Shown piece by piece: positions 1 to 64,000 of a stretch of DNA of 64,000 nucleotides. Every line of letters begins with the position of its first letter. The stretch's first letter is position 1. The notes under the pieces were generated by a model, which did no database searches, had not been told where the DNA came from, and worked only from the letters and a program-made list of their open reading frames with translations. Both the position numbers and the translations under genes were made by a program. The DNA lies in assembly GCA_028289425.1 (NCBI GenBank), contig JANQPL010000012.1, forward strand, positions 186,001 through 250,000. Reading direction: 5' to 3'. This stretch comes from Alphaproteobacteria bacterium. Lineage in GTDB: Bacteria; Pseudomonadota; Alphaproteobacteria; JANQMY01.

Positions 1-735
1 CGGCGTTTTCTGGTCACGCTCCCAATAATCCCAAGGGGAAAGATTCATCAGGGAGTCGGCATAAATGGTGGCGACGTCCACATCGTCAGGATATTTCGCC
101 GCAACTTCCGCCATGGCATCCGCAAATGCCGTGTTCAATGCGGCACGGTCTGCATTGGGGTCGGGTGAATACCTTTTTGAAAGCGCTTTGATGAGGTGTT
201 TTTCTTTATCGGTTGCACCCTCCGACAATTCGCGCGCCCGTGTTACCGCAAGGTATGCGGGCTCGATCGCGTCGGGCAGCATGGGAAGATTGAGGTTCGA
301 CCCCCAGGCAAACGCCTCTCCCCAGAAACACATGGCACAGGTGGGGTCCAACTCCTGAGCTTTTTTGTAGGCACGAATTGCCTCCAGGTGGTTGAAGCCG
401 TAGGTCAAGCGAAGCCCTTGATCAAAATAGCTTTGGGCGAGCGGTACATCTGTGGAAACTGGGTAGGAGTAGTCACCCAGATTGTCCCACAGGGGTGGCC
501 CGTCGGCCGGTGCCGGTTCGTTCCTTTGCCAGAACCTCCAGTTAATGGCGGTCATTGTTTCAGGTAGTTTGAAATGCGATCCATGCTGCTGGCCTTTTTG
601 TCCACACAGGGCGGCCGCCATATAGGCCGGGTTCAGAAGATCTTCGGCGTTGCCTTGCGCATTTTCAGATGCATTGCTCGGTGCCACGAGCGCGGTTGAC
701 AGCAAGGTTCCAAGAACGAGGGCATGTTTTTTCAT
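1..735 (-). CDS. Exported tetratricopeptide-repeat protein, C-terminus cut by window edge
   Basis: The frame is open from an ATG at 735 to the left edge, giving 245 codons without a stop. The start has a good ribosome site (GGGGAGA) 6 bases upstream. The first residues (MKKHALVLGTLLSTALVAP) form a signal peptide. The mature part carries a TPR-like stretch around residues 95-125 (QSYFDQGLRLTYGFNHLEA, then CAMCFWGEAFAWGSNLN). This CxxCxWGEA...G.N.N pattern is typical of a family of large exported TPR proteins in Proteobacteria, usually 500-600 aa, so more than half of the gene lies outside the window. The substrate or partner is unknown. Two big hairpins lie upstream, between this gene and the co-directional SDR gene. 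Confidence 0.8.
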   Translation of the reverse strand, partial: MKKHALVLGTLLSTALVAPSNASENAQGNAEDLLNPAYMAAALCGQKGQQHGSHFKLPETMTAINWRFWQRNEPAPADGPPLWDNLGDYSYPVSTDVPLAQSYFDQGLRLTYGFNHLEAIRAYKKAQELDPTCAMCFWGEAFAWGSNLNLPMLPDAIEPAYLAVTRARELSEGATDKEKHLIKALSKRYSPDPNADRAALNTAFADAMAEVAAKYPDDVDVATIYADSLMNLSPWDYWERDQKTP

Positions 736-867
736 CTATATCTCCCCTTCTGGAATCGATCCGGTTCGATTCCAGACTCATCTCCCTGTTATTTTAGGGC
801 AATCTTCGAAAAAGTGTTAGCCGATCTGTTCGGCGGCCAATGAGCGTATTGCTTGTTCTAGAGTCGT

Positions 868-921
868 GGTTCAGAAGTTCGCAATACAATCTCAGCGAGT
901 CCGGAAGCGAACTTCTGAACC
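868..921. repeat. Perfect 15-bp inverted repeat, hairpin 1
   Basis: The arms 868-882 (GGTTCAGAAGTTCGC) and 907-921 (GCGAACTTCTGAACC) are perfectly complementary around a 24-base spacer. No T-run follows on either strand, so a simple terminator is unlikely. It shares the core GAAGTTCG/CGAACTTC and almost the same spacer with the next hairpin. Confidence 0.85.
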
Positions 922-948
922 TAAAACAACACTAGATTCAATGATTTC

Positions 949-1024
949 CTGGTGTCCTTAAGAATCCGAAGTTCGTAAGGAGCAAGCTGTTTTAATGTAA
1001 CGAACTTCGGATTCGGGACACCAG
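949..1024. repeat. Long inverted repeat, hairpin 2
   Basis: The inner arms 962-976 and 1000-1014 (GAATCCGAAGTTCGT / ACGAACTTCGGATTC) are perfectly complementary around a 23-base spacer. After a small bulge (TTAA against G), the outer arms 949-957 and 1016-1024 (CTGGTGTCC / GGACACCAG) pair as well, giving 24 paired bases. It lies downstream of the SDR stop at 1136 and upstream of the TPR gene start at 735. Its role is unknown: REP/MITE-like element, operator or RNA structure. Confidence 0.85.
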
Positions 1025-1135
1025 CATACAATGCACGCCGCGAAGAACGTTGTCGTTTTGTCGAACCCCAAACCGATCAAATCGGAAGACGATGTTATGG
1101 AGATCTTGCGTATGGCTTTGGTCGGCGGTTGTGGC

Positions 1136-1837
1136 TTACCAATTTTCTCCAAAGGGTCGGATTTCGACCTCAAACGCCCAACTCGATTTGTCTTGATGAG
1201 CCAGATGCCAGGCTTCGTCGGCGATCGCTGACGGTTTGATGTAAAAATCGTCCGGTTGGCCCGCAAACGCCTCCCGTGTCCAGGGCACATCGATGACCGC
1301 ATCGATCATAATAAAGGCCACGTGTACACCCTTTGGCCCAAGGTCCCGCGCCATGGATTCCGCCAGGATGCGCTGGGCAGCTTTGGTCGGCGCGAAAGCC
1401 GCAAAAAAATCTTTGCCGCGGCGTGCGGCTGTGTTGCCGGTGATTATGATAGCGCCCTTGCCGTTTTCCACCATGGTCGGGGCCATTGCTTGGGTCAGGT
1501 AAAGAAGTCCCAGCACGTTGACTTCGAAATTGCGTTGAAGGTCGCGCGGTGAAACTTCGAGCACAGTGCCGCGCGTTCCGCGCACGGCGTTGTGGATGAC
1601 CACTTCCGGTGCGCCCAAATCCTTTGTAACCCGAGCGACGGTCTCCTTCACTGCATTTTCACTAGAAACATCGCACACGTAAGGGTGTCCGCCGGGCAGT
1701 TCTTCATTAAGCGACTGTAAGCGGTCTTCGTCACGCGCCAGCATGGCAACGTCATAGCCACCGGCTTCAAATCGGCGGCATATGGCGCTCCCCGTTCCGG
1801 GGCCAACGCCGGTCACCAAACACACAGGTCTTGTCAT
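1136..1837 (-). CDS. Short-chain dehydrogenase/reductase-like protein lacking the catalytic Tyr
   Basis: The 233-aa protein has a Rossmann fold with the NAD(P)-binding motif TGVGPGTG at residues 9-16. The D of the CDVSSE loop is near residue 56, and a degenerate NNAG region (HNAV) is near residue 82. Where classical SDRs have YxxxK the sequence is FAPTK (148-152), so the catalytic Tyr is Phe. The usual Ser is replaced by Asn/Thr in TGNTA (133-137). The fold is clear, but standard oxidoreductase chemistry is doubtful; it may bind cofactor only or use another mechanism. The gene stands alone, divergent from the glutamate-synthase-like gene at 2047. The ATG at 1837 follows a GGAGGGG-like ribosome site. 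Confidence 0.85.
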   Translation of the reverse strand: MTRPVCLVTGVGPGTGSAICRRFEAGGYDVAMLARDEDRLQSLNEELPGGHPYVCDVSSENAVKETVARVTKDLGAPEVVIHNAVRGTRGTVLEVSPRDLQRNFEVNVLGLLYLTQAMAPTMVENGKGAIIITGNTAARRGKDFFAAFAPTKAAQRILAESMARDLGPKGVHVAFIMIDAVIDVPWTREAFAGQPDDFYIKPSAIADEAWHLAHQDKSSWAFEVEIRPFGENW

Positions 1838-2046
1838 AAGGCCCCTCCAGTTCGCACGTCGAAGACATTGGATGAAAGGCAGTCACAGGGAATATGTGCC
1901 TCTCGGTTTCCCGTTAGAGTGAGTATTAAAAGTGAACTTGTCAATGAGGCGTCATGGAGTCTTGCTCTAAAGGCAAGTTGAATAGACAGGTAAGCGGTTT
2001 CGATTAGTATTTCGGCGTTTCAGGGCGTATCGGGGATCAGGCGCGC

Positions 2047-3543
2047 ATGATCGACATCATCGACTTTCTATCGACCGGCGGATTGTACCTATCGGTTCTG
2101 TTTATTCTGGTGGTTGGCTCCGCGGTGCCGGTTTTGCTGGTCGTCTACATCCTCGACATAACGCAGACCAAACAGGCCATCCGGCGCAATTATCCCGTCA
2201 TCGGCCACCTGAGATACTTCTTGGAGTTTCTCGGCAAGTTCCTGCGCCAGTATTTTTTTGCGATGGACCGCGAAGAAATGCCGTTCAATCGGGAGCAGCG
2301 CAATTGGGTCTATCGTGCCGCGAAGAATGTAGACAATACGGTCCCCTTCGGATCGACACGGGATTTGCGACCGCCCGGAACCATCACCTTCGTCAACACG
2401 GCCTTTCCCACATTAGAGCAGGACGCGGTGGAGGCGTCGCCCGTGGTCATCGGTCCGCAGTGTAAGCATCCCTATATCGCCCGCAGTTTCTTCAATGTTT
2501 CGGCAATGAGCTATGGCGCAATATCGAAGCCGGCCGTGCAAGCACTGTCGCGGGGCGCGGGTATGGCAGGGTGCTGGCTCAACACTGGGGAAGGGGGACT
2601 GTCGGCCTATCACTTGGAGGGCGATTGCGACATCGTCTTTCAAATTGGAACGGCGAAGTATGGTGTGCGCAGCGCTGACGGCAGTTTGGATGACGGTAAG
2701 CTCGCGGAAATTGCCGGTCACGCGCAAGTCAAGATGATTGAGATCAAATTGAGCCAAGGGGCGAAGCCCGGCAAGGGCGGGCTGCTTCCTGCAGCAAAGG
2801 TCACGCGCGAGATTGCCCGCGTTCGAGGGATCCCTCAAAAGAAAGATTCCATAAGCCCCAACCGTTTTCCCGAGATCGGCAGTATAGACGAATTGTTGGA
2901 TTTCATCGGTCATGTACGTGCCGTGTCCGAGAAACCAACCGGGATCAAGCTCGTGGTGGGCGAGCCGTGCTGGATCAATGATCTGTGTACGGCAATTAAG
3001 ATGCGTGGCGAAGAGTCGGCACCTGACTTCATCACCGTCGACAGCGCCGACGGGGGAACCGGTGCAGCGCCCATGAGTCTGATCGATTATGTGGGCATGC
3101 CCGTTAGGGAAAGCCTGTCGGTTGTCGTCGATGCTCTGATCCAACATGGGTTGCGGGAACGGGTGCGCGTGATTGCGTCGGGCAAACTCATAACGCCCGG
3201 CGAGGTCGCCTGGGCGCTGTGTACCGGGGCCGATTTTGTAAATTCCGCACGGGGCTTCATGTTCGCTCTTGGATGTATTCAAGCGCTTCAGTGCAACAAG
3301 AACACCTGTCCAACGGGCGTTACCACCCACAATAAGCGGCTTCAGCGGGGTCTAGATCCTCGAAACAAGGCCGTGCGGGTGAAGCAATATGTGGACAATG
3401 TGGTCCACGAAGTGGGGGTGATCGCCCATTCGTGCGGCGTGACGGAACCTCGCTTACTTCGGCGGGAACATTGCCGGATTGTCACCACGCCGGGCCAGTC
3501 TCAAACAGTCGAAGAAATGTGCCGTCCGTCCGCTGCTTCCTGA
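2047..3543 (+). CDS. FMN-binding glutamate synthase family protein
   Basis: The 498-aa protein has an N-terminal membrane segment (residues about 14-35). It is followed by a TIM-barrel FMN domain homologous to the synthase domain of the glutamate synthase large subunit. Visible family signatures are MSYGAISKPAVQALSRGA, the GAKPGKGGLLPAAKV stretch, DGGTGAAP (FMN phosphate region), and a Cys cluster CIQALQCNKNTCPTGV that matches the 3Fe-4S ligands of GltB-type enzymes. The glutaminase domain of true GltB is absent, and no GltD partner is adjacent. It belongs to the stand-alone membrane-tethered branch, whose physiological reaction is not settled. Length is normal for that branch. Confidence 0.9.
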   Translation: MIDIIDFLSTGGLYLSVLFILVVGSAVPVLLVVYILDITQTKQAIRRNYPVIGHLRYFLEFLGKFLRQYFFAMDREEMPFNREQRNWVYRAAKNVDNTVPFGSTRDLRPPGTITFVNTAFPTLEQDAVEASPVVIGPQCKHPYIARSFFNVSAMSYGAISKPAVQALSRGAGMAGCWLNTGEGGLSAYHLEGDCDIVFQIGTAKYGVRSADGSLDDGKLAEIAGHAQVKMIEIKLSQGAKPGKGGLLPAAKVTREIARVRGIPQKKDSISPNRFPEIGSIDELLDFIGHVRAVSEKPTGIKLVVGEPCWINDLCTAIKMRGEESAPDFITVDSADGGTGAAPMSLIDYVGMPVRESLSVVVDALIQHGLRERVRVIASGKLITPGEVAWALCTGADFVNSARGFMFALGCIQALQCNKNTCPTGVTTHNKRLQRGLDPRNKAVRVKQYVDNVVHEVGVIAHSCGVTEPRLLRREHCRIVTTPGQSQTVEEMCRPSAAS

Positions 3544-3647
3544 TGCCGCAATTGTTGCCAAATTAAGTTTCCGTTAACCACAAAACGACTAGGCGGTGCC
3601 TCAGGGCTGGGGTGCCGTCATTTTTGTTGTTTATGTGAAGGAAAACG

Positions 3648-4727
3648 ATGCTTTCTTATCGATCGGTCCGGCAGCGGATCATCCTCTTTGTCCCCATGCT
3701 ATTGGGGGTGTTTCTTGCCGTTAGCCCCTTGGAAACCGCGCGCGCCGAGGCTCTTCCTGAAGCCGTCAAACACATGCTGGTGCAATCCGTGACGGAAGAT
3801 GGCGGGCGGCACCTTGAGGCGACGGTGAAAATGGCCGCCGCGGCGGTTCCGGACGCTAAGAAAGAAATTCTCTTTCTGATGGTTTTGTACGCGCCGAACA
3901 AAATCGCCGCCGTCAAAGCGGCTTTGGGGCTTGATCCCGAAACGCCGTCCGTGCCTGCGGTGGCGGTTGCTGCGCAGGAAGATAATGAAGCCAACAAAGC
4001 CGACGGGCAGCAAGCCAAGCCAACAGCAGATGAGCCCGCGTCAGCTGATCGTATCACTGAAGACGGACCGGTTGGTTTCTTCTCGACCCGGAACCTGACG
4101 GGCAAGCTGGAGTTGGGCGGTGCGGTGAACACCGGTAACACCGATGACGAGAGTCTTGCCGTCAGTCTTGCCCTCAGCCGTAAGGATGGTCCGTGGACGT
4201 ATGACTTCAAATCGGCGTTCGACATTCAACGGCGTGACAATGAAACCACCCAACAGCGTTTGGTTTCCGATTTGGGGTTGGCCTACGACATCACGCCGCG
4301 GCTCTATGCCTACGGTGCGGCAAGCTACGAAGATGATGAATTCAGCGGCTTTAACTACCGCATCACATCCGGCGGCGGTTTGGGCTATCGGATCTATACG
4401 CGGCCCAGGCTGAATTGGTCGGTGGAGATGGGCCCCGGCGTGCGGATCGACAGTTTCGAAGATACGGGCAATGTTAATGTGACCCCCGCCATACGTGCCT
4501 TTAGCGACTTTGCTTGGGATTTCTCGGAATTTGCGAGCTTCCTGCATGAAGTGGAGATGATCCAAGATGGTGGCTTGACGGTAGACACCACAGCCGCGCT
4601 GGTGGCGCGCATCACCGAACGTGTTTCTGGCCAATTATCGTATCAGGTTCGCTTCAACGGAGATGCGCCGGTTGGCAATGAAGAGATCGACACGACCACG
4701 CGCCTGTCCCTGATCTATGATTTTTAA
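3648..4727 (+). CDS. DUF481 (YdiY-like) outer-membrane beta-barrel protein
   Basis: The 359-aa protein has a signal peptide (residues 1-33, ending ARAEA). A low-complexity Ala/acid linker runs to about residue 130. The DUF481 barrel runs from about residue 143 (FFSTRNLTGKLELGGAVNTGNT) to the C-terminal aromatic residue (LSLIYDF), which is the usual outer-membrane insertion signal. DUF481 proteins are predicted outer-membrane proteins, some of them salt induced; their function is unknown. The ribosome site GAAGGAAAAC precedes the ATG. The gene ends 2 bp from the convergent phosphatase gene. Confidence 0.88.
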   Translation: MLSYRSVRQRIILFVPMLLGVFLAVSPLETARAEALPEAVKHMLVQSVTEDGGRHLEATVKMAAAAVPDAKKEILFLMVLYAPNKIAAVKAALGLDPETPSVPAVAVAAQEDNEANKADGQQAKPTADEPASADRITEDGPVGFFSTRNLTGKLELGGAVNTGNTDDESLAVSLALSRKDGPWTYDFKSAFDIQRRDNETTQQRLVSDLGLAYDITPRLYAYGAASYEDDEFSGFNYRITSGGGLGYRIYTRPRLNWSVEMGPGVRIDSFEDTGNVNVTPAIRAFSDFAWDFSEFASFLHEVEMIQDGGLTVDTTAALVARITERVSGQLSYQVRFNGDAPVGNEEIDTTTRLSLIYDF

Positions 4728-4729
4728 TG

Positions 4730-5473
4730 TCAGGACATGCCGTCGTTCTTCTGCAGCGCCAGGCGCTCTACCGACAAATAGGTGCTGTCCACCCGCGCAG
4801 GATCAGACGCCGTTATGTTGATACCCCGGAAGATGGTGCGTTCCACTTGGCCGGACGAAGGGTGCATGTCCAGATCAACCACGTTCAAGCAGCAGGAATC
4901 CTGTTCGAAAAAACCATAGCCGTTGAGGCCGGTGCCCAAGAGGGAGTTGAGGATCGCCCGGTTGACGCCGCCATGGCATACGAGCAGCAGCTTGGCCCAA
5001 TTCGGTTGTTGAAGAATGGCTTGGAAGGCCGGAAGCACACGCTTCTCAAAATCGGCAAACCGTTCCCCCATGGCCCAGGCGGCATCGGGCTCGTGCGCCT
5101 TGAACATGGTATAGGCGTAGTCCGCCGGTGCCATGGATTCACGCTGCTCGAGGGTGCCGCCTCTGATCTCTTCCAGGTCCGATACGATCTCCAATGGGAT
5201 CCCGCGGTTGCCTAACACTGTTTGAGCGGTTTCTTTCGTCCGCGGCAGTCCTGAACAAATCGCCCGGTCAAAAGGAGCGTCTTTGAGCAGATTGGCCATG
5301 GCCGCCGCTTCGTTTCGACCATGGGCCGTCAGCGGCACAATGCGCGGATCAGGACGCCGGCGCCCGGTTTCATTGTCGAAATAATCGGCTTCCGCGTGGC
5401 GCATCAAATAGATGCGCCGACGGCGCAAATCGTCAAACGGTAGGGGAAGGCCTTCCGTCACACATCGCTCCAT
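4730..5473 (-). CDS. Histidine phosphatase family protein
   Basis: The 247-aa protein has the phosphohistidine motif RRIYLMRHAEADYF near residue 20 (RHA in place of the more common RHG). A second-arginine region (CSGLPRTKETAQTV) is near residue 75, the acid region is GTLEQRE, and the second catalytic His is in LLVCHGGVNRAIL near residue 165. All core residues of the phosphoglycerate-mutase-like family are present, so an active phosphatase or mutase is likely, substrate unknown. A 37-aa membrane microprotein gene lies just upstream on the same strand, with a 14-bp gap. Confidence 0.88.
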   Translation of the reverse strand: MERCVTEGLPLPFDDLRRRRIYLMRHAEADYFDNETGRRRPDPRIVPLTAHGRNEAAAMANLLKDAPFDRAICSGLPRTKETAQTVLGNRGIPLEIVSDLEEIRGGTLEQRESMAPADYAYTMFKAHEPDAAWAMGERFADFEKRVLPAFQAILQQPNWAKLLLVCHGGVNRAILNSLLGTGLNGYGFFEQDSCCLNVVDLDMHPSSGQVERTIFRGINITASDPARVDSTYLSVERLALQKNDGMS

Positions 5474-5487
5474 TATTGTGGAAATGG

Positions 5488-5601
5488 TTAGAGGAAGCGG
5501 TCCGATCCGTCGTCGTCAGAGACCACATAGCGTAGGCCAATTATACCAATGGCGCACACGGCGACCAATCCAATCAGAAATGCAGCGCCACTTATTTCCA
5601 T
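5488..5601 (-). CDS. 37-aa single-pass membrane microprotein
   Basis: This short ORF starts with ATG at 5601 behind GGGGA with 8-base spacing. It encodes one hydrophobic helix (AAFLIGLVAVCAIGIIGL) followed by a charged tail rich in Asp (VVSDDDGSDRFL). It sits 14 bp upstream of the phosphatase gene on the same strand and may be co-transcribed. No family is recognised. Support comes from the ribosome site, the clean membrane-protein composition and the position; conservation could not be tested. Confidence 0.5.
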   Translation of the reverse strand: MEISGAAFLIGLVAVCAIGIIGLRYVVSDDDGSDRFL

Positions 5602-5748
5602 CAATACAGTCCCCGAATACACCCTCATTCTACAGTCCGATCGTGGCCGTCCGCCAGTCGTGCCACTGGACCCCCATGTATTTCGGCCTGGCGCTGCTTG
5701 AAGATCACTTTCTACGAAACGATCCCGCTACGCGCCCGACGCGCCCGC

Positions 5749-6159
5749 CTATTGATCGAGTTCGGCGGCCAGTGATTTCACTAAACCAACGATGTGTCGA
5801 CGGATCGGCTTTTGATCGATCTTCTTGAAAGAGCGCATAAGTTCAATGCCGTCGGCAGTGCTCAATATATGCGCTTCATCAGATACTTTTTGCTGTTTGC
5901 GAGAAGATTCTCCGATCTTCGGCAGGCCTTCGAAGAAATACTCAGGCGGAACCGAAAGAACTTTACAAATAGCATACAGCTTACTTGCACTGACTCGATT
6001 GGTTCCCTTTTCGTATTTTTGAACCTGCTGAAAGGTGAGGCCGAGTTCGTCGGCCAATTGTGTTTGGGTGACGCCAACCATCAATCGACGCATTCGAATA
6101 CGTTGACCTACGTGAATATCAACTGGATTTGGCCCTTCGTTGTCGTCTGCGTATTTCAT
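5749..6159 (-). CDS. XRE-family helix-turn-helix transcriptional regulator
   Basis: The 136-aa protein has an N-terminal XRE/Cro helix-turn-helix, residues about 14-72, with the pattern VGQRIRMRRLMVGVTQTQLA, LGLTFQQVQKYEKGTNRVSA and KLYAICKVLSVPPEYFF. The C-terminal tail (about 60 residues, ending MRSFKKIDQKPIRRHIVGLV) resembles that of alphaproteobacterial stand-alone XRE regulators, which may oligomerise through it. No antitoxin partner or phage context is seen, so it is probably a housekeeping regulator with unknown targets. It is transcribed away from the gene at 6412. Confidence 0.9.
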   Translation of the reverse strand: MKYADDNEGPNPVDIHVGQRIRMRRLMVGVTQTQLADELGLTFQQVQKYEKGTNRVSASKLYAICKVLSVPPEYFFEGLPKIGESSRKQQKVSDEAHILSTADGIELMRSFKKIDQKPIRRHIVGLVKSLAAELDQ

Positions 6160-6185
6160 GATACCTCTATTTTTTTGCCCTAACC

Positions 6186-6219
6186 GCCATTGCCCCGGAA
6201 CGGCCGGAGATGGCTTTTT
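6186..6219 (+). terminator. Terminator-like hairpin in a divergent promoter region
   Basis: On the plus strand GCCAT ... CCGG-loop-CCGG ... ATGGC (6186-6214) is followed at once by TTTTT. It has the look of an intrinsic terminator. No plus-strand gene ends just upstream, since the nearest gene is the XRE gene starting at 6159 on the other strand. It may therefore end an antisense or short leader transcript. Confidence 0.4.
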
Positions 6220-6411
6220 GGTGATTTTTGACTGTTATAACTTCTCGATGTTTTTGGGAGTGGGGATACAATTTCCCCTTGCGTGCACTATAGCGGCGCC
6301 ATTTTACCGACATGTGAAGGAATTCACAAACCCACGAAAGGCCTCGAGGTAGGATTATTTCGCAAAAAAGAGCCCAAGTTGCCTTACAGAACCGCAGGGT
6401 GGGAGGCGGCG

Positions 6412-6936
6412 ATGCACACGAAAGAGCCCGAAAAAGGCCGGTTTTCTCTGGGTCCAATGGTCGATTTGCTGGGGGATGTGGTTGGTTTTCTGAACGATCC
6501 CGAGGCCGACTCAGAACCGGATTGCGAAATCTTGTTTTCCAACGAGATTGCCGGATTTCATTACCCAAAACCTCATTTGACGGGCCTTTTGAGGCATTTG
6601 GTCAAAACTGCGGCCGACGAAAATGACAGCACGGTGTCTCTGATTCTGACCTGCCTGGTCACTGAAGAAAGTCGTGTGCACTTTTCGGTTGTCTCGCCAT
6701 TTGGAACTTTTGCAGGGCTTGGGCGCGACGAATTGTTGGATCAATTGAATGGCAGCCCCGACCGGGACAGCGGCATCAAGGAAACGCCGAATACGCCATT
6801 TTGGCGGGGCGGGACAGTGGACGAAGAAGCCGACCTGCTTTTGGAGCCGCTGCCCCTCGGGGGCACTCGGGCGACAATCGTTTTTCCGGAAGCCCGCATT
6901 GCGTGGCGCGACGGATCGGTCAGTCCTGATCGTTGA
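6412..6936 (+). CDS. Uncharacterised protein, possibly a degenerate histidine-kinase ATPase domain
   Basis: The ATG at 6412 follows GGGTGGGAGG with 5-base spacing and gives 174 aa; an in-frame ATG at 6283 would add 43 residues without a clear ribosome site. The pattern LTGLLRHLVKTAADENDSTV...VHFSVVSPFGTFAGLGRDELLDQL...GGTRATIVFP follows the order of N-box, D-box and final GT-lP strand of GHKL ATPase domains. The catalytic Asn and the Asp of DxG are replaced, so ATP binding is unlikely. This relation is an inference from a pattern only. The 3' end overlaps the convergent Crp-family gene by 17 bp. Confidence 0.65.
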   Translation: MHTKEPEKGRFSLGPMVDLLGDVVGFLNDPEADSEPDCEILFSNEIAGFHYPKPHLTGLLRHLVKTAADENDSTVSLILTCLVTEESRVHFSVVSPFGTFAGLGRDELLDQLNGSPDRDSGIKETPNTPFWRGGTVDEEADLLLEPLPLGGTRATIVFPEARIAWRDGSVSPDR

Positions 6937-7630
6937 CAATATCAGCCAGTCGCTTTGGATCGTGAATGGTGACGATGCCGTCTGCGTGAGTTACCAACCC
7001 CATTTTCTGCCATTTATTGAGAGTCTTGTTGGTGCTTTCGCGCGAAAACGCGATGGACTGGCCGATCTCAAACTGCGACATCGACAAGGAGATTTGAACC
7101 CCATCCGGCGTTTGGACCCCATGAGACTCGGCCAACTCCAATAGGGCTTTGGCCAATCGCGGGTCAAGACCGCGGAACAGTGCGTCGGCCAGCAGCTCGC
7201 TGGTGCGCCGCAGGCGGTGGGTCAGCATGCGCATCACGATGACCGACACATCGGGCTCCTGCCGAATAAATCCCAAAAACGCACTCGACCTAATGAAGCA
7301 AAGCGAAACGTCGGTTTGCGCGACGGCGTTGGCCGAGCGCGGCAAGTCATCAAGAACACCCATCTCGCCGAAAAGGTCCCCCGGGCCATAACGGTTGACC
7401 ACCATGCCCCGGTCATTGGGGGAGGCGAGGGTGATTTGCACCAGCCCCTCGTCGATAAGATAGAGGCCGTCGATTTCATCGCCAGCCTGAAAGATTTCCT
7501 TCTTTTGCTCGATATGCCGTTTGTGCCCCAGTGCCCTCAGCTTTTCCCGCTGCTGCTCCGTCAACATTTCGGCAAAGGCAGGGCTCTTCGGCCCCGCTAT
7601 TCCCATACCCAGCCCCATTGGGTCCTCCAC
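6920..7630 (-). CDS. Crp/Fnr-family transcriptional regulator
   Basis: The 236-aa protein has a cyclic-nucleotide-binding-like beta-barrel (residues about 38-125, with YGPGDLFGEMGVLDDLPRSA), a dimer helix (VIVMRMLTHRLRRTSELLADA) and a winged helix with recognition segment SRESTNKTLNKWQKMGLV near residue 200. It has a single Cys, so no FNR-type iron-sulfur cluster is possible. The effector pocket retains GE..(10)..RSA, a pattern seen in cNMP-binding members, but the ligand cannot be named. The recognition helix differs from both CRP (RETVxR) and FNR (ExxSR), so its DNA site cannot be predicted. Confidence 0.9.
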   Translation of the reverse strand: MEDPMGLGMGIAGPKSPAFAEMLTEQQREKLRALGHKRHIEQKKEIFQAGDEIDGLYLIDEGLVQITLASPNDRGMVVNRYGPGDLFGEMGVLDDLPRSANAVAQTDVSLCFIRSSAFLGFIRQEPDVSVIVMRMLTHRLRRTSELLADALFRGLDPRLAKALLELAESHGVQTPDGVQISLSMSQFEIGQSIAFSRESTNKTLNKWQKMGLVTHADGIVTIHDPKRLADIVNDQD

Positions 7631-7728
7631 CAGAGAGTGCCTTGGGACAATAATTTCACGAATCCGTCAAAAAGTGAATTCTGTAGCGTATAGGGGCGGG
7701 CGAACTTCTATAAGTTGTATTTGAAGGC

Positions 7729-7756
7729 AAAAACCCGCCCCCAGACAGGAGGCGGG
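7729..7756 (-). terminator. Rho-independent terminator of the 41-aa peptide gene
   Basis: Reading the minus strand, CCCGCC (7756-7751) pairs with GGCGGG (7739-7734), plus two further G-C pairs after a mismatch. A run of five T (7733-7729) follows directly. It lies 37 bp after the stop of the small peptide gene at 7793 and would end its transcript before the Crp gene. Confidence 0.8.
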
Positions 7757-7792
7757 CGGACAAAAGCTATTTCGTCTGTATAATGAGTAGTG

Positions 7793-7918
7793 CTAGAGGC
7801 AGACCCAACCAAATCCTGGTATGTAAACCCACCAGCACGCAGATGCGTTACCCGTCGATGCGAGAAGAATGCCGGTGGCAAGAACGCCGGCTGCTGCTGC
7901 AATTGTTGCAAGTTTCAT
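7793..7918 (-). CDS. 41-aa secreted aromatic peptide precursor
   Basis: The ATG at 7918 is preceded by GGGG with 9-base spacing, and the stop TAG is at 7793. The product has a classical signal peptide: MK, then a hydrophobic stretch (LATIAAAAGVLATGILLA), then STGNASA with an AxA cleavage site after residue 27. The predicted mature part is only CWWVYIPGFGWVCL (14 residues). It has Cys at positions 1 and 13, three Trp, one Tyr and two Gly. A disulfide could close a 13-residue ring. A good terminator lies just downstream, so this is probably a monocistronic gene. No maturation or export genes adjoin it. No family is recognised. A lipoprotein is possible, but the residue at -3 is Ala, a poor lipobox. 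Confidence 0.65.
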   Translation of the reverse strand: MKLATIAAAAGVLATGILLASTGNASACWWVYIPGFGWVCL

Positions 7919-8026
7919 TGTGCTTTACCCCATCATTACCGTATGCGGAACTTATAATGGGGGCAGCTTAGTCGACGCGGTATGTGTGCCGGTATGAGGC
8001 GCTTCACTAATTCCGGAATGAAATTG

Positions 8027-11000
8027 TTAGAAACGTATTGTGCCGGCAACTGTGAAGGTGGTTGCGTTTACAAAGGATGGATTGGCGGCGTCACCCAGCA
8101 ACGTGTTCAGATCTTGGTAGCGAAAGTCTGCGCCAAATATATTTTTGATCCCTACACTGACATCTCCTGTCCCCGCGCGGAATCGATGGGACACAAGCAG
8201 ATCAAATGTCACAAAATCCTCGCTTGTTGAGGTCAGGGTTGAGAATGGAGTTGGGCTGAGGTCTTGGTGGACAAATGTGCCCTTTGCTTCCACCTTGGTG
8301 CCCCAAGGGGCAAAATAACGTGCTGTTATTGGTAGTACAGCAGTTTCAATTGTATCGGGTGCATTTGCGGTGCTTGGACCGAAAAAGGCGCCACCAAGCT
8401 GAACTTTGCTGTAGCCGGCGTTGACACTCAATTGTGTTGAAGCCGATGGAAACACGTTCAAAAGGCCCGAGATCTCAAGTAGCTCGAAATCGGCCAAGGC
8501 GGAGCTTGTGAGGCTGAGATTGGGTATCCTTAATTCAGATTCACGCCAAACTGCTTTAATTTGTCCACTGACCAAGTCTGGCGATACATAATCGACCGCA
8601 ACAGCCGCATGTTCATTCGTCGAGGAAACACCGTCGTCGAAGAATTGCGGAAATCCTGCTATCTGGGTGGGTTGTAGTGAAAGTGGTGTGTCAGGGTTCG
8701 TTCCGGCACCCTGGGTGTAGGCGAATCGGACATTTAGATTATCTGTCAGTCTGTGCACTATGCCGAATTTGGGCTGCAGTTGATCGAAGCCGTTTGTAGA
8801 TGGATTCAGATCGTCGTGTGCAACACCAATTGTGAATGTCGTATCCGGCTGAAGTTTGACATACGCGTAACTGTATACGCTCAGCTTCCGCCTGTCGCTC
8901 AAGAACCGAGCACTAGTCACGCATGACACCAAAAAGGCAGGGCAAACGCCACCGAATGAAGGACTTGCGTCGATACGCGAAACGAATCTGACCTCATCTT
9001 CACTTAGTTCAATCCCACTCACAATGGAGACGATTCTGTGTTCGAATATGTTTTGTGTTTGAAACGCAAATCCATTGATGTCGGAGTCGACACTTGCCTG
9101 GGAAACAGGTGATTCCACGAAAACTTCAGAGTCGAAATCGCGATACTCGAAATTCGCGATCAGAGTGTTCGATGCGTTTAGGTCAAATCGCCCACCAATC
9201 CGACCGGAGAAGCTTTCGATCTTAGTTCGGTCGGATCGGGAAAAGTCATCGGGTTCGAAGTTTAGAGATAGGTCACCTTGGTCTGTGTTTCGGTAACGAA
9301 ATTCCGCCTGAAGACGAATACGAGACGTCACCTCTCCCTGCGCGAAGACAGATAGAATATCGTGCCGCACGTCATTGTTATCGCGCACGCCGTCAGTTTC
9401 GTAGTGGAATTGGCTAATATTGTAGCCGATCTTCCCTTGCAGACCCGAGAGAATGAATTCGTTGGCAGCGGTACCATAGTTTCCCGCGAGTCCTGCTACA
9501 GTGAGCTTGTGTCCATTGGACTCGAAGGCGGTAGTGTATTCGTTGAAGCTGATGCCGTTGAAGCCCGCGCCGCCCAAGAAGGCGAGATCCGTTTCGGCAA
9601 GCTGTGGCCGGACGGGATCTTGCGTCGATGGCTGAAGGATTTGAGCTTTGCGTATCGAGCTTGCGCGCGCAAAGTCTTGGAAGGGTTGGTCGGCGAGCAG
9701 GTCTCCGTGGAACCGATAACCCGCATGATCCGCGGGGGCACTTGAAATGGCACGGGAGGCTTCCGACAAGCCAAACTCTTCAAGACCCAGCGTACGGTAG
9801 ATGCCGCTCAACACGGATCCGCGCACGGCCATATCGTCGGCCAAAGCGCCGCGCGTGCGATAGACGGCTCGATTGTCGCTTCTCGCAATACTCTCCGTGA
9901 GAGACCGCAGGGCTTGAATGGGCTGGTTCTCGAGGAACAGCTGTATGGCTTCATAAAACCATGGAGTGGGATCTGCGGGGTCGCGTTCCTTTGCCAGCCC
10001 ATATTGCGACAACGCTTTGTCGCTACGCCGTTCTTCGAAATAAGCACGGCCCAGATAGCTGCGATAGAGGCTCACATTTGGATCCAGCGTGACCGCCAAT
10101 TCGATGTGGTCGCGGCCTTCCGTCAGGTCCCCTTGTCGGATCTTAGTTAAGCCCAATCCAAATCGTGCCGCGGGATCGTGACTATCCTGTTCGATCGCCG
10201 TGCCGAACGACTGAACCGCATCTCGCAGCGCAAGTTTATGCAATGATATGAACCCCAAGATCGTGTGGGCACGAGATGAGGTCGTCGGGTTTGAGCGAAT
10301 GCTGCTCGCGAGCTTTTGCGCCAAAGCCACGTTGTCATTGATTAAGGCGAGTTCCGCGCGCCTCAATGTCATTAGGGAGCTGGCGGATTGCTGTTGGTCG
10401 AAGCGGTTGGCGGAAGCAAACGCCTCTTCCACACGTCCCAGAGATTGCAGTGCGTAGGTGAGGGTGAGCGCCACCGACTCTGACGAGGGAAATCGTCTTG
10501 CTGCTTCTTCCGCTGCGGCCAAGTTTGCAGCTTTGTCATCTGAGGTGCGGGATTGAACGACATCAATCAGTATGCTGAGTGCTTGTACGTCGGCCGTTTG
10601 GGGCTGCCCTGACAAAAGCGCGCGCGCCTGTTTGAGATTGCCAGCCTGAACCGCGGTCTGCAGATCCGTTGGAACGGCACGGACGATCGGGTAATAAAGT
10701 GTCCATTGCACTTCTTCCAGCGGATCGACGAGGCCGCGCCACAGGGTCACGTCTTTCGGCCGGTCGCGCGACAGCTTGCGAGGGGCCGTGGTTTCGTCGG
10801 CTGCAACTGTCTCGCCCTGTGCGGCATAGATGACATGATGAGATTGCGCGTTCTCCGCGCTGACAGTGCCTTCGAAGACTTGGATGAACGAGCGGTTGTT
10901 TTGCGCGTCCACCTGCACCAAAAATTCGGTTCCCTCGATCCCGCCATTTATGTGTGGTGTGTGCACGTCGAGCTTCTGGGGCGTTCGACTAAAAATGAAG

Positions 11001-11347
11001 GTTGCGCCCCATAGGACCTCAAGAAGGGTGCGTGCCGTCTGCCGTTCCCGGAAGGTGACGTTTGAGGTCGTCTTGAGGCGAACGATGGTTTGTTCTCGAA
11101 TGAGGCGGATGGTGGCTTTGCCGTCCCGTCCGGTGCGCACGGAATGGCCGGGACAAAGACGGTCCCCGGGCTCTGTACGCCGCCAAATCTCGGCGCCGGA
11201 CAAGGCTGTCTCAACACGGCCTTGGGCGGCTTCGACGATCGCCACATGAACGGCACAGGTTTGATTTTCCGCTCTGGCGATCGACGCCCCGCACAGCCAA
11301 ATGAGACTTGCCAGCAGCAATGCCTTGGATGGGTATCCAGCCCGCAT
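8027..11347 (-). CDS. FecR-domain / TPR / outer-membrane beta-barrel fusion protein
   Basis: The 1106-aa protein has a signal peptide (residues 1-26), then a FecR-type domain (about 30-200, with the hallmark GGIEGTEFLVQV and the following FEGTVSAEN). TPR repeats follow at about 220-560 (SFGTAIEQDSHDPAARFGLG, ALSQYGLAKERDPADPTPWF). A roughly 500-residue C-terminal beta-barrel (about 600-1106) has alternating hydrophobic/aromatic strands and a terminal Phe (FTVAGTIRF). Barrel strands such as HRFRAGTGDVSVGIKNIF resemble TonB-dependent receptors, but no plug domain is seen. FecR domains normally sense a periplasmic signal; here the sensor appears physically joined to its own barrel. GAGGGATTA precedes the ATG. 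The CHASE2 cyclase gene lies upstream on the same strand with a 185-bp gap. Confidence 0.85.
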   Translation of the reverse strand: MRAGYPSKALLLASLIWLCGASIARAENQTCAVHVAIVEAAQGRVETALSGAEIWRRTEPGDRLCPGHSVRTGRDGKATIRLIREQTIVRLKTTSNVTFRERQTARTLLEVLWGATFIFSRTPQKLDVHTPHINGGIEGTEFLVQVDAQNNRSFIQVFEGTVSAENAQSHHVIYAAQGETVAADETTAPRKLSRDRPKDVTLWRGLVDPLEEVQWTLYYPIVRAVPTDLQTAVQAGNLKQARALLSGQPQTADVQALSILIDVVQSRTSDDKAANLAAAEEAARRFPSSESVALTLTYALQSLGRVEEAFASANRFDQQQSASSLMTLRRAELALINDNVALAQKLASSIRSNPTTSSRAHTILGFISLHKLALRDAVQSFGTAIEQDSHDPAARFGLGLTKIRQGDLTEGRDHIELAVTLDPNVSLYRSYLGRAYFEERRSDKALSQYGLAKERDPADPTPWFYEAIQLFLENQPIQALRSLTESIARSDNRAVYRTRGALADDMAVRGSVLSGIYRTLGLEEFGLSEASRAISSAPADHAGYRFHGDLLADQPFQDFARASSIRKAQILQPSTQDPVRPQLAETDLAFLGGAGFNGISFNEYTTAFESNGHKLTVAGLAGNYGTAANEFILSGLQGKIGYNISQFHYETDGVRDNNDVRHDILSVFAQGEVTSRIRLQAEFRYRNTDQGDLSLNFEPDDFSRSDRTKIESFSGRIGGRFDLNASNTLIANFEYRDFDSEVFVESPVSQASVDSDINGFAFQTQNIFEHRIVSIVSGIELSEDEVRFVSRIDASPSFGGVCPAFLVSCVTSARFLSDRRKLSVYSYAYVKLQPDTTFTIGVAHDDLNPSTNGFDQLQPKFGIVHRLTDNLNVRFAYTQGAGTNPDTPLSLQPTQIAGFPQFFDDGVSSTNEHAAVAVDYVSPDLVSGQIKAVWRESELRIPNLSLTSSALADFELLEISGLLNVFPSASTQLSVNAGYSKVQLGGAFFGPSTANAPDTIETAVLPITARYFAPWGTKVEAKGTFVHQDLSPTPFSTLTSTSEDFVTFDLLVSHRFRAGTGDVSVGIKNIFGADFRYQDLNTLLGDAANPSFVNATTFTVAGTIRF

Positions 11348-11532
11348 TAATCCCTCAAATGCGCAGTGTGTCTGCGTCGTGCTCCTCTGCTTTTAAGGGT
11401 GTATCTGATGTACCCTGCGCTGCCAAGTTGCCGGCCGAAATCAAAGGAAATTCGAGGGAAAATAGCTCCGCTTTAGCCGGATTTTGGCACGAATTGCGAA
11501 TGGGAAGGGCTAATCCAATGCGAGCCACGGGA

Positions 11533-13470
11533 TCAGTTCCTCTTTCTGACCTCTATAACGTGTATGGGCTCGTCGAAGCCCTGAAGGTAATGTTCGCCCC
11601 GATCCCGCAACTCCGCCCCCACCAAATATGGGGCAAGATTGGCTGTCGCCAGAATTCGGGTATTCAGCTCTTTATTCAGTGCCTCAAGCCGGGCAGCCAA
11701 GATGACTGGCCGCCCCTGAGCGTTGAACGCTCTCTGTCCTTCCATGCCCATGCCACCGATTGAGATTGGACCATAACTCAGGCCAATACGATTGCGCCTT
11801 GCAATCGGTCCTTCAGGTCCGTCCACACGCAGGGCAAGATTCGACAGCTCGAACACGCATTGCACGACAGCTTCCCAGTGTTTTCCCTTAGTCAGCGGTA
11901 TCTTCCAAATCGCCTTAAAACTGTCGTCGGCGGGATTGATAAAGGTTCCGCCCGCAGCTTTTACAATTTGGCCTGCTTGCGAAATGTAATCATCCATTCC
12001 GTCATAGAGGCTCGATTGGCGGCTCAATGCCGTGGCGGTGGTTGAGTCTTCAATATCGCACTTAAGACAGAGCGCATTGGCCTGGTCCGGCTGGCTTTTT
12101 GGATCGCGTTGCGTGCGCATCTTGGCCTGTTCTTCTCCGGGCACCCACAATCTGTTCCAGATGTTCAGGAGCTCAAGTTGGAATGACATGCCCAGCGGAA
12201 TGGCAAACAAGGCCATTGCATAAAGTGTGATGGTTGGGATCCAGATTTGCCACCCGGAAAAAAAGGACAGGGCAATCACCGTATACATCCAAGCAATGCC
12301 CGCAACCAAAGGCACGCTCACGTAAAGGGGAGTGCGCGTAACAAGCAGCGACAGAAGCAAACCAATCCCAACAATGATAACCGTCGATACCAGCGGCGTG
12401 GTGCGCTTGAGTGTGCTTTGATGATGGAGGTTGAGAAAGGCGGTCGCCGCAATTTCGACGCCCGAAAGATCAATGCCATTCTCTTGTGAAAAGACCGTCG
12501 AGAAACGATCCGATTGTTGGTAAGTGTCCAGATGAACTTGACCGATGAACACGGTCTTGCCCGCCAGATCGGGAAACGCATCCGTTTCCAAAAGGGCAAA
12601 GGCGTCTTTAACGGGAATTGTTCCCGGACCGCCGTAGAAGTTCAAATAGTGACTTTCATTGTGCCGAAGGAGCGAGACCGTCCTTTGCGCCGCTTCATCA
12701 AGTTGGGTCAGGCGTTCTACAGTGTCAGCCGGCGGCAAAGCGTTCCTCTTAAGATAATCTGAGATCGCTTCCTCCGCATCCGGCCCTGTAGCATTCTTGA
12801 ACAGGGCCTTTCGATACGGTGCCAATAGCGCCAAGGTGGGCAGGGTTGCCATATCGCCGAATAAGGCATGGCTCGTCCAGAACTGGTTGACACGGTCGGG
12901 TCTTGTCGGAATGGGAAAGGGACCTGACGCAAAGACAGCGTCCTCAATCTCGGGAATAATCGGATGCAGCTCTTGCATCAAATGTTCATCGGAAGTGAAC
13001 AATCGGGATTTAATGCGGCGCAGGCCAACAACGCCGCCGAACTCCCGCATCTGAGATGCTAAGAGCCGATCTTCTTCTTCATTGCCCATCTTTTCAAAGG
13101 ATATGTCGATGGCAATCGCAGCCGGGCCTGCGGACGCGATGCGCCCCAGCAAATATGCCAAAAGACATCTTGGGATCGGGCCAGTAAACGATCGTACTCT
13201 GTTCGTCGGCCGCAGGTCGCACGTGTAACCGCGTACGTTTATTTCAGCGGGCAAGCCGCGCGCTTCGGAAATGTCGTCCACATTGATTACGACTGCCTCT
13301 GGCGGCGGAGCGACTTCACCGCGTAAGGTGAAGAGCAACCACAACCCGATATCTTCTTCGGCATCCCAATCCATTGCGAAACAGAAGGACAGGCCGGCGG
13401 CAATCACCAGTACGCTGGTTATGAGAATGTCGCGCGTGCTGACGATGCGTTTCCAAAGCCCGGCCAACAT
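11533..13470 (-). CDS. CHASE2-domain adenylate/guanylate cyclase
   Basis: The 645-aa protein has an N-terminal transmembrane helix (about 14-32), then a periplasmic CHASE2 sensor (about 45-350, with VVINVDD, AIAIDISFE and GKTVFIGQ). Three membrane helices follow (about 360-440), then a C-terminal class III cyclase domain (about 470-645). In the cyclase domain both metal-binding Asp are kept (LKCDIEDS and NPADDSF) and the transition-state Arg is kept (AARLEAL). The ribose-orienting Asn of VNLAARL is Ile (VILAARL), so activity may be altered. CHASE2 cyclases paired with FecR proteins are known in bacteria. The pairing here with a FecR-barrel fusion suggests signalling from outer membrane to cytoplasmic nucleotide. 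It lies 22 bp after the GST gene. Confidence 0.88.
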   Translation of the reverse strand: MLAGLWKRIVSTRDILITSVLVIAAGLSFCFAMDWDAEEDIGLWLLFTLRGEVAPPPEAVVINVDDISEARGLPAEINVRGYTCDLRPTNRVRSFTGPIPRCLLAYLLGRIASAGPAAIAIDISFEKMGNEEEDRLLASQMREFGGVVGLRRIKSRLFTSDEHLMQELHPIIPEIEDAVFASGPFPIPTRPDRVNQFWTSHALFGDMATLPTLALLAPYRKALFKNATGPDAEEAISDYLKRNALPPADTVERLTQLDEAAQRTVSLLRHNESHYLNFYGGPGTIPVKDAFALLETDAFPDLAGKTVFIGQVHLDTYQQSDRFSTVFSQENGIDLSGVEIAATAFLNLHHQSTLKRTTPLVSTVIIVGIGLLLSLLVTRTPLYVSVPLVAGIAWMYTVIALSFFSGWQIWIPTITLYAMALFAIPLGMSFQLELLNIWNRLWVPGEEQAKMRTQRDPKSQPDQANALCLKCDIEDSTTATALSRQSSLYDGMDDYISQAGQIVKAAGGTFINPADDSFKAIWKIPLTKGKHWEAVVQCVFELSNLALRVDGPEGPIARRNRIGLSYGPISIGGMGMEGQRAFNAQGRPVILAARLEALNKELNTRILATANLAPYLVGAELRDRGEHYLQGFDEPIHVIEVRKRN

Positions 13471-13492
13471 TCAGGCGCCCCCCAGCCCCAAT

Positions 13493-14101
13493 CTAGAAGT
13501 CATGTTTGGTGATGGGAATGTGGCACGGCTGACCGGCAATGCGGTCGAGCCAGCGGCGCACATTCGTGTAGAGTGTCAACTCAAAGCCCCCTTCCTCGGC
13601 CACGTGGGTGTATGCGTAAAGGGCTATATCCGCGATCGAACACCGATCCCCGACAAAATAGTCAGCTTGGGATAGGTGTTTGTCCATAACCTTCAAGGCC
13701 GCTTCTCCTTTGGGTTTTAACACCGGCAACTCATCGAATCGGGGATCCCCCGGCTTGCAAAACTCATGAATAAACCGGGACACGGCAATGTAAGGCTCGT
13801 GCGAATACTGCTCGAAGAACATCCATTGGAGCGCTTGTGCCCGTTCGAACGGATCTTTTGGCAAATAGTCGGTGCCGTTTGCGAGGAAGAATAGGATCGC
13901 GTTGGATTCGGCGATGACACGACCGTCATCAAGCTGCAAGAGCGGAATCCGGCCGTTGGGATTCATGGCCAGGAAGGACTCGGTCCGCGTTTCGCCCTTC
14001 AGAATGTCGAGATTGATCCATTGAAAGGGGGTTTGGGTCAGCGTTAGCAGCAATCGAACTTTGTAGCCGTTTCCCGATGGCAGAAAGTCGTATAGGCGCA
14101 T
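13493..14101 (-). CDS. Glutathione S-transferase family protein
   Basis: The 202-aa protein has an N-terminal thioredoxin-like domain (MRLYDFLPSGNGYKVRLLL; NPNGRIPLLQLDDGRVIAES with the cis-Pro and the glutathione gamma-glutamyl site ES). The C-terminal helical domain contains the capping motif SIADIALYAYTHVAEEGGF. Length and motifs are normal for bacterial cytosolic GSTs. The candidate active residue at the start of helix 1 is Ser11 (PSGNGYK). The substrate is unknown. It is the first gene of a run with the CHASE2 cyclase (gap 22 bp), but a functional link is not evident. Confidence 0.9.
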   Translation of the reverse strand: MRLYDFLPSGNGYKVRLLLTLTQTPFQWINLDILKGETRTESFLAMNPNGRIPLLQLDDGRVIAESNAILFFLANGTDYLPKDPFERAQALQWMFFEQYSHEPYIAVSRFIHEFCKPGDPRFDELPVLKPKGEAALKVMDKHLSQADYFVGDRCSIADIALYAYTHVAEEGGFELTLYTNVRRWLDRIAGQPCHIPITKHDF

Positions 14102-14273
14102 CCCTAGCTTTCCCCTGGATCCAATCCTCGCTGGGCGAGAAAAATTCGAAAAATTGACACTGCCGGTGAACCGTTGCGCCCCCTGCGGCGTACCTACCTA
14201 ATATCAAGTGTCTAGTTTTGTTGACAGTGCCTGTCGCAAACTTTGCTTAACAGGCTAATGCAAAAGGCGACCA

Positions 14274-14789
14274 ATGAAAATCGAAGCGTTTGAAGCAAAT
14301 GAACCGCGGCTTGCGATCGAGGAGTTTTTCGAGGGTCAAGTCGAAGCTTGGGGACTTTTTGTCGACCGGTTTGGCGGCTTGCGCCGCCAATTCAAAGTGG
14401 ATTTGAAAGGCGACTGGGACGGGCGCATGCTGACCTTGTCTGAGGATTTCTTCTATTCCGACGGGGAAACCCAGCGCCGTCAGTGGCACATTTTGCGGAA
14501 AGAGGGTGGCCGCTATGAGGGCCGGGCGCATGATGTCTTCGGCGTGGCCCACGGCAAAGTGGCCGGTAACGCCTTCAATTGGTCCTACGATTTAAGCCTG
14601 CGCATGTTCGGTCGCGATGTTCGCGTGCAGGTGGACGATTGGATGTTTCTCCAGCCGGGCGGGGTGTTGATCAATCGGGCAAAGATTTCAAAGCTTGGCT
14701 TTGAGTTGGGGACACTCGAGATCTTCTTCCGCCGTATGGAAGCAAGCACCGTTTCCGCCGCGGAGCTGAAAGCACGGGTCGCGGCCTAG
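14274..14789 (+). CDS. DUF3833 domain-containing protein
   Basis: The 171-aa protein matches the DUF3833 pattern over its whole length: PRLAIEEFFEGQVEAWGLFVDRFG, LTLSEDFFYSDGETQRRQW, DVFGVAHGKVAGNAFNWSY and VDDWMFLQPGGVLINRAKISKLGFELGT. Many DUF3833 members are lipoproteins, but this one starts directly with the domain and has no signal peptide. Its function is unknown; the fold is probably a small lipocalin-like barrel. The ribosome site AAAAGG precedes the ATG by 6 bases. It ends 14 bp from the convergent amidohydrolase gene. Confidence 0.88.
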   Translation: MKIEAFEANEPRLAIEEFFEGQVEAWGLFVDRFGGLRRQFKVDLKGDWDGRMLTLSEDFFYSDGETQRRQWHILRKEGGRYEGRAHDVFGVAHGKVAGNAFNWSYDLSLRMFGRDVRVQVDDWMFLQPGGVLINRAKISKLGFELGTLEIFFRRMEASTVSAAELKARVAA

Positions 14790-14803
14790 AAGGGACGCCC
14801 CAG

Positions 14804-16294
14804 CTAGGCCGGGTTGCCGTCATTCAGTTGGAGCAGGTTGAAGAATTCGCGCCGCGTCTTGGGTCCGTAGGTCTCGAAACTCGGATCCGGGTTGTCAAGG
14901 TAGGCATGACGCTCCCGGCCGATGCGGTCTGTGGCAGAGGCCCGCTTACGCACTTCCTCTTTTGACAGCTTATATGGCACCACCGCGTTGAGGCCGAAGA
15001 CTTTGCGGCGGATCTCCGGCGTGATGTGCGGGTAGCCATAGGTCTCCTGAAACGCTTCTGAAATCTGAAAAGTCCGAAACGCCTGGATTTGGTCTTGGGG
15101 GCTGCCGTACCAGATTGAGTCGGTTCCCCAAAGAACACGATCCTCGCCCACATAGGTCAGCAGCTTGCCCATCAAATGTGCGGCTTGCGTGGGGTCTTTC
15201 ATCACATTGCGCCACGTGCTGCCAAGTTCCGCATAGACATTCGAATTGGGCGTAATGCCGTTGTCTTGGAGCGATTTCACCAGTTCGTTGACGCCGATGA
15301 ACTCCTCAGCATTCGGATCATACGGACCTTCTTCGTGGTCGGGCTCGTAGCCTGAGTGATAGACGATGAATGTCATGTCGGGGAACATCTTCGCAACGAC
15401 GCCAATGTCCGATGGCCGCGCATATCGGGTGTAGCGACCGCCAAACATGATGCCCGGCAGGGGAAGCCCCTTGTGAACGCAGATAATGTTCACCCCAAGC
15501 GCGCGGGCGCGCTCGATCATGGGAATGCCGAATTCTTCATCGTAGAGCCAAAAGCCGCGGCCGTTCGGCCCCCATTGGGTGTAGGTTTTCCAAGCCGAGA
15601 TTTTAAACTCCTCGGCTTGGGCTTCCATGTTTTCTATGGCACCGGGAATTTGTGGGTGCACAAGCCCGTGGATCAGCAAGCGGTGATCCCCTTCCATGGC
15701 ATCGACCATGGCGCGTGTGGCGGCTGCTTCTTCGGTGGACAGTGGGTTGTCATTGGGGGCGGCGGGCACCGCCGATAGAACGCAGAGATCCGTATCGCTA
15801 TCGAGAAAAATCTCTTGGATGAAGTTCTCGGCAGAAAAACACGCAATGGCATCGCTTTCGTTTTTGCAGCTCGACTGGGGGAAGAAACGCAGACCCACCT
15901 TCCATTGGTTCACCAGTTGGTCACGCCATTTGCCTTGAGGGTTCACATGGTGGCCCTGCACATCGAAGATAAACTCGTTACCATCCACTGTGGCCGATGC
16001 GACTTCCGATTCAAAAGCTGCATCGGCACTCACTTCGTAGTAGCCGCCAGTGCGTCCGGCTTCGGCAAAAGCGTGGTTCATGGCCAGCAGCGTGCCGGCG
16101 GCGCCGGAACTGGTGGTCAAAAATTTGCGCCGGCTCACACCAAGCTTCTGCGCAATACGGCCGACCCAATCTTGCGCTGTTCTGTTGGCGTGGCGCGCAG
16201 CATGGGGCAGCGGCACCGGCAGATATTCGCCGTTCGTGGTGGTGTCGAGTTTAATGGGAAGGCGAGTGCCCTCCGGGTCGGCCCCAAACCTCAT
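14804..16294 (-). CDS. Tat-exported amidohydrolase family protein
   Basis: The 496-aa protein has a twin-arginine motif within RRKFLTTSSGAAGTLLAMNHAFA (about residues 55-77), preceded by an unusually long N-terminal region. The hydrolase domain is of the amidohydrolase_2 (TIM-like) type. Probable metal or catalytic residues are in HGLVHPQ, IICVHKGLPLPG, FIVYHSGYEPDHEEGP and the C-terminal LWGTDSIWYGSP, whose Asp matches the last conserved Asp of the family. Family members are decarboxylases or hydrolases acting on ring compounds; the substrate cannot be named. Export in folded form fits a metalloenzyme. Confidence 0.85.
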   Translation of the reverse strand: MRFGADPEGTRLPIKLDTTTNGEYLPVPLPHAARHANRTAQDWVGRIAQKLGVSRRKFLTTSSGAAGTLLAMNHAFAEAGRTGGYYEVSADAAFESEVASATVDGNEFIFDVQGHHVNPQGKWRDQLVNQWKVGLRFFPQSSCKNESDAIACFSAENFIQEIFLDSDTDLCVLSAVPAAPNDNPLSTEEAAATRAMVDAMEGDHRLLIHGLVHPQIPGAIENMEAQAEEFKISAWKTYTQWGPNGRGFWLYDEEFGIPMIERARALGVNIICVHKGLPLPGIMFGGRYTRYARPSDIGVVAKMFPDMTFIVYHSGYEPDHEEGPYDPNAEEFIGVNELVKSLQDNGITPNSNVYAELGSTWRNVMKDPTQAAHLMGKLLTYVGEDRVLWGTDSIWYGSPQDQIQAFRTFQISEAFQETYGYPHITPEIRRKVFGLNAVVPYKLSKEEVRKRASATDRIGRERHAYLDNPDPSFETYGPKTRREFFNLLQLNDGNPA

Positions 16295-16436
16295 GAATTG
16301 ATCCTCTTTTGCGCGCTGTCACCTACGTTAATTAGTGAACAAGTCGTTAAAGAAGTATTGATGAAATCTTAAGACTATCCCTTTTCATTAAGGGGAGGCT
16401 AAACTCGAACGATAGGAAGACTGACTGCGAAATGTC

Positions 16437-16970
16437 ATGCGTATCTTGATCGTATCGGTTGTTCTTTTTGTGGCGGCATGCGCCGGCCCGCCCAATTCGT
16501 CTGTGAATTCTCACGGGGTGCAGCTGGCCGGCCTTAATCCGCGCATCTTGGCGCCTTCAAAACCCCTGCAATGCGTGCCATATGCCCGCAAGCAAAGTGG
16601 CATCCGCATATTTGGCGATGCCTGGACCTGGTGGTCCAAGGCCGACCGTGAATTTGCGAAGGGTGCGCACCCACGACGCGGCGCCGTCATGGTGATCCGC
16701 GGACAGAAGTCGCGGCGCGGACATTTGGCTGTGGTCACCAAAGTGGTCAACAGCCGCCAAATCGTCGTTGAGCATGCCAACTGGCTCAACCGCGGTCGCA
16801 TCCATCTAGACACGCCGGTGCTGGATGTGTCCGCCAACAATGATTGGAGCGCGGTGCGGGTGTGGTACACACCGGGCCGGCAGCTAGGCACGTCCACCTA
16901 TCGGGTCGACGGCTTTATTTATCCGGCCGCCCACGTAGCGGCGCTTGAGGGTCAGCCAGACTTGCTCTAG
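16437..16970 (+). CDS. CHAP-domain lipoprotein (amidase/peptidase)
   Basis: The 177-aa protein has a lipoprotein signal (residues 1-15, lipobox VAAC). A CHAP domain follows, with the catalytic Cys in QCVPYARKQSG, the catalytic His in RRGHLAVVTKVV and an acidic or Asn partner in VVEHANWLNRG. CHAP domains are NlpC/P60-like cysteine peptidases that cut peptidoglycan crosslinks or act as amidases. An outer-membrane-anchored cell-wall enzyme is the likely role. The last 4 bp overlap the end of the convergent PPK2 gene. Confidence 0.87.
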   Translation: MRILIVSVVLFVAACAGPPNSSVNSHGVQLAGLNPRILAPSKPLQCVPYARKQSGIRIFGDAWTWWSKADREFAKGAHPRRGAVMVIRGQKSRRGHLAVVTKVVNSRQIVVEHANWLNRGRIHLDTPVLDVSANNDWSAVRVWYTPGRQLGTSTYRVDGFIYPAAHVAALEGQPDLL

Positions 16971-17845
16971 TGAGCGATCAATCCCATATTGATATGCACC
17001 TCGCTGAAGGGGAACACGATCAGCGGATCGGGGCGGGCGAGCGTTTTATCCTTGTTCGGATATTTCGCAATGTTCATGAAATGCTTCAGTAAATTGATCC
17101 GTGCAACGCGCTTATCGTCGGCGCGCACCACATACCACGGCGCGATCGCATGATGGGTGCGGATGAACATCTGATCCCGATACTTTGAGTAGTCGTCCCA
17201 TTTCTTGGCCGCGACCCGGTCGATGGGGCTTGTCTTCCAGTGCTTGAGCGGATCGTTGACCCGGTCATCAAGCCGCTTTCGCTGCTCGTCGCGGGTAATG
17301 TCCAAATAATACTTGACCAGCTGGATCCCCGACTGCCGCAGCATGTCTTCGAACCGGGGCACGTTGTTGAGGAACTCTTCGTGCTGTTTGTCCGTACAGA
17401 AACCCATAACCGGTTCGACCCCGGCGCGGTTGTACCAACTGCGGTTAAAGATCACGACCTCACCTTCTGCCGGCAGATGCGGCACATAGCGCTGGAAATA
17501 CCAGCTCCGCCGTTCCGTGTCCGACGGTTTGGGCAGCGCCACAACCCGCGTTTCCCGTGGGCTCATATGCTCGGTCATGCGCTTGATGGTGCCGTCTTTG
17601 CCGGCGCAGTCCCGGCCTTCGAAGATCACCAGATACTTCAAGCCCTTCTTGATGATCGACCGTTGCAGCTTGACCAGCTCTATCTGCAAGCTACGTAGAT
17701 CGGATTTGTATTTCGCATCCGATAGCGGCTTGATGGGTGGCGCTTCCGATTTCTCCGTAGTGTGTTTCTTCCCCAAGGATTGATCCTTCCTCTGATGTTT
17801 CCGAAGCTTGTTCTTCACATAACTTGTTAGCCTATTCGCTGTCAT
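16967..17845 (-). CDS. ppk2: Polyphosphate kinase 2 family protein
   Basis: The 292-aa form starts at the ATG at 17845; a GTG at 17869 would add 8 residues, and neither start has a strong ribosome site. The PPK2 P-loop fold is clear: Walker A FEGRDCAGKDGTIKR, Walker B region EVVIFNRSWYNRAGVE, the lid RDEQRKRLDDRVNDPLKHWK and the family tail DQMFIRTHHAIAPWYVVRADDK. Single-domain members use polyphosphate to phosphorylate nucleoside diphosphates, or the reverse. Class I is most likely from the motifs and size. It is divergent from hdeD-like 17968. Confidence 0.92.
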   Translation of the reverse strand: MTANRLTSYVKNKLRKHQRKDQSLGKKHTTEKSEAPPIKPLSDAKYKSDLRSLQIELVKLQRSIIKKGLKYLVIFEGRDCAGKDGTIKRMTEHMSPRETRVVALPKPSDTERRSWYFQRYVPHLPAEGEVVIFNRSWYNRAGVEPVMGFCTDKQHEEFLNNVPRFEDMLRQSGIQLVKYYLDITRDEQRKRLDDRVNDPLKHWKTSPIDRVAAKKWDDYSKYRDQMFIRTHHAIAPWYVVRADDKRVARINLLKHFMNIAKYPNKDKTLARPDPLIVFPFSEVHINMGLIAH

Positions 17846-17967
17846 GTGCCAATTTGGGACAAATCGCACGGCGGACGTTAAAGGAGTTGCTAAGACTTCT
17901 GCGTATTATCGTCGCTCGTTCTCGCGGCCGCCCCCAATCTGAAAAACGTGGTCTGCGAGGGGTGCGT

Positions 17968-18633
17968 ATGGGGCCGTCTATGACCGAAAACGCCATCACT
18001 TACGAACGCGCAGCCGAGTTCACGGTGTTTCTTGGTATTCTGACATTTCTGTCGGGTATCTTCTGCGTGGTCATGCCCCATGTCTACGCGCCGTTCTTCG
18101 ACCATTATGTAGGGTGGCTGTTCCTTCTGGTGGGCACGATACAGTTCGTGCACGCCTATGCATCGCAGCATGGTTGGGCGCTGGTAAGCTTGATGCTCCT
18201 TGCCACGGTCAACGTGGTGATGGGCGGCATGATCCTTAACAATCCTTATACTGATATTTTGGGGTTGGTGTTGCCGATTGCAGTGCTTCTGGTATCGGAA
18301 GGGATCTTCAAGATTCTCCTGTCCTTTGCGCTCAGCGGCCGGTCGGGTTGGACGTGGTTCCTCATGTCAGGCTTGATGGCCTGCCTGATGGGCAGCCTCG
18401 TTTATGCCGGTCTGCCGACCACGTCGTTCTGGGTGCTGGGGTTGCTGTTCGGCGTGAACCTGATCACCACCGGGATTGCGTCTTTCTTCGCAACGCTCAT
18501 GCAGCAACGTCAGGGGCAAAGCGAAGATACTGAAGAGGCCGTCGAAGAGGAACAACCCCTTGCCGATGAGCGTATGGAGCCCAGCGCGTTCGATGAGGAT
18601 GAGGCGGCCTGGCCCGAAACCAACGCCGCCTAA
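17968..18633 (+). CDS. HdeD-family (DUF308) membrane protein
   Basis: The ATG at 17968 follows GAGGGG with 5-base spacing; a second in-frame ATG lies 12 bases on. The 221-aa product has six predicted membrane helices arranged as three DUF308 pairs (FLGILTFLSGIFCVVMP, VGWLFLLVGTIQFVHAY, LVSLMLLATVNVVMGGMIL, and so on). The cytosolic tail is rich in Glu/Asp (residues about 178-221). HdeD proteins are linked to acid stress in enteric bacteria; the role here is unknown. It ends 8 bp from the convergent His-rich gene. Confidence 0.85.
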   Translation: MGPSMTENAITYERAAEFTVFLGILTFLSGIFCVVMPHVYAPFFDHYVGWLFLLVGTIQFVHAYASQHGWALVSLMLLATVNVVMGGMILNNPYTDILGLVLPIAVLLVSEGIFKILLSFALSGRSGWTWFLMSGLMACLMGSLVYAGLPTTSFWVLGLLFGVNLITTGIASFFATLMQQRQGQSEDTEEAVEEEQPLADERMEPSAFDEDEAAWPETNAA

Positions 18634-18641
18634 TCATGCAC

Positions 18642-19307
18642 TCAATACCCTGTTGAAATGGGCACTTTCGACCCAGGCTGAATGAACGCCGTGCCATTGG
18701 TGTGATAGCAAAGCATCGCCTGGTAGTGAACAACATGGCCGTTCGGCTGCCGTTCCCTCGACGTGACGGGTCGACACGGCGCATTGCTCGCAATCAAGGG
18801 GGTGTCGGACGACGCCTTTTGGGGAGCCACGTGCACCCGGTTTGGATATCCGTCTTGCGCAACGGGTCCGCCGGCTAAGCGATCATTGATGGAATCGCCG
18901 CTGGGCGCCGGCTGGCTGCTCGGCGCAGGCGCTGCCGGCGCGTAGCCACATCCGCCATCCGAATAATGGCCATGACATCCATGATGATGGTGGTGGTGGT
19001 CATGCGTGTGCCGGTGCTTGCGTTTCTTGTGATCCAGATAGAGCAGAGCGGCAACGCCGATGGCGATGGTCGGCACGATAATGGCCGCGCCGGACCGATG
19101 CCGGTGGCCGTACCCATGCCGGTAATGGCCATGATATTTGGAATAGCCATAGCCGTGGCGATATCCATGGCCATATCCGCCGTGGCTGTACCCATAGCTA
19201 TAACCGTAGTGGTACCCGCCCGCCTGGGCGGCGGTAATGCTGCTCATCGAAACAAATAGGGCGGCTGCAACAACAGTTGTGCCGATCTTCCCAAGACGCC
19301 GTTTCAT
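18642..19307 (-). CDS. Exported Gly/Tyr/His-rich protein, function unknown
   Basis: The ATG at 19307 follows GGAG with 9-base spacing. The 221-aa product has a signal peptide (1-29, ending ITAAQA). A GYxHGY-type repeat region (about 30-75) is followed by a hydrophobic helix (SGAAIIVPTIAIGVAALLYL), a His block with six consecutive His (HTHDHHHHHHGCHGH), and a C-terminal segment with three Cys (PCRPVTSRERQPNGHVVHYQ and AMLCYHTNGTAFIQPG). The His cluster could bind Zn or Ni. Similar Gly/His-rich exported proteins with the C-terminal motif occur in alphaproteobacteria without known function. Confidence 0.75.
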   Translation of the reverse strand: MKRRLGKIGTTVVAAALFVSMSSITAAQAGGYHYGYSYGYSHGGYGHGYRHGYGYSKYHGHYRHGYGHRHRSGAAIIVPTIAIGVAALLYLDHKKRKHRHTHDHHHHHHGCHGHYSDGGCGYAPAAPAPSSQPAPSGDSINDRLAGGPVAQDGYPNRVHVAPQKASSDTPLIASNAPCRPVTSRERQPNGHVVHYQAMLCYHTNGTAFIQPGSKVPISTGY

Positions 19308-19428
19308 TTGTTTTCTCCATCTCCTGGTGTGCACATTTCCCCAGTCGAAGCACATAGACTACCATAGAAACGAGGCGGAATTATGCCATGGTTGGGCGGA
19401 TGCCGCGCATCACAATTTCGGGGTAATC

Positions 19429-20169
19429 ATGCATGAATCCTTAAAAGAAATGCTCGATGAAGCCACAAATGCCGTGGTTTTCACGGGCGCTGGGATCTCC
19501 ACGGAATCGGGCATTCCGGATTTCCGAAGCCCGGGCGGTGTCTGGTCCAAGATGCAGCCGATCTATTTCGACGACTTCGTGAACAGCGAAGAAGCCCGGC
19601 GCGAGGCGTGGCGCCGCAAGTTCGGCAATGAGGATATGATGTCCGGCGCCCTTCCGAATAAGGGCCATTTGGCCATCGCCAAGCTGGTGGAGCAGGGCAA
19701 GGTCTCCCACGTGATCACCCAGAATGTGGACAATCTGCATCAGGATTCGGGCGTACCAGGTTCGAAGGTCATCGAGCTCCACGGCAATGCCACCTATGCC
19801 AAATGCCTGTCCTGCGGGAAGCCCTATGACCTGGAGATCTTGCGGGTGCCTTTCCTCGACAAGGGGGAAATTGTGAACTGCCCGGCCTGCCAAGGCCTGC
19901 TAAAAACCGCCACTATTTCCTTCGGCCAAGCCATGCCGGAAATCGAGATGGAGCTCGCCCAGGATGCCACCCTGGCCTGCGATTTGTTCCTGGCCATCGG
20001 CTCGTCCCTGGTGGTTTATCCGGCGGCCGGATTTCCCACGCTGGCCAAGCAGCGTGGCGCCCGGCTTGTGATCATTAACCGCGAGGAAACCGACCAAGAC
20101 GGCCTCGCCGACCTTGTGATCCATGACGAAATCGGCGATGTCTTGTCAGCCGTGGTGCCCTTGGATTAA
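19429..20169 (+). CDS. cobB: Sir2-type NAD-dependent protein deacylase
   Basis: The 246-aa protein starts with the ATG at 19429 (GGGG 5 bases upstream). Motifs in order are GAGIS and GIPDFRSPGGVW for NAD binding, TQNVDNLHQDSG, the catalytic His in ELHGNATYAKC, zinc ligands CLSC and CPAC, and IGSSLVVYPAAGFP. All catalytic residues are present, so it should remove acyl groups from lysines. It leads a plus-strand run with the ClpP-like and glucosidase genes. Confidence 0.92.
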   Translation: MHESLKEMLDEATNAVVFTGAGISTESGIPDFRSPGGVWSKMQPIYFDDFVNSEEARREAWRRKFGNEDMMSGALPNKGHLAIAKLVEQGKVSHVITQNVDNLHQDSGVPGSKVIELHGNATYAKCLSCGKPYDLEILRVPFLDKGEIVNCPACQGLLKTATISFGQAMPEIEMELAQDATLACDLFLAIGSSLVVYPAAGFPTLAKQRGARLVIINREETDQDGLADLVIHDEIGDVLSAVVPLD

Positions 20170-20319
20170 GACGGGACCAAGATTTTCATCCCTGATTTAC
20201 CGCGCGGCGGCTAAAATCATGGAAATTCAGGGCCTTGGCGGCCGATGGGGCGCTTGAAAGAGCGATCCGATTCTCCAGCAGGCTGCCAGCCCAAAGTCTC
20301 TCATTGGAAGGAGTGTGTT

Positions 20320-20925
20320 GTGGTCAGATTCGACGACGAACCGGAAAACGGCGAAGACGAAAAGTCGGAAGACAAAAAAACGCCGCCGATGATCGCCCAA
20401 TCGCTCTTCAAGGCGCGCACCATTTTGATTTTCGGCGAGATCAATCAGAAGGTTTCGGAGGCAACCGTTGCCACCTTGCTGGCCTTTGCCCATGAAAGCG
20501 ACGACGACATCAAGATGGTGGTGAACTCGCCGGGCGGTCACGTGGAATCGGCAGATGCCATCCACGACGTGATCGGCTTCATCAAGCCCAAAGTGAAAAT
20601 GATCGGCACCGGGTGGGTGGCCAGCGCCGGCGCGCATATTTTCTTGGGCGCCCATAAAGACAATCGCTACTGCCTGCCGAATACGCGCTTTCTGCTGCAC
20701 CAGCCCCTGGGCGGCGTGGGCGGTCCGGCCTCGGACATTTCCATTGAAGCGAAAGAGATCATCAAGATGCGCGAGCGCTTGAACAAGATCATCGCCAAGG
20801 AAACCGGCCAGTCTCTTGAAAAGGTCATCGAAGATACGGACCGGAACTTCTGGATGAGTGCGGAAGAGGCTCGTGATTACGGGCTTGTAACGCACATCGT
20901 CTCCAGCGTCGAAGAAATGCGCTGA
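20320..20925 (+). CDS. ClpP-like serine protease family protein
   Basis: The GTG at 20320 follows GGAAGGAG with 6-base spacing and gives 201 aa; an upstream in-frame ATG lacks a ribosome site. The ClpP/crotonase-like fold is clear: MVVNSPGGHVESADAIHDVI, nucleophile Ser in GWVASAGAHIFLGA (about residue 102) and His in RFLLHQPLGG (about 127). At the third triad position, ClpP has the second Asp of TDRDxFMSA, but this protein reads TDRNFWMSA, so Asn may replace it. It is a divergent ClpP paralogue rather than the main ClpP, since no clpX or tig gene is nearby. The protein starts with an acidic 20-residue tail. Confidence 0.82.
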   Translation: MVRFDDEPENGEDEKSEDKKTPPMIAQSLFKARTILIFGEINQKVSEATVATLLAFAHESDDDIKMVVNSPGGHVESADAIHDVIGFIKPKVKMIGTGWVASAGAHIFLGAHKDNRYCLPNTRFLLHQPLGGVGGPASDISIEAKEIIKMRERLNKIIAKETGQSLEKVIEDTDRNFWMSAEEARDYGLVTHIVSSVEEMR

Positions 20926-20936
20926 CGGCACCTAAC

Positions 20937-22541
20937 ATGGACGATCGCGCAACACCCTGGTGGCACAGCGCGGTCGTCTATCAAATCTATCCCCGCAGCT
21001 TTTGCGACGCCGATGGCGACGGCATCGGCGATTTGGCGGGCATTCAATCAAAGCTTGGCTATCTTGCTGATTTGGGCGTGGATGCCCTGTGGCTGTCGCC
21101 CATTTACCCATCGCCCAACCGCGATTTCGGTTATGACGTGGCCGACTATCGGGACATTTCATCCGACTACGGTACATTAAAAGCCTTTGACGATTTTCTG
21201 GAAGCCGCCCGTGGCCGCGGCCTTAAAGTCATCATGGATCAGGTGTTGAGCCACACTTCGGATCTGCACCCCTGGTTCCAAGACAGCATCCGCAAATGCA
21301 ACGGCAAGGAAGATTGGTATGTGTGGGCCGATCCGAAGGTGGACGGCACACCGCCTAACAACTGGCTAAGCGTCTTCGGCGGACCTGCCTGGTCCTACCA
21401 TCCCGCCCGGCGCCAATATTACTTTCATAAATTCCTCAAGCAGCAGCCGAAGCTCAACCTCACCAATCCTGAGGTGGCCGAGGAGATGCTCTCTGTGCTG
21501 AAGTTCTGGCTCGACCGGGGTGTGGACGGCTTCCGACTGGATGTGGCCAATTCCTTTCTGCACGACGCACAACTGCGCGATAATCCCCCCGTCCCGCCGG
21601 AAGAGCGGGGTGATGGCCATTGGGCCCACGCGGAGCGCTTGCAGCAGCATATCTATGATTCCAACCGGCCAGAGAACCTGGCTTTCATCAAACAGATCCG
21701 TGATCTGGTCGATCAGTATGGGGATCGGTTTGTGTTCGGCGAGTTTGCGGAGATGAGCGACCTCATCGGCACCTATGCGGGCGGCGAGCACGGCCTGCAC
21801 AGCGGCTACACGTTTTCGCTTCTTCATCGGCGCCGCTTCGACAAGACCGTGATAGAAAACGAAATCAATGCCCTTGCGGCGTTCACCCATTTGTGGCCCT
21901 GCAACACGTTCTCCAATCACGATGTGATGCGCGTTGCCTCCCGTTGGAAGAATGCACCGGATCCCGATCATGCGGCGCGTCTTGCCCTGTTGCTTCTGAT
22001 GACCCTGCGGGGAACCCCGCTGCTCTATCAGGGAGAGGAACTGGGTTTGCCGGAGGCCCACATTGAATTCGACCAGGTCCAGGACCCCATCGGCCGTCTC
22101 TACTATCCGGATTTCAAGGGCAGGGATGGCTGCCGTACCCCCATGCCCTGGACCGCCGCGGCGCCCCATGCCGGCTTTTCGACCGGCACCCCCTGGCTGC
22201 CGGTGAGTACGGATCATGTGGAACGGGCCGCGGATACCCAAGTGAACGACCCCGCCTCGATACATGTTTTCTGTAAGGACCTGATTGCTCTTCGGAAGAC
22301 CGCGCCGCCGCTTGCGCTGGGAGACATTGCCCTCAAAGATCTGGGGCCGGACATTCTGTGTTATGAACGAACGCTGGGATCGGGCCGAGCGCTGTGCCTG
22401 TTCAACCTGAGCGGCGAGGGACGCACCGTCGAATTGCCCAACGGTTTCGATCAGAAGAGGCGGCGTTTGACTATCGGCACTATCTCGTTTCAGAACACTC
22501 AAGCCATACTGGATGGTTTCAGCGCGGCGCTTCTCGCCTAA
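20937..22541 (+). CDS. GH13 alpha-glucosidase
   Basis: The 534-aa protein is a glycoside hydrolase family 13 enzyme of oligo-1,6-glucosidase/alpha-glucosidase type. It shows WWHSAVVYQIYPRSFCDADGDGIGDL, the nucleophile Asp in GVDGFRLDVAN, the acid/base Glu in VFGEFAE and the third Asp in FSNHDVMR. It has no signal peptide, so it acts on intracellular maltose- or isomaltose-type sugars. It follows the ClpP-like gene by 11 bp. A hairpin terminator lies just after the stop. Confidence 0.92.
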   Translation: MDDRATPWWHSAVVYQIYPRSFCDADGDGIGDLAGIQSKLGYLADLGVDALWLSPIYPSPNRDFGYDVADYRDISSDYGTLKAFDDFLEAARGRGLKVIMDQVLSHTSDLHPWFQDSIRKCNGKEDWYVWADPKVDGTPPNNWLSVFGGPAWSYHPARRQYYFHKFLKQQPKLNLTNPEVAEEMLSVLKFWLDRGVDGFRLDVANSFLHDAQLRDNPPVPPEERGDGHWAHAERLQQHIYDSNRPENLAFIKQIRDLVDQYGDRFVFGEFAEMSDLIGTYAGGEHGLHSGYTFSLLHRRRFDKTVIENEINALAAFTHLWPCNTFSNHDVMRVASRWKNAPDPDHAARLALLLLMTLRGTPLLYQGEELGLPEAHIEFDQVQDPIGRLYYPDFKGRDGCRTPMPWTAAAPHAGFSTGTPWLPVSTDHVERAADTQVNDPASIHVFCKDLIALRKTAPPLALGDIALKDLGPDILCYERTLGSGRALCLFNLSGEGRTVELPNGFDQKRRRLTIGTISFQNTQAILDGFSAALLA

Positions 22542-22554
22542 GCCTCACTAAGAA

Positions 22555-22576
22555 AGCCAGGCGATAGGGCCTGGCT
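22555..22576. terminator. Hairpin between convergent genes, probable bidirectional terminator
   Basis: AGCCAGGC pairs with GCCTGGCT around a short loop. The minus strand continues with TTTCTT and the plus strand with CCTTAT. It lies 13 bp after the glucosidase stop and 27 bp from the stop of the repeat-protein gene. Confidence 0.6.
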
Positions 22577-22603
22577 CCTTATCTTGAGCAGAAGAATTAT
22601 TCC

Positions 22604-23398
22604 TCAGGGAGGGGAAGGTGACCGTTGCAAGCTCAGGCCGCCCACGCCGGTAATGTCGTTGGAGCGGAAATTCAAAGCGCCGGTGTTTAGGTTGCCCAGC
22701 CCATCTGCGCCGATATTGCCGACGCCGTTCAGGATGCCCAGGTTTTCGTTCCCCGAAGACTGCGAGTGAATGTTTAGCATTCCGTTCAGCGCACCCACAT
22801 TGCTGTCTCCGCCGCTCGAGGGCGAATATGGATTGATATTGCCGTTGAGAATGCCTTCATTATCGTCCCCGGCGAATTCGGCATTCGGGTTTATGTTGCC
22901 ATTTAACAGGCCCACATTGTCGTCACCGGCACTTCTCGAATTGGGATTGAAGTTCCCATTGAGAAAGCCCTTATTGTCATCGCCCGCAATGTCTGCAATC
23001 GGACTGAAATTACCGTTTAAAAAACCGAGATTATCGTCGCCGCCCGATCGCGATTCCGAGTTGTGATTGCCGTTGAGAATCCCGGCATTGCCGCTTCCCG
23101 TATTTTCGGTTGCACCAAAATTCAGGTTGCCGTTCAAGATGCCGCTGTTGTTATTGCCGACCGACTCATCAGCGCCTTTGTTGCCAAGTCCGTTTAGCAG
23201 GCCCTTATTGCCCGAGCCGCTGTTCAACAGACCCTTATTGTCGGAGCCGCTATTCAAAAAGCCGTAATTGCCGTTTTGCCCATAATTGATGATTGTCAGC
23301 TTGCCGAGCGAATGGTCGGACAGCATTTCCGCCGATGCTGTAGTGGTGAAGCATGAAGCGGCAAGGCACGCACCGCCAATAAGCCAAAGCCTCTTCAT
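22604..23398 (-). CDS. Exported protein of 19-20-residue Asn/Gly repeats
   Basis: The ATG at 23398 follows GGGGA with 8-base spacing. The 264-aa product has a signal peptide (1-22, ending TTTASA). Nearly all of the mature part then consists of about nine tandem repeats of 19-20 residues with consensus G-D/S-D/G-N-x-G-F/I/L-L-N-G-N-x-N followed by six variable residues (for example GDDNKGFLNGNFNPNSRSA). The NxGxLN core resembles the NxGxGN pentapeptide-type repeats of mycobacterial PPE proteins and would suit a beta-solenoid. Function is unknown; an adhesin, matrix or ice/metal-binding surface are possibilities. It is read convergent to the glucosidase gene. Confidence 0.75.
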   Translation of the reverse strand: MKRLWLIGGACLAASCFTTTASAEMLSDHSLGKLTIINYGQNGNYGFLNSGSDNKGLLNSGSGNKGLLNGLGNKGADESVGNNNSGILNGNLNFGATENTGSGNAGILNGNHNSESRSGGDDNLGFLNGNFSPIADIAGDDNKGFLNGNFNPNSRSAGDDNVGLLNGNINPNAEFAGDDNEGILNGNINPYSPSSGGDSNVGALNGMLNIHSQSSGNENLGILNGVGNIGADGLGNLNTGALNFRSNDITGVGGLSLQRSPSPP

Positions 23399-23581
23399 TA
23401 GGCGTTCCCCAGTCATAAAGTTTCCCAAACTGAGACAAAGTTAGTTGGGCATTTTGGTTAATTGAAGAAGGATTTTCCCGGATGCCGGTTACCAAGAGAA
23501 AGTGAAGCGTCGGAGGCGCGATGAATGCACTGCCGATCTTGGCCGCCACGGCGTAGCCGTTTTGTGCCTAGCCCTTACCTA

Positions 23582-23729
23582 AAAAGATGGGTGCATGGGG
23601 TTCATACAATGTTTGAGCACCTGACCGGCCCACTCCCCCTTCCCAACCACCCCAGGGTACCCTTATCGGGTGGTTGGGAAGGGGGAGTGGGCAGGCGATG
23701 CCGATAAAAGATGGGTGCATGGGGTTCAT
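23582..23729. repeat. Perfect 24-bp hairpin bracketed by 24-bp direct repeats
   Basis: A 24-bp inverted repeat (23629-23652 and 23668-23691, beginning CCCACTCCCCCTTCCC) is perfect around a 15-base loop. A 24-bp direct repeat with the core GATGGGTGCATGGGGTTCAT flanks it at 23582-23605 and 23706-23729. The whole unit is 148 bp in a gene-free stretch. It could be a mobile miniature element with its duplication, or a recombination product. Confidence 0.8.
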
Positions 23730-23890
23730 CCACAATTTCACGCGTCCTCCCCATAAGAAGAAGGCTTTCCATAGGGATGTTGGTCCGTGTCGTCCTATTC
23801 ACCTGTCAAAGAGCGGTTGATGAATCTAAGTTAAGCTTATGTATGGTTAAGGCAAGCCCATTCCCCATGGCACCTCGTCCCTCCGGGTTA

Positions 23891-23981
23891 TCCAGCGGTG
23901 AGCGTCCGCGTCGATGCGGCCCGTACCCGATGTTCCACATCGCGTTTCGGACCGCGCCGTGAGGAGACACTCGCCGCTGGA
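23891..23981. other. Candidate rod-like structured RNA or DNA hairpin
   Basis: Three nested stems can be drawn: TCCAGCGG (23891-23898) with CCGCTGGA (23974-23981), an inner GCGGcCCG with CGGaCCGC, and a tip CGATGT-TCC-ACATCG. The stretch 23730-24120 holds no convincing ORF. GTTTCA-N9-TGAAAC (23992-24012) follows immediately. The coding strand, if it is an RNA, cannot be decided. It does not match SRP or tmRNA core sequences. Confidence 0.35.
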
Positions 23982-24120
23982 CAACAGAACTGTTTCAATT
24001 TGACAATGAAACGCTCTAGCCTCTGCTCACCCGTAGCTCTGTGTTCTGGCTTTCAAGAGTGCATCGAACGCACAATCGGACCCATATTCGCTGCCTTGTT
24101 GGGCTCGCCGGCGATCTTGG

Positions 24121-25185
24121 CTACCAAGAGTAAACCATGGCCTGCTCTGGGGGCAGGCCGGCAAGGGCTTTGCCGTAGCCCATGTCAATGGCATCCGCGC
24201 CGACACCTTTGTCAAGAACGAGCCAACTCTTCGCCCATGGGGCAAAACCACGCCAAGCTTCCGCGAACCGTTGATGGGTTTCATCAAACCCGTCTTGCGC
24301 CGCGCGTTCTTTAGCAACGGAGGGAATGAAGAACAGCTGCGGTGCTGGGCCCGGCATCGGCAATGTGTCATCCGCCGGTGCGCGATGGGTCGCGCCGAGT
24401 GTGATGGACTCCGTCAAGCGCTCGTCCAACAGCACATGTACCGCGGACCGCACAGCGGCATTGCCGGCAACATCAACCAATGCAGCCTTCTTTGTTTCGG
24501 GGATTGCACGCACCTCGTCATATGTTTGGATCTCTGAATAATGCCCAAGCCGCTCCACAAACGCCCTGTTTCCCGGTGACGTGATGCCGATGACTTTCGC
24601 TTTTGCACCGAGGTGGCGCATCGACCACGCGAATGAAAGTGCCGTCTTGCTCGATGCGCTGGTGATGTAGACCGTGTCGACGGTATCCGCCACTTGTTCC
24701 GCCAACATCCAACCGGTCATGAAGAGAGCCCACAGAACCGGCTGCACGGACGCGGTGTCTTCTGCATACAGAGGATCGGCAGCGCACCGGTAATACCTGT
24801 TGTACCACGGGTGCAGACCGGCCCGGTGTGCGGTCGCGTCCGAAAAGCATAAAGCGCTCGCGTTCGTTGGTGTCAAAACCAGGTGCGACGACATGGGCAA
24901 AAACCCGAACACACGCTCCCCCGCCGCGATGTCTTGGCTTTCGCTCGCGATCACTTTCGCGAACCCCCAGACCGGCACGTTGCCCCAACCTTCCTCTGCG
25001 GGGAAGTAGGACCAATAGGCAAGGGCGTCCCCAAACACGGCATAGGTGATGTTGTTTGTCGTCAACGCGAATTGTTCGATGACGACGAGAACTTGGCCAT
25101 CATCTAGTTGGCCGGGAAGGGGCGAAGATGTTCGACGGGTTGCTCCCAGGTCCGTTTTGTTCAGCAGAATGGTTTGTTGGGTCAT
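24121..25185 (-). CDS. DUF2855 family protein (quinone-reductase-like)
   Basis: The ATG at 25185 follows AAAGGG; an earlier in-frame start adds 12 residues without support. The 354-aa protein has the DUF2855 order: an N-terminal GroES-like region (GQVLVVIEQFALTTNNITYAVFGD, then WGFAKVIASES), WYNRYYRC, a Rossmann-like part (VYITSASSKTALSFAWSMRH) and the C-terminal KSWLVLDKGVGADAIDMGYGKALAG. These proteins resemble medium-chain dehydrogenases but lack the zinc ligands and the usual glycine motif. Function is unknown. It is divergent from the PhyH dioxygenase gene. Confidence 0.87.
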   Translation of the reverse strand: MTQQTILLNKTDLGATRRTSSPLPGQLDDGQVLVVIEQFALTTNNITYAVFGDALAYWSYFPAEEGWGNVPVWGFAKVIASESQDIAAGERVFGFLPMSSHLVLTPTNASALCFSDATAHRAGLHPWYNRYYRCAADPLYAEDTASVQPVLWALFMTGWMLAEQVADTVDTVYITSASSKTALSFAWSMRHLGAKAKVIGITSPGNRAFVERLGHYSEIQTYDEVRAIPETKKAALVDVAGNAAVRSAVHVLLDERLTESITLGATHRAPADDTLPMPGPAPQLFFIPSVAKERAAQDGFDETHQRFAEAWRGFAPWAKSWLVLDKGVGADAIDMGYGKALAGLPPEQAMVYSW

Positions 25186-25427
25186 TGCTGCCCTTTCGTG
25201 TCTATGTCGCCTCGGTGTCAAGTCGATTGTGGATCGTGTATCCGCCTATCCAACCTGCTATCAGAGGTGTTGCCGTTCGCGCAAGGTGTGTCGGGGGCGG
25301 ACGGGGCCCTCCGCCACGGACTGATGAAATTGGGAACGAATTGCCTGTTGACGCACCGTGCCGCGTCCAATCACTCTGTAGGGTGGGGATAACCCCAGCG
25401 CACATACAAAAAAACAGGCCCGGCATC

Positions 25428-26228
25428 ATGACGATCCCCCAATTCTCAAAAGACGCCGATCCAGCCGAGATCGCTGACGCATTCAGTGCGGCCGGTTGCG
25501 TCGTTGTCACCGACGTTCTTAATGAAGCAGGCCGCAACGCCATCCGGGCGGAACTTGAGCCCCATATGGAGCGCGCACGAGTCATTCAAGAGGACGATCC
25601 GGAAGAGTTCTATCCAGGCCGGACGCGCCGCGTGACGGCATTGGTAACACGTTCTAAGTCGGTGACCGATCGGCTGATCGCACACCCGGTTTCCAAAAAC
25701 ATTTGCGACAGCTTCCTGTTGCCGAACGGCGAATTTGGCTATCAGCTGCATGTGACGGCCGCCTTGGAAGTTGGACCCGGTGCCCGCTCCCAAATCCTGC
25801 ACCGGGAAGAAGACTCATTCACGTTCTTCCCACTACCGCGTCCCAACCTGATCGCCGCCAGCATGTGGGCCATTTCGGACTTTCGTGCCGACAATGGCGC
25901 AACACTGATCGTTCCTGGCAGCCACAAATGGCCCGAAGAGCGGGTCGCGACCGATGAAGAGACGGTACAGGCGGAAATGCCGGCAGGATCCGTTTTGTTT
26001 TGGGCTGGTGGCTTGCTGCACGGTGCCGGCGCCAACACCTCTCAAGATTGGCGCTATGGCGTCATTCTCACTTATTCACTGGGGTGGCTGCGCCAAGAAG
26101 AAAACCAATACCTTGACGTGCCGTCCGAACGGGTCGCGGAGTTGTCACCCGAGGTCCGGCAAATTGCCGGCTTTGACATGTATCGGGCACTTGGGTTGTA
26201 CGACCCCTCTGCGCAGTTGGACCGTTAA
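25428..26228 (+). CDS. Phytanoyl-CoA dioxygenase (PhyH) family protein
   Basis: The ATG at 25428 gives 266 aa; the ribosome site is weak. It is a 2-oxoglutarate/iron(II) dioxygenase with the metal triad in HREEDSFTFF (H-x-E) and a distal His in GGLLHGAGANTS. The 2OG-binding Arg is probably in DWRYGVILTYSLGWLRQEENQ. The substrate is unknown. It is divergent from DUF2855 and upstream of an LLM oxidoreductase on the opposite strand. Confidence 0.87.
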   Translation: MTIPQFSKDADPAEIADAFSAAGCVVVTDVLNEAGRNAIRAELEPHMERARVIQEDDPEEFYPGRTRRVTALVTRSKSVTDRLIAHPVSKNICDSFLLPNGEFGYQLHVTAALEVGPGARSQILHREEDSFTFFPLPRPNLIAASMWAISDFRADNGATLIVPGSHKWPEERVATDEETVQAEMPAGSVLFWAGGLLHGAGANTSQDWRYGVILTYSLGWLRQEENQYLDVPSERVAELSPEVRQIAGFDMYRALGLYDPSAQLDR

Positions 26229-26287
26229 ACAAGTTCCCGCAGCGGCACCAAAGGAGACCCAGCTTGCCGGTGCCGGCCGTTTGGGGG

Positions 26288-27196
26288 TTAGCTGCGCAGG
26301 CTTGCGAGAAAATCCATGGTGCGTTTCATATCGCCCGGTTGCAGCTCAAAGGGGAAGTAGCACAGGTCGGTCACGCCAGCGGATTCCAAGCTGTTCATCT
26401 CTGTACGGATGAGAGTTTCGTCTCCGACAAGAGCGAGATCCTCCACACACTTGGCGCCTTCGCGGTCCAGCATGGCACGGTAGGATGGAATCTGTGCGTA
26501 GACGGCAAACGTCTCGGCTGCCAAGGCACGCGCCTCATCGGGTTTGTTGGTCAACATGACAGGGAAGCCGGCAACGACGCGAGGCCGGGATTTGCCCACC
26601 CGGTTCGCGCCTTCTTCCAAACCGGGCAAGACGTGTTGGTCGAGGGTTTTTAGGCCCGTCGCCCAGGTGATGGTGCCGTCCGCCAACTCGCCCGCAAGCC
26701 GCAGCATGGCCGGGCCAAGTGCCGCGACGAGTATGGACGTTTTCTCCCCGATGGGGGAGGGCTGAAGATTGACCGTGTAGTGCTCGTCTGCGTGCTGAAC
26801 AGGTTCGCCCCTCAAAACCGGGGCGATGATTTGAAGATAAGACCGCATGTGGCGTGCGGGCTTATCGTAAGAGAGCCCCCACGCATTCTCGACCATAAAT
26901 TTGTGTGCTAAGCCAATGCCAAGTGTGAAGCGCCCCTCGCAGGCAAGCTGCGTGCTCAATGTCTGTTGCACCATGGCAGCAGGATGACGTGTGAATGTGG
27001 GCATCACGGCCGTGCCGATTTCAATGCGCTTTGTGTTGACACCCAGGGCCGCGGCGGCGGTCATCCCATCAAGATGGATATTGGCAATCCGGGCGTTATC
27101 CAACCCGATTTCTTCGGCTGCTCTCCCGCGCTCGATCAGCCCTTTTAGTTCGGGCGCCGCGCCACTGCCTTCGCCCACCATCATTCCTATGCGCAC
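26288..27196 (-). CDS. LLM-class flavin-dependent oxidoreductase
   Basis: The GTG at 27196 follows AAGGA with 6-base spacing and starts the protein at the conserved VRIGMMVGEGSG. Longer in-frame starts upstream would add 26 non-conserved residues. The 302-aa luciferase-like TIM barrel shows GLDNARIANIHLDGMTAAAALG, RIEIGTAVMPTFTRHPAAMVQQ, RFTLGIGLAHKFMVENAWG and ILVAALGPAMLRLAGELADG. This matches the F420/FMN-dependent LLM group. Substrate and cofactor type are not determined. Confidence 0.88.
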   Translation of the reverse strand: MRIGMMVGEGSGAAPELKGLIERGRAAEEIGLDNARIANIHLDGMTAAAALGVNTKRIEIGTAVMPTFTRHPAAMVQQTLSTQLACEGRFTLGIGLAHKFMVENAWGLSYDKPARHMRSYLQIIAPVLRGEPVQHADEHYTVNLQPSPIGEKTSILVAALGPAMLRLAGELADGTITWATGLKTLDQHVLPGLEEGANRVGKSRPRVVAGFPVMLTNKPDEARALAAETFAVYAQIPSYRAMLDREGAKCVEDLALVGDETLIRTEMNSLESAGVTDLCYFPFELQPGDMKRTMDFLASLRS

Positions 27197-27394
27197 TGAA
27201 TTTCCTTTTTCGTTGAGCTTCCCCGTCATCCGGCGCCGCGCAGGCGCCGCCTTGTTGATTGCAATTTTGCACAAATTGAGAGGATTGTTGAGGAGCTTTG
27301 TCGCACCTGATCGGGCGCCCGAATGATCGTTTGTGTCCGTTCTTACCGCGTTTCGTCTTCCCGCTGGACGAGTTGTGGGGGCGTCGTCTCTCCG

Positions 27395-28108
27395 CTAGTG
27401 ACAGGCTGACGCTTTGGGGTCGCCATGGCGCGCGAAGGCATTCTGAACGGCTTTGGTCCAAAGGTCATAGCCGTCCAAATTCATGTGCAGGTCGTCGTCG
27501 ATAAATATGTCTTTCGGGGCGCCATCTTCCATCATCGCGGGCACGACGTTTACGAAAAACAGGTCGTCTCGTTGGTCCGCGAGACGCCTTACGAGCTGAT
27601 TGGCTTCGGCTTGTAACTCCAGCTGGCCGAACCGAGCTTTGGACGGTTTAATGGATATAAAGTAGACGGGCACGTCGCCGAGCCGGCGCGACTTTAGAGA
27701 CATGAGCGTTTGAAGATCGTCAAGTACGTTTTGGGGCGTTTTGTCAGCATAGATATCATTCTCGCCCCCATACAATACAATCGACCTTGGGCGATGGGGT
27801 GTTACGACCAAATCAAAGTACATAATGACATGTTCCAACTGGGCGCCCCCGAAACCGCGACGCACAATTTCTCTGTCGGCAAAATCGCTCTGTAATGTGA
27901 ACCAGAAGCGGATGCTGGAACTGCCAACGAAGAGCGTTCTGCAGGGGGGTATGCCCATCACCTGATCTTCAACAAGGAACGTGTAGATTTCAGTGGCGAA
28001 GGGTGAGTCTTCGGTTAGCGAAGGAACGGGTTCAGCGGCGTGAGTCTGATGCGCAACAAAAATCAGAAACCCCGCCAGACATCCCCCCCAAACGCGACAA
28101 AACCGCAC
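27395..28108 (-). CDS. Exported SGNH/GDSL hydrolase
   Basis: The 237-aa protein has a signal peptide (1-24, ending THAAE). The SGNH blocks are block I LFVGSSSIRFW (nucleophile Ser), block III LYGGENDIYADK (Asn) and block V DDDLHMNLDGYDLW (Asp-x-x-His). It is a periplasmic esterase or lipase-like enzyme; acetyl-ester removal from glycans is one common role of this subgroup. All catalytic residues are present. It is followed by the LLM gene on the same strand, with a gap of about 200 bp. Confidence 0.88.
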   Translation of the reverse strand: MRFCRVWGGCLAGFLIFVAHQTHAAEPVPSLTEDSPFATEIYTFLVEDQVMGIPPCRTLFVGSSSIRFWFTLQSDFADREIVRRGFGGAQLEHVIMYFDLVVTPHRPRSIVLYGGENDIYADKTPQNVLDDLQTLMSLKSRRLGDVPVYFISIKPSKARFGQLELQAEANQLVRRLADQRDDLFFVNVVPAMMEDGAPKDIFIDDDLHMNLDGYDLWTKAVQNAFARHGDPKASACH

Positions 28109-28253
28109 GTTCCTTCTCCTTTTCCGACGGACTTTCCATCACCATAGTCCAAAGGCCCAACAAGCGGCCAGTGCGGTGTGGGGACCCCCCCTCCGCCAAA
28201 TCGTTGAAATCACGGAAAAGTATGACCCTGCCTCGGAAGCCGAGGAACCGCCG

Positions 28254-29837
28254 TCATGTGTTGATGGATTCCTCATCCCCGTCGATGAGCTGACGCGTTT
28301 TTTGCAGCAGTTTTTCGAATGCCGTTTCAGATGACACTTGGGTCCAGTCTATTTCGCCGATGTTTCGAGCCAATTGTTTTTGGACCACCGTGGCATCGGC
28401 GTCCGAAGCATCACCTATCCTGTGTTCCACCCGGGAAGTGAGCGTTTGGGGCGGGGCGTCGAGCCATATCCCGGTGAAGGGCACCCCGCACCGGTTGGCA
28501 ACGTTGTGAATACCTTCCCGCTCCTCCGGATTGGCATAGACCGCATCCGCGATCACAGAGTGACCGTTTTCAAGTGCTGCCTGTGCGGCATCTTGAATGG
28601 ACTGGTAGACGCGACGGTTGACCTCGCTTGAATAGGCCGTGTTGTCCAACCGCGTCGTCTCATCCACCTTGAACAGCCGTTTACGGATCACGTCGCTGCG
28701 AACATGCACGGCGCCGGGTGCCGCACCAAGTTTGGGGGCAAGGGCCCGCGCCAGTGTGGATTTTCCGGACCCGGATAGTCCGCCGATGGCGATCAGCCGC
28801 GGTGCGGGGGGTGTCAGAAAGTTTTCGGCAAATGAAAAATATGTCTCGGCCTTGTCCGCCTCATGCTGCGCCGCGGCGATCTTTGCGCGGATGGCGGCCC
28901 GGATTGATAGAAAGAGGGGTAACAATGCAAGCCCGTCGAAATCGGATGTCCGCGCGAGATACTGATTGAGCACAATGTTGGCGGATTGCCGGTAGCCCCG
29001 TTCACACAAATCCATCAATAGAAACGCAAGATCGTAGTACACGTCGATGCGGGCCATATCGTCATCGAACTCTAGAGCATCGAACAAGGTGGGGCGGTCG
29101 TTCAGGCAAACCAGGTTTGCCAAGTGCAGATCCCCGTGGCAATGGCGCACAAGACCATCCGTTTGCCTTTTGCGGAGCCGGTCGGCGTAGGCGGCAATGA
29201 CTGTCGACAGCCGGTCGTCCATGGCCGCGACCCGGTCTCCGGGAAACACTTTTGGAAATTCCAAGAAAGCTTCTGTGTTTTCTCGGACGATCTTCTCGAC
29301 TGCTGCCAAGAAGTCAGGGTCGGTGGTGCGCACTTCGGCGCTTTCGTGAAAATCGGCGATCTGGTCCGCCAGCCCCTTCAACAGCCGGTCGTCCAATTGT
29401 CCGCGTTCGGCAAGGTGGTCCAGGCGTTGGCTTTCGTCGAACCGGCGCATGTGAACGCCCCATTCCAGGATTGTGCCGTCGGGTGGTGTATAGCCGTCGA
29501 GATTGAGCACGAGGTCTCCGTCCGCGGCGCGGTACACGGAACAAAGACCAACATACACATCAGGTGCCGTGCGCCGATTGAGTTTCAGTTCATTCGCACA
29601 CGCTGCTTTTCGTTTCTCAAGCGTCGAGAAATCCATATAGGGATAGCGGACGGCGCGTTTGATCTTGATGACATGGTCACCCGTCAAGAACAGCATCGCC
29701 CCATAGGTGTCGATGCGATCCACATGATCGACGGAGGGGCCATAGGTCGCAGGCGACGCCAAAAAGCATTCCACTTGGCTTTGATCTTCGACCAAATGGG
29801 GATTGGTTTCCGCGTGATCTGTGAGTGCGTCTGCCAC
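28254..29837 (-). CDS. Aminoglycoside-phosphotransferase-like / P-loop kinase fusion protein
   Basis: The 527-aa protein has two domains. The N-terminal domain (about 1-330) is APH-like with the catalytic HCHGDLHLANLV and the metal-binding LFDALEFDDDMARIDVYYDLAFLLMD. The C-terminal domain (about 345-527) is a P-loop kinase with Walker A GGLSGSGKSTLARAL and a lid region near HRIGDASDADATVVQ. Such bifunctional proteins are common in Proteobacteria; their substrate is unknown and antibiotic resistance should not be assumed. An FNR/FixK-like palindrome lies 61 bp upstream of the start. Confidence 0.88.
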   Translation of the reverse strand: MADALTDHAETNPHLVEDQSQVECFLASPATYGPSVDHVDRIDTYGAMLFLTGDHVIKIKRAVRYPYMDFSTLEKRKAACANELKLNRRTAPDVYVGLCSVYRAADGDLVLNLDGYTPPDGTILEWGVHMRRFDESQRLDHLAERGQLDDRLLKGLADQIADFHESAEVRTTDPDFLAAVEKIVRENTEAFLEFPKVFPGDRVAAMDDRLSTVIAAYADRLRKRQTDGLVRHCHGDLHLANLVCLNDRPTLFDALEFDDDMARIDVYYDLAFLLMDLCERGYRQSANIVLNQYLARTSDFDGLALLPLFLSIRAAIRAKIAAAQHEADKAETYFSFAENFLTPPAPRLIAIGGLSGSGKSTLARALAPKLGAAPGAVHVRSDVIRKRLFKVDETTRLDNTAYSSEVNRRVYQSIQDAAQAALENGHSVIADAVYANPEEREGIHNVANRCGVPFTGIWLDAPPQTLTSRVEHRIGDASDADATVVQKQLARNIGEIDWTQVSSETAFEKLLQKTRQLIDGDEESINT

Positions 29838-29897
29838 CGATTGTTTGCCAGTGCGCCTTAACAGAATTCACCGTAGCTTCTTCGTAGCGCGCTGGCG

Positions 29898-29911
29898 TTG
29901 ACCTGCATCAA
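29898..29911 (-). promoter_or_regulatory. FNR/FixK-like box upstream of the APH/kinase gene
   Basis: TTGAC-CTGC-ATCAA fits the TTGAY-N4-RTCAA pattern of FNR/FixK/Dnr regulators. It lies 61 bp upstream of the start at 29837. The same 11-mer GCGTTGACCTG begins the box at 35100 upstream of the P-type ATPase. Confidence 0.5.
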
Positions 29912-29973
29912 GGGGGCATCTCAGATAAAAGGCTGCTCTCCATAGCGCCCTTGAGACCGGCCGCCGCCTTCCA

Positions 29974-30357
29974 TCACTCGGGTTGCGCCGATCGCACATA
30001 CAAGGTCAAGGCGATCAATGTGGCGGCAATCTCAAAATAGAGCAGGGGCATGATGGTCTCGGGCGGCATGCCGGTGGCCATAATGCTCGCGACGCGTCCG
30101 ATGGCGGCACCGCTCATAAAGATGGCAACGAAGCCGAGCGCATCGCGACGGCGCTCTTGACGCAGAACACCCATCAGGAAAACCGCTGCTGCACCCAAAA
30201 AGATGCCGCCATAGGCTGAGCGCAGCATGTTGTCCATGCCGACGCTTCCTGTTTCCAAATCATATCGGGCGAGCAATAGGTTTGGATCGTACAGATACAA
30301 AATCCCGATGAGACCGATTGCAATCGCGTTGAAGGCAAGAAAAATTCGAGAGGCCAT
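29974..30357 (-). CDS. DUF4345 domain-containing membrane protein
   Basis: The ATG at 30357 follows AAGGAG with 8-base spacing. The 127-aa product has four predicted membrane helices (FLAFNAIAIGLIGILYL, AYGGIFLGAAAVFLMGV, ALGFVAIFMSGAAIGRVASI, LLYFEIAATLIALTLYV). The pattern of the DUF4345 family is present, including the conserved RS.YGG..LG. Its function is unknown. It stands alone on the minus strand. Confidence 0.85.
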   Translation of the reverse strand: MASRIFLAFNAIAIGLIGILYLYDPNLLLARYDLETGSVGMDNMLRSAYGGIFLGAAAVFLMGVLRQERRRDALGFVAIFMSGAAIGRVASIMATGMPPETIMPLLYFEIAATLIALTLYVRSAQPE

Positions 30358-30455
30358 TGCTCCGGCTCCTTGTTCCGGCAAAATAACGGATCACGTTGCC
30401 GGTCGGGCAAGGCCGCTGGCGGCGACCCAATAGGCCCGACCGGATCTAAATCTGC

Positions 30456-30869
30456 CTAGCTAGCGTGTTGTTGCGCCATTTTCGCTTCATGGGCGGCAAG
30501 CCAGGCCGCTTCCTCGCCTGGCTCGGGCATGATGTCGCCCCCCTCCATCACCCAGCTCGCCGGTGTGTCGACGATCATGGTAACGATGTCATCGGCGGCG
30601 ATATCCGCTTGAGTGTGGATGGCGTGACGTGCCTGGTCGGCAATCTGTTTCTTTTGCGCTTCCGTGCGACCTGCACGGATGCTGCCGAACAGCAAAGCCC
30701 TCTTGCCATTGAGCGACCATTGGGGCGCGTCCTCGAAAAAGAAGACGTGGACGAAGGTGGCGGGCGCGCCCGTCACGTCACAATGGATGCGGGTCACGTC
30801 TTCGGCGATCTTGGATTTGGCAGCGTTACTGATCGCGCCTTTGGCGGCGTTACAGATGTAAAGCGGCAT
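30456..30869 (-). CDS. Tautomerase-superfamily protein (cis-CaaD-like)
   Basis: The 137-aa protein begins MPLYICNAAKGAISNAAKSK, so after Met removal the N-terminal Pro is free to act as the catalytic base, as in tautomerases. Size and the segments FVHVFFFEDAPQWSLNGKRA and RTEAQKKQIADQARHAI match the cis-3-chloroacrylate dehalogenase/tautomerase_3 group. The reaction is unknown: tautomerase or hydratase. It lies 9 bp downstream of a second small tautomerase-like gene, and both are divergent from a LysR gene. Confidence 0.85.
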   Translation of the reverse strand: MPLYICNAAKGAISNAAKSKIAEDVTRIHCDVTGAPATFVHVFFFEDAPQWSLNGKRALLFGSIRAGRTEAQKKQIADQARHAIHTQADIAADDIVTMIVDTPASWVMEGGDIMPEPGEEAAWLAAHEAKMAQQHAS

Positions 30870-30878
30870 GATGGTCTC

Positions 30879-31199
30879 CTATTGGGGTTGAGGATCGTTG
30901 ATGACGGCAACGATCTCGTTGATCGAACATCCGGTCTCACCCGTCCAAAGATCGCAAAGGTCTTGCAACAAAGACACGCGGGTTTCTTGGGCGACCGGCT
31001 GCTCAGCGGTGAAAGACACGATGGAAGAGGTGGACGGCTTGGCGGCGGTAAAGCCGCTTGCCGCCGGCACGGCGGTCCAATGGACGGACGCCGGCTGGCC
31101 AAAGGCCTTTTCGGAGAAAGTGTTCAGTTTTTCAGTGAGCGCGGCCTGGCTTTTATCTGGGGTTTGGCCCGCTTGAACCACACACATGCAACGGATCAT
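30879..31199 (-). CDS. Small tautomerase-fold-like protein without N-terminal Pro
   Basis: The ATG at 31199 follows GGGAGA with 8-base spacing and gives 106 aa. Its length, strand pattern and C-terminal segment (TRVSLLQDLCDLWTGETGCSINEIVAVINDP) resemble tautomerase-like proteins. It is encoded directly upstream of a true tautomerase. Residue 2 is Ile, so the usual catalytic Pro1 is absent. It could be a structural partner in a hetero-oligomer or use different chemistry. The family relation is an inference. Confidence 0.65.
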   Translation of the reverse strand: MIRCMCVVQAGQTPDKSQAALTEKLNTFSEKAFGQPASVHWTAVPAASGFTAAKPSTSSIVSFTAEQPVAQETRVSLLQDLCDLWTGETGCSINEIVAVINDPQPQ

Positions 31200-31344
31200 C
31201 GGCGTTCTCTCCCTTTTCACTGGATCGTCTGCAGGGAAAGATAAGGGTTGTTCAGTGATAAATAAAATGAATATATTTCGTATCTGCTCGTACAAAACTG
31301 AATAACAAATTCGCGGAACAAAACCACTCAAATAGGTGGACATC

Positions 31345-32232
31345 ATGGACATCTCGGACATCGACCTTATTCGGGCTATCGTCAGTACGGGGAGTATTTC
31401 TGAAGCAAGCGCCACCTTAAATCAGTCACAACCCACTCTCAGCCGGAAACTGTCGCGGCTGGAAGATCAACTCAATGTTCGACTGTTTCGCCGATCTCCA
31501 AAGGGGCTCGTGCCCACGGATCTGGCCACGTCCATTTTGTCAAAGGCGGCGCCGCTCGATCACAAGCTGCGCGAAATCGAACGTCATGTGGAGCTCGTGA
31601 CGCAGTTGGAAACGGGGACGATTAATTTGGGGGTCGGGCCGATCATCGAGCAGATGTTGTTGCCCGACGTGCTCAGCCGCTTTGTCGAGACAACGGGAGA
31701 GGTTGCTCTATCGATCGTGACGGAGAATGCGTCGACCCTCCTGCAGATGTTCCAGGCATCGGAGCTCGATTTGGTTGTCGGTCCGTTTCGGGCAGGCGAC
31801 CGCAAGAGTAAAGATATGTTGGTCTTGCCCATGATCGAAGACGACATTGTCGCCATTGCACGCAAGAACCATCCCCTCTTTAAGCTGAAGAAAGTGGATA
31901 AAGGGGTGCTGAGCGGTTTTCCATTGGCCGCGCCCAATACCAGTGAGGCGGCGCGGCAAGCCCAAGGCGGACCGACACTCCCCAGACCGAAGATTCGCTC
32001 GGACAATTATGATCTGTTGAAGAAAATCGTCGTCAAGAGCGACATGCTCTGTGTTGGCCCAAGGGCCGTCTTCAAGCATGAAATTGAGAACGGGCAACTT
32101 CGCGAAGTGAAGATCAATTTACGCATCACATGGGAAAGCGCGCTTCTCATCAGGTCCGAAACTATGTTGGCGCCCCTGGCCCGGCACTTGGTGACCCTTT
32201 TTGAAGACGCAAATGAACGGCTTAAACCATGA
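31345..32232 (+). CDS. LysR-family transcriptional regulator
   Basis: The ATG at 31345 follows AGGTGG with 5-base spacing; a GTG nine bases earlier is also in frame. The 295-aa protein has the N-terminal LysR helix-turn-helix (DIDLIRAIVSTGSISEASAT, LNQSQPTLSRKLSRLEDQLN) and a periplasmic-binding-like effector domain from about residue 90. It is divergent from the two tautomerase-fold genes, with a 145-bp AT-rich region between, so these are its likely targets. Confidence 0.9.
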   Translation: MDISDIDLIRAIVSTGSISEASATLNQSQPTLSRKLSRLEDQLNVRLFRRSPKGLVPTDLATSILSKAAPLDHKLREIERHVELVTQLETGTINLGVGPIIEQMLLPDVLSRFVETTGEVALSIVTENASTLLQMFQASELDLVVGPFRAGDRKSKDMLVLPMIEDDIVAIARKNHPLFKLKKVDKGVLSGFPLAAPNTSEAARQAQGGPTLPRPKIRSDNYDLLKKIVVKSDMLCVGPRAVFKHEIENGQLREVKINLRITWESALLIRSETMLAPLARHLVTLFEDANERLKP

Positions 32233-32253
32233 AAGTCTCTAATGGAAGGTGTA

Positions 32254-35010
32254 TCACCGCCGCAGTCGCCGCGTGATCGCTTTTTCCAATTCGACGATGA
32301 CAAACAAAACCACGCCCGATGCCAAAACCAATCCCCAAGAGGCGAGATCCATGTTTGCCGTATCAAACAGCTCTTGCAGGGGCGGGGCATAGGTAAACCC
32401 GAGCTGGAATAGGATCACCAACAGAATTGCTCCGTACACCATGCGGTTGCCACGCAGGCTGCTTGGCGTCCAAGACGGTGCGTGAATATGGCGGCAGTTC
32501 AACAAATTCGCGATCTCGCCGGCGACCACGCCGTTGACGACCACGGTTCTTGCAAGGTCGACGGAAGCGCCATTGGCGACCATCCATTCAAAAAGCACAA
32601 AAGCGATGGCCGTGAGGATCGCCGTCACCACCACAATGCGCCAAATAAGGTAATTGTTCAGAATACGTTCACCGGGCCGGCGCGGTGCCCGGTCCATCAC
32701 GTCGGTTTCGGCGCGTTCAAACGCCAACGCCAAACCAAGAGTGATCATGGTGACCATGTTCACCCACAGAATTTGAAGCGGCGTAATCGGCAGTGCGTGT
32801 CCGGCCATCACGGCCGCAATGATGGTCATGGCTTCGCCGCTGCTTGTCGGCAGGACGAACAGGATGGTCTTGATCAGATTGTCATAGACCGTGCGGCCTT
32901 CTTCCACCGCACTGACGATGGTGGCGAAATTGTCATCGGCAAGAACCATTTCGGCCGCTTCTTTGGCGGCTTCGGTACCTTTGACGCCCATGGATACACC
33001 GATATCGGCGCGCTTGAGCGCCGGTGCGTCGTTTACCCCATCGCCGGTCATGGCCACCACATGGCCATGGTTTTGAAGGGCTTTGACGATCCGCAGTTTT
33101 TGTTCAGGCGTTGTGCGCGCGAACACATTGACGTTTTCCGCGACGTCGTCGAGTTCCATGTCCGAGAGCCGGTCGAGCTCGGTGCCGGACACAACGCCAT
33201 CATGCACCAGTCCGAACCGCGCCGCGATCGCATGAGCGGTTGCCGCATGATCGCCGGTAATCATCTTGACGCGGATACCTGCCTGTTGACAGCTTTCGAC
33301 CGCCTGAGGCGCGTCCGTGCGCGGAGGATCGATAATGCCGAACAGCGCGATCAAGACGAAATCGTCGCGAATGTCGGTGAAGTTCAGTTCGTCTTGTCCC
33401 TCGTCGCCGGGCCGGAAGGCAATGGCAAGCACCCGCAACCCTTGGGATGCCATGGCATCCACTTGCGCCACCCAATGATCGCGGTCGAGCGGTAGTGCCT
33501 GATCCCCAACAAGCTGCTGTGCACACATGTCGACGATACGTTCCGGTGCCCCCTTCAAATAGACCTGCCGATGGCCTTCATGATCATGGTGCAGCGTCGC
33601 CATGAACTTATGCTCAGACTCAAATGGAATGAGATCGAGCCGGCTATGGGCCTGCCGTTCGAACGGCACATCGAACCCAGCCTTCATGGCGAAGGTGAGC
33701 AGTGCCCCATCGGTCGGATTGCCGTGCAGTTTTTGAGTACCGTCGGACTCGTAGAACTCACCATCATTGCACAGTGTTGCGGCGCGTCCCGCCACCAAGA
33801 GTTCCGGGTGCCCGTCGACGCTGACAATTTCTCCGCCTCTTTCGGAGATGGCGCCGACGGGGGCATATCCGCTTCCCGCCACATCGTACGTGTTGGATGA
33901 AGTGAGCACGGCCTGCACCGTCAGCTCGTTTTTTGTCAGCGTGCCCGTTTTATCGGAGCAGATGACGGTAACGGAGCCTAAAGTCTCCACAGCCGGGAGC
34001 TTGCGGATAATGGCGCTTCGCTGGGCCATCCGCGTGACCCCCAAGGCCATGGTGATGGTCATCACGGCGGGCAGGCCTTCGGGTATTGCGGCAACCGCCA
34101 ATCCGACTGCTGCAAGGAACGCTTCGTTGACCACCATGTCCCGCAGGTAGATTCCCACGAACAAGGTTACCGCCGCCAACAGCAGTATGACCACGGTCAG
34201 TGTACGTCCGAACTGGCTGATTTCGCGAAGCAGTGGCGTGGTGACTTTCTCCACGCCTGCAAGAAGAGTGCTGATGCGTCCGATTTCGGTCTCTGCGCCC
34301 GTCGCAACGACGACACCTCTGCCCGTGCCGTAAGATACATAGGTACCGGCAAACGCCATGCTACTGCGGTCGCCCAGGGCGGCCCCGCCGTCCACCACCT
34401 GCGGGGATTTATCGACCGCCTCCGACTCACCCGTCAGCGATGCCTCCTGGATTTGCAGACTTGATGAGGTCACGATCCGCAAGTCCGCGGGCACCCGATC
34501 CCCCGACCGCAACAGGACAATGTCGCCGGGCACCAGCACAGATGCATCGACCACATCGGGATGGCCATTGCGCAAGACATTGGCTTGGGGCGCCAACAGG
34601 GAGCTGACCGCAAGCAGGGCGCGTTCCGCTCGGCCTTCCTGAATGAACCCGACGATTGCATTGACCAAAACGACACCCACGATGACGGAGGTGTCGGTCC
34701 AATGCTGCAAGAGCCCGGTAATGACGGCCGCGCCCAACAGAACAAAGATGATGACATTGTTGAATTGATCGAAGAAGCGCAAAACCGGGCCACGGCGCTT
34801 TGCTTCCGGCATTTTGTTCGCGCCGTAAACCTTCAAACGCGAACTAGCTTCTTGCGACGACAGGCCGGTTTGGTCATCCGTGTCGACGGCTTTGATCGTG
34901 TCTTCGGCAGTTAATGCGTGGAACGGAGGCGCAACGGAGCGGGCCTTCGGTCTCCAGAGTCTTTTGCGTGAGGGCTCACGAAGGGCGGGTGACCTTGTTG
35001 TATCGTCCAT
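32254..35010 (-). CDS. Cation-transporting P-type ATPase (P2, SERCA-like)
   Basis: The 918-aa protein has an N-terminal cation ATPase domain, the actuator loop [10 protein letters not shown], transmembrane motif [12 protein letters not shown], phosphorylation site [12 protein letters not shown] and hinge motif [19 protein letters not shown], then four or more C-terminal helices ([20 protein letters not shown]). The PEGLP motif places it in the P2 group that moves Ca2+ or Na+/K+-type ions; the ion is not certain. An AGGA ribosome site precedes the ATG. An FNR/FixK-like palindrome lies about 93 bp upstream, suggesting induction under low oxygen. Confidence 0.92.
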
Positions 35011-35099
35011 ACGAATCCTGACCGCGGCAAGCGGTTTATGACAATTAGATTACAGTCGTTGAAGAGCCCAATCTCATTTTGTCGATTCGCGACACGCCT

Positions 35100-35119
35100 G
35101 CGTTGACCTGTGTCAACGC
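35100..35119 (-). promoter_or_regulatory. Perfect palindrome, FNR/FixK-like box upstream of P-type ATPase
   Basis: GCGTTGAC-CTGT-GTCAACGC is a perfect inverted repeat containing TTGAC-N4-GTCAA. It is placed 93 bp upstream of the ATPase start and after the TetR gene stop, so only the ATPase can be its target. Confidence 0.5.
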
Positions 35120-35253
35120 CGGTCTTTCAAGTTACGGCGCGGGCTTGCGCCACTGTCGCGCTCCCCGATCAATCAATTCAATCGTCTCGGCAGAGAGGTC
35201 GGGCAATAGTGAATTGACCTCCTGCATGGAGGACAATTGGGGCGTATCGCCAG

Positions 35254-35913
35254 TTAAAGATCGTTTAAATGGGAGTCCGTTTGGCGGGAAGCGCGCTCTA
35301 ACGCTGTGTTGAACGCACGCCGGGCCGGGGCGGTCAAACAGGGGAGCAGCACCGCAAAGTGATGCTGGATGCCGCGCTCTTGATCGACCCAGGTGATCTC
35401 GTCACGCCATTCGTGCTCGTGAAGGTAGTCCATCCAATAGCGACTGACGATCCAAAGAGAGCGTGTCAGCGTTTGCAGATCGACCTTTAAGTCGTGCCGG
35501 AACATGCCCTCTTCTTCGATCCGCGTGATCAATGCAAAGAGCTCTTCGAAGTCGGCCGCCATCTCCGGATCGGCCTGCCAGCCCTTGCTGGCGTCGGCGT
35601 ATTGCGACCGGTCCCGAAAAATGAACCGATTCTCCCACAACAAAGTCATTCCGAAGAGAAGGTGCTCAACATAGTCATCGGCGACGAGGCCAGGTGTTAA
35701 AGCGGCCCGTCGTTCTTGTGCGCGCCGGCGCGCCTCGTCTCGTAATCGCTCAACCAGGTCTTTCTTGGTGGGAAAATGGTAAGAAAGATTGCCCTGAGAA
35801 ATTCCGACATCGTCGGCAATTTCCGTCAGCTTGGTTGCCGCAAATCCCTTTTTGTTAAAAAGCCGACGACTGGCTTCAAGGATTCGCTCCGCCGTGGGCA
35901 CACGCTTGTTCAT
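35254..35913 (-). CDS. TetR/AcrR-family transcriptional regulator
   Basis: The 219-aa protein has an N-terminal TetR helix-turn-helix (TAERILEASRRLFNKKGFAA, TKLTEIADDVGISQGNLSYHF). The ligand domain carries HxLLFGMTLLWENRFIFRDR and similar segments of the DUF-type TetR_C group. It follows the GMC oxidoreductase gene by 37 bp on the same strand. The twin palindrome upstream of that gene is the probable operator, which would make the pair self-regulated. Confidence 0.9.
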   Translation of the reverse strand: MNKRVPTAERILEASRRLFNKKGFAATKLTEIADDVGISQGNLSYHFPTKKDLVERLRDEARRRAQERRAALTPGLVADDYVEHLLFGMTLLWENRFIFRDRSQYADASKGWQADPEMAADFEELFALITRIEEEGMFRHDLKVDLQTLTRSLWIVSRYWMDYLHEHEWRDEITWVDQERGIQHHFAVLLPCLTAPARRAFNTALERASRQTDSHLNDL

Positions 35914-35950
35914 CGGGATGCCGTTTGAAGAGGGTTTTTCCAGAAACTGC

Positions 35951-37429
35951 TCACGATGCGTCCGCCATGATTTTTCGCGCCATGCGCTCGGCCACCATCA
36001 CGCAGCCAAGATATGTGTTGCCCGAGGGGATCGTCGGCATGACCGACGCATCGGCGACCCGTAGGCCTTGCAGTCCCAAAACGCGGCAGTCTGCGTCGAG
36101 CACCGTTCCCATGGGACAGGTCCCCACCATATGGGCATAGCTGAAGGGAAAACGCTCATACGCATCGGCAACGGCGTCAGGCGCTGTCAAATCATGCGGC
36201 TCGATGGGTTCACAACCCAGCGCTTTGGCGGGTGCCGATTGTTCCCATGCTGCGATACGGTCGAACGCATGGCGCAGGCGGTCGAAACCGTCGTCGGGCA
36301 AGGGGGGTGCGGTTACAACGGGATCCGCATCCGCCGAGTCGCCAAGCTGAACCCGTCCGCGGCCGGACGATCGCATGAGAAACACGGCCATCATAAACTC
36401 GGTCGGACCGTCGGTTTGGCCGGGAGCGATCGGAAAGGCGTGGTAGTCTACGTCGGTTCCGTTGGAGGCGCCCACAAGGACGACCTGCGCCGGCCCTGCA
36501 CTGCCACCCCGCGGGCCCTCATGACGATAAGGGATGCCCGGACCAAGATGATCGCTCATGGTTTCGCCCACCGGCAGGTCAGCGTGCATGGCGATCCCGT
36601 AATTCGTCAGGTGATGGGCCGGTCCGATGCCGGACCGCATGAGCAACCAAGGCGTCCAGATGGCGCCGGCGGAAACCACGATCTCGTCCGCGTGGATGTC
36701 TTCACCCGTTGTCAGCGTGACGCCCACAACGCGACCGCCATCAATTGCGAGCTTGGAAACTTCCGTCGCCGTTCGAATATGGAGGTTTTCTCGTGCGCGT
36801 ACCTCCGGCGTGAGATAGGCAAGGCTTGTGGAAACACGCTTGCCCGTATCATCAATCGTTACCGGAAAAACGCCAATGCCGGGTAGTTGGCTTGGGTCGT
36901 TCACATCCGACACGGTAGAACTGCCGGTTTCCACCATGCCGTCATAATAGGCAAGTTGCGCGCGGCTCATTTCTTCCCGACGCCATCGACGGACGGGCAG
37001 GGGACCATCGCTGCCATGGATGGGAGATGACGGGAAATCCACGTCCCGTTCCGCGGCGATGAACGTGTCGGCAACATCATCCCATCCCCAGCCGTCAAGC
37101 CCGGCATCCGCCCACTGATTATAATCTTCGGGAAGGCCCCGCAGTGTCGCCAGACCATTTGTAGCGGAGGTGCCGCCGAGAACACGCCCTTGAAACATCG
37201 GGATCGCGCCTGTTGCCGTGAGCATCGGCGTCTGGGCGACTTGCGCCCCGCCCATCCAGAATTCCGGCGCGCGAGACGGTTCAAGAATAAGGCCATCATA
37301 GGTGTCATGGTCCGGCCCTGCTTCAAGCAGAGTAACGGCGAGTGCCGGATCTTTACTTAAGCGCGCGGCAAGCACCGCCCCGGACGTACCGCCGCCCACA
37401 ATCACGATGTGTTTGGATTCTTGACCCAC
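35951..37429 (-). CDS. GMC-family FAD oxidoreductase
   Basis: The 492-aa protein has the FAD-binding N-terminus IVIVGGGTSGAVLAARLS and LLEAGPDHD, the GMC signature GGTSATNGLATLRG and VVSAGAIWTPWLLMRSGIGP. The C-terminal catalytic region is HMVGTCPMG...VADASVMPTIPSGNTYLG. Family members oxidise alcohols, choline or sugars; the substrate is unknown. It is transcribed from a clear sigma70 promoter covered by two TTAGGTA palindromes, with its TetR regulator downstream. Confidence 0.92.
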   Translation of the reverse strand: MGQESKHIVIVGGGTSGAVLAARLSKDPALAVTLLEAGPDHDTYDGLILEPSRAPEFWMGGAQVAQTPMLTATGAIPMFQGRVLGGTSATNGLATLRGLPEDYNQWADAGLDGWGWDDVADTFIAAERDVDFPSSPIHGSDGPLPVRRWRREEMSRAQLAYYDGMVETGSSTVSDVNDPSQLPGIGVFPVTIDDTGKRVSTSLAYLTPEVRARENLHIRTATEVSKLAIDGGRVVGVTLTTGEDIHADEIVVSAGAIWTPWLLMRSGIGPAHHLTNYGIAMHADLPVGETMSDHLGPGIPYRHEGPRGGSAGPAQVVLVGASNGTDVDYHAFPIAPGQTDGPTEFMMAVFLMRSSGRGRVQLGDSADADPVVTAPPLPDDGFDRLRHAFDRIAAWEQSAPAKALGCEPIEPHDLTAPDAVADAYERFPFSYAHMVGTCPMGTVLDADCRVLGLQGLRVADASVMPTIPSGNTYLGCVMVAERMARKIMADAS

Positions 37430-37462
37430 GAGCGCCTCCCGCGAACAGACTTTTTGATTGTT

Positions 37463-37499
37463 TTAGGTACTTTTACCTAATTTAGGTAGTATTACCTAA
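37463..37499. promoter_or_regulatory. Tandem TTAGGTA-N4-TACCTAA operators
   Basis: Two perfect 18-bp palindromes, TTAGGTActttTACCTAA (37463-37480) and TTAGGTAgtatTACCTAA (37482-37499), lie 19 bp apart centre to centre. This is about two helical turns, so two dimers could bind on one face. They cover the spacer and -10 of the GMC gene promoter. The TetR protein encoded at 35254 is the likely binder. Confidence 0.75.
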
Positions 37500-37507
37500 T
37501 TTGTCAA
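37479..37507 (-). promoter_or_regulatory. Sigma70-type promoter of the GMC/TetR operon
   Basis: On the minus strand a perfect -35 TTGACA (37507-37502) is followed after 17 bases by TAAATT (37484-37479). It sits 50 bp upstream of the GMC gene start, and the operator palindromes overlap it. Confidence 0.65.
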
Positions 37508-37687
37508 TGACGTTGTTTTGGGCCCGTTGCCCGGGCGACAAAGGTGACCTGTCAAGATCGCCGATAGACGTTCGCGGGCGGCTCCGAAAACGCGGTCGGG
37601 CCTTGGGAAAATGGCGGTAACGCCGGCAGGGGCCATGCGACCGTGGACGCCTTCTCGGGCCGGTAGCAGCTCAGCGCTCAGCAGGTT

Positions 37688-38308
37688 TTATGGGTCGGTC
37701 GGCTTTGTCACGGCGCGCTCGATAATGTCGCACCATAGGGCGAACATCTTGTCTAAGTGTTTGCTGTTTTGATGGACGCCGCGCTGCACCACCATGCCGC
37801 GGACGAGATAGAGCGTCAGTTCGACAATATCGTCAGGCTGGAGTTCGCCTGCTTGGGCGGACACCCGCTCCCGCGACATGGACCGCAAGGATTGGATCCA
37901 TTCCTCGTCGATTTCTTTGAGCTCAAGCCGCAGCGATTCATCCGTGCGCGCCGCAATCAGCGATTCCAATGTGGCATAGAAATAGGGTTGATCGCGTTTG
38001 GTGAGCGCCAAAAGTGTCGCATGTTCGCGCATTGTAAGGGGTTTCGACCGTTTCTTGTCCACACGCTGTTTTGTTTCCGATTGCAGCTGGTCGCGGTTGC
38101 GTTTCAGCGCGGCAATGAGCAGGTCGTTTTTGCGGGGGTAGTGGTGGGTCTGTGCGCCGTTGGAGACATCCGCCTCTTCACAGATCTTCAACGTGCTGGT
38201 CCCGGACCATCCGTCCCGCAAGATGACGGACAAGGTGGCTGCCAGAAGCTTTTCTTTCGTGGCTTCCGCCCGGTCTTGTGGTGCGCGCTTTCTGGGTGAA
38301 GGGGACAA
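37688..38308 (-). CDS. TetR-family transcriptional regulator (TTG start)
   Basis: The best start is the TTG at 38308, preceded by AAGGAG with 7-base spacing, giving 206 aa. The ATG upstream at 38464 would add 52 residues that overlap the divergent promoter. Helix-turn-helix: EKLLAATLSVILRDGWSGTS and TLKICEEADVSNGAQTHHYP. The rest is a typical all-helical ligand domain. It is divergent from the DsbA/HCCA isomerase gene. Two palindromes between the genes are candidate operators. Confidence 0.87.
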   Translation of the reverse strand: MSPSPRKRAPQDRAEATKEKLLAATLSVILRDGWSGTSTLKICEEADVSNGAQTHHYPRKNDLLIAALKRNRDQLQSETKQRVDKKRSKPLTMREHATLLALTKRDQPYFYATLESLIAARTDESLRLELKEIDEEWIQSLRSMSRERVSAQAGELQPDDIVELTLYLVRGMVVQRGVHQNSKHLDKMFALWCDIIERAVTKPTDP

Positions 38309-38379
38309 ATGAACTCTCCTTGGTCCGGGGAGATAACCAGCCGATTCCAGTAAATGGCAAGCGTTTGGGCGGCCGGTTG

Positions 38380-38419
38380 ACTCTCTTAAACAAAGAGAGT
38401 ACTCTGTTTTTATAAACAG
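38380..38419. promoter_or_regulatory. Two palindromes in the TetR/isomerase divergent region
   Basis: ACTCTCTT-N5-AAGAGAGT (38380-38400) and CTGTTT-TTAT-AAACAG (38404-38419) are both perfect. They lie between the TetR gene start at 38308 and the isomerase start at 38470. They are likely binding sites for the regulator, though which one is used is unknown. Confidence 0.6.
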
Positions 38420-38469
38420 GTCAAATCCGGCGGCGATTGGGTCTTCGGCCGGCTTCAGGAGCACAACAA

Positions 38470-39114
38470 ATGACGACAGAAATTGACGTTTTCTGGTCCT
38501 TTAGAAGTCCTTATTCCTACTTGGTCACGCCGGACTTGCTGCGCCTCCGGGAAGACTTCAATGTCACCGTAAAGCTGCGGCCGGTCTTGCCGATTGCGCT
38601 GCGGGCCAAGTCCGCGGTGTTCGACGCTTCAGACAAAAAGCGCCCCATGTACATCGTCATGGATTCATTGCGGCGTGCAGAGTTTTTGGGTTTGCCTATG
38701 GCTTGGCCGAACCCCGATCCCGTCATTCAAGACATGGAAACGTTCGAGGTGGCGGAAGACCAGCCCCTTATCTGGCGGTTGACAAGTTTGGGTGTGGAGG
38801 CGGAACGGCGTGGCAAGGGGATCGACTTTGCATACGCTGCTGCCACGATGATCTGGAGCGGCACGGCCGATTGGCATACCGGGGACCATCTGGCGCGTGC
38901 CAGTTCGGAAGCTGGCCTTGACCTTGCCGACATGGAAGCGGCGATCGACGATCAAGACGTGACGGCCGTGGTGGAAAAGAACCACGCAGCATTGGAAGCC
39001 GCCGGCCACTGGGGCGTGCCGACGATGGTGGTGCGTGGTGAGCCGTTCTTCGGCCAAGACCGCATCGACACATTGCGTTGGCGGCTCGACCAGTTCGGTC
39101 TTGGCAAGTCTTAA
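38470..39114 (+). CDS. DsbA-family / 2-hydroxychromene-2-carboxylate isomerase-like protein
   Basis: The ATG at 38470 follows CAGGAG with 8-base spacing. The 214-aa protein has the DSBA-like thioredoxin fold of HCCA isomerases: IDVFWSFRSPYSYL at the N-terminus (Ser in place of the CxxC), then a helical insert and GHWGVPTMVVRGEPFFGQDRID with the cis-Pro. It is probably a glutathione-dependent isomerase acting on aromatic degradation products, or a relative of unknown substrate. It is followed after 85 bp by an SDR gene and is controlled by the divergent TetR. Confidence 0.88.
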   Translation: MTTEIDVFWSFRSPYSYLVTPDLLRLREDFNVTVKLRPVLPIALRAKSAVFDASDKKRPMYIVMDSLRRAEFLGLPMAWPNPDPVIQDMETFEVAEDQPLIWRLTSLGVEAERRGKGIDFAYAAATMIWSGTADWHTGDHLARASSEAGLDLADMEAAIDDQDVTAVVEKNHAALEAAGHWGVPTMVVRGEPFFGQDRIDTLRWRLDQFGLGKS

Positions 39115-39199
39115 AACGAATTCATTAACGGGGATATCGGGACACATCGCGCATGGCGGCGACAGCGCCGAGCGTGCTTATTCTGGAAGGAGATTGAAA

Positions 39200-39994
39200 A
39201 TGGACCTACAGATCAAAGGTAAGAAAGCGATTATGGCCGGCGGTAGTGCCGGCATGGGCCGGGCAACCGCGGAGCGCTTAGCGGAGGCTGGCGTCGACCT
39301 GGTCATCACCGCGCGGCGCGAGGAGCGTCTGGTCCAGGCCGCGAAAGAAATCTCGGAGCAATACGGAGCCAATGTCACACCGGTGGTGGCCGACTCCTCG
39401 AAGGAAGAGGGCCGCCAGGCGCTGTTTGCCGCTTGTCCGGACCCGGACATTCTGGCGATCACCATTAAGCCACCCGCGCCCAATGGGGATTTTCTGAAAC
39501 TCACACCCGAAGACTGGCGCGCGTCGATCGAGACCGCGCTCATCGGTCCCATCGAAATCATGCGAAACTACATTCCGGTGATGAAAGAGAAAGGATGGGG
39601 CCGCATCGTCAACATCGCCACTTTCTCGGCAAAGAATCCGATGATATGGCGCCTTATGTCGGGGCCCGCCCGGTCGGCGCTCATCAACTATACGGCCGGC
39701 GTGTCGCGTGAGGTGGCCAAGCATGGCGTCAATATCAACAACATCCTGCCGGGCATGTTCCAGACGGAAGGGGCGAGTGAGCTGCTTAAGGACTATGCGG
39801 ATGCTTTCGGCCTGGAACCCGACCCGGATACCGTGCGCACGCACTTCATGGAAAACAACAAAATTCCCGCTGGTTTCTTGGCCGATGCCGCCGATATGGC
39901 GCCCATGGCGGCGCTGCTGTGCAGTCCGCTTTCGCGGTTCATCGTGGGGCAGAACATCGTGATTGATGGGGGGCAGCACTACGCGTTGTTCTAA
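39200..39994 (+). CDS. SDR-family oxidoreductase with altered active site
   Basis: The ATG at 39200 has the strong ribosome site GGAAGGAG. The 264-aa protein has the SDR nucleotide motif GGSAGMG (14-20), NIATFS (138-143) and a C-terminal VIDGGQHYALF typical of 3-oxoacyl reductase-like SDRs. Where YxxxK is expected the sequence is SGPAR (154-158), so both Tyr and Lys are replaced. This Ser/Arg variant is seen in a known SDR branch. It lies downstream of the isomerase gene and probably acts in the same pathway. Confidence 0.87.
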   Translation: MDLQIKGKKAIMAGGSAGMGRATAERLAEAGVDLVITARREERLVQAAKEISEQYGANVTPVVADSSKEEGRQALFAACPDPDILAITIKPPAPNGDFLKLTPEDWRASIETALIGPIEIMRNYIPVMKEKGWGRIVNIATFSAKNPMIWRLMSGPARSALINYTAGVSREVAKHGVNINNILPGMFQTEGASELLKDYADAFGLEPDPDTVRTHFMENNKIPAGFLADAADMAPMAALLCSPLSRFIVGQNIVIDGGQHYALF

Positions 39995-40064
39995 ACAGCC
40001 GCGTTGTTTGATCGGGCCAGCCGACAGAGGCGACGCAGTTCCGCAAGGACCCTTCGGAGCGCCG

Positions 40065-40442
40065 TTAGGCTTGATAACGGCGCTGCCACCGATAGACGTG
40101 CGCGAGGGCAAGCAGGCTCGCGCCGACGGTTGTCAGAACGGTTTCTGCGTCGTGCAGCCGCTCTACGAACGCTGCCGCCAGAAGGATGCTCAGTGCAATG
40201 ACCGCGACGGCGGCGAACACGGACCCGCCGCCTGACGCCCTGTCCTGGACGATCGCCGTTGCGGTTATGGGCACGGCCATTAGGACGAAAATACGGTGGA
40301 GTAACTCCGATTCTCCCAATGTGCCTGCCATCGGCAAGATCACCGACAGGAGGGGCAGCGCCAAGCAGTGAATTAGGCAAAGACCGGACACGCTGATGGC
40401 AGAGGCGTCAAGCACAGTGGAGGATGCGGCAGCAGGCTTCAC
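40065..40442 (-). CDS. MerC-domain membrane protein
   Basis: The GTG at 40442 overlaps the stop of the DUF1826 gene as GTGA, which implies translational coupling. The 125-aa product has four membrane helices and the MerC-type cysteine pair in SGLCLIHCLALPLLSV. MerC proteins carry metal ions, Hg(II) in resistance operons. Here the partner DUF1826 and the Zur-like box point to zinc rather than mercury, since no merA or merR gene is present. That assignment is an inference. Confidence 0.8.
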   Translation of the reverse strand: MKPAAASSTVLDASAISVSGLCLIHCLALPLLSVILPMAGTLGESELLHRIFVLMAVPITATAIVQDRASGGGSVFAAVAVIALSILLAAAFVERLHDAETVLTTVGASLLALAHVYRWQRRYQA

Positions 40443-41155
40443 GGGCAATCCACTCTTTCATTTTTGGGGTCGATTGGCTGCTCTTCAGCGATACGGCGCT
40501 TCGGAATTTCTGTGTGCGACGCCCGAGGATCATCGAGGCTCTCGACAGAGTCCAAAACCAAAACAAGGCGCGTCGTTCCCGATCCGGCTATTGGCGGGGA
40601 GCGATGCCGGACGCTGTTGGGTCCCTGATCGGGCCAAAGCGCACCGCGCAGCAGTATGGGGTTGCCGGTCGGAACGGTAAAAATCTGCTCGGGGCCGTTC
40701 TCGTCCTGGAGGATCCCGTATTCCGTCCCGGGTCCGCGATAGGTGCAGATCAACCGCATACGTACCATATCGATGTGAAACTTTCGGCAGGCGTTATCGC
40801 AGACCACATCGAAACGTAACTGCAGATAAGGTGCCGACATAATTTGTGCAAACGCATCCGCAAGACAGCAGACGTCGTTCACGAACCAATCGCGGTTGGA
40901 TCCTTCCGGCGTGTTCGCCTTGTCGCACACATTGGAAACCAATGTGCGGGCGTTTTGAGGGTGTAGAACGGCGCGTACGGAAGGTAGATTTTGTGGCGGG
41001 AGCCCGTTGATCCAATTTTGAAAATCTTCGGGTATCGGCCGCTGCCAGATTACGCCCGCGACGCCCTTGTTCCCGATCGTATCAAAAGCTTCAAGGCTGT
41101 CGACCGCCGGAACCGGCTGTACGGGCGTATTTGATAGTTGCTCCTGAACCGTCAC
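40439..41155 (-). CDS. DUF1826 domain-containing protein
   Basis: The 238-aa protein starts at GTG 41155 with no clear ribosome site, but it overlaps the preceding small ORF as GTGA. The DUF1826 pattern is present: ANTPEGSNRDWFVNDVCCLADAFAQIM, LQLRFDVVCDNACRKFHID, RLICTYRGPGTEYG and ILLRGALWPDQG. Several Cys and His residues could bind metal. DUF1826 genes are reported in predicted Zur regulons, and a Zur-like palindrome lies about 205 bp upstream. Its biochemical role is unknown. Confidence 0.87.
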   Translation of the reverse strand: MTVQEQLSNTPVQPVPAVDSLEAFDTIGNKGVAGVIWQRPIPEDFQNWINGLPPQNLPSVRAVLHPQNARTLVSNVCDKANTPEGSNRDWFVNDVCCLADAFAQIMSAPYLQLRFDVVCDNACRKFHIDMVRMRLICTYRGPGTEYGILQDENGPEQIFTVPTGNPILLRGALWPDQGPNSVRHRSPPIAGSGTTRLVLVLDSVESLDDPRASHTEIPKRRIAEEQPIDPKNERVDCP

Positions 41156-41286
41156 GCGGCCACCACTTTTAAATGGCGAACAGGGTATGGGGCGCGCCGT
41201 TTCGATTGAGCGGCATCGCCCGCAAGTTCAATAAATCCAGGTTTCATTTCGAGGTGCGCGGCCTGTTTGCTTGATGGTCGGTTCAT
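41152..41286 (-). CDS. Possible 44-aa small ORF coupled to DUF1826
   Basis: The ORF from the ATG at 41286 ends in a GTGA overlap with the DUF1826 start. It lies between the Zur-like box and DUF1826, so it would be the first gene of the transcript. In-frame starts at 41391 (inside the box region) or 41247 are alternatives. None has a good ribosome site. The product is basic with no recognisable domain. It may be a leader peptide for coupling rather than a functional protein. Confidence 0.35.
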   Translation of the reverse strand: MNRPSSKQAAHLEMKPGFIELAGDAAQSKRRAPYPVRHLKVVAA

Positions 41287-41360
41287 TTCGGTGGTGATGT
41301 TTGAAATGGCGAGTTTGAGCTGCGAGAAGAGTTTCAAGCGGTTTCGTATGAGACTCTGTT

Positions 41361-41375
41361 TGTTACAATATAACA
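41361..41375 (-). promoter_or_regulatory. Zur-box-like palindrome
   Basis: TGTTACA-A-TATAACA is a 7-1-7 palindrome with one mismatch. It closely fits the TGTTATA-N-TATAACA pattern of alphaproteobacterial Zur sites. It sits upstream of the DUF1826-merC chain, both of which fit zinc limitation. Confidence 0.6.
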
Positions 41376-41487
41376 TAACATATCGAGTCACCGGAAAAAC
41401 TGCAACTTGGAATAAAGCTTCCGTCGCCTCGACTATTCACTTCTGTCTATCGTTCAGCGCACCGCCGGCCTTTTCGCCAACACCGCG

Positions 41488-42228
41488 TTACGACGTCAGA
41501 TTGACGGTGATCAACCGATAGCCCAGATCCAGCTCCTCCAGCGTCAGCAGATCACTGTATTTCCGTTCCCAAGCGCCGGAGGCGAGGTCGCCCTCAAGGC
41601 GATCCAATCGAACGGAGCCGTCATCGACTTTGGAAAAGGTAGAAATGCTCGCGCGAACGGTCGGGTCGAGATAGGCGTGCGGGCGGCGCCAATAGGCGCA
41701 CAAAAAGCCGTCGTGGCAATCGTGGGGAATGGGCACGGCCTCGATTTCCACATCGTCCTCCCAGTTGCGGAAGTAGTCCATGGGCACAAATTGGTGCCGG
41801 TCTATTTGGAGTAAGTCGGGAATGTATTCTTCGAGCCAGAAGCCTGAAAAGTCCGGATCATAGGTCAATAGGACAAGCCGCTTGCGCGCGACACGGCGCA
41901 TTTCAGCAAGCCCCTGTTCCAAATTCGTCCAATGGTGAACCGTCAGGATGGCCATGGCGGCGTCGAATTGCTTGTCCGCAAACGGAATATTCTCCGCCGC
42001 ACCGAAGATGACGGGGGCAGCGTCAGGGGCACGCTGGTCGATCATTTGTTGCGACGGTTCGATTGCGACCACGTGACAGTCTGCCGGCTCGTACGATCCC
42101 GTTCCTGCGCCGACGTTCAAAAGCGTCTTTGGGTTTCCGAGCTTGCCGTGAATGCGGGCGGCGATTTTGGGGTCCGTGCGGCGCTGATGGGCATAGCCAA
42201 TGCCGATTTGATTATAGATCGTGTTCAT
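41488..42228 (-). CDS. Class I SAM-dependent methyltransferase
   Basis: The ATG at 42228 follows GGGGGC. The 246-aa protein has motif I LLNVGAGTGSYEP, the acidic residue in HVVAIEPSQQM, DAAMAILTVHHWTN (motif IV) and the methyltransferase_11 pattern. The substrate is unknown. It is the last gene of the molybdenum-hydroxylase maturation block, 22 bp after the MoeA-like/MocA fusion. Confidence 0.88.
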   Translation of the reverse strand: MNTIYNQIGIGYAHQRRTDPKIAARIHGKLGNPKTLLNVGAGTGSYEPADCHVVAIEPSQQMIDQRAPDAAPVIFGAAENIPFADKQFDAAMAILTVHHWTNLEQGLAEMRRVARKRLVLLTYDPDFSGFWLEEYIPDLLQIDRHQFVPMDYFRNWEDDVEIEAVPIPHDCHDGFLCAYWRRPHAYLDPTVRASISTFSKVDDGSVRLDRLEGDLASGAWERKYSDLLTLEELDLGYRLITVNLTS

Positions 42229-42250
42229 GCATCGCCCCCATTGGCTCAAT

Positions 42251-43873
42251 TTATGTGTCGCGCTCGGCGGCAAGCGCTGCGGGGGTATCGATGTCCAGGA
42301 AAATGGCATCGGTGTCGAGGGGCACCTCGATGACGCTGTCTTCATATTGACCGATGAGGGAACGTGCGCCCACATCGCCTTTCAGTCCCATGATGTCGTC
42401 AAAGAAGTCGCGCCCCCAGATGACCGGGTTGCCGCGTTTGCCAAGATGGGTCGGCACCACGATGCGATGGTCTTGAGACGGATCGAAGGCGTCTTTTAGC
42501 GCTTTGAGGTGATCTGCGGTTATGCGCGGCATGTCGCCGAGACAAACAATCACCGCATCGAGGTTTGGTGATGTCTGGAGTGCCTGTTTGATCCCAACCT
42601 TCAAAGACGCGCTGAGGCCCGATGCAAAATCATCATTCTGAGCGAAGGACACGGGCAGGGATGACAGGGCTTTTTCTACGCGTGCTGCGTCGTGGCCGGT
42701 GACCACAAGGGTTCGTTCGAATCCCGACGCTAAGACGGCATCGGCCACGTGACGGACCATGGGTTTGCCGTCCAGATCTTCGAGCAGCTTGTTGGCGGGG
42801 CCCATGCGCCTGGATTGACCGGCCGCCAGTATAACCGCACCGATCTTTGGTTCTGCGGTGTCCACGGTTTCCTTCTCCCGAGGTTGGGGGCGCGTTGGGA
42901 TCTCCTTCAGCAAACCACCCACCCCCATGGACATGATGTGGTCCCGGTTCACAGGAACATCCGCTAACAGGCGTTCGAGCACCCAATCGAAACCATTCAG
43001 CTTTGGCGAACGAGCACAGCCGGGGAGGCCGATCACCGGTACATCGCCATGATGGCCCAGAAGTAGCAGATTACCGGGGTCGACCGGCATACCCAGATGG
43101 TCGACCGCGCCACCGGCGGCTTCGATGGCGGCGGGAATGACATCCGCGCGATCGGTGATGGCGGAGGCGCCGAAGATCAAAACAAGCTCCGCCCCATCTT
43201 TTAACGCGCCGCTTATTGACGCGGTGAGGTTGGATACGGCGTGATTGCAGCGGGTCTCTTCAGCCAGCTCATTTTGACAGTCGCCCAGCCGGGCTTCCAA
43301 AACGCTTTTTGATTTGTCCAAAACGCTGGGCTTTGTTTCCGGCAGCACGGTGGAAATCAGAACGACCTTTTTGGCAGAAAAGGGATGTACACGTAGTACC
43401 GGTGCCACCGCGCGCGCATGTTCTTCGATCCCCGACAGGTCCTTTTCCCGACAGGAAAAGGGAATGATCTTTGCGGTCGCGATCGTCTGTCCCGCCGATA
43501 CCCGCTCAAATTGCTCAAGCGTTGCAAGGGTAATCGCCTCATCAACCGTGTTGGCCCTGTGAATGGCGCTTTCGTTCAGCGTAAGGATGCCGGCGTGCTC
43601 CGAGATCAGGTTACAGCGCCCTGTAAAGGGCGCGGTGATGGAACAGCCGGGTCCGGCAACGCAGGCAGCCAAGCGCTGTGCTGCGTTGTCTTCCTGCACA
43701 TCGCCCACTTCCAAAATTGCGCCCATGACCTCTGGCACCGCTTCTTCCTTCAGCGTACGGATGTCTTCGGCGGTGAGTTGGTATCCCTTTTTCAGGCGGC
43801 GCGAGGGCGTCACCACCGCATGGGCGAGAATGAGGCCGGCGGATTGATCGATCGGAAACGTGCCGAATTTCAT
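42251..43873 (-). CDS. MoeA-like / molybdenum cofactor cytidylyltransferase fusion (MocA-like)
   Basis: The 540-aa protein has two domains. The N-terminal domain (about 1-340) is a molybdopterin-binding domain of MoeA/MogA type, with AELVLIFGASAITDRADVIPAAIEAAGG. The C-terminal domain (about 345-540) is an NTP-transferase with GAVILAAGQSRRMGPANKLL and CLGDMPRI, typical of MocA/MobA. It should load Mo and convert the cofactor to MCD, the form used by xanthine-oxidase-family enzymes such as CoxL. It overlaps the XdhC-type gene by 4 bp (ATGA). Confidence 0.88.
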   Translation of the reverse strand: MKFGTFPIDQSAGLILAHAVVTPSRRLKKGYQLTAEDIRTLKEEAVPEVMGAILEVGDVQEDNAAQRLAACVAGPGCSITAPFTGRCNLISEHAGILTLNESAIHRANTVDEAITLATLEQFERVSAGQTIATAKIIPFSCREKDLSGIEEHARAVAPVLRVHPFSAKKVVLISTVLPETKPSVLDKSKSVLEARLGDCQNELAEETRCNHAVSNLTASISGALKDGAELVLIFGASAITDRADVIPAAIEAAGGAVDHLGMPVDPGNLLLLGHHGDVPVIGLPGCARSPKLNGFDWVLERLLADVPVNRDHIMSMGVGGLLKEIPTRPQPREKETVDTAEPKIGAVILAAGQSRRMGPANKLLEDLDGKPMVRHVADAVLASGFERTLVVTGHDAARVEKALSSLPVSFAQNDDFASGLSASLKVGIKQALQTSPNLDAVIVCLGDMPRITADHLKALKDAFDPSQDHRIVVPTHLGKRGNPVIWGRDFFDDIMGLKGDVGARSLIGQYEDSVIEVPLDTDAIFLDIDTPAALAAERDT

Positions 43874-44553
43874 CGGGGTTCCGCTTGGCGCAGCTTGGCC
43901 GTGATTTGTCCCATGACTGCGACGGCGATTTCGGAAGGGCTTTTGGCGTTGATGGCAAGCCCCACCGGCCCGTGGATGCGGGCACAGTCTTCATCGCTGA
44001 ACCCGGCTTTGCTAAGCCGGTTTAGACGCCCGGCATGAGTCTTCTTGGAGCCCAGCGAGCCCACATAAAAACACGGCGACTTTAACGCCACTTCGAGGGC
44101 CGGGTCGTCAAGCTTGGGGTCGTGTGTAAGGGTCACCACCGCGGTTCGATGGTCGGGCGCAAGCGCGGTCAAAGCATCGTCTGGCCATTCGGTGATGATC
44201 TCCACATTGGGAAAACGTTCCGTGGTGGCAAAGGCCGTGCGCGGATCGACCACCGTCACCGCATAACCCGACAATGATGCCATCTGCGACAAGGGCTGGG
44301 CGATGTGCACGGCACCGACAATGATCATGCGCAGGGGTGGATTGAACGGGTTGAGGAAATAGGGGCCTTCATCCGTCTCCACATTTTGTGGTTTGTCGTC
44401 TCGAAGTGCGGTCAAGGCTTCCGTAATCATCGGATCTTGGTCCGCGTCCGGATAAATGAGGCGATCATCGCCCGTCGCCAAGTTCGTCGCGACGACAACC
44501 GGCCGCTTGGCGTTGCGGTCCTCGATCAATTGTTTGAATGTGGCTTGCTTCAC
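43870..44553 (-). CDS. XdhC-family protein, Rossmann (C-terminal) part
   Basis: The 227-aa protein carries the XdhC C-terminal Rossmann domain (MIIVGAVHIAQPLSQMASLSGYAVTVVDPRTAF and PCFYVGSLGSKKTHAGRLNRL). XdhC binds the Mo cofactor and inserts it, sulfurated, into xanthine-oxidase-family enzymes. Here the family's two domains are on separate genes; the N-terminal part is the next upstream gene, overlapping by 4 bp. Confidence 0.88.
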   Translation of the reverse strand: MKQATFKQLIEDRNAKRPVVVATNLATGDDRLIYPDADQDPMITEALTALRDDKPQNVETDEGPYFLNPFNPPLRMIIVGAVHIAQPLSQMASLSGYAVTVVDPRTAFATTERFPNVEIITEWPDDALTALAPDHRTAVVTLTHDPKLDDPALEVALKSPCFYVGSLGSKKTHAGRLNRLSKAGFSDEDCARIHGPVGLAINAKSPSEIAVAVMGQITAKLRQAEPR

Positions 44554-44888
44554 CCGATCGGCTCCACAAAAACCTTCACCTTACCGCCGCAGGCAAGACC
44601 CACTTCCCAGGCCTCGTCATTGCTGACGCCGTATTCCAAAAGCTTGGTGCCGCCATTCTGCAGGATCGTCAGCGCTTCGGTAACCACGGCGCCTTCGATG
44701 CAGCCGCCGGAAACCGAGCCCACGAACTTGCCCGTTTCATCCACCGCCAATTGGCTGCCCGCCGGCCGCGGCGCCGACCCCCAGGTGGACACCACCGTCG
44801 CCAAGGCGACTTTTTTGCCTTCGCCTTGCCATTGCATGGCCGTTTCCAAAACCTGATCGTGATTTTCGGATACCGAGTAGGTCATCAT
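44550..44888 (-). CDS. XdhC/CoxI N-terminal domain protein
   Basis: The 112-aa protein equals the XdhC_CoxI N-terminal domain, with ATVVSTWGSAPRPAGSQLAVDETGKFVGSVSGGCIEGAVV; the Cys of SGGCIEG is conserved. It overlaps both neighbours by 4 bp, so it is made together with the Rossmann partner at 43870 and CoxE at 44885. Confidence 0.88.
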   Translation of the reverse strand: MMTYSVSENHDQVLETAMQWQGEGKKVALATVVSTWGSAPRPAGSQLAVDETGKFVGSVSGGCIEGAVVTEALTILQNGGTKLLEYGVSNDEAWEVGLACGGKVKVFVEPIG

Positions 44889-46069
44889 GCCACCCTTTTT
44901 GCGCGTGGTTGGCTTAAGGCCGCTGCCAAATCGGCCAAACTCTCTAGATTGTGCACGGCCATGAATTCGTCAACATGGGGCAGCATGGCCTTTATGCCCA
45001 GCGATTTGGCTTCGAATTGGTCGTAGCGGAGCAGGGGGTTGAGCCAGATGAGCCTGGTGCAGGACCGGTGCAGCCGGTCCATCTCGGGTGCCAAACCTTC
45101 GCCCGCATCCCGGTCGAGCCCATCGGTGATCAGCAGCACCACCGCATTCTGTCCCAGCACCCGCCTGGACCACAGGCGATTGAAGCGGCCGATGGTTTCG
45201 CCGATGCGCGTGCCGCCGCCCCAGTCTTCAACGGCGTGGGAGACGCGGTCCAAAGCATCGTCCACATCCCGGTGTTTGAGTTGGCGCGAAATGTTCGTGA
45301 GCCGTGTGCCGAAGACAAAAGAGTGAACCTGGTCCCCGTCATGGGTGAGCGCATGCAGAAAATGTAAAAACATACGGGTGTAAGACGCCATGGAACCGGA
45401 AATGTCGCACAGGGCCACAAGCGGAGGCCGCTTGTAGACGCGCTGCCGAAAACGCAGCGGAATTACGTCGCCGCCGCTGCGCAAGCTTGCACGCATGGTG
45501 CGGCGCAGGTCGAAAGTGGTTGGGCGGTTGCCGGCGCGAAACCGTCTTTGGCGCCGGGGTTCCACAATGAAGTCCATCTGCGACAGGATCTTTCGCGCCT
45601 CTAGCGCTTCGGCGACGGTCATCTGTTCGAAATCCTTTGTGCGCAATACTTCGTCTGCGGAATAAGTCGCATGTGTATCGACCTCGAGCCGGTCCGTGGG
45701 CGCTTGTCGCGATTGCTCCATCATCATGGCTTCGGCCAATCGGCGGGCGGCTTTGTTGGGCTTTTCCGGGATGATTTGTTGGGCGTCGTTCAGCATTTGC
45801 TGCACGTCGTTGGTCTGGCCCGGATTCCGCCAAAAGATCTTAAAGGCCTCGTCGAACAAAACATGATGTTCACGTTTGTTGACGAGAACCGAGTGGAGCG
45901 CCCAGTAGAAGTCGTCGCGCCGTCGAATGTGGATGGCATCGGCCGCCTCCACCGCCAGCACCGCCTTTGACGGCCCGACGGGAAGTCCCGCTCGGCGCAA
46001 CAGACGCGTGAAGCCGACGATGTTTCTCGTGAGCTGTCCTTCAGGCGCGGTTTGTAACCCGGTGCTCAT
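44885..46069 (-). CDS. coxE: VWA-domain protein, CoxE-like
   Basis: The 394-aa protein has a C-terminal von Willebrand A domain with a complete MIDAS motif (LCDISGSMASYTRMFLHFL) and ITDGLDRDAGEGL. The N-terminal region matches the CoxE family. In known Cox clusters CoxE works with the AAA+ protein CoxD to mature the molybdenum-copper active site. The gene overlaps coxD by 4 bp. Confidence 0.88.
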   Translation of the reverse strand: MSTGLQTAPEGQLTRNIVGFTRLLRRAGLPVGPSKAVLAVEAADAIHIRRRDDFYWALHSVLVNKREHHVLFDEAFKIFWRNPGQTNDVQQMLNDAQQIIPEKPNKAARRLAEAMMMEQSRQAPTDRLEVDTHATYSADEVLRTKDFEQMTVAEALEARKILSQMDFIVEPRRQRRFRAGNRPTTFDLRRTMRASLRSGGDVIPLRFRQRVYKRPPLVALCDISGSMASYTRMFLHFLHALTHDGDQVHSFVFGTRLTNISRQLKHRDVDDALDRVSHAVEDWGGGTRIGETIGRFNRLWSRRVLGQNAVVLLITDGLDRDAGEGLAPEMDRLHRSCTRLIWLNPLLRYDQFEAKSLGIKAMLPHVDEFMAVHNLESLADLAAALSQPRAKRVA

Positions 46070-46983
46070 GTAGGTTCGGCTTCTTCTACAGTCGAAAGGA
46101 GTGCTTCCGCCTTCGGTCCGCGTATATGGGCGATGTCATCTTGATACTTCAGCAAGGCGCCCAGGGTTTGGTCCACATTTTCGTGGTCTAGCCACTGGGC
46201 GTCCAGCGCCGTCAGCGCTGTGGCCCAATCGATCGACTCGGCAACGCCCGGCAGTTTGAACAGTTCGTCTTCCTGACGCAGTGCCTGTACGAATTGCACC
46301 ACTTGGCTGGCAAGCCGTTTATCCGCCCCCGGAACTTTTTCCGAGACGATGTCGAATTCCCGTGCGGCGTCGGGGTAATCCACCCAATGATAAAGACAGC
46401 GCCGTTTCAGGGCGTCGTGAATCTCGCGGGTGCGGTTCGATGTGATGACGACGATGGGCGGCGTCTTGGCGCTGATGGTGCCGATTTCCGGAATGGTCAC
46501 CTGAAAATCCGACAACAGTTCCAACAGAAACGCTTCGAAGGGTTCGTCGGTGCGGTCAATCTCGTCAATTAACAACACAGGCGCGCCCTGCGTGTTTTCT
46601 TCCAAGGCCTGAAGCAGCGGCCGCTTGATGAGGAAGCGCTCGTTGAAGATGTCTTTTTCCAGATCTTTGCGATTTGCCTTTTCCGCGGCCTCAATAAGCC
46701 GGATTTCGATCATCTGCGCCTGATAGTTCCATTCATAGACGGCGGAGGCAGCATCCAATCCTTCGTAGCATTGAAGACGGATGAGGGGCCGGCCGAGTGT
46801 TTCGGCCAAAACCTTGGCGATCTCAGTTTTGCCTGTCCCCGCTTCGCCTTCCAAGAAGAGCGGCCGGCCCATTTTGAGGCTCAGGAACAGAACCGTGGCC
46901 AAGCTTCGATCGGCAAAATACCGGCCTTGCTTGAGCAAGTCCGCAGTTGCATCGACGGTTTTGGGCAGGGTTTTTGCACTCAT
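46066..46983 (-). CDS. coxD: MoxR-type AAA+ ATPase, CoxD-like
   Basis: The 305-aa protein has Walker A GEAGTGKTEIAK, Walker B VLLIDEIDRTDE, sensor 1 VVITSNRTREIHDALKRRC and a C-terminal lid domain. Paired MoxR/VWA systems act as chaperones for metal centres. It is the first gene of the maturation block and is divergent from the membrane protein gene at 47150. Confidence 0.9.
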   Translation of the reverse strand: MSAKTLPKTVDATADLLKQGRYFADRSLATVLFLSLKMGRPLFLEGEAGTGKTEIAKVLAETLGRPLIRLQCYEGLDAASAVYEWNYQAQMIEIRLIEAAEKANRKDLEKDIFNERFLIKRPLLQALEENTQGAPVLLIDEIDRTDEPFEAFLLELLSDFQVTIPEIGTISAKTPPIVVITSNRTREIHDALKRRCLYHWVDYPDAAREFDIVSEKVPGADKRLASQVVQFVQALRQEDELFKLPGVAESIDWATALTALDAQWLDHENVDQTLGALLKYQDDIAHIRGPKAEALLSTVEEAEPT

Positions 46984-47149
46984 AATCCATCACATGTTGA
47001 AATTCGGCCCGTCCCTGTGGCATGGTTAATAAACAACGGGCCAAAAATCGCACATAATCAGTCAAGTTGCTTCTTAGCGTCGGTCAGGGCGTTTGGCAAA
47101 CAAGTCCCTTGAACCGGTGTTTTGCGTTGACGGTACACAGTGAGTTCGC

Positions 47150-47662
47150 ATGGCGTTCCGCCAAAAAAATCTCGAAAAAGATGACTTTGCTCCAGACGTA
47201 GATCCACCCGATTGGGTGCCGGATCTGTCGGCGCAACTGGGCGTCTTCGGGCAGATTGCCTCTTTCGTGCGGGCACATCCGCGCATGACGTTTTTGGCGA
47301 CCGGCGCTGTGCTGATCGCGGCGTTTCTGGTGCTGGCCCCCATCATTGCAGCGATTTTTTACATCTTCATCGGGGCGGTCGGATACGCCCTGTGGACCAG
47401 GATCAAGCGCTTGCGCATGCCGCGCGTGATTCCTTTGTCTCACAGTGCAGGGTTCCGGCTGCAGCGCCCGCGCCAGGATCTAACGCAGCTTCTTGCGCTC
47501 AATTTCGTGGCGGCCCTTTTCACATTTTTCGGTGCGGTCATGGCGCTCGAAGGAAGTCAGGCCAACACCGGCATATTTGTTGCCGCCGTGTTCGGCGGTT
47601 TCACACTGGTGTTCATTCGCATGGCGTTCCAGGAAATCCGTGGACGCCTTTATTTTCAGTAG
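47150..47662 (+). CDS. Small membrane protein of unknown function
   Basis: The 170-aa protein has an acidic N-terminus and three or four predicted helices (FLATGAVLIAAFLVLAPIIAAIF, IFIGAVGYALW, LNFVAALFTFFGAVMALEG, GIFVAAVFGGFTLVFIRM). No domain is recognised. It is the only plus-strand gene within the minus-strand cox region and separates the structural genes from the maturation genes. The ribosome site is weak. Confidence 0.65.
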   Translation: MAFRQKNLEKDDFAPDVDPPDWVPDLSAQLGVFGQIASFVRAHPRMTFLATGAVLIAAFLVLAPIIAAIFYIFIGAVGYALWTRIKRLRMPRVIPLSHSAGFRLQRPRQDLTQLLALNFVAALFTFFGAVMALEGSQANTGIFVAAVFGGFTLVFIRMAFQEIRGRLYFQ

Positions 47663-47668
47663 AACCGG

Positions 47669-48466
47669 TCAGGCAATCGCGGCGGCGACGGCGCGCTTGG
47701 CCATGACGGTCACAAGATGCGCGCGGTATTCGGCCGAGCCGTGAATGTCGCTGTTCAGATCGTCTGCCGGTACTTTGATCGATGCGACCGCGTCCGGCGC
47801 AAAGTTGGCCGCAAGCGCCTGCTCCATTTCCGGTACGCGGAAGACGCAGGCACCGGCGCCGGTTACCGCAACCCGCACGCCGCCCGATGTTTTCGCAACA
47901 AACACGCCGACCATGGCGTAGCGCGACGCCGGGTTTGGGAACTTCATATAGGCGGCCTTTTCCGCCGCCGGGAAATCCACGCTCGTGATGATCTCGTTTT
48001 CCTCGAGCGCCGTTTCGAACATGCCTTGGAAGAAGTCGTCCGCCCCAATTTGCCGCTCTGTTGTGTGAACGGTTGCGTTCAGGCCCAACACAGCCGCGGG
48101 GTAGTCCGCTGACGGATCGTTATTAGCAAGTGAGCCGCCGATCGTTCCCATATGGCGCACATGTGGATCACCGATAAGGCCCGCCAAATGGGCGAGTGCC
48201 GGAATTTTCCCTTGCACGTCGGCGGATGTGGCCACTTCGAAGTGCTTTGTGCCCGCTTTCACGGAGACGGTATCGCCGCTCACCGAAATACCGGCAAAGT
48301 CGGGCAGGTTTGCGATGTCGATCAGATCGCTGGGCGAGGCCAGGCGCTGTTTGAGCGTTGGGATCAACGTCTGGCCCCCCGCGACGATTTTTGGGTCTTC
48401 GCTTTGCGATATCAGCTGCTTTGCTTCGTCAAGGCTTTTGGCGCGATGATATTTCAGTGCATACAT
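47669..48466 (-). CDS. coxM: CoxM-like FAD-binding subunit of xanthine-oxidase-family dehydrogenase
   Basis: The 265-aa protein has two FAD motifs, VAGGQTLIPTLKQRL and GTIGGSLANNDPSADYPAAV, and the CO dehydrogenase medium-subunit C-terminal domain. It passes electrons from the iron-sulfur subunit to the acceptor. It follows coxL by 27 bp; the order S-L-M matches form II clusters. Confidence 0.9.
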   Translation of the reverse strand: MYALKYHRAKSLDEAKQLISQSEDPKIVAGGQTLIPTLKQRLASPSDLIDIANLPDFAGISVSGDTVSVKAGTKHFEVATSADVQGKIPALAHLAGLIGDPHVRHMGTIGGSLANNDPSADYPAAVLGLNATVHTTERQIGADDFFQGMFETALEENEIITSVDFPAAEKAAYMKFPNPASRYAMVGVFVAKTSGGVRVAVTGAGACVFRVPEMEQALAANFAPDAVASIKVPADDLNSDIHGSAEYRAHLVTVMAKRAVAAAIA

Positions 48467-48493
48467 GGGTGATCTCCTAAGACGCTCGGCAGC

Positions 48494-50854
48494 TTAATTC
48501 GTTTGCTGAAGAATTGACCAAACCGTGTGCGGTGTCGCCGGCATGGGAATATCCATCACGCCCAGCGCATCCGACAAAGCATTCATGACGGCGGCAGGGG
48601 CGGCAATGGCGCCCGCTTCGCCGCAGCCTTTGATGCCCAGTGGGTTTGAAGGACACAGAGTTTCCGTGAGTCCCACATCGAAATGGGGCAGGTCGTCCGC
48701 ACGCGGCATGGTGTAATCCATAAAACTGCCGGTGAGCAGCTGGCCCGACTCCGGCTCGTAAATACCGTGCTCCAGCAGAGCCTGGCCGATGCCCTGGGCG
48801 ATGCCGCCATGCACTTGGCCTTCCACGATCATCGGGTTGATGATCCGTCCGAAATCATCTACGGCAACCATCTTGACGATTTCCGTGGCGCCCGTTTCCG
48901 GGTCCACTTCCAATTCGCAGATGTGACAGCCGGCGGGGAAGGTGAAGTTCGTCGGGTCGTAGAACGCGCCTTCCTTCAATCCAGGTTCGATCTCATCCGT
49001 GGGGAACTGATGCCCCACATAAGCGGCAAGCGAGACTTCAGGAAACGCCAATTGCTTGTCCGTGCCCGCCACGGTGAAGTTGCCGTCGGCAAATTCGATA
49101 TCGCTTTCGGCCGCTTCCATCATATGGGCAGCAATCTTCTTGGCCTTGGCGACGACTTTGTCGATCGCTTTGTCGATGGCCGACATGCCCACGGCGCCGG
49201 AGCGAGAGCCATACGTGCCCATGCCGAACTGAACGCTGTTGGTATCGCCGTGAATGATCTCCACGTTGTCGATGGGAACGCCCAAACGTTCAGACACAAG
49301 CTGCGCAAAGGTGGTTTCGTGGCCCTGACCGTGGCTGTGCGCGCCGGTCAGCACTTCCACGCTGCCGGTGGGGTTGACCCGCACTTCCGCAGATTCCCAC
49401 AAGCCCACACCGGCGCCCAGCGACCCCACCGCGGCGGACGGCGCGATGCCGCACGCTTCGATATAGGTGGAAAAGCCGATGCCGCGCTTCTTGCCCGCCG
49501 ATTCCGACGCAGTCTTACGGTTCGCGAAACCCTTGTAGTCGATCAGCTCCAGCGCCTTCTGCAAACTCGCCGGGTAGTCGCCAATGTCATAATTCATAAT
49601 CACTGGCGTTTGATGGGGAAACTCGGAAATGAAATTCCGCTTACGGATCTCTGCCGGGTCGAGTTTCATCTCGCGGGCGGCCGCGTCCAGGGTGCGTTCG
49701 ACCACATAAGTGGCTTCGGGCCGGCCGGCGCCGCGATAGGCATCAACCGGTGCGGTATTTGTGTAAACGCCGTCAACGGTCACATAGATGTTCGGGATGT
49801 TGTATTGGCCCGACAGCAGCGTGCCATACAGATAGGTTGGGACCGATGACGCAAAGGTGGACAGATACGCGCCCAGATTGGCCGTGGTGTGCACCCGCAA
49901 GCCCAAGATCTTTCCTTCCGCATCTAGAGCAAGTTCCGCGTCGGTATGATGGTCGCGGCCATGGGCATCCGCCAGGAAGCTTTCGGAACGCTCGGCGGTC
50001 CATTTCACGGGCCGCTTCACCTTGCCCGCGGCCCAAGCGCATACGGTCTCTTCCGGATAGATAAAGATTTTGGAGCCAAAGCCGCCGCCTACATCGGGTG
50101 CCACGACGCGCAGCTTGTGTTCCGGCACCAATTGAACGAAGGCGGACAGCACCAGCCGCGCCACATGGGGGTTTTGGCTGGTGGTGTAAAGCGTGTAGTC
50201 CCCCGACGCGGGCTCATAGGCGCCGATCGCCGCGCGCGGTTCCATGGCGTTGGGTACAAGCCGATTGTTGTTCAGGCTGAATTTGGTGACGTGCGCGGCG
50301 GATGCGAAGGCGGCTTCGGTAGCGGCCTTGTCGCCAAGTTCCCAATCGAAAACCAGATTGCCCTGGGCTTCGTCATGGATCTGCGGCGCGCCGGATTCCA
50401 GCGCCTTCAGTCCGTCGCTCACGGATGGCAGGGTTTCGTAGTCTACCTCCACCAATTCGGCGGCGTCCTTCGCCTGTGCCAAGGTTTCGGCGATGACGAT
50501 GGCCACATGATCGCCCGTATAGCGCACCCGGTCGACCGCAAGGGCGGGGTGAGCGCCCGCTTTCATTTCGGACCCGTCCTTCGAATGCACCATCCAGCCG
50601 CAAATGAGGCCGCCCAATTCATCGGCGGCAAGATCTTTGCCGGCCAGCACGGCCACGACCCCGTCGGCGGCAAGCGCCGCAGCGCTGTCAATCGATTTTA
50701 TCTTGGCGTGTGCGTGGGGCGAGCGGACGAAATAGCCATAGGCCTGCCCTTCCAGTTGAAAGTCATCCGTATACCGACCGCTTCCGGTAATGAACCGCTG
50801 ATCTTCTTTTCGCCTGACAGGCTGACCGATCCCCGTGCCGCTCATGGTGCTCAA
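48494..50854 (-). CDS. coxL: CoxL-like molybdopterin-binding large subunit (form II)
   Basis: The 786-aa protein has an aldehyde oxidase/xanthine dehydrogenase a/b hammerhead domain (about 20-130) and a Mo-binding domain with [14 protein letters not shown] and the final catalytic Glu in [12 protein letters not shown]. The active-site loop is [16 protein letters not shown]. Form I CO dehydrogenases have AYRCSFR, whose Cys carries Cu, while AYRGAGR defines form II. Form II enzymes include putative CO dehydrogenases and other dehydrogenases, so CO oxidation is not proven. It overlaps coxS by 4 bp. Confidence 0.9.
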
Positions 50855-51318
50855 GCCCTCATTTCTTCCGATGCCGCTTTAATCGCTTTGACGATGTTCT
50901 GATAGCCGGTGCAGCGGCACAGATTGCCTTCCAATTCCTCGCGAATGGTCTTTTCGTCGAGATTCGGGATGCGGCGGATCATATCGACCGCGCACATGAT
51001 CATGCCCGGTGTACAGAAGCCGCATTGCAGACCGTGATGTTCTTTGAAAGCCGCTTGCACGGGATGGAGCGTGTCGCCGTCGGCCAGGCCTTCGATGGTT
51101 TTTATGTCCGCGCCTTCCGCTTGGGCGGCCAACATGGTGCAGGACTTCACCGCGCGACCATCCACATGCACCACACAGGCACCGCATTGGCTGGTATCGC
51201 ATCCCACATGCGTGCCCGTCAGGCGCAAATGATCGCGGATGTAGTGGACCAGCAAGGTGCGGTCTTCCACATCTTCGGACACGGCTTTGCCGTTTACTGT
51301 CATAGAGACGGTGGTCAT
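50851..51318 (-). CDS. coxS: CoxS-like 2x[2Fe-2S] subunit
   Basis: The 155-aa protein has a plant-ferredoxin-type cluster ([21 protein letters not shown]) and the helical second cluster ([12 protein letters not shown] and [12 protein letters not shown]). All eight Cys ligands are present. It is the small subunit of a molybdenum hydroxylase, and lies between coxG and coxL. Confidence 0.92.
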
Positions 51319-51368
51319 ACAGAAGTCTCCCGTACTTTCTCGAAATCGCAGAGCGAGGGCTGTTACGC

Positions 51369-51935
51369 TTATCCTGTACCGAAAATGGCCAGGAGGACAA
51401 TGGTCAGGACAATTAGGCCCGCCGCCCAGACGCCGGCGGGAAGTCCGTCCAATACGGCAAGCCCAGGGGCCGGTTCGGGTTCGGGGGCGGTGGAGACACC
51501 GCCCATCATGCCGCTGAAGGCCGAAAAGAAGTCATCAGACATTTTCTTTGCGGCGGAATCCACCAGCCGCTGGCCCACTTGGGCGAGTTTGCCGCCCACT
51601 GTTGCGTCCACTTCGTAAGCCAGCAGGGTGGCGTCGCCGTCTTCGGTCAGTTTGACTTTTGCCAAGCCCTTGGCAAATCCCGCCGCACCGCCGGAGCCTT
51701 CGCCGCGAATGGTATAGCCATTGGGCGGGTCCAGATCTTCCAGATTGACCTTGCCTTTGAACTTGGCTTTGACGGGCCCCACTTTGGCGGTGGCCACGGC
51801 TTCCATTTCCGTGTCGCTCAGCTTATTGACGGACTCGCAGCCGGGAATGGCTTCTTTGAGTTTTTCCGGATCGTTGAGGGCCGCCCAAACCTCTTCTCGC
51901 GAGGCCGGGATGCGATATTCACCGCTCATTTCCAT
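51369..51935 (-). CDS. coxG: CoxG-like SRPBCC protein with C-terminal membrane anchor
   Basis: Starting at ATG 51935, the 188-aa protein has a START-like SRPBCC domain ([54 protein letters not shown]). A linker rich in Pro/Glu and a C-terminal transmembrane helix ([17 protein letters not shown]) follow. CoxG is known to recruit CO dehydrogenase to the membrane and to bind quinone. It is placed between the last Mrp-type gene (43 bp upstream) and coxS (50 bp downstream). Confidence 0.88.
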
Positions 51936-51978
51936 AAGAGAATGCCTATTGTTGGTTTTGATGCGCTGTTTGCGTTTG

Positions 51979-52206
51979 TCAGTTGAGCGGCATCCATCGG
52001 ACAAAGCTACCCGCGACAATCACGAAGGAAAACCCTACTACAAAGACCATCGTGACCTGATAGATCTGCCAGAAGGCGCCGCGCACTTCCATGAACCGGT
52101 CATGGCCCTGGATTAGATAGTACAGACCCATAACGCAAAGATAGAGACCGGACGCAATCAGGAACGTAATAATTGGATAGTACTGCCAATTTTCTACGAA
52201 GGTCAT
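51979..52206 (-). CDS. Small membrane protein at the end of the Mrp operon
   Basis: The ATG at 52206 overlaps the stop of the MrpD-like gene (ATGA). The 75-aa product has two membrane helices (YYPIITFLIASGLYLCVMGLYYL and IYQVTMVFVVGFSFVIVAGSFV). No family is recognised; it is probably an accessory subunit of the antiporter complex. Confidence 0.7.
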   Translation of the reverse strand: MTFVENWQYYPIITFLIASGLYLCVMGLYYLIQGHDRFMEVRGAFWQIYQVTMVFVVGFSFVIVAGSFVRWMPLN

Positions 52207-53918
52207 GGTCCGAAAAAGTAAACGACGATCAGCATCGCGCCTAGCAGAATCGCCACCCACAACACGGTCGATCCTGCAGGCCAAGTGCGCGCCAATGCCC
52301 CTTGGGGCCCGTGATGGCGGTAAACCGTTCCGATCAGATGCTGCACTTGGCGTTCCACGCCATCCATGACATTTGTTTGCAACGCAGCAATGCCTCGGCC
52401 GATGCGTCGGACAAGTGCGGGTGCCAGGCGGCGGTAAAACCAATCCGTATCAAGATTGATTGCCCGGATCTCCGGCGGGTAGAGGTTACTGCGCATCAGC
52501 ACCACAAAGGCGAAAATGGCGAACACCAGCAGCTGCAATTGCGTGATCACATGGTCGAAGGTGTAGGCCGTGTATTCCGCTTGATAAGGCAGGATGGTGT
52601 ACATGTATTGCGGCTGCACACCGATCCAAATGGACAGGACCGCGCAGATCGCCATGGCAATCAGCATATTCCACGGCGCCTCTTCCACCCGCTTGCCGCT
52701 GTCATGCAGACCGAAGAACCCAAAGAACGGAATCTTGATGCCCGAATGTTCCAACACACCGGCGGACGCGAACAGCAACACCAGCCAGGCCCAGAAGTGA
52801 TAATGGGCTGCTTCCTGCAAGATCATGCCTTTGAAGACAAATCCGCTAAAGAGCGGGAAGGCGGAAATGGACATGGCGCCGATGATGCAGAAGACCGTCG
52901 AATAGGGCATGGATTTATAAAGCCCGCCCAGTTCGGATGCTTTCGTCGTGCCGGCGCGCAACAACACCGCGCCCATGGTCATGAACAACAGGCCTTCGAA
53001 GATGATGTTGGCGAACGCATATCCCGTTGCCCCGTTGAGAGCCAGCGGCGTGCCGATGCCGATGGCGGCGACCATAAAGCCCACCTGGTTGTTCAGGCTG
53101 TAACACAGAACCTTGCGCAAATCGTTTTCGATGACCGCGAAAAAGACGGGGAAGGCGGTCATGGTGGCGCCGATATAGATCAACAGTTCCGTTCCCGGAA
53201 ATGCCCGCGCCAATCCATACACGGCAAGCTTGGTGGTAAAAATCGACAAGACAAGCGTGCTTGTCACGGTGCCGCGGGGATAGGCGTCTTGCAGCCAATT
53301 GTGGAGCAAGGGGAAGGCGCTCTTGATGCCAAACGCAATGAAGATCAGCAGCGTGCCGAAGCTCACGAGCCCCAGCTTCTCGAAAGCGATCGAGCCCGTT
53401 TCCGAATAATGGACGATCACGCCGCCCAGCAGAATGACACCGGACGTAATGTGCACGATCATGTAGCGCAAGCCAGCGCGGTAAGCGCCTTCGTTGCGGC
53501 TTGCCCAAATCAGGAACACGGACGAAATCGCCATCAGTTCCCAGAAGACAAACAAGGTAATCAGATCGCCCGCGAACAGGCCGCCGATGGCAGCCCCCGG
53601 ATAGACCAGTCCGGCTACTTGCTGCACCGTATCCCGCACGTGGAGCGCATAGAGCACGCCCAGAAAGATCGACAGGTGGAAAATGATGCCGAATATCTTC
53701 GACAGCGGATCCAAACGGAAGGCGGTAAGGGTGAGGCCGAATAGCTCGAACTGTAGGTGGTTGCCGTTGGGCACGCTCAACAAGATAAACGCCCCCAACG
53801 CGGGCAGCGCCAACATGTAAGGCGCGCGGGCCATCTGCGGCAGCAGCGGTACCAACAAGCCGCCAATTATGAAGATCAGCCCCGGCGGTATGGATCCGTT
53901 GACGAGACTATCGATCAT
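52203..53918 (-). CDS. MrpD/NuoN-like proton-conducting subunit, third copy
   Basis: The 571-aa protein has about 14 membrane helices of the proton_antipo_M family. The key proton-path residues are present: Glu in LFVFWELMAISSV, Lys in FGIKSAFPLLHNWLQDAYP and Lys in VIENDLRKVLCYSLNNQ. The C-terminal extension (NLYPPEIRAINLDTDWFYRRLAPAL) resembles that of MrpA/NuoL-type subunits. It overlaps the next upstream small gene by 11 bp. Confidence 0.88.
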   Translation of the reverse strand: MIDSLVNGSIPPGLIFIIGGLLVPLLPQMARAPYMLALPALGAFILLSVPNGNHLQFELFGLTLTAFRLDPLSKIFGIIFHLSIFLGVLYALHVRDTVQQVAGLVYPGAAIGGLFAGDLITLFVFWELMAISSVFLIWASRNEGAYRAGLRYMIVHITSGVILLGGVIVHYSETGSIAFEKLGLVSFGTLLIFIAFGIKSAFPLLHNWLQDAYPRGTVTSTLVLSIFTTKLAVYGLARAFPGTELLIYIGATMTAFPVFFAVIENDLRKVLCYSLNNQVGFMVAAIGIGTPLALNGATGYAFANIIFEGLLFMTMGAVLLRAGTTKASELGGLYKSMPYSTVFCIIGAMSISAFPLFSGFVFKGMILQEAAHYHFWAWLVLLFASAGVLEHSGIKIPFFGFFGLHDSGKRVEEAPWNMLIAMAICAVLSIWIGVQPQYMYTILPYQAEYTAYTFDHVITQLQLLVFAIFAFVVLMRSNLYPPEIRAINLDTDWFYRRLAPALVRRIGRGIAALQTNVMDGVERQVQHLIGTVYRHHGPQGALARTWPAGSTVLWVAILLGAMLIVVYFFGP

Positions 53919-54189
53919 AGTAGTCCTCGTCCCGTTTCAGGATCAGGCGCAACACCCGGCCCGCCTGCACCACGAAGGCAAAGGCAACAAACCCATAAAT
54001 GCAATAGAACGCCCATGTCTCCTCAAGGGCAGAGTAGGCATGGCGGTGATGGATGACATCGGAGGCCACCAGTCCGACGCACAGCACACAGAGGATATAA
54101 AAAATCCGGTCTGGCGTTTTTGGGTTGTCCGCCCACAAGAGACGGCGTGCAAGCCAATGCTTCGGTCGTTCGTTTGAATTTTCTGACAT
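53908..54189 (-). CDS. Small membrane protein within the Mrp operon
   Basis: The 93-aa protein has two helices (RIFYILCVLCVGLVASDVIHH, FYCIYGFVAFAFVVQAGRVL) and charged ends. It overlaps the downstream MrpD-like gene by 11 bp and follows the second MrpD-like gene by 13 bp. It has no known family name; it occurs in expanded Mrp clusters. Confidence 0.75.
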   Translation of the reverse strand: MSENSNERPKHWLARRLLWADNPKTPDRIFYILCVLCVGLVASDVIHHRHAYSALEETWAFYCIYGFVAFAFVVQAGRVLRLILKRDEDYYDR

Positions 54190-54202
54190 GGCGTCTACGT
54201 CT

Positions 54203-55777
54203 CTATTCGGTTGTCGGCGTGGGGTCCGGCAGTACGGGTGCTTCCACGGGGACCAGCATCTCGTTCAAATATGCGGCTATCGGGTCCACAAAGAAAAACA
54301 ATACGATGCATCCAAGTGCCGTCAGGCAGAGTGGGATGACGCACAGGATGGGGGCCTCTTCGATATTCTGCCACCAGCCGCCCGTTTTGGCGTCGGGTGA
54401 CACGGCTGCCCCCACCGGCGCGGGCTGTGCGCCCGCGAACTCGGTGCCCGCAAAGAAGCCTCTTATCGCAATCGGAATGAGGTACGCGACATTCAAAACA
54501 GAACTTAACATCAGCACAAAGATAAGAATGATGTCGCCTGCTTCGACGCTGCCCTGCATCAAGAACCATTTGCTCCAGGCGCCGCCGGTGGGCGGCAGTC
54601 CGATAATGCTCAACGAGCCGATAAAGAAGGCCGCAAAGGTGAAGGGCATTTTGCGGCCCAGACCATCCAGCTCGCTGACAAGTGTCTTGTGGGCGGCCAC
54701 ATAAATCGCGCCCGCACACATAAAGAGGGTAATCTTGCCCATCGCATGCATGGCGATCTGCATGGCACCGCCGACAATTCCCAGGGACGTGGCCATCGCC
54801 GCGCCCAAGACCACATAGGCAAGCTGGCCGACCGTGGAATAGGCAAGCCGCGCTTTGAGGTTGTCTTTGGTCATGGCAACGATGGACGCCAGCAAAATGG
54901 TCGCGGAGGCTACCCAAATCAGCCAAATATTGGCGCCGGTGCCGGCAAGAAAATCGACGCCAAACACATAGACAACCACTTTCAAGACAGAGAATACGCC
55001 CGCTTTTACGACGGCGACCGCATGCAGGAAGGCGCTGACGGGGGTCGGCGCCACCATGGCGGCGGGCAGCCAAAAGTGGAAGGGCATCAAAGCCGCCTTG
55101 CCGATACCAAACATATAAAGCGCCAGCAGGATCGGCACGATGCCCTCATCCACCGAGCCCGCCAAAATGCCACCCAACTCAAAATCGAGCGTGCCGGCAA
55201 TCGCCCAAGTCCAGATGATGGCAACCAAAAAGAACCCGATGGACGTGCCCATCAGAAGGCCCAGATAGCGGCGCCCGCCCGCTTGTGCCTCGGGGGTTCC
55301 TTTGTGGGTAACTAGGGGATAGGTCGACAGGGTGAGGATTTCGTAGAACACGAAAAGCGTGAACACATTGCCGGCAAAGGCAATGCCCATGGTGCTGCCG
55401 ATGGCGACGGCGAAGCAGGCAAAGAAGCGCGTGTGATTGTCTTCGTTGTTTCCCCGCATGTAGCCGATGCCGTAGACTGTGTTCACCGTCCACAACACAC
55501 TTGCAACGACAGCGAACATCATGCCCAAGCGTTCGATTTCGAACGCCAGGGGAATGCCGGGCATCACATCGAGCAGCTCGATCGAAGCTTCCCCGCCATT
55601 CAACACATGCTGCAATAGGGTCAACACCAACCCGATGAGGACGACACCTGTCAGCAGGCTGACGGCTTCGCGCAGATTGGGCCACTTGCCGGTCAAGCCG
55701 ATCAGGACGGCGCCAATCGTCGGCAAGATCATCGTCAGCAGTATGATGGTGCCTGGATCTTGCAAAATGCCGCTCAT
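54203..55777 (-). CDS. mrpD: MrpD-like antiporter subunit, second copy
   Basis: The 524-aa protein has the proton_antipo_M domain with Glu in LFVFYEILTLSTYPL, Lys in GIGKAALMPFHFWLPAAMVAPTPVSAFLHAV and Lys in MTKDNLKARLAYSTVGQ. Length and motifs are standard for MrpD/MnhD. It overlaps the upstream copy by 4 bp. Confidence 0.9.
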   Translation of the reverse strand: MSGILQDPGTIILLTMILPTIGAVLIGLTGKWPNLREAVSLLTGVVLIGLVLTLLQHVLNGGEASIELLDVMPGIPLAFEIERLGMMFAVVASVLWTVNTVYGIGYMRGNNEDNHTRFFACFAVAIGSTMGIAFAGNVFTLFVFYEILTLSTYPLVTHKGTPEAQAGGRRYLGLLMGTSIGFFLVAIIWTWAIAGTLDFELGGILAGSVDEGIVPILLALYMFGIGKAALMPFHFWLPAAMVAPTPVSAFLHAVAVVKAGVFSVLKVVVYVFGVDFLAGTGANIWLIWVASATILLASIVAMTKDNLKARLAYSTVGQLAYVVLGAAMATSLGIVGGAMQIAMHAMGKITLFMCAGAIYVAAHKTLVSELDGLGRKMPFTFAAFFIGSLSIIGLPPTGGAWSKWFLMQGSVEAGDIILIFVLMLSSVLNVAYLIPIAIRGFFAGTEFAGAQPAPVGAAVSPDAKTGGWWQNIEEAPILCVIPLCLTALGCIVLFFFVDPIAAYLNEMLVPVEAPVLPDPTPTTE

Positions 55778-57279
55778 GGCTGACCTCCCAAGAGAAGCAG
55801 GGCGGCCTGATTAGCGAGCGTTGTGGGGAAGCTTGCGTCGATGCCGAAATAGATATTGGCCAAAACCAAAACCCACATGGGTAAAAGCATGATGGTCGGC
55901 GCGCGCGAGATCTGCCGGTTGGGCGGCGAGGGCTGAAGATAAGCCATCTCTACAATCCGCCACACATAGATCACCGCCAGCAATGAACTCATGACGATGA
56001 GCATGGCGATGGGCCACCAGCCGAGCTCTAGAGCTGCCTGGATCAGATACCATTTGCTGATAAATCCGACCGTAAGAGGCACACCAATCAAGCTTAGCCC
56101 GCCGATCACGAAGGCCGCCATGGTCCACGGCATGTCCCGTCCCAACCCCGCCATATGCGGAATGGACGTGGTGCCCAGGCGATACATTATGGCCCCCATG
56201 GTCATGAACAAGGCTACCTTCATGATCGCGTGATTGCCCATATGCAAAATGGCGCCCGTCAGGCCCGTCTTCGTCGCCAAGCTGATCCCCAAGATCATGT
56301 AACCGATCTGCGCCACGCTCGAGTAGGCCAGCATGCGTTTGGCGTCGACCTGGAAGATCGCAACGATGGAGGCGACAAACATCGCCGCAATGCCCAGGGG
56401 CAGGAACACGGCAATCAGGGCAAATTGCTCGAAGTCGAACTCAAGGCCGAACACGGTAAACAAAAAGCGGATCAATACATAGACCGCCACTTTGGTCGAC
56501 GTGCCGGCAAGGAATGCGGACACGGCGGAGGGCGCGAAGGTGTACGCGTTGGGCAACCACAAATGCAGCGGGAACATGGCGAGTTTCATGCCCATTCCGA
56601 CGGCGATGAAGGTGAACGCGGCGGCGACCGTCCGGTTGTCGCCAATGGGCGGCAGGCGCTGGGCCAAATCGACCATGTTCAACGTGCCGGTCACCATATA
56701 GGCGAGGCCCACACCAATCACAAAGAATGTGGCGCCGATGGTGCCCATCACCAAATAGGTGTAAGCCGCGCTGAGGGCGCGCCGGTCCTTGCGCCCGCCC
56801 AATGCGACCAGACAATAGGTTGACAAGGACGCGACTTCCAAAAACACAAAGACGTTAAAGGCATCGCCTGTGGCGACCACGCCGGCGAGTCCCGTCACGC
56901 AGAGCAGAAAGAGGGTATAGAACAGCCCGTGATTTGCCGGTTCTATTTCTCTAAGAACGCTGGGGCGCGAATAAAGAGAGACGGCGGCGGCGGCGCCTGT
57001 GACGATCAATAGGGCCACCGCGCTCAGGGCATCCAATCGGTATTCGATGCCCAAGGGCGGGGCCCAGCCTCCCATCTGATAGGTGATTACGCTGCCGCCC
57101 GACAAATCCAGCGCCAGGGCAATGGCGATCACAAACGCCACCCAGCAAACGCCTGTCGCAAATATCCAGGGAAGAAGGCCACGGCCGAGAAACAGGCACA
57201 GCGGCGCGGCCGCCAGGGGCACGACAACCTGTAAGACGGGGAGATGGTCGACGAGCTGAAAGGCAGTGGGTTCGGTCAG
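55774..57279 (-). CDS. mrpD: MrpD-like antiporter subunit, first copy (probable CTG start)
   Basis: The best ribosome site in the region (AAGGAGG) lies 7 bases before a CTG at 57279 that overlaps the mrpC stop as CTGA. This start gives 501 aa and includes the conserved N-terminal DHLPVLQVVVPL. The first standard codon, GTG at 57222, would remove it. Motifs: Glu in VFVFLEVASLSTYCL, Lys in GMGMKLAMFPLHLWLPNAY and Lys in FQVDAKRMLAYSSVAQ. It is translationally coupled on both sides. Confidence 0.85.
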   Translation of the reverse strand: MTEPTAFQLVDHLPVLQVVVPLAAAPLCLFLGRGLLPWIFATGVCWVAFVIAIALALDLSGGSVITYQMGGWAPPLGIEYRLDALSAVALLIVTGAAAAVSLYSRPSVLREIEPANHGLFYTLFLLCVTGLAGVVATGDAFNVFVFLEVASLSTYCLVALGGRKDRRALSAAYTYLVMGTIGATFFVIGVGLAYMVTGTLNMVDLAQRLPPIGDNRTVAAAFTFIAVGMGMKLAMFPLHLWLPNAYTFAPSAVSAFLAGTSTKVAVYVLIRFLFTVFGLEFDFEQFALIAVFLPLGIAAMFVASIVAIFQVDAKRMLAYSSVAQIGYMILGISLATKTGLTGAILHMGNHAIMKVALFMTMGAIMYRLGTTSIPHMAGLGRDMPWTMAAFVIGGLSLIGVPLTVGFISKWYLIQAALELGWWPIAMLIVMSSLLAVIYVWRIVEMAYLQPSPPNRQISRAPTIMLLPMWVLVLANIYFGIDASFPTTLANQAALLLLGGQP

Positions 57280-57662
57280 GGGAGATCCTCCTTACCGAAC
57301 TCCATGCGATGGTCGGCGTCGTTGACTTCGTCCTCTTCGATGGTGCCGTAGGCTTGGTGGATCCGCACCACGATCGACAGGCCGACCGCCGTTGTGGCGA
57401 CACCAACAACGATCGCTGTGAGGATCAAAACGTGGGGCAACGGATTTGAGTAGAGTGTGATCCCGGTTTCGAGAATGGGGGCGGTACCGCCGCTGACCTT
57501 CCCCATACTGATGTACATCATGAAGACTGACGTTTGAAAGACGTTCAATCCCACGATTTTTTTGATGTAATTGCCGCGGCTCACCACAGTGTACAGCCCG
57601 GTCATCATTAACAAGATGACGAGCCAATAATTGTAATGCCCGATGATAAAGTCCGTATCCAT
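57276..57662 (-). CDS. mrpC: MrpC-like antiporter subunit (NuoK-like)
   Basis: The 128-aa protein has three membrane helices and the MnhC pattern (NYWLVILLMMTGLYTVVSRG, NVFQTSVFMMYISMG, PLPHVLILTAIVVGVATTAVGL). It overlaps the mrpB stop as TAATG. Confidence 0.9.
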   Translation of the reverse strand: MDTDFIIGHYNYWLVILLMMTGLYTVVSRGNYIKKIVGLNVFQTSVFMMYISMGKVSGGTAPILETGITLYSNPLPHVLILTAIVVGVATTAVGLSIVVRIHQAYGTIEEDEVNDADHRMEFGKEDLP

Positions 57663-58105
57663 TACCAGTCCTCGTCGTCGGGTTCCGGCACGTGGCCGGC
57701 GAAGGCATAGAAGATGGCGATCATGACCGATGCCACGGTGATCAATACCCCCAGTTCAACGAGCAATATGCCCAAATGCTGGCCTTCATGAGGGTGGTGC
57801 GGATCGAAGAACACCGAATAGTTCAGGTAGTTTCCGTCGAATAGGAATGACGCAAAACCAACGCCCCCATAAAGCAGCACCCCCATGGCGGCGCATGCGA
57901 GTACGAGGCTCGGGGGAGCGACCTCTTGTACTTCTTCCAGGCCGAAGACGAGCGCGTACAGAACAAACGCACTGGAAAAGATCACGCCGGCTTGGAAACC
58001 GCCGCCGGGCCCAAAGTCTCCGTGGAACTGTACATAAAGGGCGAACAGGAGGATGGGGGCGATCAAGATCTTGGTAATGATGCGGAGGATCAGATGATGC
58101 TTCAT
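57662..58105 (-). CDS. mrpB: MrpB-like antiporter subunit (MnhB domain)
   Basis: The 147-aa protein begins MKHHLILRIITKILIAPILL and carries the MnhB signature FHGDFGPGGGFQAGVIFSSAFVLYAL. Four membrane helices are predicted. It overlaps the upstream MbhD/E-like gene by 4 bp. Confidence 0.9.
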   Translation of the reverse strand: MKHHLILRIITKILIAPILLFALYVQFHGDFGPGGGFQAGVIFSSAFVLYALVFGLEEVQEVAPPSLVLACAAMGVLLYGGVGFASFLFDGNYLNYSVFFDPHHPHEGQHLGILLVELGVLITVASVMIAIFYAFAGHVPEPDDEDW

Positions 58106-58671
58106 TTCTGTTGACCATTCTTCCGCCGACGCAATCCGCTTCCAAGCATGGCAATCACCGCAACACCCGCGGTGAAAATCACAACCGTTTCACCAAGTGT
58201 GTCGAAACCGCGATAGCTTGCCAGAACCGAAGTGACCACATTCGGCACGTCGATCACTTCAGCTGAGCCTTCGATGTATTCCGGCGCCACATGGGTGTGG
58301 ACCGGTGCTTTCGGGTCGCCAAACGCCGGCACGTCGAGCGTGCCATAAATCAATACGCTGCCGGTCACCACGACCACGAAGAACGGGAGGAGAGCCGTGT
58401 GGCTCGGGATGCGCTCCCTTTGGGTTGTCAACGACAGGGCACCCAACATCAAGACAGTCGATACGCCGGCGCCGACGGCTGCTTCGGTGAAGGCCACATC
58501 TACCGCGTCGAGCGTCACGAACAGCCCGGCAGACAAAAGACTGAACACGCCTGAGAGCGCCACCACACCGAAAAGACTGCGTAAGCGTGCGATTTCAACC
58601 GCGGTAATGGCCAATAAGCCAAACAAGATAATGTCGACAACGACGGTACCGAGGATAGATTCTTCCGTCAT
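58102..58671 (-). CDS. MbhD/MbhE-like subunit (equivalent of the MrpA C-terminus)
   Basis: The ATG at 58671 overlaps the mrpG stop (ATGA). The 189-aa membrane protein has the MbhD-type segment (FGVVALSGVFSLLSAGLFVTLDAVDVAFTEAAVGAG) and an MbhE-like end (RGFDTLGETVVIFTAGVAVI). In canonical Mrp operons this region is the C-terminus of MrpA; here it is a separate gene. Confidence 0.85.
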   Translation of the reverse strand: MTEESILGTVVVDIILFGLLAITAVEIARLRSLFGVVALSGVFSLLSAGLFVTLDAVDVAFTEAAVGAGVSTVLMLGALSLTTQRERIPSHTALLPFFVVVVTGSVLIYGTLDVPAFGDPKAPVHTHVAPEYIEGSAEVIDVPNVVTSVLASYRGFDTLGETVVIFTAGVAVIAMLGSGLRRRKNGQQK

Positions 58672-59021
58672 GACTCTACGTCCTCTTTGGCGTCCTTGGT
58701 GTTGCCATTCGAATTGGTCCACGGTTTTTGACCCGCCACCCAGGCGGCATGTGCCACAGCATAAGAAGAGGTGGGGCTGGTGAAGAACAGAAAGAAGCCG
58801 ATCAAAACCAGCTTGAATGTATTGAGACCGATCTCTTCCTGCATCATCAGTCCAATAAGAATGAGGCCCGTTCCTAGCGTATCGATCACACCGGCGGCAT
58901 GGGTGCGGGCGTAAAAGTCCGGCAAGCGCAATAACCCGATGCCGCCAATGAGCAGGAAGATCGACCCAGTCGCTAGGAAGAGCCAGCTAATGCTGTTCAC
59001 TATCGGGAGCAGCGCATCCAT
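58668..59021 (-). CDS. mrpG: MrpG-like antiporter subunit
   Basis: The 117-aa protein has the MnhG pattern (ATGSIFLLIGGIGLLRLPDFYARTHAAGVIDTLG and FFTSPTSSYAVAHAAW) with three helices. It overlaps mrpF by one base and the next gene by 4 bp. Confidence 0.92.
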   Translation of the reverse strand: MDALLPIVNSISWLFLATGSIFLLIGGIGLLRLPDFYARTHAAGVIDTLGTGLILIGLMMQEEIGLNTFKLVLIGFFLFFTSPTSSYAVAHAAWVAGQKPWTNSNGNTKDAKEDVES

Positions 59022-59320
59022 CAGTCTTTCTCGCCCTGTAGATTTTGTTCGGAGTCGGGCAATTCGTCTCCCAATCGTCCGTAACGGGAAAATTTTAGGA
59101 TGGCTAACGTGCCGACGAAATTCACCAGTGCGTATAGCAGCGCGATATCCAGGAAGTCGGGGCGCCCATTCATGTACCCCAAGACGGCGATCAGCAGCAC
59201 TGTTGCTGTACCGAAGGTGTTGGCGGCCAATACCCGGTCGTAGAGTACAGGGCCGAGGGCCAGTCGAATAATGGCCAGCAGCATGGTGACCAGAATGGCG
59301 GCGGCAACGGCTCCGAACAT
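59021..59320 (-). CDS. mrpF: MrpF-like antiporter subunit
   Basis: The 99-aa protein has the MnhF signature LALGPVLYDRVLAANTFGTATVLLIA and FLDIALLYALVNFVGTLAILKF with three helices. The gap to mrpE is a single base. Confidence 0.92.
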   Translation of the reverse strand: MFGAVAAAILVTMLLAIIRLALGPVLYDRVLAANTFGTATVLLIAVLGYMNGRPDFLDIALLYALVNFVGTLAILKFSRYGRLGDELPDSEQNLQGEKD

Positions 59321-59321
59321 T

Positions 59322-59807
59322 TCAGCCGGCCTCCTTTGCGCGTTCCAGCTCGGTCACCCGTTTGTCCATAACGGCGGCGGCGTCCAGATCGGCGGTTTGA
59401 TCGGTCAGCGCGTGGACCAGAATGTGTCCGTCTTCGATCTCAATGGTGGTGGTGCCTGGCGTCAGTGTGATGGAGTTCGCATAAATCACTTGGCCCAAAT
59501 CCGTGTGCTGTGTGGATTTGAAGCGAACGATTTGAGGATTAATGGGCATGCTGGGCGACAAAATGATGCGAGCGGCATGCAGGTTCGATTTGACGATCTC
59601 GATCCCGAGCCACACCCAATAAAGAACGAATCGCGCGCCCAATTGCAGCGGCATGCCTTCCTGATCGAGAATGTCCATTCGAAGGGCGATGACGACGACG
59701 AACACCACGGACAGAATTCCAAACGAGAGAATGAGTGGTGTGTAGTGGCCCGAAAGGCCGAGCCAAAGCAGCGCCAAGGCCGCACCGAGTGCCAGTGCAC
59801 GGATCAT
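59322..59807 (-). CDS. mrpE: MrpE-like antiporter subunit
   Basis: The 161-aa protein has the MnhE pattern (YWVWLGIEIVKSNLHAARIIL, YANSITLTPGTTTIEIEDGHILVHAL). It is the first gene of the antiporter operon. GGAG lies 10 bases upstream of the ATG. Mrp complexes exchange Na+ or K+ for H+ and help pH and salt homeostasis. Confidence 0.9.
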   Translation of the reverse strand: MIRALALGAALALLWLGLSGHYTPLILSFGILSVVFVVVIALRMDILDQEGMPLQLGARFVLYWVWLGIEIVKSNLHAARIILSPSMPINPQIVRFKSTQHTDLGQVIYANSITLTPGTTTIEIEDGHILVHALTDQTADLDAAAVMDKRVTELERAKEAG

Positions 59808-60177
59808 TCAATAGTAACTCCGGTTGCGGAAGCGACACCCCCTGTGCTTCCTCAAGACGCTCCGATCTGTCTTCTTATCGATTCACGCAGTCCGTACACA
59901 ACCAACAATCCGCAGGCAAGTATGATTGACGCGCGCTCTTCGTGGGAGCCAAAGAAAACTCTCAATGGCGACGCCATAAAAGTTATCCACAGACCCCCTG
60001 TCAAGAACAGTTGGCACAAATCGGAAGTTAAGAATGGTTAATATAATTATTAACGAATGCGTGACTATTCACACACACTTTCGCAACAATTTCGATTTTT
60101 TAGAACTGTTTTCGCTTCCCCTACGTCTGGACTGTGTTAACCTTAACTTTGTCTTTAATTAGGTGCGTGTGTTAGGG

Positions 60178-60729
60178 ATGGAACAGCAACAGGTGGAGAT
60201 TGCTGGCGCCGCTGCCCAAGAGAGTTTTCAGGTCAGTGGCACCGTAAAATGGTTCGACGCAAAAAAGGGATATGGATTTATAATCCCAATCAACGGCGTA
60301 TCAGGGGACATTCTGCTTCACATGTCATGCCTTCGCCAGTTTGGCAAGGATACGGCGCTGGAAGGCGAAACAATCGTATGCGAAGCGGTTCGCCGCGCGC
60401 GCGGATTGCAGTGCTTGCGCATTCTGGAGGTGGACGAAAGCACCGCGGTTACACCTCGCGCCAGGGACGAGGGCGAGACATTGCCGAGCCAGCGGCCGGT
60501 CATTCCGCTCGGAGATTTTGAGATTGCGACCGTAAAATGGTTCAATCGCGCGAGGGGATACGGGTTTGTTACTCGTGGTACGGGTACGGCAGACATCTTT
60601 GTTCACATGGAGACGCTACGCCGGAACAATGTGCGCGAACTGCGCCCCGGACAGCAGGTCCATGTACGCTTCGGCTCTGGCCCTAAAGGGTTGATGGTTG
60701 CCGAAATCAGAGACGACATAGAGTCTTAA
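60178..60729 (+). CDS. Double cold-shock-domain protein
   Basis: Starting at ATG 60178 (a GTG at 60163 is an in-frame alternative; neither has a strong ribosome site), the 183-aa protein has two cold-shock domains. Domain 1 runs at about 16-85 ([30 protein letters not shown]) and domain 2 at about 115-180 ([30 protein letters not shown]). RNP1 and RNP2 are present in both, though FVH is LLH in the first. Such tandem proteins bind single-stranded RNA/DNA in alphaproteobacteria. The 355-bp AT-rich upstream region may hold a long 5' leader. A strong terminator follows. Confidence 0.88.
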
Positions 60730-60781
60730 GGCACAAGAGTGTATCGCCGCGCTCTGGCGGCTCAGTCGGAAGCATGATCAG

Positions 60782-60818
60782 AAGCCACTTTGTGGAAGCC
60801 CCACGAGTGGCTTTTTTC
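60782..60818 (+). terminator. Rho-independent terminator of the cold-shock gene
   Basis: AAGCCACT ... GTGG-loop-CCAC ... AGTGGCTT forms a long stem directly followed by TTTTTT (60811-60818). It begins 53 bp after the stop of the cold-shock gene. Confidence 0.85.
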
Positions 60819-60885
60819 TTGGCGGCCCTTCTTATCTCATACCGCCCGAATTGCACCGATTGCGGCGCCATGTCAGTTTGGTGCC

Positions 60886-61374
60886 ATGCGATCTGGAATC
60901 GGGTTTCGTTTTGTATTGGTGCTGGCGGTCATTGCCGGCACGCTTGCTATGGGCAGGGCGCCCAGCGAGCAAACCGAAACGGTTCGCGTGGAGACGAAAC
61001 AGGGGAATGCGCACACATTCGCGGTGGAAGTTGCGGATGATCCGCGCAGCCGTGCCAGAGGTCTTATGTTTCGGGACGAACTGGCCCGCGACAACGGCAT
61101 GTTGTTTTTGTTCCCGCGCCAAAAGCGCCTGTCTTTTTGGATGAAGGACACACCGCTTCCCCTTGATATTATTTTTATTGATAAGGTCGGCATGATCGTG
61201 CATATCGCCGCCGACACCACGCCTTATTCACTAAATCCGATTTCGTCGCAGTTTCCGGCAATCGGTGCGTTGGAAGTGAATGCCGGCATATCGAAGGATT
61301 TGGGTATTGAGGTGGGAGATGTTGTGCGCCATCGCTTTTTCAAAAACGTGCAGACAGATAACTCGCCCTCATGA
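60886..61374 (+). CDS. Exported DUF192 domain protein
   Basis: Starting at ATG 60886, the 162-aa product has a signal peptide (RFVLVLAVIAGTLAMG). The DUF192 domain shows DDPRSRARGLMFRDELARDNGMLFLFP, FWMKDTPLPLDIIFID and GALEVNAGISKDLGIEVGD. Function is unknown; the family forms a small beta fold in the periplasm. Its stop overlaps the start of the thioesterase gene by 4 bp. Confidence 0.88.
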   Translation: MRSGIGFRFVLVLAVIAGTLAMGRAPSEQTETVRVETKQGNAHTFAVEVADDPRSRARGLMFRDELARDNGMLFLFPRQKRLSFWMKDTPLPLDIIFIDKVGMIVHIAADTTPYSLNPISSQFPAIGALEVNAGISKDLGIEVGDVVRHRFFKNVQTDNSPS

Positions 61375-61805
61375 CCATCGTTGAAGCACCTGAATTGGAC
61401 GTGCCGGAAGGCTTCGAGCGGAGCGACCGCGGACCTTTCTCTTCCTACAACGGTCCGCTCTTTCACAAGCAGGCGGCAGACGGCCGCGTTCATGGCTTTC
61501 GGGTGCTGAAGCGCCACTGTAACGGCCACGGCATTCTCCATGGGGGCATGATGATGGCCTTCATGGACGGTGTATTGGCCCATGCGGTTTGGGAGAAAGT
61601 GGGCGGCTCCATTCTCACCTTGCGCATGAATTCCGATTTTGTGGCAATCGGCAGGCCCAACGACTGGGTCGAAGGACGGTCCTGGGTTACGAAAATGGCC
61701 AAATCGGTGGTCTATGTGCGTGGCGAGCTGACCGTTGGCGAACGCCAAATCATGTCGGCCAATGGTGTTTTCAAGGTGATGCGACGGCGCACCCGGCGGG
61801 GTTAG
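61371..61805 (+). CDS. PaaI-family thioesterase (hotdog fold)
   Basis: The 144-aa protein has the hotdog pattern HGILHGGMMMAFMDGVLAHAVW with the conserved HGG and D. Then follow LTLRMNSDFVAIGRPNDWVEG and VYVRGELTVGERQIMSANGVFKV. Acyl-CoA thioester hydrolysis is likely; the substrate is unknown. It is coupled to DUF192 by ATGA overlap. Confidence 0.88.
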   Translation: MTIVEAPELDVPEGFERSDRGPFSSYNGPLFHKQAADGRVHGFRVLKRHCNGHGILHGGMMMAFMDGVLAHAVWEKVGGSILTLRMNSDFVAIGRPNDWVEGRSWVTKMAKSVVYVRGELTVGERQIMSANGVFKVMRRRTRRG

Positions 61806-61910
61806 CCCCCTGCGGAGGCTTGCGCGTTCCCCGCTTGCCGGCTTGACGTGAGCGGCGTAGGATCTATCCCGTTAAACTTGTAGTTGTTGCGTATCTCAGG
61901 AGTAAGAGAG

Positions 61911-62585
61911 ATGTTGCGTTATCTGCGTTTAGAGCGCGCGGCCGCGTCGCGGTGGATGCCGTTCGCAATCGTGCTTGGCGGTGTGGTGGCTGTTGCCTGT
62001 GCCCCGGTCGATCCTGTCGAAGAGCCGGCGCCGGCGGCGACACAAGAAGCTGCCGAACAGGTTGCCGAAACACCTGATACCGCGGCACCGGTCGAAGAAA
62101 CACCAGCCTCCAACACACCATTGAAGACCAATCAAGCCGGCCTCGATATCATCAAGGAAGCTGAGGGCTTACGGCTGGAAGCTTATTTGGAAGGTTCCAC
62201 ATGGCTAATCGGCTATGGCCATTCGCGGACTGCGAAGGAGGGCATGACGATTACGGAAGCCGAGGCGGAACAATTGCTGCGCGAGGATCTGCTGGTCACC
62301 GAACAGGCCGTTGCCCGGATCGTCACAGTGCCGCTCAACGAGAACCAATTCAGCGCCCTAGTGTCCCTTTGTTACAATATTGGCGCGCGCAACTTTGAAC
62401 GGTCGACCGTCGTGGCGGCGCTCAATCAGGGGGATTATCAGGGGGCGGCAGACGCCTTTCCAAACCATGCGCGGGCGCGGGTGGAGGGCGAACTGGTTCA
62501 GCTTCCCGGATTGGTTGCCCGCCGCGCCAAGGAACGCGATTTGTTCCTAAAGCCGGTTCAAATGGCATTGCGGGAGCAGGGCTGA
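61911..62585 (+). CDS. GH24 lysozyme-like lipoprotein with altered active site
   Basis: The ATG at 61911 follows CAGGAG with 8-base spacing. The 224-aa product has a lipoprotein signal (VVAVAC, Cys30), a Pro/Ala/Glu-rich linker (31-72) and a GH24 domain (about 74-224). The T4-lysozyme pattern is ExGLRLxxYxDxxGxxTIGxGH. Here it reads AEGLRLEAYLE (catalytic Glu85 kept, Asp replaced by Glu94), then GSTWLIGYGH (Thr replaced by Leu99, one residue shorter). Activity may be changed or lost. Confidence 0.85.
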   Translation: MLRYLRLERAAASRWMPFAIVLGGVVAVACAPVDPVEEPAPAATQEAAEQVAETPDTAAPVEETPASNTPLKTNQAGLDIIKEAEGLRLEAYLEGSTWLIGYGHSRTAKEGMTITEAEAEQLLREDLLVTEQAVARIVTVPLNENQFSALVSLCYNIGARNFERSTVVAALNQGDYQGAADAFPNHARARVEGELVQLPGLVARRAKERDLFLKPVQMALREQG

Positions 62586-62674
62586 CAATCGCCGGTCCGC
62601 GCGAAGCCGCTGGGGGAATTGCCCCTTGCCCCAAGACTCAAGACTGCCTATGTTCCCGGCTCTTGCGGACATGT

Positions 62675-62757
<83 letters not shown>

Positions 62758-62844
62758 TTTCCAGCTATCGCTTGCCTTCGCCTTTTTCTGTGTTTCGCAA
62801 AATTGTCTTAGGCGGGACTTATGACCTCAAATTCAGTTCGTTGT

Positions 62845-63504
62845 TCAGTGTTGCGGAAACCCAATCTCTAGTTGATGCCTTATCGCCTTTTGAGCGGAAA
62901 ATCCAAGTATTTGCGCCAACATAAGGTGCCGTTTCAGCGCTTCTATCCTATTGGCGTAGCTGCTCCATTGCTCGTCTGCATATTGGAGGCAATTACGTCC
63001 GTCGATTATTGCCGCATTCGTTTGCTGGGAGGTGATTTCGAGCCTATCCGCATACGAAATGAGTGAAGTGAGCACTGTCTCCTTAAGACCGCCCACTTTT
63101 ATGGCAACCATAGCGTTTCTCAGAATAGACTTTTCGATCTCTCCAGCTTGTAGTGCGCCGATGATGTGGCTGATGCGCTCCCCTGCCGTTTCGAATTGGC
63201 TAGCGTCGTAGAGCATCCGCTCATGCACTGCCAAAATTCGATTGTTGTCGCGAATTTCGATGTCGACAATAGCGAGTATGCCGCGCATTTCCTCCGCACG
63301 AAGGCGATTATCGCGTTGGCGGGCCAAGTCGGCGGTAACGATCACACCCATCAACAGCCCAAAAAAGCCAATCGCACTACCGACAACGGAACCATAGTAT
63401 GCCTCTAGATGCTTCCATTCGAAAACAAGTGGAATCGAAACCACGAACGCGACGACAGTCGCAGCTAGTAGAAACGCGATTGCGAAGGTTTTCTCTCGTT
63501 CCAT
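62845..63504 (-). CDS. Two-helix membrane protein of unknown function (possible island cargo)
   Basis: The 219-aa protein has two N-terminal membrane helices (IAFLLAATVVAFVVSIPLVF and VVGSAIGFFGLLMGVIVTA). A long, mostly helical charged region follows (ADLARQRDNRLRAEEMRGIL and onwards) that could form coiled coils. No family is recognised. Base composition is visibly lower in GC than the neighbours. It lies between the tRNA-Pro gene and the duplicated tRNA fragment, which suggests it was acquired. The ribosome site is poor. Confidence 0.65.
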   Translation of the reverse strand: MEREKTFAIAFLLAATVVAFVVSIPLVFEWKHLEAYYGSVVGSAIGFFGLLMGVIVTADLARQRDNRLRAEEMRGILAIVDIEIRDNNRILAVHERMLYDASQFETAGERISHIIGALQAGEIEKSILRNAMVAIKVGGLKETVLTSLISYADRLEITSQQTNAAIIDGRNCLQYADEQWSSYANRIEALKRHLMLAQILGFSAQKAIRHQLEIGFPQH

Positions 63505-63754
63505 AGATGGTCGTGATCAATGTGCTCGGCTGTCGAATCAGGCCGCAAAAATTGTCCCGAGTCCAGCTAAGCTTCGGTTCCGCTCGCTTTGATAGCGCAC
63601 GACCGCGAACGGTACGGAAACTGTCTGATTCTCGGTTGTGAATCGAGGGAGTTGCTTCTTACTTCTGCCTCTGTCTTCGAAAAAGTGCGATGTTGTAGGC
63701 AGTGCGGAAGACCTGGCTTTCCGTATCGATGCAAGTTTGACAAAGTTGCTCCGA

Positions 63755-63800
63755 GACCAAAGGGTAGCGTGTTCGAATCACGTCGCCCCGACCATTTTCC
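63755..63800 (+). repeat. Degenerate copy of the tRNA-Pro 3' half (right att site)
   Basis: GACCAAAGGGTAGCGTGTTC continues as the T arm, acceptor strand and CCATTT of tRNA-Pro, with mismatches at about four positions. No 5' half of a tRNA precedes it. It marks the right border of a roughly 1.04-kb segment. The rest of 63505-63958 holds no convincing gene; a 9-bp inverted repeat GGTGCTCAA/TTGAGCACC lies at 63825-63833 and 63883-63891. Confidence 0.75.
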
Positions 63801-63958
63801 TACAAAATGAACCTGTTACGTGTTGGTGCTCAAGCTTGTTCTCGCCCGTGCTGGGGGCCGTTTACCAAGAGTTTCATCGAAATTGAGCACCCCTTGGCGG
63901 GCGATCCGAGCTGATGCATAAAGGTGCGGGGAACATTTCCCGCGTCGGTAGGTGAGCC

Positions 63959-64000
63959 GTGACGGAAATATCAATCGTAACGCCCATGTACAATGAGTAC
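63959..64000 (+). CDS. Glycosyltransferase family 2, N-terminus only
   Basis: The GTG at 63959 behind AGGTGA opens a frame to the window edge, encoding MTEISIVTPMYNEY. The IVTPMYNE strand-turn is the nucleotide-sugar-binding start of GT2 enzymes such as polyprenol-phosphate sugar transferases. Only 14 codons are visible. Confidence 0.6.
   Translation, partial: MTEISIVTPMYNEY

Follow-up and report, generated by a model that had tools for sequence, protein, structure and literature searches.

The question raised by this locus is whether a 41-codon open reading frame (ORF) lying in true intergenic space, with both flanking genes on the same strand, is a genuine gene for a very small exported peptide or a frame that merely resembles one. 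The first-pass annotation of the window (the whole 64-kb stretch of DNA analysed here) had described a seemingly monocistronic signal-peptide gene with an AxA site, a good terminator and a 14-residue mature tail with two Cys residues.

The reading frame and its predicted export signal

The ORF was found exactly where it had been annotated, on the minus strand (a strand that the annotation had left unnamed), and comprises 41 codons followed by TAG (Table 1). Its start is unambiguous because the frame holds a single ATG and is closed by a stop three codons 5' of it (open frame of 43 residues). The GGGGU located 8 nt before the ATG is a possible ribosome site of moderate strength and good spacing.

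The product, MKLATIAAAAGVLATGILLASTGNASACWWVYIPGFGWVCL, was split into MKLATIAAAAGVLATGILLASTGNASA and CWWVYIPGFGWVCL. The n-region MK is followed by an uncharged h-region, LATIAAAAGVLATGILLA, and by the c-region STGNASA, in which A-S-A directly precedes Cys28. All the elements of a small protein exported by Sec and processed by signal peptidase I, namely a positive n-region, a hydrophobic h-region and an AxA site, were thus recognized by a home-made detector and by reading of the sequence. This supported the annotated signal peptide and AxA site as well as a predicted 14-residue mature tail having Cys at positions 1 and 13.

The location of Cys28, precisely at +1 after Ser-Ala, would also suit a tiny lipoprotein in which this Cys is the lipidated first residue, and small lipoproteins are frequent among rhizobial small proteins (PMC10117765). 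However, the site reads ASAC, and neither its Ala at -3 nor the Asn at -4 suits the lipobox [LVI][ASTVI][GAS]C; a c-region of about 7 residues is also too long for one. The c-region is better suited to signal peptidase I than to lipidation, and we consider a lipoprotein quite improbable.

Table 1. Features of the ORF and its surroundings (window positions; all on the minus strand).
Feature	Position	Strand	Basis or remark
ORF: predicted signal peptide (residues 1-27) and 14-residue Trp-rich, Cys-flanked tail	7793..7918	-	
Predicted Sec signal peptide MKLATIAAAAGVLATGILLASTGNASA, signal-peptidase-I type	7838..7918	-	sequence reading; home-made detector, not SignalP
Predicted mature peptide CWWVYIPGFGWVCL	7796..7837	-	sequence reading; computed properties; weak hairpin model
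GGGGU, possible Shine-Dalgarno sequence	7927..7931	-	inference
108-nt spacer between upstream gene and ORF	7919..8026	-	scan of this strand: no consensus promoter or terminator
Intrinsic terminator, 10-bp stem, loop of 5, T run	7733..7757	-	computed
FecR-TPR-TonB-barrel protein, 1106 residues, upstream neighbour, possibly co-transcribed	8027..11347	-	profile search
Crp/Fnr-type regulator, downstream neighbour beyond the terminator	6920..7630	-	profile search

Chance expectation and the search for relatives

The frequency of such ORFs was examined with the detector, which required a Lys or Arg close to the N-terminus, a highly hydropathic stretch of 12 uncharged residues and an AxA motif at 17-36 in an ATG-initiated ORF of 30-70 residues. 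On both strands of the window it matched this ORF and no other. Meanwhile, dinucleotide shuffles of the window gave 1 match in 60, i.e., 0.017 per window, a rate to be read with the ORF having been chosen post hoc from much sequence and the thresholds fixed with the ORF in view. With one such ORF in the real 64-kb sequence where the shuffles predict 0.017, a chance origin is unlikely. When the same detector was applied to 619 kb of unrelated bacterial loci, four matches were obtained, two of them with tails no longer than 20 residues, which amounts to about 3 such tails per Mb.

The codon usage points the other way. The third-position G+C of the ORF is 0.45, where the mean is 0.67; its synonymous codon score lies at about the 4th percentile among 40-codon segments of the real genes of the window. 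The rarity relative to the shuffles therefore speaks for a real gene and the codon preference against it.

These results bear on the reading that the ORF arose by chance or recently and has the appearance of a signal-peptide gene without useful translation; the terminator would then belong to the upstream FecR/barrel gene. The poor codon preference agrees with it, as do the selection of the ORF after much sequence had been viewed and the rate of short tails found elsewhere. The rate in the shuffled windows argues against it, together with the nearly ideal n-, h- and c-regions, which are in register, and the plausible Shine-Dalgarno sequence. We regard this reading as unlikely, though it retains appreciable weight.

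Consistent with the earlier remark that no known family has this pattern, none of the Pfam, NCBIfam, PHROGs and PADLOC profiles reached its cut-off for the ORF product. The best NCBIfam line was the AgrD cyclic lactone autoinducer (TIGR04223), with an E of 0.4 and an alignment that lies mainly in the hydrophobic signal part; at 10.9 bits it falls short of the cut-off of 19 and was rejected. As to an adjacent gene for the partner AgrB, the scan covered the two flanking genes and the CHASE2 gene, whose products were identified as Crp/Fnr, FecR-TPR-barrel and CHASE2 proteins. The product had no match in the PDB or among plasmids and no paralogs in its own genome. Sequence searches of 59 and then 385 alphaproteobacterial genomes, a class chosen on the gene content, gave nothing above noise; given the weak search power of 41 residues, this means that there is no close relative. 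The pattern C-W-x-x(3)-P-G-x-G-W-x-C was absent from the 385 alphaproteobacterial genomes, and the matches to a variable-spacing pattern in 398 genomes of the phylum could be discounted as chance occurrences, with stops inside them or in the wrong frame. The sole pattern match in viral contigs was rejected, since it has neither a start codon nor a signal peptide. A GTDB-wide DNA pattern gave a signal peptide together with the tail in 0 of 80 among the matches listed; this pattern is loose (TRB covers Cys codons too) and so collects chance matches, and its result is not a full negative. An initial literature search on secreted Trp-rich disulfide peptides of proteobacteria yielded only plant and general antimicrobial work. 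The ORF is thus an orphan in every search, as would be expected of a chance frame.

Transcription and gene neighbourhood

The terminator, GCCCGCCTCC-TGTCT-GGGGGCGGGT-TTTT, starts 35 nt past the stop codon of the ORF. Its 10-bp stem is G+C-rich and followed by a T run, and its folding alone amounts to -21.1 kcal/mol, so that the good terminator annotated at first pass is indeed present. A second hairpin, GACGAAA-UAGC-UUUUGUC (7759-7776, minus strand), is located immediately before the terminator hairpin, giving a tandem-hairpin 3' end. The reading of the locus as an Rfam RNA was rejected.

Three Trp codons occur shortly 5' of the terminator, an arrangement that could be taken for the leader peptide of a Trp-sensing attenuator controlling the Crp gene past the terminator. 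Rhizobial trpL, whose leader peptide peTrpL has 14 residues, acts in such a manner and resembles the present locus as an alphaproteobacterial case of a short ORF with Trp codons ahead of a terminator (PMC10117765). Unlike trpL, the present ORF has a predicted signal peptide, which has no role in attenuation, and it is followed by a Crp/Fnr regulator rather than a Trp-related gene. Moreover, the fold with the terminator blocked is 19 kcal/mol worse, with no clear antiterminator. We consider an attenuator barely credible.

The annotation of the gene as monocistronic could not be upheld. Between the stop codon of the upstream FecR/TPR/TonB-barrel gene (8027) and the ORF (7918), a scan of the minus strand found no promoter-like or terminator-like site. 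The peptide gene may therefore be transcribed as the 3'-terminal cistron of the FecR/barrel unit. The same arrangement is compatible with a chance ORF, which would have no promoter of its own, the terminator being able to serve the gene at 8027-11347.

Conservation of the C-terminal pattern in related genomes had been named at first pass as a check on the gene; it did not emerge from the 385 genomes searched, and the sole congeneric assembly is broken at the site. In this assembly, the only other genome of the genus in the comparison, the order of the amidohydrolase, GST-like, CHASE2 and FecR/barrel genes is conserved on one contig, and the Crp gene with its neighbours is conserved on another. 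Each of the two contigs breaks off within a flanking gene, one in FecR/barrel and the other in Crp, which leaves the site of the ORF in the assembly gap. A distant genome keeps the CHASE2/FecR pair, with a barrel protein 34% identical, and the adjoining gene there encodes a different exported protein of 405 residues.

Several other features of the window were noted. The gene of a CHASE2 protein precedes the FecR-TPR-TonB-barrel gene, and the pair (8027-13470, minus strand) is kept in the congeneric genome as well as in the distant genome of the class; in the window, a protein of the pair has a cyclase-like C-terminal part that is not recognized by Pfam and looks degenerate. A putative exported protein at 22604-23428 (minus strand) carries degenerate Asn/Gly-rich repeats (approximately GNxNxGxLNG) with only a weak match to Pentapeptide_2. 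Another putative exported protein, at 18642-19355 (minus strand), combines a repeat region rich in Gly, Tyr and His with a poly-His run and belongs to no Pfam family.

The predicted peptide and known systems

The tail CWWVYIPGFGWVCL holds no charged residue, its GRAVY is +1.29 and its Wimley-White interface sum is about -8.4 kcal/mol; the monoisotopic mass computed for it is 1725.78 Da when oxidised and 1727.80 Da when reduced. Because of its lack of charge and its hydrophobicity, it is expected to partition to the membrane interface rather than to diffuse, and we prefer an envelope-bound peptide over a diffusible signal or a cationic antimicrobial. From the roles proposed at first pass (secreted signal, antimicrobial or envelope-active peptide), the envelope fits better, and a free signal or classical antimicrobial is doubtful for a tail so uncharged and hydrophobic.

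The AlphaFold2 model computed from the single sequence places residues 4-20 in a helix and residues 30-33/37-40 in a hairpin around P-G-F; its mean pLDDT is 67 and its pTM 0.34. The hairpin is suggestive only, and the strand pairing from 33:37 to 30:40 was deduced from the secondary structure rather than from measured contacts. If it holds, Cys28 lies two residues past the partner of Cys40, so the disulfide between Cys1 and Cys13 of the mature tail is possible but not predicted by the model.

The helix and the hairpin tail of the model, the strong hydrophobicity of this tail and the fact that many bacterial microproteins of 30-50 residues are of the signal-anchor kind would also suit an uncleaved signal-anchor microprotein, with a single membrane helix and a short periplasmic Trp-rich tail, which would itself act as the small partner of a membrane protein. 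It is opposed by the textbook AxA site and by the polar STGN stretch right after the helix, and we find it rather improbable.

The explanation that we favour, at about an even chance, is a genuine lineage-restricted small gene for a 41-residue Sec-exported envelope microprotein, possibly a disulfide hairpin. Judged by its sequence, this gene found in one bacterium only looks real and probably serves the export of a 14-residue uncharged Trp-rich tail. Expression may occur through readthrough from the upstream FecR/outer-membrane-barrel gene. Signal peptidase I would then cut after NASA, and the peptide left in the periplasm would form a short beta hairpin at the membrane interface, its Cys1-Cys13 disulfide perhaps being formed by the periplasmic oxidation machinery. 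An envelope-associated accessory peptide is the most likely role. It is far less probable that the ORF represents a new class, i.e., an uncharged disulfide-closed Trp-hairpin peptide of one alphaproteobacterial lineage that cooperates with the neighbouring CHASE2 protein, FecR/TPR/outer-membrane-barrel protein and Crp regulator in envelope signalling, either as the ligand of the pathway or as its exported cargo; we would give this very little credence.

If translated, the ORF adds one more exported peptide of very small size whose tail, uncharged, Trp-rich and flanked by Cys, is unusual, and the location of the ORF beside the CHASE2 and FecR/outer-membrane-barrel pair offers a concrete hypothesis on the role of orphan exported peptides. 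If not translated, it illustrates how convincing chance signal-peptide ORFs can look.

Disulfide-closed beta-hairpin antimicrobials of the arenicin/thanatin type share with the predicted tail the short length, two Cys, aromatic or hydrophobic residues and possibly the hairpin. Such peptides are strongly cationic; a cationic disulfide-hairpin antimicrobial was rejected, as the tail has no charged side chain and no homology to them. The orphan Sec-exported or membrane small proteins of the smORF catalogue resemble the ORF product in the short frame, the signal peptide, the restriction to one lineage and the lack of functional annotation, and the ORF product differs from them in its short Trp-rich tail flanked by Cys; singletons such as this ORF are dropped from the catalogue unless they match a family (PMC11364881). 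An orphan exported microprotein is thus a common kind, and the Cys-flanked, uncharged, Trp-rich tail is its distinctive part; nothing categorically new has emerged from it.
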